Below, piece by piece: positions 1 to 36,961 of a stretch of 36,961 nucleotides of DNA. Numbering within the stretch: position 1 is the stretch's first letter; every line of letters starts with the position of its first letter. The notes beneath the pieces were generated by a model. It was given only the letters and a program-made list of their open reading frames with translations. It was not told the DNA's origin and did no database searches. Source of the DNA: an uncultured Eisenbergiella sp. GTDB taxonomy: Bacteria; Bacillota; Clostridia; Lachnospirales; Lachnospiraceae. Location: positions 1 through 36,961 of the forward strand of contig CANQFM010000029.1 in assembly GCA_947598825.1 (NCBI GenBank), in the 5' to 3' direction. A program made the position numbers and the translations under genes.

Positions 1-3
1 AAT

Positions 4-67
4 TCAATAAAAATTTATCGAAAATCAATAAAAATATATTGACATTCAATTCCAACAGTGCTATTTT
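4..67 (+). promoter_or_regulatory. Promoter and probable operator of the DUF2975 operon
   Basis: A sigma-A type promoter is visible: TTGACA at 39-44, a 17-base spacer, and TATTTT at 62-67. Just upstream, the 11-base word TCAATAAAAAT occurs twice as direct repeats (4-14 and 25-35), starting 21 bases apart, about two helical turns. An inverted repeat ATTGA-CAT-TCAAT (38-50) overlaps the -35 box. Repeats placed like this are what a small Cro-type regulator would bind, and the second gene of the operon encodes one, so autoregulation is a reasonable inference. The first repeat lies at the window edge, so further copies could be missing. Confidence 0.6.
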
Positions 68-128
68 AAGGTTACAGTACGACAGGGAAACCTGCCGGGC
101 CGTAACCTTTTTGTATGGAGGAACTGTA

Positions 129-575
129 ATGAAAGACCGATGGACCATATTTACCAAGTATCTGCTGGATTTCATGTTCTATGCCGGCATTGTAGTGACG
201 CTGACGCTGCCCGTGAGCATCCGGTTTTACGGAAAGTACAATTCCTATTTTGCGCAGTACTGGATCTCGCTGGTCGCGCTGTTTGGCGCTTCGGGGCTGC
301 TGGCGCTTCTGATCATTTATGAACTGCGCCGGATGTTTCGCTCCGTGCTGCAGGAGGACTGTTTTGTGCGGGCCAATGTGGTGAGCCTTAAGCGGATGGG
401 GAATTACAGCTTCGGCATCGCGGCCATTACGGCGCTTCGGCTGTTTTTGTATCTCACGCCGGCCGTGCTGGTCGTCATCCTCGTTTTTGTGATCGCGGGT
501 CTGTTTTCCAAAGTGCTGGCGCAGGTGTTTGATACGGCGGTCAGCTATAAGGAAGAAAACGACCTGACGATCTGA
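129..575 (+). CDS. DUF2975 family membrane protein
   Basis: A 148-residue integral membrane protein with four hydrophobic segments (about residues 13-32, 46-68, 98-115 and 118-140) and short charged loops, as in the DUF2975 family of Firmicutes. The biochemical role is unknown. The ATG at 129 follows GGAGGA with good spacing. An in-frame ATG at 39 overlaps the -35 box and cannot be used by this promoter. The gene is first in an operon with a Cro-type regulator 13 bases downstream, the usual pairing for this family, in which the small regulator is thought to control expression of the membrane protein. Confidence 0.8.
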   Translation: MKDRWTIFTKYLLDFMFYAGIVVTLTLPVSIRFYGKYNSYFAQYWISLVALFGASGLLALLIIYELRRMFRSVLQEDCFVRANVVSLKRMGNYSFGIAAITALRLFLYLTPAVLVVILVFVIAGLFSKVLAQVFDTAVSYKEENDLTI

Positions 576-588
576 GGGAGGGAAAGCG

Positions 589-819
589 ATGTCGATTGTG
601 ATCAATCTGGACGTGATGATGGCAAAACGGAAGAAAAGCCTTGGCCAATTGGCCGGGGAAGTGGACATTACGCTGGCCAATCTGTCCATTCTGAAAAATA
701 ACCGGGCGAAGGCGGTGCGCCTGTCCACGCTGGATGCGATCTGCCGGGCGCTGGACTGCCAGCCGGGGGATATTCTGCAGTACGTCAGTGACGGGGAAGG
801 AGAAGAGGGACATGTATGA
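589..819 (+). CDS. Small Cro/C1-type (YozG-like) helix-turn-helix regulator
   Basis: A 76-residue DNA-binding protein consisting almost entirely of one XRE/Cro helix-turn-helix. The run from about residue 18 (SLGQLAGEVDIT) to residue 34 (LANLSILKNNR) forms the HTH, and the ending LDAICRALDCQPGDIL is the usual second half of the fold. It resembles B. subtilis YozG-type regulators that accompany DUF2975 genes. The start has a strong GAGGGAGG site. Its last eight bases overlap the start of the DUF4173 gene, so the two are probably translationally coupled. The likely target is the repeat region at the start of the operon. Confidence 0.85.
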   Translation: MSIVINLDVMMAKRKKSLGQLAGEVDITLANLSILKNNRAKAVRLSTLDAICRALDCQPGDILQYVSDGEGEEGHV

Positions 820-2416
820 ACAGGAATTGAGTATGGAACATAAGGTCGGACAGGAACAATCGGTGGAAGAGGAAAAACGCGGACGGCAACAGCCGCCCGT
901 ATCCTATGGGATCTATGGCGCCGCCAGCGCGGTCTATGCGCTGTTCTATGCGTTCTGCCTTTTTCGGAACGCATCGGGGATCACCTACCCTTTTTTCGTC
1001 GCAGGAACCTTGCTCTATTTCTTTTACTGTATGAAAAAGTGCAGGGTTCCCGGGAGAGAACCTGCCGGCTTTGAGGGCAAAGGGGACACCGGCAGGCTGA
1101 CGGCGGTCTTTTATACGGCGGGCATTTTGCTGCTGGGGCTGACCGTCTGCCTGACGGACGACGAAAAGCTTTTGTGGATGACCAAGACGGGCATTTTCTT
1201 TTTGACGGTCACGCTGGTGCTGCGGGGCTTTTACCGGACCGGGAGCTGGACTTTTACGACGTATCTGAGGGGGATCTTTCGCAGTCTCCTGGAAGCGCTG
1301 CAATGCCTGGATACGCCGTTTCGGGATGCGGTATCCTATTTTAAGGAAAAGGGCGGGGTTTTTGCGAACAGGAAGGCGGCCTATGCGGTTCTGGGATTTG
1401 TGGCGGCCTGTCCGCTGCTTCTGGTGGTGATGGCGCTTCTTCTGAGCGCTGACGCTGTTTTTCTCGATCTGCTGCGTAAGCTGGTACAGGGCTGGGATAT
1501 TTCTACGCCCGTTTCCGTCTGCCTGATGATCTTTGTGGCATATCTGCTTTCCTACAGCTTTGTCCGGGGGCTGTCGACCTACCGGATGCCGGTGTCCGGC
1601 CCGAAAGAAAAGAAAGGGGAGCCGGTGGCGGCGATCACCTGTACGCTGCTGGTAGCGCTGGTTTATTTTGTATTCTGTGCGGTTCAGATTGCGGCTCTTT
1701 TTCTGGGAAAAATGCGCCTTCCGGAGGGCCTGACCTGGGCGGCCTATGCCAGACAGGGATTTTTCCAGCTTTTGTTCGTCTGTCTCATCAATCTGGCGTT
1801 GGTACTTTTCTGCCTGGCGGTCTTCCGGGAAAGCAGGATCTTAAAGGGGATCCTGACGGCCATTTCCCTGATGACCTATATCATGATCGCTTCCAGCGCT
1901 TTTCGGATGATCCTTTACATCCAAAATTATTATCTGACTTTTTTAAGGCTGTTCGTGCTGTGGGCGTTGTTGGTGATCGCGGCGGTCTTTGTGGGGGTCA
2001 TCCTCGCTATTTACAGAAAGCGCTTCCCGCTGTTTGGCTACTGTACGGCGGTGGTGACGATCTGTTATCTCTGCCTTGCCCTGATGCGCCCGGACTACTG
2101 GGTGGCCCGGTATGATCTGCAGCATGCCCAGGTTTCTGCACAGCAGGAGGTCGGCAGCCGTTACAGCGATTACCATTATCTGTACCGGCTTTCTCTGGAC
2201 GCCGCCCCCGTCCTTCTGCAGGAAGAGGCGGCAAAGGCCTGGGGCTCCTCCTCTGCCATGGAACGCTATTGCTCAAAAGTGCGGGAGCGGACGGAGGATA
2301 TGGGACTTAGAAATTTCAATGTCTCCAGGTGGACGGCGAAGAAGAGCCTGGAGGAAGCGCAGATCTTCGTGGAAGAGGCGGCAGGACAGCCGGGGGCGGC
2401 AAAGCCGCTTTCATGA
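812..2416 (+). CDS. DUF4173 (DUF4153-type) multi-pass membrane protein
   Basis: A polytopic membrane protein of 534 residues. About 30 polar residues (EQELSMEHKVGQEQS) precede roughly eleven hydrophobic segments, and a soluble tail of about 100 residues follows. The region AYARQGFFQL, the later SAFRMILYIQNYYLT and the sequence PDYWVARYDL just before the tail are typical of DUF4153/DUF4173 proteins. Members often sit beside DUF2975 and a small XRE regulator, as here; none has a settled function. The ATG at 812 has a GGAAGGAGAAGAGG site and overlaps the regulator's stop by eight bases. An upstream in-frame ATG at 734 lies deep in the regulator gene and is not credible. Confidence 0.8.
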   Translation: MYEQELSMEHKVGQEQSVEEEKRGRQQPPVSYGIYGAASAVYALFYAFCLFRNASGITYPFFVAGTLLYFFYCMKKCRVPGREPAGFEGKGDTGRLTAVFYTAGILLLGLTVCLTDDEKLLWMTKTGIFFLTVTLVLRGFYRTGSWTFTTYLRGIFRSLLEALQCLDTPFRDAVSYFKEKGGVFANRKAAYAVLGFVAACPLLLVVMALLLSADAVFLDLLRKLVQGWDISTPVSVCLMIFVAYLLSYSFVRGLSTYRMPVSGPKEKKGEPVAAITCTLLVALVYFVFCAVQIAALFLGKMRLPEGLTWAAYARQGFFQLLFVCLINLALVLFCLAVFRESRILKGILTAISLMTYIMIASSAFRMILYIQNYYLTFLRLFVLWALLVIAAVFVGVILAIYRKRFPLFGYCTAVVTICYLCLALMRPDYWVARYDLQHAQVSAQQEVGSRYSDYHYLYRLSLDAAPVLLQEEAAKAWGSSSAMERYCSKVRERTEDMGLRNFNVSRWTAKKSLEEAQIFVEEAAGQPGAAKPLS

Positions 2417-2429
2417 GAAAGGGACAAAG

Positions 2430-2780
2430 ATGGGAAAAACGGGAAGGGCTGTTGTTGGCGGAATATATGCTATAGGAGCAGTGATCACGGTGGTTTTATT
2501 GGGGATTTTTTTCTTCCGGGTGCCGGTCGTGCCCTTTCCTGACGCGATGCTTCCGATGCCGCTTTGGGAGCTGGCCGGGAACTGGCTTGCCATGGGCACG
2601 ATCCCGATGGGCGCTGCAACCGTATTGTTTTTGCGGGTTTTCCCACTGCAAAAAGGGCGAAAAGGGCTGTGGAAAAGGGCGGGTATCCTCTGTCCCTGCG
2701 CCGTATGCTGCGTTTTTCTGATCTTTCATATCGCCCTCTGGGTATCGGCGGTTATGATCCGAACGGTGCAAAACGGATAA
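2430..2780 (+). CDS. Small hypothetical membrane protein
   Basis: A 116-residue protein with three hydrophobic segments (about residues 9-31, 46-70 and 84-108) and a basic loop (LQKGRKGLWKRAG) between the last two. I do not recognise a family. It starts 13 bases after the DUF4173 stop with a GAAAGGGACA ribosome site, so it is probably the last gene of the DUF2975 operon. The next gene has its own strong promoter directly after this stop codon, which supports an operon end here. Confidence 0.65.
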   Translation: MGKTGRAVVGGIYAIGAVITVVLLGIFFFRVPVVPFPDAMLPMPLWELAGNWLAMGTIPMGAATVLFLRVFPLQKGRKGLWKRAGILCPCAVCCVFLIFHIALWVSAVMIRTVQNG

Positions 2781-2787
2781 GAAAAGG

Positions 2788-2816
2788 TTGACACTCCCTT
2801 TTTGGGGGCATATAGT
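2788..2816 (+). promoter_or_regulatory. Near-consensus sigma-A promoter for the HD-domain gene
   Basis: TTGACA (2788-2793), a 17-base spacer and TATAGT (2811-2816) give one of the best promoters in the window. It starts seven bases after the preceding stop codon. Transcription would begin near 2822, so the downstream gene must start at the ATG at 2854. The in-frame TTG at 2788 is part of the -35 box and the GTG at 2815 is in the -10 box. Confidence 0.8.
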
Positions 2817-2853
2817 GAAGAAGAAAAATGCGGACAAGACGGGGAGAGGGCGG

Positions 2854-3450
2854 ATGAAAGAAGGATTTACGGCGGAACAGTTCGTGGCGTTTCTGGATAA
2901 GGTGGAGAAGCTTAAATCCGTACCGCGGCACTGTGTCACGGCGGACGGCGTACAGGAGACGGTGGCGGGGCATTGCTGGCGGACGGCGCTGATGGCCTAT
3001 CTGATGAAGGACGAGCTGGGGCCGGTCGATATCGATAAGGTGATCCGGATGTGCCTGCTCCACGATCTCGGGGAAGCGGTAACGGGCGATATTCCCACTT
3101 TCCTGAAAAATGAGGTTCACGAAGAGATCGAAAAAAAGGCTGTGGACGGGCTGCTTTCGGGGCTGCCCGAACCGCTGTACCGGGAAGTGACGGCGCTCTT
3201 TGCGGAAATGGAGGCGCTGGAAACAAAAGAAGCCAGGATCTATAAGGCGCTGGATAAACTGGAGGCGGTGATCCAGCACAATGAAAGCGATATTTCCACC
3301 TGGCTGCCATTGGAATATGAGCTGCAGCAGACTTACGCGGCCAAAAACGTGGAGGGGTTCCCCTTTTTGGAGGGCCTGCAGGCGCAGGCCGTGAGGCGCA
3401 CCAGGGAAAAGATCGCGTGGCAGGAGGCAGAGAAGAAAGAAAATGGATGA
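2854..3450 (+). CDS. HD-domain phosphohydrolase, YfbR-like
   Basis: A 198-residue metal-dependent HD-superfamily hydrolase. The metal ligands are visible in order: H40 (VAGHCWR), the H70-D71 doublet (CLLHDLGEAVTGDIP) and D134 (KALDKLEAVIQH). The spacing and the LGE and TGDIP signatures match the YfbR/YfdR group of nucleoside 5'-monophosphatases, cytosolic enzymes that dephosphorylate deoxyribonucleotides; substrate specificity here is inferred from the family only. The ATG at 2854 has a GGGAGAGGGCGG ribosome site and agrees with the promoter at 2788-2816. The stop codon overlaps the start of the next gene by eight bases. Confidence 0.85.
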   Translation: MKEGFTAEQFVAFLDKVEKLKSVPRHCVTADGVQETVAGHCWRTALMAYLMKDELGPVDIDKVIRMCLLHDLGEAVTGDIPTFLKNEVHEEIEKKAVDGLLSGLPEPLYREVTALFAEMEALETKEARIYKALDKLEAVIQHNESDISTWLPLEYELQQTYAAKNVEGFPFLEGLQAQAVRRTREKIAWQEAEKKENG

Positions 3451-4030
3451 AGAAGAAAAAATTGAGGGAATAGAGGAAAGCGCGAAACAGACGGCGGAAA
3501 CGGTCGCTCCCGGGATACAGGAGCCAGGGCCGTCCCCGGCGGCAGAGGAGACGGCGGCGGAAACGACGGAAGCGCCCGAAACGCAAGAGAGCAGGCAGGA
3601 AGAGCCTGCGGACGGCGAAGCCCCCCTTTCCAAAGAAGCCCGGAAGGAAGAGAAGGCGCGGCAAAAACAGCTTGCAAAGGAAGAGAAGCAGCAGAAAAAG
3701 GATATGCGGCGGACAAACCGGGCGCTGATAAGGCAGGAACGCTGGCAGGAAGTCAAGGTCATGATCCATACGGCCCAGCTCGTTATGCTGCTGGCTTTCA
3801 TCCTGTTGGCCATCGATCAGGTGGGGATCTACGGTTTTTTATTCGTCTGGCTTTTTATCGCGGTGATGGCGGCGGCGATCGCGCTGCTTTTGCTGGGGCT
3901 GATCAGGAAAGTCCGTGGCAAGCGGAGTGGGATCATATTTGCAGTGGCCATTTGCATTGTGCTTTGCGCCGCCTGGTTTATTTTTCTGTTTTCTACCTAT
4001 GGTTTTGGGCAGGGGCCGGTTCCGAACTAA
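3443..4030 (+). CDS. Membrane protein with long charged N-terminal region
   Basis: A 195-residue protein of two halves. Residues 1-60 are acidic and rich in Glu, Ala, Thr and Pro; residues 60-105 are a basic Lys/Arg/Gln stretch likely to be helical or coiled coil (KEARKEEKARQKQLAKEEK). Three hydrophobic segments then follow (about 108-125, 129-152 and 163-185). No known family is recognised. The first ATG overlaps the HD gene (ATGGATGA), so translation is coupled and a shared role is possible. The low-complexity tail probably lies in the cytoplasm. Confidence 0.65.
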   Translation: MDEEEKIEGIEESAKQTAETVAPGIQEPGPSPAAEETAAETTEAPETQESRQEEPADGEAPLSKEARKEEKARQKQLAKEEKQQKKDMRRTNRALIRQERWQEVKVMIHTAQLVMLLAFILLAIDQVGIYGFLFVWLFIAVMAAAIALLLLGLIRKVRGKRSGIIFAVAICIVLCAAWFIFLFSTYGFGQGPVPN

Positions 4031-4234
4031 AGGCAGCGCCAGGAACAGCGTTTCCCTGAAAAAGGGCGGCGGAAAACTGCGTATAGCGGACAGGAAGAAA
4101 GAGGGATCGTCATGCCGTCGCATGAAGGTCCTTTTTGTATATGCCCGGGACTTACGTTTTTTCCCGGCAGAAAGGAAACGGGCGCAACCATGGACCAAAA
4201 ACTGCGTCAACAAAGGTAAAGGGAGGAGCCTCTC

Positions 4235-4795
4235 ATGGAAGACGAGAAGATCATCGATCTTTATTGGACGCGGCAGGAAAACGCGATCCTGGAGACGGAG
4301 AAAAAGTACGGCAGCTATTGCAGGAGTATTTCGTTCCATATTTTGAAAAACAGGGAGGACAGCGAGGAATGTGTCAACGATACCTGGCTGCGGGCATGGG
4401 ATTCCATTCCGCCCAAGAGGCCGGATTTTTTCGCCGCCTTTCTGGGGAAGATCGTGCGCAATCTTTCGATCAGCCGTTACCGGATGAACCACGCCCGGAA
4501 ACGGGGGAACGGGGAGGTGGATCTTCTGCTGATGGAACTGGAGGAATGCCTGCCCGCCGGAAAAAGCGTGGAAGAGGAGATCGAGAGCCGGGAGACGGCC
4601 AGGGCGATCGACCGTTTTTTGTACGGCGAGGATGAGGAAAGCAGGAATATGTTCATCCGGCGGTATTTTTATGTGGATTCGATCCGGGAGATCGCGGAGC
4701 GGCTGGGCGTCAGCGAAAGCAAGGTAAAATCCCAGCTTTTCCGCGTCCGGAACAGGTTGAAGGATCATCTTGAGAAAGAAGGGATCGTGCTGTGA
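4235..4795 (+). CDS. ECF-type RNA polymerase sigma factor
   Basis: A 186-residue sigma-70 family protein of extracytoplasmic-function size. Region 2 covers about residues 20-90 (YGSYCRSISFHIL, then the core-binding/-10 part ECVNDTWLRAWDSIPP and FFAAFLGKIVRNLSISRYR). Region 4 covers about 125-183, with the -35-recognising helix-turn-helix SIREIAERLGVSESKVKSQL. There is no region 3. The ATG at 4235 has a strong GGGAGGAG site. The gene overlaps the next one at GTGA, the standard layout for a sigma factor with its membrane-bound regulator. The preceding 204 bases contain no clear sigma-A promoter; autoregulation is common in this family but no ECF promoter could be fixed by eye. Confidence 0.9.
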   Translation: MEDEKIIDLYWTRQENAILETEKKYGSYCRSISFHILKNREDSEECVNDTWLRAWDSIPPKRPDFFAAFLGKIVRNLSISRYRMNHARKRGNGEVDLLLMELEECLPAGKSVEEEIESRETARAIDRFLYGEDEESRNMFIRRYFYVDSIREIAERLGVSESKVKSQLFRVRNRLKDHLEKEGIVL

Positions 4796-5700
4796 AAAAA
4801 AGCGGGAGCGAAAAGCTGCTGGACGCTATCGGACAGATCGATGATGAATTGATCGAAGCGGCGGCAAAGGTTAGAGAGGAAACCGGAGGGGTGGATTGGG
4901 CCACAGCCGGGAAAAAACGTCACAGGGCGAAAGCGGGCGGTTTTTTAACAGGCAGAAAAGCTGTTCTGCGCTGGCAGGGGGCGCTGGCAGCGTGTGCGGC
5001 GCTGGCCGTCTGCATAGGACTGATCGGCCTGCTCAACAGAAGCAGCGCCCTGTCTGGCCCATATTTTGGGGGCAAGGGCAGCAAAGACGAATCGGCCGTG
5101 GGAGTGGATACCGGGGGAATGGATATGGCGCCGCGCGCGCAGGAGGCGGCTTTGGCGGACGAAGCAGGAGCGGGAGCGGTGCCCGCCGCAATCGCGGAGG
5201 AAGCGGGGGAAGTTCCTGCGGCGCTTTCGGAAGAAGTAGAGGAGGCCCTGGACGGAGACGGGCCGGTGGAGGAGATGCAGAAGGAGATTTCTCTCCCGGA
5301 TGCATCTGCCGTCATCCTGACTGCAGAAGGGCAGCAGGAGCAGATGGAACAGATGGTGTCGGTATCGGAGGTATCCAGGAGCGAAAGCCGTATCGTTTTG
5401 GTGCTGTCCAACCATTCGGAAACGGGTACGCTGGAATATGGCCATGCGTTTCGGATCGAGGTTATGGAGAATGGGACGTGGCAGGAAGTGCCGACGAAGC
5501 CGGACACAGGCTTTAAGGAATCGCTGTTTTTGGTGGAGCCGGGCGAATCCGGGGAGATCACATCCGATATAGAAGCCGTTTACGGCGTCCTTCCCGCCGG
5601 GCAGTACCGGCTGGTGAAGGACTGCTGTATGACAGAAGAAACGGACGACGGGCAGAAAAGGCTGGACGGTTCGATCTGCGTGGAATTTGAAGTCCCCTAA
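4792..5700 (+). CDS. Putative anti-sigma factor with C-terminal Ig-like domain
   Basis: 302 residues starting at a GTG that overlaps the sigma-factor stop (GTGA). Layout: a cytosolic N-terminus of about 60 residues beginning with a GSEKLLDAIGQIDDELIEAA helix, of the kind that binds sigma; one membrane segment (about 62-84); an Ala/Glu-rich linker (about 85-180); and a beta-rich domain (about 185-302) with SRSESRIVLVLSNHSE, YGHAFRIEVMENGTW and LPAGQYRLVKDCC. The last part resembles the bacterial Ig-like domain called Big_14, here outside the cell. The likely role is to hold the upstream sigma factor and report an envelope signal. No zinc-binding ZAS motif is present. The stop codon overlaps that of the convergent MATE gene. 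Confidence 0.7.
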   Translation: MKKSGSEKLLDAIGQIDDELIEAAAKVREETGGVDWATAGKKRHRAKAGGFLTGRKAVLRWQGALAACAALAVCIGLIGLLNRSSALSGPYFGGKGSKDESAVGVDTGGMDMAPRAQEAALADEAGAGAVPAAIAEEAGEVPAALSEEVEEALDGDGPVEEMQKEISLPDASAVILTAEGQQEQMEQMVSVSEVSRSESRIVLVLSNHSETGTLEYGHAFRIEVMENGTWQEVPTKPDTGFKESLFLVEPGESGEITSDIEAVYGVLPAGQYRLVKDCCMTEETDDGQKRLDGSICVEFEVP

Positions 5701-7085
5701 GCCAGTTCTTTATACGTTCCTGCGATCAAACAGACGGCAATGAGAAAGGTCAGGATATCGGAAAGGGGCATGGAATACAAAACGCCGTCAAGTCTGAAAA
5801 AGACGGGCAGCAAAAGGGCGAACCCAACGCCGAAAACAATTTCCCGGATCATGGACAGAACTGTGGAGGATACCGCTTTCCCCATCGCCTGCAGGAAGAT
5901 AAAACAGGCCTTATTCACGCAGGCGAACGGGATCATGCAAAGATAGATGCGGAATGCCCTGATCGCGAAATCCGTATAGTAAGCGCTTTCATTTGCCGCG
6001 CCGAAGATATGAATAAGCTGCCGCGGGAGCAGTTCCACAATGACAAACGCTGCCGTCCCGACTGCCGCCTCTGCGGTCAGCAGTCTGGTAAAAAGCTTTT
6101 TGACGCGTTTTTTCTTTCCCGCCCCCATATTAAAGCCGACCACAGGAATGCATCCGGCCGCCATGCCTACAACGACGGAAATGACGATCTGAAAGAATTT
6201 CATGACAATGCCGACCACCGCCATCGGAATCTGCGCATACTGTGTCTGTCCGAAAATAGGATCAAGCGCACCGTATTTCCGGATCATATTGTTGATCGCG
6301 GCCATGGCTGCGACCAGGGAGATCTGCGACAGGAAGCTGGTTATGCCGAGCGAGAGAGTCTTTTTGCAGACGCGGCCGTCCATCCGAAAGTCAGACCTTG
6401 CAGGCTTTACCGACTTCATGCGCAGAAGGTAACAGACTGCAAGCACAGCGGTTATCACCTGCCCGAGAACGGTCGCCACGGCTGCGCCCATCATGCCCCA
6501 TTTGAAAACGAAAATGAATATCGGATCAAGGATGATGTTGATAACCGCACCGGCAAGGGTAGACGCCATTGCAAAGCGCGGGCTTCCGTCCGCCCGGATT
6601 ATGGGATTCATTGCCTGCCCGAACATATAAAACGGAATCCCAAGCGTGATATAAAAGAAATATTCCTTTGAGCAGCGAAAGGTTTCCTCGTTCACGGTTC
6701 CGCCAAACATGGCAATGATCTGTTCGCTGAAGATCAGATATACCGCGCAAAGCGCCAGGCTGCAGGAAATTACCATAATGACGGCGCTGCCGACGCTTTT
6801 TTTGGCAGTCCCCGGCTGCTTCATGCCGAGACAGAGACTCACAAACGCGCAGCATCCGTCTCCGATCATGACGGCAATTGCGAGTGCGATAACGGTCAGC
6901 GGGAAAACGACGGTATTTGCCGCATTTCCGTAAGAACCCAGGTACGAGGCGTTCGCGATAAAAATCTGGTCGACAATATTGTAAAGGGCCCCCACCAACA
7001 GCGAGATGATACAGGGGATCGCATATTTTAACATCAGCTTACCGATATGCGCCTCCCCAAGAAACTGATTCGTCTTTTCTTCCAT
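5697..7085 (-). CDS. MATE family multidrug/Na+ antiporter
   Basis: A 462-residue exporter with about twelve membrane segments. The N-terminal part (GKLMLKYAIPCIISLLVGALYN, then IVDQIFIANASYLGSYGNAA) and the start of the second half (KTLSLGITSFLSQISLVAAMAA) are typical of the MepA-like MATE branch common in Firmicutes. These proteins export cationic drugs or toxic metabolites using an ion gradient; the substrate cannot be read from sequence. The ATG is preceded by AAAGGA. The gene is transcribed alone from a promoter near 7171-7199, behind a leader hairpin. Its stop codon overlaps the stop of the convergent gene (5697-5700). Confidence 0.9.
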   Translation of the reverse strand: MEEKTNQFLGEAHIGKLMLKYAIPCIISLLVGALYNIVDQIFIANASYLGSYGNAANTVVFPLTVIALAIAVMIGDGCCAFVSLCLGMKQPGTAKKSVGSAVIMVISCSLALCAVYLIFSEQIIAMFGGTVNEETFRCSKEYFFYITLGIPFYMFGQAMNPIIRADGSPRFAMASTLAGAVINIILDPIFIFVFKWGMMGAAVATVLGQVITAVLAVCYLLRMKSVKPARSDFRMDGRVCKKTLSLGITSFLSQISLVAAMAAINNMIRKYGALDPIFGQTQYAQIPMAVVGIVMKFFQIVISVVVGMAAGCIPVVGFNMGAGKKKRVKKLFTRLLTAEAAVGTAAFVIVELLPRQLIHIFGAANESAYYTDFAIRAFRIYLCMIPFACVNKACFIFLQAMGKAVSSTVLSMIREIVFGVGFALLLPVFFRLDGVLYSMPLSDILTFLIAVCLIAGTYKELA

Positions 7086-7107
7086 GAAAATCCCATCCTT
7101 TCAAAGC

Positions 7108-7170
7108 AAAAAAATAAACGTGTGCTTCCAACCGGATTTACGCAGTTGAAAGGCCACACGTTGTTTTTTT
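7108..7170 (-). terminator. Terminator-like hairpin in the MATE gene leader (candidate attenuator)
   Basis: On the minus strand a long imperfect hairpin (7162 down to 7117) pairs AACGTGTG with CACACGTT and, inside that, CTTTCAACTG with CGGTTGGAAG (two G-U pairs, one 2-base bulge), with an 8-base loop. A U-run follows directly (7114-7108). This is the form of an intrinsic terminator, yet it lies between the MATE promoter and the MATE start codon, beginning within a few bases of the predicted transcription start. A T-run at 7164-7170 on the other side would let it work on the plus strand too. A role as a conditional attenuator is inferred. Confidence 0.6.
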
Positions 7171-7199
7171 ATAATACTCGAAATCCGTTCAAAATTCAA
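7171..7199 (-). promoter_or_regulatory. Promoter of the MATE gene
   Basis: Read on the minus strand: TTGAAT (7199-7194), a 17-base spacer, TATTAT (7176-7171). Transcription would begin near 7164, at the foot of the leader hairpin. The gap to the divergent bla promoter is about 65 bases. Confidence 0.6.
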
Positions 7200-7265
7200 A
7201 TGGGCAATTTCCAAAAAGTTTACGGGAAGGGATATAAACGATTTGCACAAAGCGGCAGAATCCAT

Positions 7266-7294
7266 TTGACAGATTACGTCTAATGCGTTAGACT
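7266..7294 (+). promoter_or_regulatory. Promoter with palindromic operator upstream of the blaI remnant
   Basis: TTGACA (7266-7271), a 17-base spacer and TAGACT (7289-7294) form a promoter. A perfect palindrome, GTCTAA-TGCG-TTAGAC (7278-7293), fills the space between the two boxes and enters the -10 box. This is where a BlaI/MecI-type repressor would bind to block RNA polymerase. The predicted transcription start falls almost on the first codon of the remaining blaI reading frame, a sign that sequence was lost just downstream. Confidence 0.6.
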
Positions 7295-7296
7295 AA

Positions 7297-7617
7297 ATGT
7301 TCTTATGGGAGAATGAGCCGATCAGCAGTTCCCGACTGGCCAAGCTGTGCAGCGAAAGGCTGGGCTGGAGCAGGACCATCACATATACGGTCATCAAGCG
7401 TCTGTCCGTAAGAGGACTTGTCAAAAGCGAAAAGGCAGTGGTGACTTCTCTGGTATCCAAGGACTAGGTTCAGGCGGCGGAGATCGACGAACTGGTGGAA
7501 AAGACTTTTCAGGGTTCCGTGCCCGCATTTGTTGCGGCGTTTACCAGGCACAGGGGCCTGTCAGAAAAAGATGTTGCAGAGATCAGAAAAATGCTGGATG
7601 AATACGGGGAGAACTGA
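7297..7617 (+). pseudogene. blaI/mecI-type repressor pseudogene (5' truncated, internal stop)
   Basis: Conceptual translation gives a recognisable BlaI/MecI winged-helix repressor: FLWENEPISSRELA-like start (here SSRLAKLC), ERLGWSRTITYTVIKRLSVRGLV as the recognition region, VVTSLVSKD, then after an in-frame TAG at 7465-7467 the dimerisation part (VQAAEIDELVEKTF, GSVPAFVAAF, VAEIRKMLDEYGEN) to the TGA at 7615. Family members have Glu where the TAG stands, so a GAG-to-TAG change fits. About 20 N-terminal residues and the ribosome site are also missing; a stop codon precedes the first ATG directly. The gene ends two bases before the M56 gene, the normal blaI-blaR arrangement. Without suppression it would make a 56-residue fragment lacking the dimer domain. 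Confidence 0.8.
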
Positions 7618-7619
7618 GT

Positions 7620-9356
7620 ATGGAAGGCATTTTCATAAAGCTGGTAAATATGAGTATTACGGCGGGATGGCTGATCCTTGCGGTCGTGGCGTTTCGGTTC
7701 CTGTTGAGGCGCGCGCCCAGAGGGATCGTCTGTCTGCTATGGGCTTTGGTGGCGGTGAGACTGATCTGTCCCGTTTCTTTGGAGAGTGTTTTCAGCATGG
7801 TGCCCAGCAGGGAAACGATCCGCCAGGATATCGCCATTTCCGCAAAACCGGCCATAGACAGCGGGGTCGTGTTTGTAGACAACGCGGTCAATTCCGTGCT
7901 GGAGGAATCCTTTGCGCCGACTCCCGAAGCCAGCGTCAACCCGCTGCAAATAGGGATATTTTTTGCAAGTATCCTGTGGGCGGCGGGGGTCATTGTCATG
8001 CTTGTGTATGCGGCCGTCGGCTATTTTCGGCTGTGGCAGAAGGTGCGGACGGCCGTGAGGGCGGAAGGCAATCTGTACCTGAGCGAATTTGTGGACACGC
8101 CATTCATTCTCGGCATCATCAGACCCCGTATCTATCTTCCGGCCCATATGGAGGAGACGATAGTATCCCAGGTGACGGATCATGAAAGAGCGCATATAAA
8201 GAGGGGGGATCATTTATGGAAGCCTTTTGCCTATCTCCTTTTGTCCGTCTATTGGTTCCATCCCCTCTGTTGGCTGGCCTATCCGCTGTTGTGCAGGGAT
8301 ATAGAGCTTGCCTGCGATGAAAAGGTGATCCGCAATTACGATCCCGACCAGAAGAAGATGTACGCAAAAGCCCTGTTGGCCTGCAGCGTAAACCGACGAG
8401 CCATCGCTGCCTGTCCGCTGGCCTTTGGGGAAGTGGGGGTAAAGAAGCGTGTAAAGTCCGTGCTGAATGATAAGAAACCGGCGTTCTGGATCATGACGGC
8501 GGCAGTTGTCGTCTGCATAGCGGCTGCCGTCTGTTTTTTGACAGATCCGGTGAAACAGGATACGGATTCTGCGGACGCCTCAATTACCGTAAATCCAACC
8601 GGAGACGGCGGCATCTGGGTTCCGCAAGACTATCAGGCCAATCTCCTTTATCGGCTTTCGCAGGTGGACTGGAACGAGATAAGAGGACGGAATCTGACTG
8701 TCGATGGGGACAAGGATTGGACGGATATCGTTTGCCTCGGCAGGATACCGGAGAAAAATATCACTGTCTACGGATATAACGATCAGGAGTGTTTTGGTCA
8801 GGGCGTTGCCGTTGAAATAGGAGAAAACATCTATTTTTTTGATTGGGCTTATGTCACGCCCAGAACATTGCTTCCCGATTGTTATTGGAATGAGAGCGAT
8901 GGACAACTGCAGATCGCTCTGAATGTCTATACGGGGACCGGCGTTGCGGCGCAGGAGCTGCACATACTCCGTTACCGGGACGGCAGACTGTCGGATAGCG
9001 AGTTCAATTTAGAGGATTATTCCGGGATACTTGCGCAGCGCATACAGTTTGCATATGACAGCGAAATCCATCAGCTTACGCTGATCGACAAAAAAACGGG
9101 GAAAGAATTGTGTACGGTCGAGATCAGCGGGGAGGAGAATAGGGAAATCACAGGAATAGAGGCGGGAATGATCTCGGAATTTATTCTGGGAGATACCATA
9201 AGCTTTCAGGTAGAGCCGGGCTGTTACTATGATGAAGAAGCCGTAGCGGTCTATGAGGATGGCATGCCAATGCTTAAGGCAGAGGTGATTGCATCGGAAA
9301 GCGGCGATGGTACGGTCTTTGACCTGGGAGAATTATCCGTGCTGACGCTGCCGTAA
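7620..9356 (+). CDS. BlaR1/MecR1-like M56 family metallopeptidase
   Basis: A 578-residue membrane zinc protease. Membrane segments lie at about residues 13-30, 36-52, 110-133 and 290-309. The zinc-binding HExxH is H188-E-R-A-H192, with the third ligand region at IELACDE (about 228-234) and the family signature PFILGIIRPRIYLP just before. In BlaR1 this cytosolic protease cleaves BlaI when an outside sensor is occupied. Here the outside part (about 312-578) is not a penicillin-binding domain: it lacks SxxK and KTG motifs and looks beta-rich, so the signal is unknown. Its partner repressor just upstream is broken, so this protein may act on another repressor or be losing function. Confidence 0.8.
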   Translation: MEGIFIKLVNMSITAGWLILAVVAFRFLLRRAPRGIVCLLWALVAVRLICPVSLESVFSMVPSRETIRQDIAISAKPAIDSGVVFVDNAVNSVLEESFAPTPEASVNPLQIGIFFASILWAAGVIVMLVYAAVGYFRLWQKVRTAVRAEGNLYLSEFVDTPFILGIIRPRIYLPAHMEETIVSQVTDHERAHIKRGDHLWKPFAYLLLSVYWFHPLCWLAYPLLCRDIELACDEKVIRNYDPDQKKMYAKALLACSVNRRAIAACPLAFGEVGVKKRVKSVLNDKKPAFWIMTAAVVVCIAAAVCFLTDPVKQDTDSADASITVNPTGDGGIWVPQDYQANLLYRLSQVDWNEIRGRNLTVDGDKDWTDIVCLGRIPEKNITVYGYNDQECFGQGVAVEIGENIYFFDWAYVTPRTLLPDCYWNESDGQLQIALNVYTGTGVAAQELHILRYRDGRLSDSEFNLEDYSGILAQRIQFAYDSEIHQLTLIDKKTGKELCTVEISGEENREITGIEAGMISEFILGDTISFQVEPGCYYDEEAVAVYEDGMPMLKAEVIASESGDGTVFDLGELSVLTLP

Positions 9357-9418
9357 AGAAGCCGCGAATAGGGAATCTCTAATCGGGGAACCGCTTCCGT
9401 CGGGGATGACACCCTTAT

Positions 9419-9988
9419 TCAAACATCGTTTTCAATATCCTTTATCTTCTTCGCCGGGACGCCGCCTACGACACAGTTATCCGGGACATCCTTTGTTACC
9501 ACGGCTCCCGCAGCGATGACCACATTGCTGCCGATTGTTACACCGGGGAGAATGGTTACGTTTCCCCCGATCCATACATCGTCTCCAATGGTAACGGGCT
9601 TGCCTAACCCTAAGTGTTCACGACGGCCTTTGGGAGTGATCGGGTGGTTGACCGTGGTAATCAGCGTGTTCGGGCCGATCATCACATAGTTACCGATATG
9701 CACCGGCATGATGTCAAGAATCGTCACGTTGTAGTTGGCAAGAAACTGATCTCCCACATGGATGTTCTTCCCGTTGTCACACATGAATCCGGGGCACAGA
9801 CACACATCCCGACCCACGGAACCAAAGTATTTCTGGATCAGTACGGCCTGCTCATCCTCCGTCGCGTCAGCGTCCTGCATCTTCCGCAGTTCCCGACAGA
9901 ATTTAATTGCATTTAACTTTCTTCCATTGACCCCGGCATCCCAAAAATCGTAGTACAGGCCCGCGTCCAATTTTTCTTCTTCAGTCAT
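9419..9988 (-). CDS. Sugar O-acetyltransferase, maltose/galactoside acetyltransferase family
   Basis: A 189-residue acetyl-CoA-dependent transferase. The N-terminal helical cap ([15 protein letters not shown], the Mac domain) is followed by a left-handed beta-helix built from hexapeptide repeats ([13 protein letters not shown], then [36 protein letters not shown]). The catalytic His is in TTVNHPI. It would acetylate a sugar hydroxyl; the real substrate is unknown for most relatives. The ATG at 9988 is chosen because GTGAGGA, seven bases upstream, is its ribosome site; the GTG at 10003 is part of that site. It is third in an operon with the SDR and AlkZ-related genes. Confidence 0.85.
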
Positions 9989-9999
9989 TTTCGTATTCC

Positions 10000-10680
10000 T
10001 CACTTGATCAATTTTAAGATTTGTTCCTTTCCTACATCTGGCAGCACCCTATGCAAATGCTCAAGGATCTTTTCCTTTGATTCATTCGGTTCCTTTTGAT
10101 ATGCGCTCGTTACATATTCGTATCCGAACAGTATTTCAGGCGTGGAATATTTTGCAACGCCCCATCCGTAGGTCTGACCGAATTTGTCTTTCATGTAGAC
10201 AAAATCAGCGATGCAGATATAGGTCTGCATTTGCAGCCGGGTGATGACCGTATCGAAGCCCTTGTTTCCACCCTTACGATAATTGCAGATGTCCTTCAGC
10301 TCCTTGGATAAAAGAGCGCCATGTTCTGAAACCGTATCAAAGACACCTTTATCTTTCCGGGAGGCGAGACCGTCATCATACCGGGCGTCAAAATTATATC
10401 CGTCCCTTCGGAAATTCGCAAAATCCGGAAGCCATTTTCGACTGATAAAGCCCGCCTTATTGCCAAAAAACTTGCCATAGACACACTGCCCGCTTCTGGC
10501 AATGGGACCTTTCCATTCCCACGGACCGTCTACCCCTTCAGCAAACCACAGCTCTCTCGGACAGCATTCTTCAACGGAAAAGCCGGGGATGTGATTTTCA
10601 AAAAAAGGAAGAAAGCCTATATGATCCACAAGCTGGATCACGTCGTCAGCAGATTTGATCTGAAATAAAAAATCGCTCAT
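10000..10680 (-). CDS. AlkZ-related (winged-helix DNA glycosylase-like) protein
   Basis: 226 residues. The opening ([20 protein letters not shown], then [19 protein letters not shown]) and the central run of aromatic and basic residues resemble small proteins annotated as AlkZ-related, distantly similar to the HTH_42-type DNA glycosylases that remove bulky alkylation adducts. The catalytic QxQ motif of true AlkZ is not seen, so glycosylase activity is doubtful. The ribosome site GTGAGG overlaps the stop codon of the SDR gene, and this gene's own stop overlaps the ribosome site of the acetyltransferase gene, so the three are coupled. Often found beside acetyltransferase or GNAT genes; role unknown. 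Confidence 0.55.
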
Positions 10681-10689
10681 TTTATTGCC

Positions 10690-11397
10690 TCACTCTATCT
10701 CCAATTTCCAGCCGCAATCGCCGTGATAGATCATCTGCCGTGTCATCCCACCGTCAATGCAGATATTTTCTCCTGTGATAAATCCCGCCTTGTCCGAACA
10801 GAGAAAAAGCACCATGTTTGCGATATCGAGCGGATTTCCTACCCGATGAACCGGCTGCTGAACGGCATCCGGCCCCTCATAGTTCTTGTAAGAGGTATCG
10901 ATCCATCCGGGGGAAATGGAATTCACTCTAACTTTCCCCGCCAGGCTGACGGCAAGGGCGTGGGTCAGGGCAGCGATTCCTCCCTTGGCTGCCGTGTAGC
11001 TCTCCGTCTGCGGCTGGCTCATGCGGTCGCGGGACGAGGAGATATTGATGATTGAACCGCCTTCGCCGAAATAGGGCGCAAACAGTTTCGACAGGTAAAA
11101 CGGCGCGGCCACGCCCACCGACAGGGCATATTGAAATTCCTCATAACTGCATTCATCTATCCCGCGCATAAGGGGCAGGGCGTTGTTTACCAGATAATCG
11201 ATGTGTCCGTACCGTTCGATCACATACTCCGCGAAGCTTTCCAAAACGCTTTTTTCAGCGATGTCGCCGACAAAATGTTCTCCTAAAGCTTTATCGATCA
11301 CAGCGACCTGTGCGCCGCGTTTTTTGAATTCCTCGGCGATGCACTTACCGATCCCGTTTGCGCCGCCTGTCACAACGGCAACCTTTCCCTCAAACAT
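10690..11397 (-). CDS. Short-chain dehydrogenase/reductase (SDR)
   Basis: A classical 235-residue NAD(P)-dependent SDR. The dinucleotide motif TGGANGIG is at residues 10-17, NNA at 71-73, the catalytic Ser in the ISSSRD run (about 120-122), and YTAAK gives Tyr134 and Lys138. The C-terminal part SPGWIDTSYKN and FITGENICIDGG is standard. An acidic Asp (VIDKA, about residue 35) at the end of the second beta strand favours NAD over NADP. The substrate is unknown. The start at 11397 is set by GGAGGG six bases upstream; the ATG at 11403 abuts that site. First gene of a minus-strand operon. Confidence 0.85.
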   Translation of the reverse strand: MFEGKVAVVTGGANGIGKCIAEEFKKRGAQVAVIDKALGEHFVGDIAEKSVLESFAEYVIERYGHIDYLVNNALPLMRGIDECSYEEFQYALSVGVAAPFYLSKLFAPYFGEGGSIINISSSRDRMSQPQTESYTAAKGGIAALTHALAVSLAGKVRVNSISPGWIDTSYKNYEGPDAVQQPVHRVGNPLDIANMVLFLCSDKAGFITGENICIDGGMTRQMIYHGDCGWKLEIE

Positions 11398-11427
11398 GTT
11401 CATCCCTCCGATTGTTTTTGATGCCCT

Positions 11428-11456
11428 ATTGTAACATAAAAAACAGCCAGAAACAA
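11428..11456 (-). promoter_or_regulatory. Promoter of the SDR operon
   Basis: On the minus strand: TTGTTT (11456-11451), a 17-base spacer, TACAAT (11433-11428), about 30 bases before the SDR start. It lies directly beside the MATE gene remnant, and the junction may have created or exposed it. Confidence 0.6.
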
Positions 11457-11478
11457 CGCGCACAGGCACCAGATAACC

Positions 11479-11590
11479 GGCTCCAAGAAAATGCCCGGCG
11501 ATCATGGTATCCACGAGACTGTATATCTGCTGGAAGATGTTGCCAATAAAAAGCGGCACGGCAAGATTTTTGAAGCGGTACGGTCCATTC
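11479..11590 (-). pseudogene. 5' remnant of a MATE transporter gene
   Basis: A conceptual translation on the minus strand reads YRFKNLAVPLFIGNIFQQ, then IYSLVDTMIAGHFLGA. This is the first transmembrane region of NorM/DinF-type MATE transporters, whose members usually read LPLLIGNIFQQLYNLVD followed by a GxFLGA motif. Similarity stops at about 11479, where unrelated sequence and the SDR promoter begin; no other MATE part is seen nearby. It belongs to a different MATE branch from the intact gene at 5.7-7.1 kb. No start codon with a ribosome site could be assigned. It is best read as the scar of a deletion. Confidence 0.7.
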
Positions 11591-11608
11591 GGGTTCCCTT
11601 TCGGTATG

Positions 11609-12082
11609 TTATATTAAAATATCCATGACCTCGCCAATATACATAGTGTGCGGCGCTTCCGTTTTATAATAATCTTCGACCACTTCAGCGGGCATAGCGG
11701 AGGTATCCATATCCTGTCTGTAAATCTTTTTGCAGAGCAGGGTCACTTTTGCTTCACAAAAAGTGACGGCACCGTTTAATGTCTTTGGCGTCAATCCTGC
11801 CATTTTTACCTTATCCCCATTTCGACCGGAGAGTGAGCCTAACAGCCCCAATGCCCGGCGGTACCTTTCTGGATAAAAGCTAACAGTAAATAAGTCATTT
11901 TCGTCCAGAAAATCATGGGTATAACGGCGGGGTTTCACATAAACTGTCGCAACCGGCTTTCCCCACAAGGTGCCCAGACCACCCCAACTGATGGTCATCG
12001 TATTATAGTGATCCGGTACCCCGGCCGTTACCAGCGCCCATTCTTTGTCAAATAAGTTGAATGAGTCCGCATTAAAATCCAT
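11609..12082 (-). CDS. Flavin reductase-like (FMN-binding split barrel) protein
   Basis: A 157-residue flavoprotein of the flavin reductase/HpaC-like family. Typical marks are EWALVTAGVPDHYNTMTISW near the N-terminus, GTLWGKPVATVYVKPRRYT (flavin contact region) and FTVSFYPERYRRALGLLGSLSGR. Such proteins bind FMN and pass electrons from NAD(P)H to flavin or to small molecules. The ATG at 12082 lies nine bases after AAGGAGG, while the ATG at 12091 abuts it. The gene is divergent from an AraC regulator 142 bases away and has its own promoter at 12126-12154. Confidence 0.8.
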   Translation of the reverse strand: MDFNADSFNLFDKEWALVTAGVPDHYNTMTISWGGLGTLWGKPVATVYVKPRRYTHDFLDENDLFTVSFYPERYRRALGLLGSLSGRNGDKVKMAGLTPKTLNGAVTFCEAKVTLLCKKIYRQDMDTSAMPAEVVEDYYKTEAPHTMYIGEVMDILI

Positions 12083-12125
12083 TGCTCTCATCCTCCTTAC
12101 AGTGTGTTTTTATCTTTGCGCCATA

Positions 12126-12154
12126 ATCATATGCTTTCCTGTGCGAAGAATCAA
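12126..12154 (-). promoter_or_regulatory. Promoter of the flavin reductase gene
   Basis: On the minus strand: TTGATT (12154-12149), a 17-base spacer, TATGAT (12131-12126). The start point would be near 12119, giving a leader of about 37 bases. Confidence 0.6.
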
Positions 12155-12175
12155 CGGCATTTCTTAATGATTACA

Positions 12176-12204
12176 GTGACTTTTTTTAAGATTCATGTTA
12201 GAAT
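12176..12204 (+). promoter_or_regulatory. Promoter of the AraC-family gene
   Basis: GTGACT (12176-12181), a 17-base spacer, TAGAAT (12199-12204). The start point near 12211 excludes the in-frame ATG at 12195, which lies inside the promoter, and supports the ATG at 12225. The divergent promoter begins about 20 bases away, so a regulator bound here could affect both genes. Confidence 0.5.
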
Positions 12205-12224
12205 ATAGCCAGAGGATGATCTGT

Positions 12225-13172
12225 ATGACGATTGAAGATGCAATACAAAAACTGGGAAATGATTTTCCAAATATGAATTGGGACTTTGCACCGGAAAATA
12301 TCCGGGAGACTGAAGAAGTTATGTCCTATTGGCCCGGTGAGCCGCAGGAGGATGTTCTGGTCTGCGTTCTAAAAGCACGGCATGTGAGCGAAGTCTTTCA
12401 CCGCCAGGACTTTTTCTTTCTGAATTTTGCATACCGTCAGGACTATCAGGCGCTCAGTACAAGGTCCGATAATCTGCTGACAATCAAAGAAAACGACTGC
12501 TATATTGGGCAGCCGTTCAGCGGTTATGCGATTCGGGGAGAATCGGATGAGGATATAGTGATCGTCGGCGTACTGATCCAGAAAAATGCTTTTTTTCGGG
12601 AATACCTTTCCTCCCTGTCTGTAGACAACTCCATGTTTCATTTTTTCCTTGACCCGCAGACAAATCAGTTTTCGCAGGACGTGATTCATCTGACGTTCAG
12701 CGTCAGCCATCCGTTCCGAAAGCTGCTGGAACTGATGATCCTTGAATATGCGGATAAGAGAGAGGACACACAGGCGATTTTGAAGCCGATGACCCTTGCG
12801 CTTCTGATGCACGTCGCGAGAGAATACCGCAATATATTGGCGAAAACCGAAAGTCAGTCTTTATCTGACCAGATCATCGGTTATATTGGCGACCATACCG
12901 GCCAGGTGACTTTGGGGATGACTGCCGCACATTTTTCCTATCATCCCAATTACATTTCATCCCTGCTGCGGCAGAAAACCGGCAGGACGTTTTCTGAAAT
13001 ATTGCTGGAGCAACGGATGGACCGGGCGTTGGCGCTGCTGAAAGGGACCAGCCTTTCCGTTGAAGAAGTATCCGCGATGGTGGGCTATAATGACACCAGC
13101 AATTTTTACCGGGCATTCCGGGGATATTATCATGTGTCGCCGAGAGAATATTTCAAGGCAAAAAGAGATTAA
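12225..13172 (+). CDS. AraC family transcriptional regulator
   Basis: A 315-residue regulator. The N-terminal two thirds form a cupin-type sensor region (about residues 40-180, with FFFLNFAYRQDYQ and ENDCYIGQPFSGYAI). The last 100 residues carry the two AraC helix-turn-helix motifs: LGMTAAHFSYHPNYISSLLR and, near the end, LSVEEVSAMVGYNDTSNFYR, with the family ending SPREYFKAKR. The start at 12225 follows AGAGGA by eight bases. Its position opposite the flavin reductase gene suggests that gene is its main target; the inducer is unknown. Confidence 0.88.
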   Translation: MTIEDAIQKLGNDFPNMNWDFAPENIRETEEVMSYWPGEPQEDVLVCVLKARHVSEVFHRQDFFFLNFAYRQDYQALSTRSDNLLTIKENDCYIGQPFSGYAIRGESDEDIVIVGVLIQKNAFFREYLSSLSVDNSMFHFFLDPQTNQFSQDVIHLTFSVSHPFRKLLELMILEYADKREDTQAILKPMTLALLMHVAREYRNILAKTESQSLSDQIIGYIGDHTGQVTLGMTAAHFSYHPNYISSLLRQKTGRTFSEILLEQRMDRALALLKGTSLSVEEVSAMVGYNDTSNFYRAFRGYYHVSPREYFKAKRD

Positions 13173-13542
13173 ACGATGAACGAAGGCAAAAAGTCCGCGT
13201 TTTTGAGGATCCATTTTCAGTTCAAATGTTCCGTTAATAGCCTATCAAAAACAAACGCCCGGCTCTGATACGGCAGACACGTTCCAGCCGCCGGAGGATG
13301 GAGCAGAGAGCGAATATCAGTTTGAAGAGATATACAGGAATCTTCTTCCACTCCTCACCCTTTTCGATTTCAGATAATGGTAACTTTTTCTTGCGGCGGG
13401 TGCCGTTTTTTCTTTGACATTGATACGGCGCTATGTTAAACTTAGTAAGATAAAAAGTGGGGTATTCTCCTCTTATGGATCCCCGGGCAGGATGGGCCGG
13501 GGACCGGTTTCTGCGGTCAGATAAATCGGTGAGGTGAACGGT
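13173..13542 (+). other. 370-base gap with possible decayed coding sequence
   Basis: No intact gene is seen. From about 13210 to 13375 one plus-strand frame stays open from a TGA to a TAA and reads, in its last part, like protein (TADTFQPPEDGAESEYQFE, then EIYRNLLPLLTLFDFR), but it has no start codon with a ribosome site. It could be the tail of a deleted gene. The promoter of the next gene follows at 13414-13442, then a leader of about 95 bases. No clear terminator after the AraC gene was found. Confidence 0.35.
13414..13442 (+). promoter_or_regulatory. Promoter of the TPR protein gene
   Basis: TTGACA (13414-13419), a 17-base spacer, TAAACT (13437-13442). It probably also drives glgB, which follows with only 54 bases between genes and no visible terminator. 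Confidence 0.65.
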
Positions 13543-16269
13543 TTGGATAAGTATGAATACAAGCTGCGGTTGGAAGAGATCAAAGCCTTGAATAAAAAAG
13601 GCCGTTTCCAGGAAGCGGCGCAGGTGGCGGACACCATAGACTGGAAAAAGGTTCGGAATGTTACGACGCTGGGAATCATCAGCGATGTCTATAAGGTCAA
13701 TCGACGTTTTGAAGACGCCAAAGAGATCCTTCTTCTGGCGAACGATAAATCCCCCCAGAACAGACGGATCCTGTATTCTCTCTGCGACCTGACCATCAAG
13801 CTGGGCCAGGTGGTGGAGGCAGTGGAGTATTATAAGGAATTTGTGCAGCTATCGCCCAACGACAACAACAAATATATTCTGCTCTATAAGATTTATGAAG
13901 CCCAGGATATCAGCCTGGAGGAACGTATTGCGGTATTAAAGGAGTATAAAAAGCGGGAATATAACGAAAAGTGGGCATACGAGTTGGCGTTTTTGTATCA
14001 CAGGGTCGGCCTGGCTACAGAGTGCGTGGAGGAATGCGACCAGCTTATTTTGTGGTTCGGGGAAGGCAAATATGTGACCAAGGCCATGGAACTCAAGCGG
14101 CTTTATGTGCCTCTGTCCCCGGCCCAGCAGCAGGCTTACGACAGGCAGTTTGGGAAACAGCCTCAGGAGGAGATCCGGGAGGAAGCGCCGGAGGAAGAAC
14201 CGGCGGAAGAAGAAAAGCCTACCCCACAGGGAGATGAACTGGATATCCAGGTAAAGACCATGGATATGGGACAGTATAATACGATCAATCTGCAAGCCGC
14301 CCTGGCGGAAAGTATGCGGGAAGTGCTGGAACCACCCCGGCAGGAGGAACAGCCTGCCCTATCGGACGTCCTGCCGGTGCGCGCGGATCAGGAAACGCCT
14401 CGAAGACAGGCGGAAGACCGCCGGAACGCCTATGGCGGCGATGATGTGGAATATCAGGAAGATGTGACGAGGGTGATCCGGGATTCCGCAGGCTGGAATG
14501 TGCAGGAGACGGGGCAACTGGAAATGGATGGCCAGGAAGAAGAGAAGCCCGAAGCGTCCGTCCTGCAGAGTCCCGTAAAGGAACTGCGCTTTCCGGAATC
14601 CGCAAAAGAAGCGTTTTCACAGGAGCCGGAGGAAGAGAGCCGCCGTGCGCCGCAGCCGTCTTCCAGATCCAACCGCCATCAGGAGCGGATGTCCGACCTG
14701 CTTTCCCAGGAATATGACGGGCAAATCAGCCTGGTATTGCCGGAGGAACGTAAGGTAGAGAAGCAGATCACGGGCCAGATGAATTTTCAGGATGTCATGG
14801 CGGAGTGGGAAGCGCGCAAAAAGGCGAATGAAGAAAAGAGAAAAGCGAGCCTGCGCAAGACCATCCTGGATCAGACGGAACCCATGTTTGAGCGATACGA
14901 CGAGAGTGTAAAGAACGGCATTCCGCAAAAACTGGAACGCGGAGAGAGTATAACGCCTGCACAGCCGGTCAAAGCGGCTCCGGCCAATGCGGCGGCGCGG
15001 GTGGAACAGGCTGTGCAGGGTGTGATCGAAGAACTGCGGGCTGATCAGATGGCGCAGACAGCTTCCCAGCGACCGGCGCAGACGGAGGTCCGAGAGGAAA
15101 CGCCTGCAGCCCGGGAAACATCGCCCGCGCCCCAGGCAGAACAACCGGCAGCGGTGCCTGCACCTCAAGCAGAACAGCCAGAAGCAGCGCCCGCACCTCA
15201 GGCAGAACAGGCAGCAGCGCCCGCGCCACAGGCAGAACAGCCGATGGCGCCTGCACCTCAGGCAGAAGAGCCAGAAGCAGCCCCCTCGCCACAGGCAGAA
15301 CAACCGGTAGCAGCGCCTGCGCCACAGGCGGAACAGGCCGCAGCGGCGCTCGCACCCCAGGCAGAACAACCGGCGGCAACTCCCGCGCCACAGGCAGAAC
15401 AGCCAACGGAAGTACCTGCAGAAGCTGCGGCGCGCCAGGAAGAGACTGCGAAAGTGAGAGAGGATACGGCGGCCCTAAACGCCAGGATCACCGAGCAGCA
15501 GGTGGAAGACCATGTGCGCAGCATGACGAAGGAAGAGAAGGAACTGTTTGCGCCCTATGTGCCCACCAAGGGGACGATGCGCCAGCTTTTGAATGCGCTG
15601 GACAGGATCAGCCTTTCCGCTTATACAGGCAATATGATCATAACCGGGACGCCGAACTCCGATATGATGAAGCTGGCGAAAAATATTGTGCGTGAAATAA
15701 AGCTTTCCGACCAGAACTTTTCCGGGAAAGCGGCCAGGATCAGCGGCGACGTGCTTAGCATTAAAAAACCGGAGGAGCTGATCAAGCGGATCCCGAACGG
15801 CGCTCTGATCGTAGAGCAGGCCGGGCGGCTGTCGGATGAAGGCGCACAGAATCTGGCCAGGGCACTGGATCAGGAGCAGACCGGGATCGTGGTCTTTTTG
15901 CTGGACAGCAAGCGCTCCATCAATGCGCTGCTGGAAAGATGTCCGAAGCTGACGGAGTATTTCACTTCCCGGTTCGATATTGCCGCCCTGGACAGCGGCA
16001 CGCTGGTAAAATACGGTTGCCAGTATGCGTATAATCAGGAGTACGCCATTGACGAACTGGGACGCTTGGCGCTGCACACCCGGATCGAGGATATGCAGAC
16101 CAGCGATCACGCGGTGACAGTGGAAGAGGTGCGGGAGATCGTGGACGACGCTATCGCCCACGCCGAACGGTTTTCGATCAAGCATATGGCCGATATCGTG
16201 CTGCAGAAGCGCTATGATGAGGACGATATGATCGTGCTGCGGGAACGTGATTTTATGCACAAAAGATAA
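13543..16269 (+). CDS. TPR protein with Pro/Ala/Gln repeats and degenerate AAA+ domain
   Basis: A 908-residue, probably cytosolic protein. Residues about 5-205 form TPR-like helical pairs (ALNKKGRFQEAAQVADTIDW, later AYELAFLYHRVGLATECVEE). Residues 205-520 are acidic and low-complexity, and about 525-630 hold nine copies of an APQAEQ-type repeat. The last 250 residues keep the order of a CbbX/SpoVK-like AAA+ module: a P-loop position (NMIITGTPNSDMMKLAKNIV), a Walker B-like strand (GALIVEQAGRLS), sensor-1 (GIVVFLLDS) and an arginine-finger region (CPKLTEYFTSRFDI). The GKT of the P-loop and the acidic Walker B pair are missing, so ATPase activity is unlikely. The TTG start is chosen for its spacing to GGTGAGG; GTG at 13534 overlaps that site. 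Function unknown. Confidence 0.7.
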   Translation: MDKYEYKLRLEEIKALNKKGRFQEAAQVADTIDWKKVRNVTTLGIISDVYKVNRRFEDAKEILLLANDKSPQNRRILYSLCDLTIKLGQVVEAVEYYKEFVQLSPNDNNKYILLYKIYEAQDISLEERIAVLKEYKKREYNEKWAYELAFLYHRVGLATECVEECDQLILWFGEGKYVTKAMELKRLYVPLSPAQQQAYDRQFGKQPQEEIREEAPEEEPAEEEKPTPQGDELDIQVKTMDMGQYNTINLQAALAESMREVLEPPRQEEQPALSDVLPVRADQETPRRQAEDRRNAYGGDDVEYQEDVTRVIRDSAGWNVQETGQLEMDGQEEEKPEASVLQSPVKELRFPESAKEAFSQEPEEESRRAPQPSSRSNRHQERMSDLLSQEYDGQISLVLPEERKVEKQITGQMNFQDVMAEWEARKKANEEKRKASLRKTILDQTEPMFERYDESVKNGIPQKLERGESITPAQPVKAAPANAAARVEQAVQGVIEELRADQMAQTASQRPAQTEVREETPAARETSPAPQAEQPAAVPAPQAEQPEAAPAPQAEQAAAPAPQAEQPMAPAPQAEEPEAAPSPQAEQPVAAPAPQAEQAAAALAPQAEQPAATPAPQAEQPTEVPAEAAARQEETAKVREDTAALNARITEQQVEDHVRSMTKEEKELFAPYVPTKGTMRQLLNALDRISLSAYTGNMIITGTPNSDMMKLAKNIVREIKLSDQNFSGKAARISGDVLSIKKPEELIKRIPNGALIVEQAGRLSDEGAQNLARALDQEQTGIVVFLLDSKRSINALLERCPKLTEYFTSRFDIAALDSGTLVKYGCQYAYNQEYAIDELGRLALHTRIEDMQTSDHAVTVEEVREIVDDAIAHAERFSIKHMADIVLQKRYDEDDMIVLRERDFMHKR
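15124..15411 (+). repeat. Nine imperfect tandem repeats encoding APQAEQ-type units
   Basis: Within the TPR protein gene, the unit GCxCCxCAxGCAGAACAG-like recurs at 24- to 36-base intervals, encoding PAPQAEQ followed by a variable 2-5 residue spacer. Nine copies are seen, with one EE and one SPQ variant. The spacing is always a multiple of three bases, so copy number can change without breaking the frame. Confidence 0.8.
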
Positions 16270-16323
16270 AACCGCCCAGGGGCGGATTGACATAGGGAAG
16301 GGAAACAGAACAGGGGGGCTGGT

Positions 16324-18240
16324 ATGGCAAAGACAGAAAAAAAATGGGAAAATGTCTTTCTTTCGGAGGACGATCAGTATCTTTTCGCGCAGGGGACGCA
16401 CTACGACATTTATAAAAAGCTGGGCGCCCATCTTTCCGAGGAAAACGGGCAGAGGGGCATGTCCTTTGCCGTCTGGGCGCCGCATGCCCAGTGCGTTCAT
16501 GTAGTGGGGGATTTTAACGGCTGGAATGAGGAATCCCATCCCATGCAGAAGCTGGGATCCGGCGGGATCTATAAGGCATTCGTGCCCGGACTGGGTTTGG
16601 GAGAGCTGTACAAATATCTGATTACCGCGGCGGATGGAAGGAAGCTGTATAAAGCGGATCCTTTCGCCAACTATGCGCAGAAACGTCCCGGCACCGCTTC
16701 TATTACGGCGGATCTGCCCTCCTTTTCGTGGACCGATGGGGCGTGGCTGGAGAAACGGGATCAACAGGACGTTCAGAAGCAGCCCCTGGCGATCTACGAA
16801 TGCCACATCGGCTCATGGATGAGGCATCCCGGCCGGGAGGATGAAGGATTTTATAATTACCGAGAATTTGCGGACCGGATCGTAACATACTTAAAGGAAC
16901 TGAAATATACCCATGTGGAGCTGATCGGCATTGCCGAACATCCGCTGGACGCCTCCTGGGGCTATCAGGTGACGGGTTACTACGCGCCCACATCGCGCTA
17001 TGGGACGCCGGAGGATTTTGCCTATCTGGTCAATACCCTGCACCGGCATAAGATCGGGGTGATCCTGGACTGGGTTCCGGCGCATTTTCCCAGGGATGCT
17101 TACGGGCTTGCGGACTTTGACGGCGAAGCGCTGTTCGAGCATCCGGATCCGAGGCTGGGGGAGCATCCAGACTGGGGAACGAAGATCTTCAATTATGGGA
17201 AAACCGAGGTCAAGAATTTCCTCATCGCCAACGCGCTGTACTGGATCCGGGAATTTCATATCGACGGCCTGCGGGTGGACGCGGTGGCGTCCATGCTCTA
17301 TCTGGATTACGGGAAAAAGGACGGTCAGTGGGTGGCCAACAAATACGGCGGTAATAAGAACCTGGAAGCCATCGAGTTTTTCAAGCATATGAACACCGTG
17401 ATCCGCGGCGCTTTCCCGGGCGTGATGACCATTGCCGAGGAATCCACGGCATGGCCCATGGTGACGGGCCCGGCGGAAGAGGGCGGGCTGGATTTTTCCT
17501 TCAAATGGAACATGGGATGGATGCATGATTTCTGCGAGTATATGAAACTGGATCCTTATTTCCGCAAGAACAACCATTACGGGCTGACCTTCGCCATGTC
17601 CTACAACAATTCCGAAAATTATATCCTGCCGCTGTCCCACGATGAGGTGGTACATTTAAAATGTTCCATGCTCAATAAGATGCCGGGGTATCATGTGGAC
17701 AAGTATGCCAATCTCCGCGTCGGGTACGCATATATGTTCGGCCATTCCGGCAAGAAGCTGCTCTTTATGGGGCAGGAGTTCGGCCAGGAGAGGGAATGGA
17801 GCGAGGAGCGGGAGCTGGATTGGTTTTTGCTTGAAAACCCGTTGAACAGGGGGATGCAGGAATATGTCGGGGCCCTGTTGGAAATGTACCGCAAATATCC
17901 CTGCCTGTATGAGATCGATCGCGACTGGGCCGGATTTGAGTGGGTGAACGCAAACGATGCGGACCGCAGTACTTATAGCTTTATCCGCAGGTCCCTGGAT
18001 GGGAAGAAGAGCCTGCTTTTTGTCCTGAACATGACGCCGATCGCACGACCGGATTACTGTGTGGGCGTGCCGAAGAAAAAGAAATACAGGCTGGTGTTAA
18101 ACAGCGTGGAAGAACGGTTTGGCGGAACCGGGGAAAAGATCCCGGAGGAAATCGCCGCCACAGAGGAGCCAAGCGACGGCAAGCCCTGCCGGATCACCTT
18201 TGACCTGCCCCCCTATGCCGCAGCCGTATTCGTATTTTAA
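16324..18240 (+). CDS. glgB: 1,4-alpha-glucan branching enzyme
   Basis: A 638-residue GH13 enzyme that makes alpha-1,6 branches in glycogen. A CBM48 domain (about residues 40-130, with FAVWAPHAQCVHVVGDFNGW) precedes the catalytic barrel. Visible active-site parts are the conserved WGYQVTGYYAP (212-222), nucleophile D319 in GLRVDAVASM, acid/base E372 in TIAEEST, and the transition-state Asp in LPLSHDEV (about residue 442). The C-terminal domain is short but complete (LPPYAAAVFVF). A GGGGGGCTGGT ribosome site precedes the ATG. It lies 54 bases after the TPR gene and is followed by a strong terminator; no other glycogen gene is in the window. Confidence 0.95.
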   Translation: MAKTEKKWENVFLSEDDQYLFAQGTHYDIYKKLGAHLSEENGQRGMSFAVWAPHAQCVHVVGDFNGWNEESHPMQKLGSGGIYKAFVPGLGLGELYKYLITAADGRKLYKADPFANYAQKRPGTASITADLPSFSWTDGAWLEKRDQQDVQKQPLAIYECHIGSWMRHPGREDEGFYNYREFADRIVTYLKELKYTHVELIGIAEHPLDASWGYQVTGYYAPTSRYGTPEDFAYLVNTLHRHKIGVILDWVPAHFPRDAYGLADFDGEALFEHPDPRLGEHPDWGTKIFNYGKTEVKNFLIANALYWIREFHIDGLRVDAVASMLYLDYGKKDGQWVANKYGGNKNLEAIEFFKHMNTVIRGAFPGVMTIAEESTAWPMVTGPAEEGGLDFSFKWNMGWMHDFCEYMKLDPYFRKNNHYGLTFAMSYNNSENYILPLSHDEVVHLKCSMLNKMPGYHVDKYANLRVGYAYMFGHSGKKLLFMGQEFGQEREWSEERELDWFLLENPLNRGMQEYVGALLEMYRKYPCLYEIDRDWAGFEWVNANDADRSTYSFIRRSLDGKKSLLFVLNMTPIARPDYCVGVPKKKKYRLVLNSVEERFGGTGEKIPEEIAATEEPSDGKPCRITFDLPPYAAAVFVF

Positions 18241-18247
18241 CCCATTG

Positions 18248-18280
18248 GGCCCGCGTACCGATGTACGCGGGCCTTGTTTT
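18248..18280 (+). terminator. Rho-independent terminator after glgB
   Basis: A perfect 11-bp stem GGCCCGCGTAC / GTACGCGGGCC (18248-18258 and 18263-18273) with a CGAT loop, followed by TTGTTTT. It lies seven bases after the glgB stop. The converging DUF2508 gene ends at 18279. Confidence 0.9.
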
Positions 18281-18590
18281 ATGCGCCCGCCAGGGGCCGT
18301 ATCGTATGTTCCTGCATGTCCAAACGGGACAACAAGGCGTCGTTGGCCGGCAGCGTTTCCTTTTGAAGAGCGGTGAATTTTTCCAGAAGGTATTTGTAAC
18401 GCTTCATGGCCGCATTGAGCTGATAGATGTAACAGTCGATCAGATCCGGATCTGTGACATAATCAAATCCTGCGTAAGCATTTTCCAGGTCCCATTTCGC
18501 CAGCAGGAGATCGTAGCGCAGGCTGTCTTCATAGCTGAGCGGCGCATCTGCTTTCTCCGGGCGGCGAATGGTACGAAAAATGGACCGCAT
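18279..18590 (-). CDS. DUF2508 (YaaL-like) family protein
   Basis: A 103-residue soluble protein. The run LAKWDLENAYAGFDYVTDPD followed by LIDCYIYQLNAAMKRYKYLL is the signature of DUF2508 (B. subtilis YaaL), a small helical family of unknown function. The start has GAAAGGAGG at good spacing. The tail after residue 75 is longer than in most relatives. In many Firmicutes this gene lies next to bofA on the same strand; here the two neighbours are divergent. Confidence 0.8.
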   Translation of the reverse strand: MRSIFRTIRRPEKADAPLSYEDSLRYDLLLAKWDLENAYAGFDYVTDPDLIDCYIYQLNAAMKRYKYLLEKFTALQKETLPANDALLSRLDMQEHTIRPLAGA

Positions 18591-18815
18591 GTCATTCCTC
18601 CTTTCGATTGCGGAAACGGAGAGCTTTTCCCTTTTACTAAAGTATAGGCGCGGTTGGAAAAAATATACATACGGAAAGCGGACGGCCGTAAAACGCCGCC
18701 GCATAAAAAGGGGAGGGTTTGGGGAAAGGGCCGGCAGACGCCCCGGCAAAAGTCATTTTTTCAGCGGGCCGCGCATAGTCATGTAAGGATCAGGGGCCTG
18801 AGGGAGACAGGAACG

Positions 18816-19013
18816 TTGAAAAACTGGATGGAAACCGTACTCAATTTTATGCTGCGGGCTGTGTTCGGCATGATCGCCGTATTTCTGATCAATTCTCTGC
18901 TGCAGGGTAAGCTGAGCGTAGGGATCAACCCGGTCAGTTTCCTGGCGTCGGGGTGTCTTGGTCTTCCCGGCGTTGCCCTGCTTTACGGACTGAAATTTTA
19001 TTTTCTCCTATAG
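18816..19013 (+). CDS. bofA: Pro-sigma-K processing inhibitor BofA family protein
   Basis: A 65-residue membrane protein with two hydrophobic segments (about residues 10-30 and 42-62) joined by LLQGKLSVGINPVSFLASGC, the BofA signature (a GxN-P turn before the second segment). In B. subtilis BofA holds the SpoIVFB protease inactive during sporulation until sigma-K is needed. It is shorter than the Bacillus protein (87 residues) but matches clostridial forms. A TTG at 18816, eight bases after GGGAGA, is the likely start; an ATG at 18828 is the alternative. The product implies the organism can sporulate. Confidence 0.75.
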   Translation: MKNWMETVLNFMLRAVFGMIAVFLINSLLQGKLSVGINPVSFLASGCLGLPGVALLYGLKFYFLL

Positions 19014-19109
19014 CATCGGCGCGTTACTACCGTAAAATTTACCTGTTACGAAATTTTCCTCCCAAATTTGTCCAGAACTGCCAAAAATTATTTTTTTGCT
19101 TTTTAAGGG

Positions 19110-19138
19110 TGGACAAACGGGAAGTTTATGTCTATAAT
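19110..19138 (+). promoter_or_regulatory. Promoter of the Tad pilus operon
   Basis: TGGACA (19110-19115), a 17-base spacer and a perfect TATAAT (19133-19138). This is the only strong promoter found ahead of the 10-kb pilus gene set. Transcription would start near 19145. Confidence 0.8.
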
Positions 19139-19144
19139 TCGATT

Positions 19145-19298
19145 TACCATCTAAGACCGCTTGGAGAAAGCGGTGCGCAGCGTCTCATCCCCGGCAGGTG
19201 GCCGGAGGATCTTTTCAGGATCTGATTTCTGATCATTCCGTGATTGCGCGGGAAGCGCAGTGACCCATCTTTTTTATCCAATTCGAGGAGGCATATGT
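19145..19298 (+). promoter_or_regulatory. Structured 5' leader of the Tad operon
   Basis: About 150 untranslated bases with several inverted repeats: ACCGCTT/AAGCGGT (19156-19162, 19168-19174), CCGGC/GCCGG (19191-19195, 19201-19205), and TGCGC/GCGCA (19245-19249, 19255-19259) followed after 10 bases by a T-run at 19270-19275. It ends in GAGGAGG. The leader matches no riboswitch I know. A five-codon frame (ATG at 19295, MFEKK, stop) overlaps the tadZ start out of frame. Confidence 0.45.
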
Positions 19299-20309
19299 TT
19301 GAAAAGAAATAAGCTGGCAATATGCGATCCGGAGAGGGAGTACGCATATCGGCTTACGGACGCGCTCAGCAGAAGGGAGGACCTTCCGTTCGAGATCCTT
19401 ACCTTTACCAGTGTGGAAAAGCTGGAAGAAAGTCTTGCACAGGGGCCGATACAGCTTTTGATGATCGCACAGTCCGTTTTCCTTCCGGAAAGAAAGAACC
19501 AATGGAAGGTTTCAAGGATCCTGCTGCTGTGGGATCCCGGGGAGATCCCGTTACCGGGATTTGCAGGGATCAGCAAATATTCCGGTGTATCCAGGATCCT
19601 TAAAAAAATTATGGAAGAGGCGGCTGAGGATGAAAGCCTTCGTTTTCTTCCTACGCTGTCCCCCAATGATCCGAGTTATTTTCTGGGCATCTATTCTCCC
19701 GTCGGCAGATGTCTGCAGACGACCTTTTCTCTTTGCCTGGGCCAGCTTCTGGCCCGAAGCCACAAAGTGCTGTATTTGAATTTTGAAAGCTATTCCGGGC
19801 TGCCCCGAATGTTGGAGCGCAGCTTTGAGGCGGATTTTTCCGATCTGCTTTACTTCCTCGGAGAGCCCCAGGATGCCTTCCTGGGCAGGCTGTACCGGAT
19901 GGTCGAAAACGTAAACGGGATGGACATGGTTCCGCCTGCAGTTTCCGGCCTGGATATCTTTCAGATGCCAAAAGAGGAGTGGACAAAGCTCATGGAGGTA
20001 CTGCAGGCCAGTCGCTACGAGTATGTGATCCTGGATCTGTCGGATGGCGTGCAGGGGTTGATGGAGATCCTCGGCCGGTGCGCCTGCGTGTATACGATCG
20101 TGAAGGAGGACGGGTTTGCGGCCGCCAAGCTCGGGCAGTACAAAAGCCTGCTGGCCAGGACAGAACGGGGGGATATCCTGGATAAGACCAGGGAAGTGAT
20201 GCTTCCGGTCTTTCAGAAGCTGCCAAGGGATTTAAATCATCTGACCGTAGGAGAACTGGCTGAATTTACGGAAAGGATGCTGAAGGCAGATGGAACAAAA
20301 GGAATATGA
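19299..20309 (+). CDS. TadZ/CpaE-like pilus assembly protein with altered P-loop
   Basis: A 336-residue protein of the MinD/ParA superfamily as found first in gram-positive Tad loci. Residues 1-110 form a receiver-like domain (LAICDPEREYAYRLTDALS). Residues 125-330 form the ATPase-like fold: P-loop position GIYSPVGRCLQTTFSLCLGQ (130-149), YLNFESYSG after strand 2, and YEYVILDLSDG as the Walker B strand. TadZ usually sits at the cell pole and places the pilus machine. The P-loop here lacks the Lys normally before Thr (Gln is found), so ATP hydrolysis may be lost. TTG at 19299 is the start, seven bases after GAGGAGG. The end overlaps tadA by 20 bases. Confidence 0.75.
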   Translation: MKRNKLAICDPEREYAYRLTDALSRREDLPFEILTFTSVEKLEESLAQGPIQLLMIAQSVFLPERKNQWKVSRILLLWDPGEIPLPGFAGISKYSGVSRILKKIMEEAAEDESLRFLPTLSPNDPSYFLGIYSPVGRCLQTTFSLCLGQLLARSHKVLYLNFESYSGLPRMLERSFEADFSDLLYFLGEPQDAFLGRLYRMVENVNGMDMVPPAVSGLDIFQMPKEEWTKLMEVLQASRYEYVILDLSDGVQGLMEILGRCACVYTIVKEDGFAAAKLGQYKSLLARTERGDILDKTREVMLPVFQKLPRDLNHLTVGELAEFTERMLKADGTKGI

Positions 20310-21525
20310 GGCCGTTAAGGCGTCCTTAAAACGCGAGCTTTTAGGGAAGCTGGACTGCGGACAGGATTTTTCCGACCGGCAGGTACAACAGATGATCGAC
20401 GCGCTTTTGTGCGGCGCCGGGCTTGCGGGGAAACTGGAAGTGGCGGCCAGGCGCACAATGAGCCGGGAACTGTTTTCTTCCATCCGGGGGCTGGACGTGC
20501 TTCAGGAGCTGTTGGCCGATGAAAACGTGACCGAAATCATGGTAAATGGGCCGGACAGGATCTTTGTGGAAAAAGACGGCCGTCTGATGCGCTGGGAAGG
20601 GCGGTTTGAGAGTATGGCTCGCCTGCAGGATGTGATCCAGCAGATTGCCGCGGGATGCAACCGCGTGGTAAACGAGGCGTCGCCGATCCTGGATGCGAGA
20701 CTTGCGGATGGCTCCCGCGTGAACGTGGTGCTGTCCCCGGTCGCTTTAAACGGCCCCATCCTGACGGTCCGCAGGTTCCCGCGGGAGGGAATGACGCTGG
20801 ACAGGCTTGTGGCGTTAGGGTCGCTGGATGAGGAGTGCCGCCATTTTCTGGAGCTGCTGGTGCAGTGCCGGTATAACATTTTTATCAGCGGGGGCACCGG
20901 CAGCGGCAAGACCACTTTCTTAAACGCGCTTTCCCAGGCGATCCCGGAACAGGAGAGGATCATTACCATCGAGGACAGCGCGGAGCTGCAGTTGAAATAT
21001 GCGCAAAATCTGGTTTCTCTGGAAACCCGCAACGCCAATATGGAGGGCTGCGTTCCCGTGACGGTCCGAGATCTGATCCGCGCTTCCCTGCGCATGAGGC
21101 CGGACAGGATCATTGTCGGGGAGGTAAGGGGAGCGGAAATATGCGAGCTTCTGACCGCGTACAACTCAGGACATGCGGGGAGCATGTCCACCGGACATGG
21201 CAATACGGCCAGGGATATGCTGCTGCGGATGGAGACAATGCTTTTGATGGGAATGGACGTGCCGTTGTCCGCCATACGCAGGCAGATCGCCTCGGGCATT
21301 GACGTGCTGGTGCATCTGGGACGTCTGCGGGATAAGAGCAGGAAGGTGCTGGAGATCGTGGAGATCACTGGGTTTTCGGAAGGAGAGATTCAGACGCATA
21401 CGCTCTACGCTTTTGAAGAGGAGGGGGAGCGCAGCAGGGAAAGGGTGACCGGAAGACTGGTAAAAAAGGGAGATTTGGTGCATGTGGAAAAACTGGAAGC
21501 GGCAGGCCTGGGACAATGGGCGTGA
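20290..21525 (+). CDS. tadA: TadA/CpaF family secretion ATPase
   Basis: A 411-residue hexameric traffic ATPase that drives assembly of Flp pili. The N-terminal domain (about 1-190) includes DVLQELLADENVTEIMVNGP and RVNVVLSPVALNGPILTVRR. The motor has an intact Walker A, GGTGSGKTT at 201-209, the Asp box IITIEDSAELQL, Walker B region LRMRPDRIIVGEVRG, and the His box SGHAGSMSTGHGN. All catalytic parts are present. It overlaps tadZ upstream by 20 bases and the TadB-like gene downstream by 44 bases, so the three are translated together. Confidence 0.95.
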   Translation: MEQKEYEAVKASLKRELLGKLDCGQDFSDRQVQQMIDALLCGAGLAGKLEVAARRTMSRELFSSIRGLDVLQELLADENVTEIMVNGPDRIFVEKDGRLMRWEGRFESMARLQDVIQQIAAGCNRVVNEASPILDARLADGSRVNVVLSPVALNGPILTVRRFPREGMTLDRLVALGSLDEECRHFLELLVQCRYNIFISGGTGSGKTTFLNALSQAIPEQERIITIEDSAELQLKYAQNLVSLETRNANMEGCVPVTVRDLIRASLRMRPDRIIVGEVRGAEICELLTAYNSGHAGSMSTGHGNTARDMLLRMETMLLMGMDVPLSAIRRQIASGIDVLVHLGRLRDKSRKVLEIVEITGFSEGEIQTHTLYAFEEEGERSRERVTGRLVKKGDLVHVEKLEAAGLGQWA

Positions 21526-22267
21526 AAAGCCCGATTATGACCGTTACCGCTTATCTGTCCGGGAGGTGTTGTTGGGACTTTTGAAAAGCGCCCTGTTTAC
21601 AGGAGCGGCCGCCTATATGTTTTACCGGTCCTGGCTGGGGATGCTGGCCTGGCCCGCGGTAGGGTTTTTCTGTCTGAAAAAGGAAAAACAGGATCGCAGG
21701 GAACGGCGCAAGGAACGGCTTTCCGCACAGTTTAAGGACGCGATCCTGGCGGTATGCGCCGGCATCCAGGCAGGGTATTCCATTGAAAACGCTTTTTTGG
21801 AGACGGAAGGGGAGATCTGTACGCTGTATGGCAGAGACAGCGAGATGGCAAAAGAGCTGGCGGCCATCCGCAAGGGGCTGAAAAATCGGATCCCTCTGGA
21901 GCAAATGCTGTTGGATCTGGGGGTGCGCAGCCATGTGGAAGAGATCAGCGATTTTGCGGAATGTTTTGCCGCGGCGAAACGTCTGGGCGGGAATTTAAAG
22001 GAGATCATCGTCCGGACGGTGGAACTGACCGGACAGCGGATGGAGGTGGAGCGGGAGATCCGCACCATGCTGGCTTCCCGCAGATATGAGCAGAAGGTGA
22101 TGAACCTGATCCCGTTTTTCCTGTTTGGCTATATGCAGCTCACCTCGAAAGGGTTTTTTGACATCCTCTATTATAATCCGGCGGGCATTTTCATTATGAC
22201 GGCCTGTCTTGCAGTCTACCTGGCGGCGATGTTCTTGTCGGGGCGGATCATGGATATTCGGATATGA
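21482..22267 (+). CDS. TadB-like type II secretion F family platform protein
   Basis: A 261-residue inner-membrane platform protein. Two N-terminal hydrophobic segments (about 30-65) precede the T2SSF cytoplasmic domain, with LSAQFKDAILAVCAGIQAGY, SIENAF and ECFAAAKRLGGNLKEIIVRT typical of TadB. Two membrane segments follow (about 205-225 and 232-255). It would be the partner that the TadA motor turns or pushes during pilus assembly. The start codon lies 44 bases inside tadA, with AGGGAGA at good spacing, an unusually long overlap that implies coupling. Confidence 0.85.
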   Translation: MWKNWKRQAWDNGREKPDYDRYRLSVREVLLGLLKSALFTGAAAYMFYRSWLGMLAWPAVGFFCLKKEKQDRRERRKERLSAQFKDAILAVCAGIQAGYSIENAFLETEGEICTLYGRDSEMAKELAAIRKGLKNRIPLEQMLLDLGVRSHVEEISDFAECFAAAKRLGGNLKEIIVRTVELTGQRMEVEREIRTMLASRRYEQKVMNLIPFFLFGYMQLTSKGFFDILYYNPAGIFIMTACLAVYLAAMFLSGRIMDIRI

Positions 22268-22282
22268 CCGGGGAGGGAAGGG

Positions 22283-23656
22283 ATGAAGGTACTTTCACAG
22301 GGAAAAGAGCGGGGAGTTCTTTATGGTCCGGCGCTTTGGCTGCAGCGGATGGAGGAAAAATGCGCCCGGGCCCTGGGCAGGCGCTCCAGGGGGCTGGAGG
22401 TGCTTATCGGGATCTATGGCCCGTCGGGAGGCAGAACGGCCTATCGGGAATACCGGATCCGGGAAAAGGAAAAGCTGTTGCTTTTTTTCCTGGCCGGGAT
22501 ATCGCTGACGCTGGGCCTTGTGATCAGCGGCCGGCTGCAGCGCGCGCAGGAAGGCGTAAGGACGCTGCAGCGCCCTGCCAGCGGCGCCGGAAACGCCGTC
22601 TATGAAATGGATGTCACGGCGGATGGAGAAAAACTGGCCCCTCTCCGGATAGAAGTCCCGGAACAGGAGCCGTCCCAGGAGGAGGTCCGCAGGCTGTTGG
22701 AGGATGCGGCCCTGGAGCTGGAAGCCTGGATGGAAAAAAACGGCTGGGATCCGGATGGGCTTAAGGAAGATCCGAAGCTGCCCGAAACGCTGCAGCGGGG
22801 GATGGTAGACGTGGTATGGGAAAGCAGCCGGTACGATGTTTTGGATAGCGCAGGCCATTTGCACAATGAATTGTTGCCGGAGGAAGGAGAAACGGTCACG
22901 CTGCGCGCGATCTTAAGCTGCAGGGAGACGGAGAAGATCCTGACGTATCCGGTCAGGGTGCTGCCAAAAGGACAGGACACCGCTTCCAGGCTCTTTCGAG
23001 AGGTGTCGCGCGAAATTCAAAAAGAGGATCCGGCGGAGACAGAAGTCGTTTATCTACCGGAAGAATTTGAAGGAAAGGCGCTGTCCTGGCAGACGGCCCG
23101 TCCGGCGTATGGGCTGCTGGCCGCGCTGTTGACGGCGGTCGGCTGCATCGCCCTTCGGGCGGCTTCGGAGCGGGATCTGTGCCAGAAAGGGGAAAAGCGC
23201 CATGCGGCCCTTCTGGCAGAATATCCGTCTTTCCTGCTGCGGCTTACGCTTCTGGCGGGAACCGGGATGCCGCTGAGAGCAGTGTTTCTGCGGCTGGGCA
23301 GGGAAGGGGAAAAGGAAGATCCCCTGCCGGTCTATGAAGAAGTGCTGCGGACGGTCCGGGAGATGGAAAGCGGGAAAACGGAGCTGCAGGCGTATGAGAG
23401 TTTCGGCTCCCGCTGTCAGCTTTCGCAGTACAGAAAGTGCGCGTCCCTGTTGGCGCAGAATTTGAAAAAAGGAACCGGCGGATTGGTGGCCGCGTTGGGA
23501 CAGGAGGCCGCAGTAGCTTTTGAGGAGCGAAAGGCCCTGGCGCGCAGGAAAGGAGAGGAAGCGCAGACGAAGCTGCTCCTGCCCATGTTGATGACGTTAG
23601 CGGTCGTGATGGTGCTGATCATGGTGCCCGCCTGCTTTTCCTTCGGCGGGTTCTGA
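22283..23656 (+). CDS. TadC-like platform protein with inserted Ig-like domain
   Basis: 457 residues. Membrane segments lie at about 64-82, 275-294 and 434-452. The region 295-425 is the T2SSF cytoplasmic domain (LLAEYPSFLLRLTLLAGTGM, later LLAQNLKKGTGGLVAALGQE). Between the first and second membrane segments about 190 residues would lie outside the membrane, far more than in a standard TadC. Part of this (about 172-228, with MVDVVWESSRYDVLD, HLHNEL and EEGETVTLRAILSC) has the look of an atypical bacterial Ig-like domain, preceded by a Glu-rich helix. It would pair with the TadB-like protein. GGGAGGGA precedes the ATG. Confidence 0.75.
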   Translation: MKVLSQGKERGVLYGPALWLQRMEEKCARALGRRSRGLEVLIGIYGPSGGRTAYREYRIREKEKLLLFFLAGISLTLGLVISGRLQRAQEGVRTLQRPASGAGNAVYEMDVTADGEKLAPLRIEVPEQEPSQEEVRRLLEDAALELEAWMEKNGWDPDGLKEDPKLPETLQRGMVDVVWESSRYDVLDSAGHLHNELLPEEGETVTLRAILSCRETEKILTYPVRVLPKGQDTASRLFREVSREIQKEDPAETEVVYLPEEFEGKALSWQTARPAYGLLAALLTAVGCIALRAASERDLCQKGEKRHAALLAEYPSFLLRLTLLAGTGMPLRAVFLRLGREGEKEDPLPVYEEVLRTVREMESGKTELQAYESFGSRCQLSQYRKCASLLAQNLKKGTGGLVAALGQEAAVAFEERKALARRKGEEAQTKLLLPMLMTLAVVMVLIMVPACFSFGGF

Positions 23657-23711
23657 CAATTAGGTGAAAGGCTTTTCGTAAACTTTTGAACTGAAATCGG
23701 GAGGAATGACA

Positions 23712-23960
23712 ATGAGGAATAAAATAAAAGAAATCAGGGATGAGATCCGGTATCGGATCTATAAGGTAAAATTCCGGCTGTTCGGATTCGGCCCCGGGCC
23801 TGTAAGGCGTATCCTGAGCAATCAGGATGGCGTTGGGACAGTAGAGGTGGTGCTGCTGATCCTGGTGGCCGTTGGCCTCGTCCTGATCTTTAAGACCCGG
23901 ATCACAGAACTGGTAGGCTCCATTTTCGATTCCATCACATCCCGCGCCGGGAAAATATGA
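23712..23960 (+). CDS. Flp1 family type IVb pilin
   Basis: An 82-residue prepilin, the likely main subunit of the pilus. The prepilin site is G40 followed by VGTVE, with the conserved Glu at position +5 of the mature protein, then a single hydrophobic helix (VVLLILVAVGLVLIFKTRI) and a short tail. The 40-residue leader is basic and much longer than in proteobacterial Flp. The mature pilin would have only 42 residues. ATG at 23712 is chosen because GGGAGGA is six bases upstream, while the ATG at 23706 abuts that site. It is coupled to the DUF5702 gene by ATGA overlap. Confidence 0.85.
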   Translation: MRNKIKEIRDEIRYRIYKVKFRLFGFGPGPVRRILSNQDGVGTVEVVLLILVAVGLVLIFKTRITELVGSIFDSITSRAGKI

Positions 23961-25384
23961 GGAACAACGGATCAATGACCGTATACCTGGCCCTTATCGC
24001 AGGGATCATGCTATCTTTGATCCTTGCGGTAATACAGGGGGCCCGGATCTCGACGATCCGGATGCATGTGGAATGCTGCGCGGATATGGCGCTGGATTCC
24101 GCGTTGGCGGAGTATCACAGGGAGATGCTCCGGCAATATGAGCTTTTTTTCATCGATACTTCCTATGGGACGAACGATCCCTCTTATCACAGGACGGAAG
24201 AACACATTTTTTCTTATATGGAAAAGAATCTCCGGCCGGAGGAAACCTTTCGCGTGCCCTTTGCCCGGGATCTGACAGGGCTGACAACGGACTCGGTTGA
24301 GCTGCTCCAGGCTGGCGTGGCCACCGACGAAGGGGGCAGCGTGCTGAAATATCACATCGTCCAGTATATGAAGGACATGACCGGCGTTTCCCTGGCCCAG
24401 TCCATTCTGGACAAAGGCTCCCAGGCCGGAGACTGGACCGGACAGGATATGGAAAGCCAATGGGACAGCGCGGAAGAGGCGATGAAGGAGGAGATCTTTG
24501 AGAAAAAACGGCTGCAGGAGGAAGAATGGGACGGGGAGATCCCCGAGACGCCCTCCGATGTGGTCCGAAGGACCAGGGGGGAAGGGATACTGGGCGCTGC
24601 GGCCCAGGGCATGGAGTTATCCAATGCGGTCATGCCGGAAGGCGCGTGCCCTTCCGTGCGCCCGCTGAATCAGGGTACCGGCCTGTCCGATTCCAAAAAA
24701 CCGGCGGAAAGCGTGTTGGACAACGGTCTGCTGTACGCTTATATTTTGGATAAATGCGGATGCTTTACGAAGCGAAAAGAAAACAGCGCGATGGCATATG
24801 AAGTGGAATACATCCTTCAACAGTGCGAGCAGGACAGGGAAAATCTGAAAAAAACCGCGCAGGAAATCCTTTGGATCCGGGAGGCGGCCAACGCTGCTTT
24901 CCTGTTTCAGAGCGAGCTGAGAGTGAGCGCCAGAGAGGTGGCGTCCGTCATCGCTTTTATTTTGGGGCTGCCGGAGGTGGAAGAGATGATCGAGATGGTG
25001 ATCCTGTTCGCCTGGGCCTATGCGGAGAGCGTCAAGGATATCCGGATCCTGTTCAAAGGGGAAAAAGTACCGCTGCTCAAAAGCGCGGACACCTGGAACA
25101 CGCCCTTTTTCCAGCTTTTGACGTACCGCGGCCATTTGGATTCCTATCATGCGGCGGATTACGGATGGGCTTATCGGGACTATCTGGGCGCGCTTTTGTT
25201 TCTCCATGGACCGGAGGATGCGGTCAGCGGACTGATGGACGTAATGGAGAGCGATATCAGAAGGACACCGGGCAATGCGGATTTTCGCATCGACGGTCTT
25301 ATCGACGGGATGCGCGCACAGATCAAAGTGACCAGCCGCTTTGCGGGAAGCTACAGTATCCAGCGCGTCTATGAATATGAGTGA
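23957..25384 (+). CDS. DUF5702 Tad-locus protein (minor pilin or TadG-like)
   Basis: A 475-residue protein with an N-terminal membrane helix right after the start (GSMTVYLALIAGIMLSLILA). The rest is large, outside the membrane, and rich in charged helices (YHREMLRQYELFFIDTSYG; DRENLKKTAQEILWIREAAN). A second hydrophobic stretch lies near residues 330-360 (VASVIAFILGLPEVEEMIEM). This matches the DUF5702 family, found in gram-positive Tad loci and probably filling the place of TadG. Its ATG overlaps the pilin stop, and its stop overlaps a GTG of the next gene, so dosage is probably tied to the pilin. Confidence 0.75.
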   Translation: MRNNGSMTVYLALIAGIMLSLILAVIQGARISTIRMHVECCADMALDSALAEYHREMLRQYELFFIDTSYGTNDPSYHRTEEHIFSYMEKNLRPEETFRVPFARDLTGLTTDSVELLQAGVATDEGGSVLKYHIVQYMKDMTGVSLAQSILDKGSQAGDWTGQDMESQWDSAEEAMKEEIFEKKRLQEEEWDGEIPETPSDVVRRTRGEGILGAAAQGMELSNAVMPEGACPSVRPLNQGTGLSDSKKPAESVLDNGLLYAYILDKCGCFTKRKENSAMAYEVEYILQQCEQDRENLKKTAQEILWIREAANAAFLFQSELRVSAREVASVIAFILGLPEVEEMIEMVILFAWAYAESVKDIRILFKGEKVPLLKSADTWNTPFFQLLTYRGHLDSYHAADYGWAYRDYLGALLFLHGPEDAVSGLMDVMESDIRRTPGNADFRIDGLIDGMRAQIKVTSRFAGSYSIQRVYEYE

Positions 25385-25428
25385 CAGCGTTCTGCGGCAA
25401 AATACAATGGAAAGGAGGGCCGGGCCGG

Positions 25429-26199
25429 GTGCCTTTTTTGGTCAGAACAGAGAAGCGAAGCAATGGTAACCAATGTATGATGAAGTACGCCGTAAGGCAA
25501 AGCGCTCAAACAGATTCTCCTGTTATCCCCAATCCCCTACACAGAGCAAAAAAGGCATCCTGCCAGGCCCTCCCGGGAAGTATGACGGTGGAAGCGGCCA
25601 TGGTGATGCCCCTTTTCCTGTACGCGATCATCAATCTTTTGTCCCTGATCCTCATGTTTCAGGAATACTCCGTGCAGGAGGCGAAGCTGCATCAGACGGG
25701 ACGGCAGATGTCGCTTCTGGCCTACGGGCAGGAGGAAGGAAAACAGGATATCGAACTGGTTACGGTCAGCCCTGTCAGGGCGTTGATCCCGATCGCCGCA
25801 TTCCCCTCCGCCGTTATTGTAAACGGCTGCGTGATGCATAAATGGACGGGCTACGATCTTTTCGGCCCGGAGGCGTCCTCTGAAGAAACCGGGGAGGTGC
25901 TGGTTTATGTGACCCGTTCGGGAACCGCTTATCATAAAAGCAGAAACTGCGTTTATCTGAATCCTTCCATCCGGATGATGACGCGCAGACAGGCGGAAGA
26001 GTCGGTAAACGCCGAACAGCAAAGATATACGCCCTGTATCCTCTGCGGAGGCGGCAGCGGTATCGTGTATGTGACGGAAACGGGGACGCGTTATCACAGT
26101 ACGGCAGGGTGCAGCGGTATCAAACGTACCATAGACAGCATACCGCTGTCGGAAGCCCTGGCGTCGGGACGGCACGCCTGCGCGAAGTGCGGAGGCTGA
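25429..26199 (+). CDS. TadE-like pseudopilin with two Cys/His metal-site-like modules
   Basis: 256 residues from the GTG at 25429, which has AGGAGGG nine bases upstream; a GTG at 25381 overlapping the DUF5702 stop would add 16 residues. A TadE-type segment (GSMTVEAAMVMPLFLYAIIN) anchors it in the membrane. After a spacer of about 100 residues, two related modules of about 45 residues follow: VLVYVTRSGTAYHKSRNC ending CILCGG, and GIVYVTETGTRYHSTAGC ending CAKCGG. Each has YH, one Cys, then a CxxC, like the small Cys/His modules at the C-termini of some nucleases and ComEC-type proteins, suggesting a bound zinc ion or a redox-active pair outside the cell. Confidence 0.75.
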   Translation: MPFLVRTEKRSNGNQCMMKYAVRQSAQTDSPVIPNPLHRAKKASCQALPGSMTVEAAMVMPLFLYAIINLLSLILMFQEYSVQEAKLHQTGRQMSLLAYGQEEGKQDIELVTVSPVRALIPIAAFPSAVIVNGCVMHKWTGYDLFGPEASSEETGEVLVYVTRSGTAYHKSRNCVYLNPSIRMMTRRQAEESVNAEQQRYTPCILCGGGSGIVYVTETGTRYHSTAGCSGIKRTIDSIPLSEALASGRHACAKCGG

Positions 26200-26203
26200 G
26201 AAC

Positions 26204-26653
26204 ATGGAGATCAGTATGGCGTTTACGATGCTGTTTTTGACCTGCTGCAGCATAACCGACTGCAGAAAGAAAAAGATTCCGGGAATATTTTTGTTAATAG
26301 GGATCGTCGGAGGAATGGCCGCGGTTTCCTGGCGGATCTGGCAGGGATATGATCACTGGTACTCTGTCCTGCTGTCGGCGGCCCCCGGGCTTTTGCTGTG
26401 GGGCCTGAGCGTCCTGACGGAAGAAAAGGTGGGACGCGGCGACGGGGATATGGTGATCATTCTGGGGCTTTTGCTGGGATGGGAGCGTTGTACGGCGCTG
26501 TTGTGCGCAGCCAGCCTGTTGGCGGCGGTCTATGCAGGCATCGGACTGGGCATCCGAAAATTAAAGAAAAGCAGCAGGATTCCCTTCGCCCCCTTTTTGT
26601 CCGTCTCCTGCGCACTGGTATGGGGGATGGCGCTGGCAGGAGGAAGGCTATGA
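26204..26653 (+). CDS. Prepilin peptidase (A24 family, CpaA/TadV-like)
   Basis: A 149-residue membrane aspartic protease with about four to five helices and no N-methylase domain. The two active-site Asp residues are D19 (SITDCRKKKIP) and D80 in the GxGD motif (KVGRGDGDM). It should cut the Flp pilin after G40, and possibly also TadE-like proteins. It starts four bases after the upstream stop and overlaps the next gene at ATGA. Confidence 0.88.
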   Translation: MEISMAFTMLFLTCCSITDCRKKKIPGIFLLIGIVGGMAAVSWRIWQGYDHWYSVLLSAAPGLLLWGLSVLTEEKVGRGDGDMVIILGLLLGWERCTALLCAASLLAAVYAGIGLGIRKLKKSSRIPFAPFLSVSCALVWGMALAGGRL

Positions 26654-27069
26654 AAGAACGAAACGGATATGTAATAGTAGAAGCCTCTGTGCTGCTGCCG
26701 CTGGCCTCGATTTTGATCCTGCTTCTGGTCTATCTTTGCAGCTATTTGTACCAGGGCTGCTTTTTGACACAGGCGGCCTATGTGACGGCATTTCGGGCCA
26801 GCCGTTTTCCCGAAAGGGGAGAGGACTATGCGTTATCCCAACTGGACGGGATTATGGAAGGACAGGCGTTGTCTTTCGGAAAAGAGGAGAGGACGGTAGA
26901 CATTTCCCTGCTGACAGTGCAGGTAGATCTGAAAAGGGAAACGCCCTTTTCGGCGTTGGGAAATGAGATCCCCGGACTGACGGCGTCCTGGCGCGTTTTG
27001 AGAAGGGATCCGCTGGCCTATATCAGAGGGATCCGAAAACTGGATGAATGGAGAGAACAGGATGGGTGA
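26650..27069 (+). CDS. TadE-like minor pilin
   Basis: A 139-residue protein whose N-terminus (GYVIVEASVLLPLASILILL) has the Glu and hydrophobic helix of TadE-type pseudopilins. The soluble tail contains TQAAYVTAFRASRFPE and a mixed alpha/beta part to the end. No Cys modules are present, unlike the other TadE-like protein in the locus. The start overlaps the peptidase stop (ATGA); the end overlaps the FHA gene by eight bases. Confidence 0.75.
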   Translation: MKERNGYVIVEASVLLPLASILILLLVYLCSYLYQGCFLTQAAYVTAFRASRFPERGEDYALSQLDGIMEGQALSFGKEERTVDISLLTVQVDLKRETPFSALGNEIPGLTASWRVLRRDPLAYIRGIRKLDEWREQDG

Positions 27070-28231
27070 AGCGATTTATAAAAGGGAGCTTGATCACAGC
27101 TATATGGTACTGAAATGCGAGGAAGGGGATCTGACCGGCGGCTACGCCTATCGGATGATGACCCGGAACCGGATCGGGAAATTGCTGGACTGCAGCCAGC
27201 GGCAGATGGATGGAGAAACGTTTCTCTATTATGACATTTCCTCCCGCCAGCCGTTGGAGAGGATCTATGAGGCCAGAAAGCTGGGCATCCGGGATCTTAG
27301 CCATATCATCCACGCGGTATCGGCAATGCAGGAGGATCTGGGGGAGTATCTTTTGGACGGGCAGGGGCTTTTGCTGGAAGCGGAGACGATTTTCGGCGAT
27401 GTGGAAACGGAAGAACTGTACTTTTGTTTTTATCCGGGGAAGGAAAAGTCCGTCGGCTGCTATGCCAGGCTGGCGGATTTTTTCCTGGAGCATGTGGACC
27501 ATGGACAGGAACATGCGGTGAACGCAGCATATCAATTCTATAAAATGTCCAAGTCCGATTATTTTGTGCTGTCCTCTTTCCTGCCGTTTCTGGACAGGGA
27601 GATGGCGGAAGAAAAGCGCAGGGAGGAAAGGGAAACGCCGGTTTTGGCGGAGGGCGTCCTGCCGCTGAAAGCGGAATATGATACGGCGCCTGAGCTGGAT
27701 TATGGGTTAGACGCCCAGGAAGAGGACGAGGAGGATACGAAAAAATCCTTCTGGCTTTTCCGGCTCTTTAAGCGCAGAAAAAAAAGAGAAGCGCCCGTCA
27801 GCCGGACGGAGCCGCCGGCAGAGACGGTTTGGGACAGTTATGTGGGGCAGTTCGATCTGGCCGGCTCCGGGGAGACGGTCTATTTTACGGATCTGGACAG
27901 TCTGACAAGGGAGCGGCGGGGCATCCCCTGTTTATCGGAGGAAGGGGGAGAGCGTATTTTTCCGCTGGAGGATCTGCCCATGACGGTAGGTAAGCTGAAA
28001 GAAAAAGTGGCGATTCTGCTGCAGGACAGTTCGGTGAGCCGCATACACGCCCGGCTGGAGGCTACGGCGGAAGGGGTGGGCGTACAGGATCTCAATTCCA
28101 GGAACGGAACGCTGGTCAACGGGGAAAAATTATCCCCCCACGAGTCGGTTGTTCTGCAGGAAGGGGATGTGATTCAGTTCGGCAGGGAACGTTTTCGGTA
28201 TGGGTTTCTTGACAGTAAATCGATAAAGTGA
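27062..28231 (+). CDS. DUF6382 and FHA domain protein
   Basis: 389 residues. The first 170 (IYKRELDHSYMVLKCEEGD, later LYYDISSRQPLERIYEARKL) match the DUF6382 domain of Firmicutes Tad loci. A charged linker includes a basic stretch (LFRLFKRRKKR, about 235-247) that may touch the membrane. The last 90 residues form an FHA domain, with the phosphothreonine-binding parts SVSRIHA and DLNSRNGTLVNG. FHA domains bind phosphothreonine proteins, so the pilus may be controlled by a Ser/Thr kinase encoded elsewhere. The ATG at 27062 is eight bases after GGAG and overlaps the upstream gene. Confidence 0.8.
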   Translation: MGEAIYKRELDHSYMVLKCEEGDLTGGYAYRMMTRNRIGKLLDCSQRQMDGETFLYYDISSRQPLERIYEARKLGIRDLSHIIHAVSAMQEDLGEYLLDGQGLLLEAETIFGDVETEELYFCFYPGKEKSVGCYARLADFFLEHVDHGQEHAVNAAYQFYKMSKSDYFVLSSFLPFLDREMAEEKRREERETPVLAEGVLPLKAEYDTAPELDYGLDAQEEDEEDTKKSFWLFRLFKRRKKREAPVSRTEPPAETVWDSYVGQFDLAGSGETVYFTDLDSLTRERRGIPCLSEEGGERIFPLEDLPMTVGKLKEKVAILLQDSSVSRIHARLEATAEGVGVQDLNSRNGTLVNGEKLSPHESVVLQEGDVIQFGRERFRYGFLDSKSIK

Positions 28232-28257
28232 TACCCTCATTGCAGGAGGAAACGGCG

Positions 28258-28911
28258 ATGGAATATCGTGGGACCTGGAGAGAGGCCGGCCCGGCAGGGG
28301 CAGACCGATACAAGGACCTGCCCGTCGTGAGCATTGCGCTGATCGCGGCCAATGCGGTCGTATATCTGGCAGGCGTCCTGTTTCCGCGACTGGGCATCCT
28401 GATGGAAGAATACGGCTGCTTCAGCGTAAGCTACCTGTTGTACGGGAAGGAATATTATCGTCTGATCACAGCGGTTTTTTTACATGTGGGAGCGGAGCAT
28501 CTGCTGAACAATATGCTGCTTTTGTACTGCTGCGGCGATATTGTGGAGAAAAGCCTGGGCAGGATCCGGTTTTTGCTCCTGTATCTTTTTGCGGGACTGG
28601 GCGGGAATCTGCTGTCCGCGGCCTATGAACTGTTTACGGGGAATTTTTATCATTCCGTCGGGGCCAGCGGCGCGGTATTCGGACTGACCGGGGCCATGCT
28701 GTTTCTTGTCATAATGAAAAAAGGGGCGGCCGCCCATATTTCCCTGCGGCGGGCGCTGCTTTCCGTTTTGCTGTCGGTTTACGCCGGGTTCACCGCCCAG
28801 AACGTGAACAATGCCGCCCATGTGGGAGGGCTTTTGAGCGGGTTTATGCTGGCGTTTTTACTGGGGCTCACTGTGCCGCAGACCCCGGTGGGAAGGAGAG
28901 ATAGAGGATGA
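28258..28911 (+). CDS. Rhomboid family intramembrane serine protease
   Basis: A 217-residue protease with six membrane segments. The catalytic Ser is S137 in GASGAVFG and the catalytic His is H188 in NNAAHVGGLLSG; H81 and N85 (HVGAEHLLNNM) complete the usual active site. Rhomboids cut single-pass membrane proteins within the bilayer. It is 26 bases after the FHA gene with GCAGGAGGAAA as ribosome site, and overlaps the HIT gene at ATGA. Its place in the Tad operon makes the pilin or TadE-like proteins possible substrates; this is an inference from context only. Confidence 0.88.
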   Translation: MEYRGTWREAGPAGADRYKDLPVVSIALIAANAVVYLAGVLFPRLGILMEEYGCFSVSYLLYGKEYYRLITAVFLHVGAEHLLNNMLLLYCCGDIVEKSLGRIRFLLLYLFAGLGGNLLSAAYELFTGNFYHSVGASGAVFGLTGAMLFLVIMKKGAAAHISLRRALLSVLLSVYAGFTAQNVNNAAHVGGLLSGFMLAFLLGLTVPQTPVGRRDRG

Positions 28912-29318
28912 AAAAAGATGACTGTATTTTCTGTAAGATCGCAAACGGAGAGATCCCGTCCAGGACGCTTTACGAGGATGAGCGGTTTCGCGTGATCCTG
29001 GATCTTGGGCCGGCCGCCAGGGGCCATGCGCTGGTGCTTCCCAAGGAGCATTTTGCGGATCTCTTTGAGCTCCCGGAGGAGTGGTGCCGGGACGCTTTCG
29101 GGCTGGCGAAGGATATGGCGGCCGGGATGAAAGAAAAGCTGGGCTGCGACGGATTTAATCTGGTACAGAATAACGGAGAGACGGCCGGACAGACGGTCTT
29201 TCATTTTCATATCCACATGATCCCCAGATACCGGGATGATGGGCAGAGTATCGGCTGGAAGCCTTTAAGCCCCACGCAGGAGGAGCTGGAGGAGGTTCGG
29301 CAGCAGATCTGCGGCTGA
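28908..29318 (+). CDS. HIT family nucleotide-binding hydrolase
   Basis: A 136-residue histidine-triad protein of the Hint-like branch. The triad HFHIH (residues 99-103) is followed by MIPR, and the N-terminal CIFCKIANGEIPS carries the usual zinc-binding Cys pair. Such enzymes hydrolyse adenosine phosphoramidates or dinucleoside polyphosphates in the cytosol. It is last in the Tad transcript, coupled to the rhomboid gene by ATGA, and followed by a large hairpin. It has no evident link to pili and may be a passenger. Confidence 0.92.
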   Translation: MKKDDCIFCKIANGEIPSRTLYEDERFRVILDLGPAARGHALVLPKEHFADLFELPEEWCRDAFGLAKDMAAGMKEKLGCDGFNLVQNNGETAGQTVFHFHIHMIPRYRDDGQSIGWKPLSPTQEELEEVRQQICG

Positions 29319-29336
29319 TTTTTTATGAATAATCAT

Positions 29337-29371
29337 AGGGCCGCCGGCAGTGTTTGCCGGCGGCCCTGTTG
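29337..29371 (+). terminator. Hairpin terminator after the Tad operon
   Basis: A perfect 13-bp GC-rich stem (29337-29349 and 29355-29367, starting AGGGCCGCC) with a GTGTT loop, followed only by a short TGTT. It lies 18 bases after the HIT stop and 45 bases before the end of the converging murG gene. The weak T-run makes efficiency uncertain. Confidence 0.65.
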
Positions 29372-29412
29372 CGTACAAAAGAAAAACAGGAAGCGCATCG
29401 GGCAAAAAATTT

Positions 29413-30480
29413 TTATCCGGAGACTTCTTCCAACAGGCCGATGATGGTAGAAATGGCGTCGGTCTGCTGGCTCTTGCCCATAGCGTCGATATACGTCTGC
29501 CTGGAAAAGTACAGCTCCTGTACTTTTTCGGTCAGCAGACTGGGGGACAGGTAATCTTCATCGATGACGATGGAAAATCCCTGCGCCTCAAAGGAGCGGG
29601 CGTTTAAGATCTGATCGCCTCTGCTGGCGCCGGAGGGAAGGGGGATCAGAATATTTGGCTTTTTTAACGCCAGAAGTTCGCAAATGGCGTTGGCGCCGGC
29701 GCGGGAAACCACCACGTCCGCCATGGCAAAGACGTCCTTCAGTTCCCCTTTCAGATATTCAAACTGTTTATAGCCTCTCTTATTGAGCAGCAGGTTGTCG
29801 ATCTTATCCTTGCCGCAGATATGCACCACCTGGAAATCGTTGAGAAGCGCAGGAAGGGCTTCCCGGACGGCCTGGTTGATGGCGGCGGATCCCAGAGATC
29901 CTCCGATGGCCATCAGGACCGGCTTACTCTGATCGAAGCCGCACAGCCGATAGGCGGCGGCCTTATCCCCTTTCAGCAGCTCCTCCCGAATCGGGGAACC
30001 GGTCAGGACGGCCCGGGAAGCGGGAAGGGTCTTTAATGTTTCGGGGAAATTGCAGCAGATCCGTTTCGCCACAGGGATACACAGTTTATTCGCCAGCCCC
30101 GGCGTCATATCGGATTCGTGGATGACGCAGGGGATCTTTAAGGACGCCGCAGCGCGGATGACGGGAACCGCTACGAAGCCTCCCTTGGAAAATACGATGT
30201 CCGGCTGAATCTGTTTTAAGATCCTGCGGGATTCGGTAAAGCCTTTCATGACGCGAAAAGGGTCCGTAAAGTTTTTTAGGTCGAAATACCTGCGGAACTT
30301 GCCGGTGGCGATCCCATAATACGGTATGTCAAAATCGGCCATCAGCCGTTTCTCCATGCCATCGTAGGAGCCGATATAAAAAACCTCATATCCCTTTTGC
30401 GCAAGCCGCGGCAGCAGCGCGATGTTGGGCGTGATATGGCCCGCTGTCCCGCCGCCGGTGAGAACGATCTTTTTTTGCAT
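29413..30480 (-). CDS. murG: MurG: lipid II-forming N-acetylglucosaminyltransferase
   Basis: A 355-residue GT28 glycosyltransferase that adds GlcNAc to lipid I on the inner face of the membrane, the last cytosolic step of peptidoglycan precursor synthesis. The N-terminal GGGTAGHITPN loop, the IVFSKGGFVAVPV region, GGSLGSAAINQ (start of the nucleotide-sugar domain) and the conserved end of the donor site (LPSGASRGDQ) are all present. The ATG at 30480 lies nine bases after GGAAAGG. It is outside the usual dcw cluster, as in several clostridia, and is probably co-transcribed with the TSCPD gene upstream. Confidence 0.93.
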   Translation of the reverse strand: MQKKIVLTGGGTAGHITPNIALLPRLAQKGYEVFYIGSYDGMEKRLMADFDIPYYGIATGKFRRYFDLKNFTDPFRVMKGFTESRRILKQIQPDIVFSKGGFVAVPVIRAAASLKIPCVIHESDMTPGLANKLCIPVAKRICCNFPETLKTLPASRAVLTGSPIREELLKGDKAAAYRLCGFDQSKPVLMAIGGSLGSAAINQAVREALPALLNDFQVVHICGKDKIDNLLLNKRGYKQFEYLKGELKDVFAMADVVVSRAGANAICELLALKKPNILIPLPSGASRGDQILNARSFEAQGFSIVIDEDYLSPSLLTEKVQELYFSRQTYIDAMGKSQQTDAISTIIGLLEEVSG

Positions 30481-30547
30481 GTCGAAATGCCTTTCCAATT
30501 AAATGGTTTCAGAATAGAACTGCGGTGCCGGAAATACCGGGACCGGT

Positions 30548-30793
30548 TCACTGCGCGGCCAGAATGGATTCCAGGGCGGTGGCGAGCTGATCGGGGCAGG
30601 AAGTGGATTTGAACCCGCACCGAATCCCTTTGAGCCTGCTAATGGCGTCCCGGGCATTCATGCCGGCGACCAGGCTGGAGATCCCTTTCAGGTTGCCGTT
30701 GCATCCGCCCACAAAGCTGACGGATTTGATGATATCGCCGTCCATTTCTATCTGGATCGCGGTAGAGCAGGTTCCGTGTGTCTGATATGTCAT
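30548..30793 (-). CDS. TIGR03905 family TSCPD domain protein
   Basis: An 81-residue protein matching the short family that resembles the C-terminal domain of class II ribonucleotide reductases. The marks are GTCSTAIQIEMDGDIIKSVS, FVGGCNGNLKGI and the closing TSCPDQLA. Three Cys in conserved places suggest metal or redox binding; function is unknown. AAAGGAGGG precedes the ATG. A minus-strand promoter with an extended -10 element lies at 30844-30852. Confidence 0.88.
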   Translation of the reverse strand: MTYQTHGTCSTAIQIEMDGDIIKSVSFVGGCNGNLKGISSLVAGMNARDAISRLKGIRCGFKSTSCPDQLATALESILAAQ

Positions 30794-31124
30794 AATATGG
30801 CCCTCCTTTGTGCCGAAGCTTGTAATGTTCTGTCATGGTACCGATTATATCAGCTTTTCACGGAAAAATAAAGGCGAAAATGGAAATAGCCTCCGCGCGT
30901 ATTCCTTTATTATTAAGTATTTTATGCGGATTTATAACAGGGGTGACGCCTGAAAAGACAAAGCAAAGCCGTCCGGAAGCGTTCCCGGAGGAATTTCCGG
31001 CTTGAAATTGCAGGACAACTTTGCTACACTGATTGTAGCATAAAGCGCGAAAACAGCGCAAAAAGCCGGGACCGCGCCGGGAATCGGCCGGTCTGGCAGG
31101 CCGGATTTATGAAGGAGGATGAAG
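30794..31124. promoter_or_regulatory. Divergent promoter region between TSCPD gene and pgi
   Basis: 331 bases without a gene. On the minus strand, TGATATAAT (30852-30844) is an extended -10 promoter for the TSCPD gene; the -35 is poor. On the plus strand, TTGAAA (31002-31007), 17 bases, TACACT (31025-31030) is a promoter for pgi, giving a leader of about 88 bases. An inverted repeat AAGCCG/CGGCTT (30966-30971, 30998-31003) just upstream touches the pgi -35 box and could be an operator. The stretch between about 30880 and 30960 shows nothing else. Confidence 0.55.
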
Positions 31125-32471
31125 ATGAGCAGGGTGACGTTTGATTACAGTAAGGCCGCTCCTTTCGTACAGGCGCACGAAGTGGAGAATATGAAAAAGC
31201 AGGTATGCAGCGCCAAAGATCTGCTGGTGAGCAGGAACGGCGCAGGCAATGATTTCCTCGGATGGATCGATCTGCCGGTGGATTACGATAAAGAAGAATT
31301 TGCGCGCATCAAGGAAGCGGCGAAGAAGATCCAGGGCGACTCTGAGGTTTTGCTGGTGATCGGCATCGGCGGTTCCTATCTGGGCGCCAGAGCGGCCGTT
31401 GAATTTCTGCGCCACAGCTTTTACAATGTGGTGGACAAAGAGATCCGCAAAACGCCGGAGATCTACTTCGTGGGCAATTCCATCAGTTCTACCTATATAA
31501 AGCACCTGATGGATGTGATCGGGGACCGGGATTTCTCCATCAATATGATCTCCAAGTCCGGGACGACCACGGAGCCTGCCATCGCGTTTCGCGTGTTCAA
31601 GGCGGTGCTGGAGAAAAAGTACGGCAAGGCGGAAGCGGCGAAGCGCATTTACGCTACTACGGATAAGGCGAAGGGCTCTCTTAAGAAAGTGGCGGATGAA
31701 GAGGGGTATCAGACCTTTGTGGTACCGGACGATGTGGGCGGCCGGTTCTCCGTCCTGACGGCAGTGGGGCTTTTGCCTATTGCAGTCAGCGGCGCGGATA
31801 TCGATAAATTGATGGAGGGCGCTGCCAGCGGGCGCAAAATGGCGCTGGAAGCACCTTTTGAGGAGAACGATGCGCTGCAGTATGCGGCCCTGCGCAATAT
31901 CATGCTCAGAAAGGGCAAGGCGGTGGAGATTTTGGCCAACTACGAGCCCAGCGTGCATTATGTTTCCGAGTGGTGGAAGCAGCTCTACGGCGAGAGCGAG
32001 GGCAAGGATCAGCGCGGCATCTTCCCGGCCAGCGTGGATCTGACCACGGATCTGCATTCTATGGGACAGTTTATCCAGGACGGCGCCCGCATCATGTTTG
32101 AGACGGTCATCAATGTGGAGACTTCCAGGGAAGAGATCCTGATCGGGGAAGAGCCTGTGGATCTGGACGGCCTGAACTATCTGGCCGGAAAAAGCGTGGA
32201 TTTCGTGAATAAGAGCGCCATGAACGGTACGATCCTGGCGCACACCGATGGCCAGGTGCCCAATTTCATCATCAACGTCCCGGAGGTGAACGAATATTAT
32301 CTGGGTCAGTTGTTCTACTTTTTCGAGTTTGCCTGCGGCGTCAGCGGCTATCTGCTGGGCGTAAATCCGTTCAACCAGCCCGGAGTGGAGAGCTATAAGA
32401 AGAATATGTTCGCGCTGTTGGGCAAACCTGGCTATGAAGCGCAGCGGGAAGCGCTGCTGAAAAGGCTGTAA
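31125..32471 (+). CDS. pgi: Glucose-6-phosphate isomerase
   Basis: A 448-residue enzyme that interconverts glucose 6-phosphate and fructose 6-phosphate in glycolysis, of the usual length for the Firmicutes form. Phosphate-binding parts are [18 protein letters not shown] and [15 protein letters not shown]; the active-site Glu lies in QGRxxE-like context ([20 protein letters not shown]) and the Lys near the C-terminus in [16 protein letters not shown]. The ATG at 31125 is six bases after AAGGAGG; the ATG at 31119 abuts it. It has its own promoter and no operon partner upstream. Confidence 0.96.
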
Positions 32472-32560
32472 GGTTGAAAGAAAGCTAACGGCTTATTGCC
32501 CGACCTGCGTTTTGTGCCCTGGACAGCGCAAAGCGCGGGGATCGCGGCATGGAGGAAAAG

Positions 32561-33517
32561 ATGAAGATCGTTGTTTTGGACAGGACCAGCGTGGGCGAGG
32601 ATGTGTCCGTGGAGGCCATGAAGCAATACGGAGACGTGGTTTTTTATAACAGCACGCCCGATGATCAGGTGGCGGAGCGGATCGCGGATGCGGATATCGT
32701 TGTAGCGAACAAAAATCCCATCAATGAGGCGTCCCTGTGCCGGGCAGAGAAAGTGAAACTGATCTGCCAGTTCGCCACAGGCTATGACAATGTGGACGTT
32801 GCGTACTGCAAAAGCAGGGGGATCCGTGTAGTAAATGTGCGCAATTATTCCACGGCGGCCGTGGTGCAGCATACCATCGCCATGGCGCTTTCGGTTCTGG
32901 AAGATCTGCCGTATTACGACGGCTATGTAAAGTCGGGGGCATATTCTGCCCAGGAGCGGTTTGCCCACTTTGCAAAGACCTTCTATGAGTTGGATGGGAA
33001 AACCTGGGGCATTGTGGGGATGGGCAATATCGGAAGGCGGGTCGCCCTGGCAGCCCAGGCTCTGGGATGCCAGGTGATCTTCTATTCCGCCTCCGGCAAA
33101 AGCAGTTGTACGGAATTTGAGCGGGTGGAATTCGACGAGCTTTTAGCCCGCGCAGATGTGTTGTCCCTGCATTGTCCGCTGAGCGACCGCACCCGCCATT
33201 TGATGGACGCAGACGCCTTTCGCAAAATGAAACCGTCGGCGATTTTGATCAATGTGGCCAGGGGCGCGGTGGTGGATTCGGACGCGCTGTATGAGGCGCT
33301 GCTTTCCCGGCAGATCCGGGGCGCGGGGATCGATGTGTTTGAGGGAGAACCCGTAAAGGCGGAAGAAAAGCTGTTGACCTTAAAGGATACGGGGATCCTG
33401 CAGATGTCGCCCCATATGGCGTGGGCCAGCATAGAGGCCCGGACACGGTGCGTGACGGAAACCTGCAAGAACATAGAAGCCTTTCTCAAAGGAGAAGATC
33501 GCAGCGTAGTGGTATAA
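32561..33517 (+). CDS. D-isomer specific 2-hydroxyacid dehydrogenase
   Basis: A 318-residue NAD-dependent enzyme that reduces 2-oxoacids. The dinucleotide motif GMGNIG is at 153-158, and the catalytic set is R234 (NVARGAVVD), E263 (DVFEGEP) and H285 (MSPHMAW). HMAW rather than HIAW/HIGW is seen in the glycerate/hydroxypyruvate dehydrogenase group, which is a plausible but unproven assignment. The ATG at 32561 follows GGAGGA by five bases; an ATG at 32549 is an alternative. It is 89 bases after pgi and followed by a hairpin at 33522-33543. Confidence 0.88.
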   Translation: MKIVVLDRTSVGEDVSVEAMKQYGDVVFYNSTPDDQVAERIADADIVVANKNPINEASLCRAEKVKLICQFATGYDNVDVAYCKSRGIRVVNVRNYSTAAVVQHTIAMALSVLEDLPYYDGYVKSGAYSAQERFAHFAKTFYELDGKTWGIVGMGNIGRRVALAAQALGCQVIFYSASGKSSCTEFERVEFDELLARADVLSLHCPLSDRTRHLMDADAFRKMKPSAILINVARGAVVDSDALYEALLSRQIRGAGIDVFEGEPVKAEEKLLTLKDTGILQMSPHMAWASIEARTRCVTETCKNIEAFLKGEDRSVVV

Positions 33518-33521
33518 ATGG

Positions 33522-33547
33522 GCGGCTCCGGCTCCGGAGCCGCTTTC
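33522..33547 (+). terminator. Probable terminator after the 2-hydroxyacid dehydrogenase gene
   Basis: A 9-bp stem GCGGCTCCG / CGGAGCCGC (33522-33530, 33535-33543) with a GCTC loop, followed by TTTC. The T-run is short, so partial read-through into ahcY is possible. Confidence 0.6.
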
Positions 33548-33658
33548 TGCAGGAAAAAAAGCTGTAGAAAAAATGGCCCCTGCTGTCAGGGACATGTGGA
33601 AAATATTTTGAAAAGGTCCGGAGAATGAGGACGGATCAGGGCAAAAGGAGAAAAAGAA

Positions 33659-34906
33659 ATGGCAAGTGAGATCAGGGATATCCGTTTGGCGGCGTCCGGG
33701 GAGCAGAAGATCGAATGGGTAAAGCGCAACTGCGATCTGCTTCGGACGCTGGAACAGGAATTTTTGGAAACCAGGCCCTTTGCGGGCAAAAAAATAGCGC
33801 TTTCGGTACATTTGGAGGCCAAAACAGCCTACCTTTGCAAGGTGTTGGCCGCAGGGGGCGCCCAGATGTATGTGACCGGTTCCAATCCGCTTTCCACGCA
33901 GGATGACGTGGCGGCCGCGCTGGCGGCAGCAGGGCTGGAGGTCCATGCCTGGTACGGGGCCACCGAGGAAGAGTATAATCGGCACATCCGCGCGGTGCTG
34001 TGCGCCGGCCCCAACATCATTATCGATGACGGCGGCGATCTGGTTCACATGGTACATACGGAACTGACCCATCTGATCCCGGATATTATCGGCGGCTGCG
34101 AGGAGACGACGACGGGCATCATCCGCCTGGAGGCCATGAACAGGGCCGGACAGCTTAAGTTCCCTATGGTGCGGGTCAACAACGCAGACTGCAAGCACTT
34201 TTTTGATAACCGTTACGGGACGGGCCAGTCTGTCTGGGACGGTATCATGCGCACCACGAACCTGATCGTGGCAGGGAAGGTCGTGGTGGTGGCCGGTTAC
34301 GGCTGGTGCGGCAAAGGCGTCGCCATGCGCGCCAAGGGGCTGGGGGCGAAGGTCATTGTAACGGAGATCAACCCTGTGAAAGCCATCGAAGCGGTCATGG
34401 ACGGCTTTGAGGTAATGCCCATGAAGGAGGCGGCGAAGCTGGGCGACTTCTTTGTGACCGTGACCGGCTGTGAAAAGGTCATCGACGAGGAGGATTTCGC
34501 GGTCATGAAGGACGGCGCGATCTTAAGCAACGCCGGGCACTTCGACTGCGAGATCGATATGGCGAAGCTTAAGGAGATCGCGGTAGAATCCAGGGAGATG
34601 CGCCGCAATATTATGGGATATAAACTGCCTTCGGGACAGTGGATCTTCGTATTGGGAGAAGGACGTCTGGTGAACCTGGCCTGCGGCGACGGACATCCGG
34701 CGGAGATCATGGATATGAGTTTTGCGATCCAGGCGCTTTCCGCAAAATATCTGGTGGAGCATGGAAAAGAACTGACGGAGAAGCTCATCGACGTGCCCCG
34801 CGAGGTGGACGAGGATGTGGCGGCCCGGAAGCTGATGTTTTTGGGCAAGCGGATCGACGTGCTGACGCCGGAGCAGGAAGCCTATCTGAACCGGTCGCTG
34901 GTCTGA
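33659..34906 (+). CDS. ahcY: Adenosylhomocysteinase
   Basis: A 415-residue NAD-containing enzyme that splits S-adenosylhomocysteine to adenosine and homocysteine, recycling the product of methyl transfers. Family marks are SNPLSTQDDVAAAL, DDGGDLVHMVH, EETTTGIIRLEAM, and the NAD-binding KVVVVAGYGWCGKGVAMRAK. It is of the shorter kind found in archaea, Thermotoga and many anaerobes, without the insert and the C-terminal KPDHYRY of eukaryotic forms; some short relatives prefer S-inosylhomocysteine, so the exact substrate is open. AAAAGGAGA precedes the ATG. Confidence 0.92.
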   Translation: MASEIRDIRLAASGEQKIEWVKRNCDLLRTLEQEFLETRPFAGKKIALSVHLEAKTAYLCKVLAAGGAQMYVTGSNPLSTQDDVAAALAAAGLEVHAWYGATEEEYNRHIRAVLCAGPNIIIDDGGDLVHMVHTELTHLIPDIIGGCEETTTGIIRLEAMNRAGQLKFPMVRVNNADCKHFFDNRYGTGQSVWDGIMRTTNLIVAGKVVVVAGYGWCGKGVAMRAKGLGAKVIVTEINPVKAIEAVMDGFEVMPMKEAAKLGDFFVTVTGCEKVIDEEDFAVMKDGAILSNAGHFDCEIDMAKLKEIAVESREMRRNIMGYKLPSGQWIFVLGEGRLVNLACGDGHPAEIMDMSFAIQALSAKYLVEHGKELTEKLIDVPREVDEDVAARKLMFLGKRIDVLTPEQEAYLNRSLV

Positions 34907-34950
34907 ACGCGGCCTTTTGACGGAAAAAGGGACAGGAGAACACGGGAAAT

Positions 34951-36961
34951 ATGGGCGACGGATATTTGATGCACGGCGGAGATTACAATCCGGAACAGTG
35001 GCTTGACAGGCCGGAGATCTTAGAGACAGATCTTGAGCGTTTCCGCGAAGCGAAGATCAATACGGTGACGCTGGGGGTTTTTTCCTGGGCGAAGCTGGAA
35101 CCCAGGGAGGGCGAATACCATTTTGAATGGCTGGAACAGATCATTGACCGGCTGTACGAAAATGGGATCAGCGTCATCCTGGCGACGCCTTCCGGGGCAA
35201 GACCCCACTGGCTGGCGGATCGGTATCCGGAGGTACTAAGGGTCAATGCTGCCCGTCAGAGGATGCTTTTCGGAGGGCGGCACAATCATTGCCTGACTTC
35301 TCCTGCCTACCGGCAAAAGGTGAGACAGATCGATATGCAGTTGGCAAAGCGCTTTGGCAGCCATCCCGCCGTGAAAATGTGGCATATTTCCAATGAATTC
35401 AGCGGGGACTGTCACTGTCCTCTCTGCCAGGAAGCCTTTCGGGGTTGGCTGAAAGAGCGATATCATACCATAGAAGCCCTGAATGAAAGCTGGTTCACCA
35501 CATTCTGGAGCCATACCTACGATAGCTTTGATCAGGTGGAAAGCCCTTCTCCTATCGGGGAACATTCCATTATGGGCTTGGATCTGGACTGGAAACGCTT
35601 TGTTTCGGATCAGACCATAGATTTTATGGAGCAGGAAATACGGGCGCTGCGGGAAGCGGGGGCGGATAAACCGACCACCGCCAATCTGATGTATCGTTTT
35701 TTACAGGTGGACTATTTTAAACTGGCCAGGAAGATCGATGTGGTCTCCTGGGACAACTATCCGGTCTGGCATAAGAGGGAGTTAAAGGAGACTGCACAGC
35801 GCACAGCTTTTTGGCATGATATGATGCGGAGCCTGAAAAAGAGGCCGTTTCTGATGATGGAGTCCAGCCCGGGGCCGACCAACTGGCAGGATGTCAGCAA
35901 GCTGAAGAGACCGGGCATATTGCTGGCCACTTCCCTGCAGAGTATCGCTCACGGTTCGGACGGCGCACTGTATTTTCAGATGCGAAAGAGCCGGGGAGCG
36001 GAAGAAAAATTCCACGGGGCGGTGCTGGATCATTATGACGGAAACGACACCCGTACCTTCCGGGATGTCTGCGAAACCGGAGAAATGCTGGAGGCCATCC
36101 GTCTGGTAACCGGTTCCGATACCGCTGCCCAGGCCGCTGTGATCTGCGACTGGGAAAATATCTGGGCGATGGAAAGATCGGCGGGTCCCCGCAACATAGG
36201 GCTTCACTATTGGGAGAATGTGGAAAAATCCTACCGGGCGCTGCGCAGATTGGGGATGAATGTAGATATCATCGACCAGAGCCAGGATCTGGCAGCCTAT
36301 CGGTTTGTAACGGCGCCCATGCAATATCTGTTCCATCCGGGATTTGCCGAAAAGGTGCGGGCTTTTGTGGAAGGCGGGGGCACCTATGTGATGAGCTACT
36401 GGTCCGGCGTGGTGGATGAGAACGACCTCTGTTTTCTGGGAGGTACGCCCCATGGCCTGATGGATGTATTCGGACTCCGCAGCGAGGAGATCGACGGTCT
36501 GTACGATTGGGAGGAAAACGAGATCCGGCAGCCCCAGGAACCCTATACCGGTATGCAGGAGAGTTATTCCTGCAAATATCTCTGCCAGATCGTCAAACCT
36601 TCCACGGCAAATACGCTGATGGTCTACGGGAAAGATTTTTATGCGGGGACGCCGGCCCTTCTGGTGAACAGCTATGGGAAAGGGAAGGCATATTACCTTT
36701 GTGCGGATGCGTCTCAGGCTTTTTACAATGACTGGTATCAAAAGCTGATCGGGGAAATGCAGATACTCTGTGCCGCGCCGCAGGGGTTGCCGGAGGGACT
36801 GGAATTGACCAGCCGGGAAACGGCGGACCGGATATTCTACTTCGCGCAGAATTTTACCGGAACGGACGTTTCGCTTACGCTGCCGGAGGGAGAGCTGTTG
36901 TACGGAAGAGACAGCCATATGCTGAAACCTCTGGAAAATCTGGTGCTTTCCGTAGAAAAGA
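34951..36961 (+). CDS. GH42 beta-galactosidase (3' end outside the window)
   Basis: The frame runs open for 670 codons to the window edge; family members have about 680-700 residues, so little is missing. The opening (GGDYNPEQW, FREAKINTVTLGVFSWAKLE) is typical of GH42. Acid/base is E149 in WHISNE, the nucleophile E304 in LMMESSPGPTNWQ, and Cys 114, 154, 156 and 159 match the zinc cluster of this family. It cuts beta-galactosides, in gut bacteria often from plant galactans or milk sugars. No signal peptide is seen, so it is cytosolic. The ribosome site (AGGAG) is about 12 bases from the ATG, a loose fit. Confidence 0.92.
   Translation, partial: MGDGYLMHGGDYNPEQWLDRPEILETDLERFREAKINTVTLGVFSWAKLEPREGEYHFEWLEQIIDRLYENGISVILATPSGARPHWLADRYPEVLRVNAARQRMLFGGRHNHCLTSPAYRQKVRQIDMQLAKRFGSHPAVKMWHISNEFSGDCHCPLCQEAFRGWLKERYHTIEALNESWFTTFWSHTYDSFDQVESPSPIGEHSIMGLDLDWKRFVSDQTIDFMEQEIRALREAGADKPTTANLMYRFLQVDYFKLARKIDVVSWDNYPVWHKRELKETAQRTAFWHDMMRSLKKRPFLMMESSPGPTNWQDVSKLKRPGILLATSLQSIAHGSDGALYFQMRKSRGAEEKFHGAVLDHYDGNDTRTFRDVCETGEMLEAIRLVTGSDTAAQAAVICDWENIWAMERSAGPRNIGLHYWENVEKSYRALRRLGMNVDIIDQSQDLAAYRFVTAPMQYLFHPGFAEKVRAFVEGGGTYVMSYWSGVVDENDLCFLGGTPHGLMDVFGLRSEEIDGLYDWEENEIRQPQEPYTGMQESYSCKYLCQIVKPSTANTLMVYGKDFYAGTPALLVNSYGKGKAYYLCADASQAFYNDWYQKLIGEMQILCAAPQGLPEGLELTSRETADRIFYFAQNFTGTDVSLTLPEGELLYGRDSHMLKPLENLVLSVEK

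Follow-up and report, generated by a model that had tools for sequence, protein, structure and literature searches.

A putative TadE-type minor pseudopilin with two Ada-like Cys/His modules in the Tad locus of an uncultured Eisenbergiella species

The DNA analyzed here, in the following called the window, is a stretch of 36,961 nucleotides from an uncultured Eisenbergiella sp. and contains on its plus strand a Tad locus with the gene order TadA, TadB, TadC, Flp1-like pilin, DUF5702, TadX, A24 peptidase, second TadE-like protein and DUF6382-FHA. TadX is a working name coined here for the protein of ORF 25381-26199 (+). Upstream of it lie a TadA-type secretion ATPase (20290..21525, PF00437, E 1e-56), a TadB-like (21482..22267, PF00482, E 6.9e-7) and a TadC-like T2SSF protein (22283..23656, PF00482, E 7.6e-10), a candidate for the Flp1-like major pilin (23706..23960, PF16982, E 2.2e-19), and a DUF5702 protein (23957..25384, PF18960, E 2e-70), the TadE-like N-terminus of which gave a sub-threshold TadE match at residues 5-38. 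Downstream follow a TadV-like A24 prepilin peptidase (26204..26653, PF01478, E 1.2e-11), a second TadE-like pseudopilin without modules (26650..27069, TadE below the cut-off at residues 90-131 of ORF 26398-27069) and, 3' of the latter, a DUF6382 and FHA protein (27044..28231, PF19909 E 3.1e-50, PF00498 E 6.3e-18). A search with the TadX protein matched 96 of 145 related genomes, from which a working set of 90 loci was taken, consisting of 84 loci from the same family, the window's among them, and six from the same order; left out were G008, which has a single module on another protein, and the order-level genomes G099, G102, G109, G134, and G143. The DUF5702 gene is located immediately 5' of TadX in 90/90 loci and its product is a probable partner minor pilin of TadX. 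In 80 of the 90 loci one of the three closest matches listed 3' of TadX is an A24 peptidase; of the other ten loci, two have a contig end nearby. Within the analyzed stretches of these loci (2.8-8.7 kb) the module profile described below matched no ORF besides the TadX ones at E <= 0.01, which agrees with an earlier note on this DNA stating that the second TadE-like protein lacks the modules.

TadX (25381..26199, +), for which relatives were found, reads as a TadE-like minor pseudopilin followed by two C-terminal Ada-like Cys/His modules. Counted from 25381 it has 272 residues, and the ORF offers the start candidates GTG 25381, GTG 25429, which the earlier note had used, and ATG 25474, of which one of the latter two may be the true start. 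The N-terminal part consists of G66|SMTVE, a hydrophobic helix and a TadE-like stretch with a W-x-G motif at its end; the prepilin-type segment (25576..25659, +), recognized by conservation and the sub-threshold TadE match, has its predicted cleavage site at G66|S67 and places E71 at position +5. In the 90-protein alignment E71 is present in 90/90, T69 in 80/90, and S67 in 74/90 proteins. Pfam TadE (PF07811) matches residues 66-84 with 15.5 bits at a cut-off of 22.9, and proteins of the same slot in other loci score above (L111 28.0, L118 33.1) as well as below it (L127 12.0, L131 16.4); NCBIfam gave zero matches on TadX at E <= 1. The TadE-type membrane helix proposed earlier is supported. 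Both in the window and in the relatives the gene lies in a Tad locus that includes TadA, TadB/C, Flp, and a prepilin peptidase, and on sequence grounds TadX is most likely a minor pseudopilin of the TadE type in a Bacillota Tad pilus.

Module 1 comprises residues 173-222 (25897..26046, +) with H185, C190, C219, and C222, and module 2 residues 227-271 (26059..26193, +) with H239, C244, C267, and C270; both are supported by profile and alignment, the second also by an AlphaFold2 model of 26053-26196. They share the pattern V-Y-V-T...G...Y-H-x4-C...C-x2-C, and a single profile (A2, 34 sequences, H13, C18, C41, and C44 invariant) matches both modules of TadX with E 4.3e-11 and 9.0e-20, respectively, of which the value for module 1 is the fairer one because module 2 of the window is one of the 34 rows. 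Two module matches at E <= 0.01 are found in 88/90 proteins, the exceptions being L066 and L100, the latter with a divergent first module in which the four residues are nonetheless present. Among the window's protein and its 89 relatives, H185, C190, and C222 are conserved in 90/90, C219, H239, C267, and C270 in 89/90, and C244 in 88/90, and the ligand order X-x(3,4)-C ... C-x2-C thus occurs twice as H,C,C,C in 88-90 of 90. One miss at each module 2 position is due to an in-frame TAG that truncates the TadX ORF of G042 (L066), whereas the remaining two misses (C219; C244 to Ser) come from L053. The broken frame of L066 possibly represents a pseudogene or an assembly error. In L053 and L131 a His is located within or beside the closing C-x-x-C, as a metal site would predict. 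The positions kept in at least 88 of 90 proteins are E71, G157, G235, and the eight His/Cys, and because the latter are conserved across 90 proteins, a chance origin of the module pattern can be excluded. The two related Cys/His units described before, for which a lack of conservation in homologs had been named as the refuting observation, hold in both respects, as one profile covers both and the eight residues are retained.

The Ada-type zinc module has a role in DNA repair inside the cell. The TadX modules share the order of the four ligands and, judged by the model of module 2, the fold with the zinc domain at the N-terminus of E. coli Ada (PF02805; PDB 1u8b, 1zgw, 1wpk), but their first ligand is His instead of the methyl acceptor Cys38, the spacing is H-x4-C instead of C-x3-C, and they sit on a pilin in two copies and below the Pfam cut-off. 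PF02805 itself gave zero matches at E <= 1 on TadX or its module part, with the gathering score not reached, and in a PDB sequence search the window's module part matched nothing and the TadX module profile yielded chance matches only. The connection is made by intermediate profiles. Out of 30 PF02805 loci 27 were aligned (L137, L138, and L145 were left out), divided into eight classical Ada domains with C-x3-C (A3) and 19 weaker matches with His in place of Ada Cys38 in 19/19 (A4), and nine single modules of SNase and ComEC-like MBL proteins form A6. As single pairwise comparisons, hhalign gave E 1e-18 for A2 against A6 (1.3e-16 in the reverse direction), 1e-14 for A6-A4, 8e-16 for A4-A3, and 5.2e-6 over 35 columns for A2-A4, whereas A6-A3 (1.6e-7) extends over only 18 and A2-A3 (3.3e-4) over 28 columns; zinc-ribbon controls (21 segments, two of them empty) ranged from 1.4e-3 (A2) to 0.14 (A3). 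Searched against PDB, A4 found E. coli Ada at 1.9e-6 with His opposite Cys38, and A6 found Ada only at 0.04 and only across the closing C-x-x-C part. Moreover, the AlphaFold2 model of module 2 superposes on the Ada zinc domain with 47/48 residues, so that module 2 is predicted to have this fold. Judged by profiles and model, the TadX modules are related to the Ada zinc domain (N-Ada superfamily in the wide sense), and the Ada-like nature guessed in the earlier note is supported by the His-variant PF02805 profiles and by the superposition; the structural check it had suggested stands for module 2, as a comparison of the whole fold rather than of Cys/His distances. A whole-protein model of TadX (10 sequences) was too poor for use, with a pLDDT of 60.8 and a fold comparison governed by the long helix, and its matches were discarded. 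TadX is not filed as an Ada repair protein, because His occupies the place of the methyl acceptor Cys38 in the linking profiles and in the window, and an identity as Ada methyltransferase was therefore rejected.

Profile A2 has matches in 33/299 genomes drawn from the phylum, among them that of the window and three more from its family. Outside TadX the module is carried, among others, by SNase nucleases, by an MBL protein, by proteins with a copper-amine-oxidase N-domain, by an M78 peptidase, and by DUF4236. The MBL carrier resembles part of ComEC, with a match below the cut-off of that model. The SNase and ComEC-like MBL proteins carry the same module as TadX at the same C-terminal position, but in single copy, on enzymes, and with H-x3-C in the nine aligned. 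The statement of the earlier note on single modules in nucleases and competence proteins is supported for nucleases and for MBL proteins resembling part of ComEC. Viral-contig records contained 125 module places, of which 80 were kept (L185-L264), and the domains recognized in the 73 module proteins scanned (E <= 0.01) include SNase (14), Ada_Zn_binding (12), Lactamase_B (MBL; 10), CWB2 (2), and SH3_3 (1); 56 of the 80 loci were aligned as A7, and 73 of 84 module proteins as A8 after near duplicates had been dropped. In these records Ada-like modules are frequent at C-termini, and two modules occur in 1/84 proteins (L246).

DUF5702 is present in 85/90 sampled genomes of the same family, and TadX in 84 of these 85, with G019 as the exception, but in none of the five family genomes without DUF5702, one of which (G035) is 60% complete. 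The near relatives in the named collection are labeled Eisenbergiella, Lachnospiraceae, or Eubacteriales. In 79 proteins (eleven loci were left out, namely nine same-genus relatives, L066, and L100) modules 1 and 2 are 31% identical within one protein and 30% between proteins, while like compared with like gives 38% for modules 1 and 40% for modules 2; the single-module set of this comparison contains a few spurious regex matches, and module-to-single identities were set aside. As the identity within a protein is no higher than between proteins, the duplication predates the radiation of the family, and judged by these sequences the tandem is an old, family-wide feature of the gene slot and not specific to the window genome. 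The survey of Lachnospiraceae Tad loci that had been proposed as a check recovered TadX in 84 of the 85 genomes with DUF5702, and the view of the modules as an addition holds in that the second TadE-like protein lacks them, but not as a local addition.

The slot after DUF5702 varies beyond the family. It was examined in ten stretches (L170-L179), with Pfam run on the slot protein of six and G119 (f13) left out. In L174, L176, L178, and L184 the slot protein ends with the TadE part and has no module, L184 stopping before the module position, whereas L111, L118, and L131 have one module after DUF5702, that of L131 being divergent, and G437 (L127, L165), a member of another family of the class, has two. 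In L172:3832-4875 and L173:2777-3589 (families f13 and f3, one scanned genome each) the slot protein ends with a PF21111 domain (37.4 and 29.3 bits, cut-off 27), the restriction-endonuclease-like family of the EC869 CdiA toxin; the L172 head also matches PDB 4g6u with E 2e-4. As the end of the slot protein is nothing, one module, two modules, or PF21111 across lineages, the C-terminal part behaves as an exchangeable head. For the TA271 toxin an active site with a catalytic lysine is described in excerpts of PMC9086364, which presumably transfers to 4g6u, where we placed its register by an S-x-K motif. The residue opposite this lysine is not Lys in 5/5 aligned slot sequences, i.e., the two that match PF21111, a third sharing 75% identity with the first of them, and two distant unmatched ones (L170 of G019, and L177), and the PF21111-type heads are therefore probably not active nucleases. 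As a further observation, the genome of the window harbors another Tad-like locus, L184 (C18:15000-33000), with TadA, TadB/C, Flp-like, DUF5702, TadE-like, A24, and FHA.

The best explanation as a whole, to which we assign a probability of about 0.6, is that TadX is a Tad minor pseudopilin with a tandem zinc-module binding head, for which DNA is the likeliest ligand. A zinc-binding Ada-like head is the firmest part of this and highly probable; a binding rather than a merely structural role is favored, and DNA, the single most likely ligand, is put forward tentatively. Most likely a single structural Zn would be bound by each module through a Cys3His site. While the hydrophobic helix would be embedded in the pilus, the modules, which are mostly basic, would be displayed outside the membrane. 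Because His replaces the methyl-accepting Cys of Ada, the head is assumed to act as a binding surface and not as an enzyme. TadX, DUF5702, and the second TadE-like protein would probably form a complex of minor pilins at the tip. It shares the prepilin-type N-terminus with TadE/TadF/TadG of Tad (type IVc) pili and with the Myxococcus tip proteins KilL/KilM/KilN, and as at its own locus several minor pilins occur together in a Tad locus in these systems. It has been proposed that the minor pilins TadE/F/G build up the pilus tip and expose variable domains there (PMC12075869, in excerpts), and by analogy TadX may be located in the tip with the modules facing outward, whereas a basal role of TadE/F was favored for M. 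luteus (excerpts of PMC4322843). A zinc or Ada-like head on TadE/F/G or Kil tip proteins is not mentioned in the literature excerpts consulted. The modules are net positive on average, with 25/89 module 1 and 13/89 module 2 copies negative, and the part of TadX before them is negatively charged. DNA uptake or transformation by Tad pili is reported for two other organisms (PMC8513845, PMC4322843). Basic modules, a DNA-binding relative of the fold, nuclease carriers, and Tad uptake elsewhere therefore make DNA the first guess, against which it counts that some carriers are wall proteins and that the charge would fit wall polymers too. As ComEC is near universal (143/145 genomes), no genomic link of TadX to uptake was found.

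Of lower probability, though the strongest competitor, is that the modules are structural braces, i.e., zinc-stabilized packing of the three minor pilins or docking on the Flp shaft without an outside ligand. Since DUF5702 adjoins the slot in all 90 loci, a fixed protein partner is plausible, and conservation is focused on the ligands; furthermore, TadE/F were not found in sheared pili of a related system (excerpts of PMC4322843). However, related Tad loci, the second one of the own genome included, have the same slot without a module, so the modules are no general need of assembly, and single modules exist on unrelated proteins. Binding of the modules to the cell wall or to other anionic surface polymers (peptidoglycan, teichoic acid, mucin, host glycans), for adhesion or wall passage, is unlikely: the CWB2 and SH3_3 carriers, the ChW repeats in L169, and the basic mean charge would agree with this, but SNase (14/73) and MBL (10/73) are the commonest recognized carrier domains and the fold relative is a DNA-binding domain. 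Quite improbable is an effector cartridge, in which tip domains act on neighbor cells at contact, with the zinc modules being either such a domain themselves or the part that carries it; the PF21111 domain with its 4g6u match in the same slot and prey killing mediated by Kil/Tad tips (excerpts of PMC12075869) speak for it, whereas the lysine missing from the aligned heads argues against active nucleases and no catalytic signature was recognized in the zinc modules. Least probable are switchable disulfides at the cell surface, suggested by a C-x-x-C motif that occurs twice in a protein with a predicted outward orientation and by the loss in L053 of a Cys outside them, because His and the further Cys are as strictly kept as C-x-x-C, as a metal site requires, Cys and His are naturally exchanged at the Ada Cys38 place and in or beside the C-x-x-C of L053 and L131, and the modelled module 2 matches the Ada zinc domain.

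The reading of TadX as a tip-located binding head can be extended, as a rather doubtful proposal, to the slot in general: it would be an exchangeable Tad tip head, in which the double zinc module of Lachnospiraceae would capture extracellular DNA and the nuclease fold of sister lineages seems catalytically inactive. If true, a Tad-based pilus for DNA uptake or matrix binding would have the double zinc module as DNA receptor at its tip, and two unrelated DNA-handling folds, both apparently without the catalytic residue, would have been recruited to one place. Tad operons are common in Clostridia (excerpts of PMC3244431), and DUF5702 occurs in nearly all genomes of the family sampled here, yet this kind of pilus is almost unstudied. 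In the open-licence literature searched, no paper names DUF5702, nothing was found on what Clostridia Tad pili touch, and no description of a TadX-type protein, i.e., TadE with Ada-like zinc modules, was found. Pseudopilin and Ada-like module are known kinds, whereas the way they are combined, the fixation of this combination throughout the family, and the exchangeable slot appear to be undescribed in this literature. The conserved, presumably zinc-binding head of this minor pilin offers a concrete handle on what these pili touch, and its tandem form, kept across the family, points to a specialized binding head, perhaps for DNA. Moreover, the Ada-type zinc module is widespread at the C-terminus of other proteins, many of which seem to be exported. 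L122:952-1638 (by Pfam) and L124 (by eye) encode an M78-type (IrrE-like) peptidase that has a membrane helix and bears an Ada-like module at its C-terminus, and L169:2928-5999 encodes a large ChW-repeat protein with such a module at its C-terminal end. The sole further module protein of the window's genome at E <= 1 is a DUF4236 protein with a hydrophobic stretch and a single Ada-like module at its end (L002:122-751, C6).
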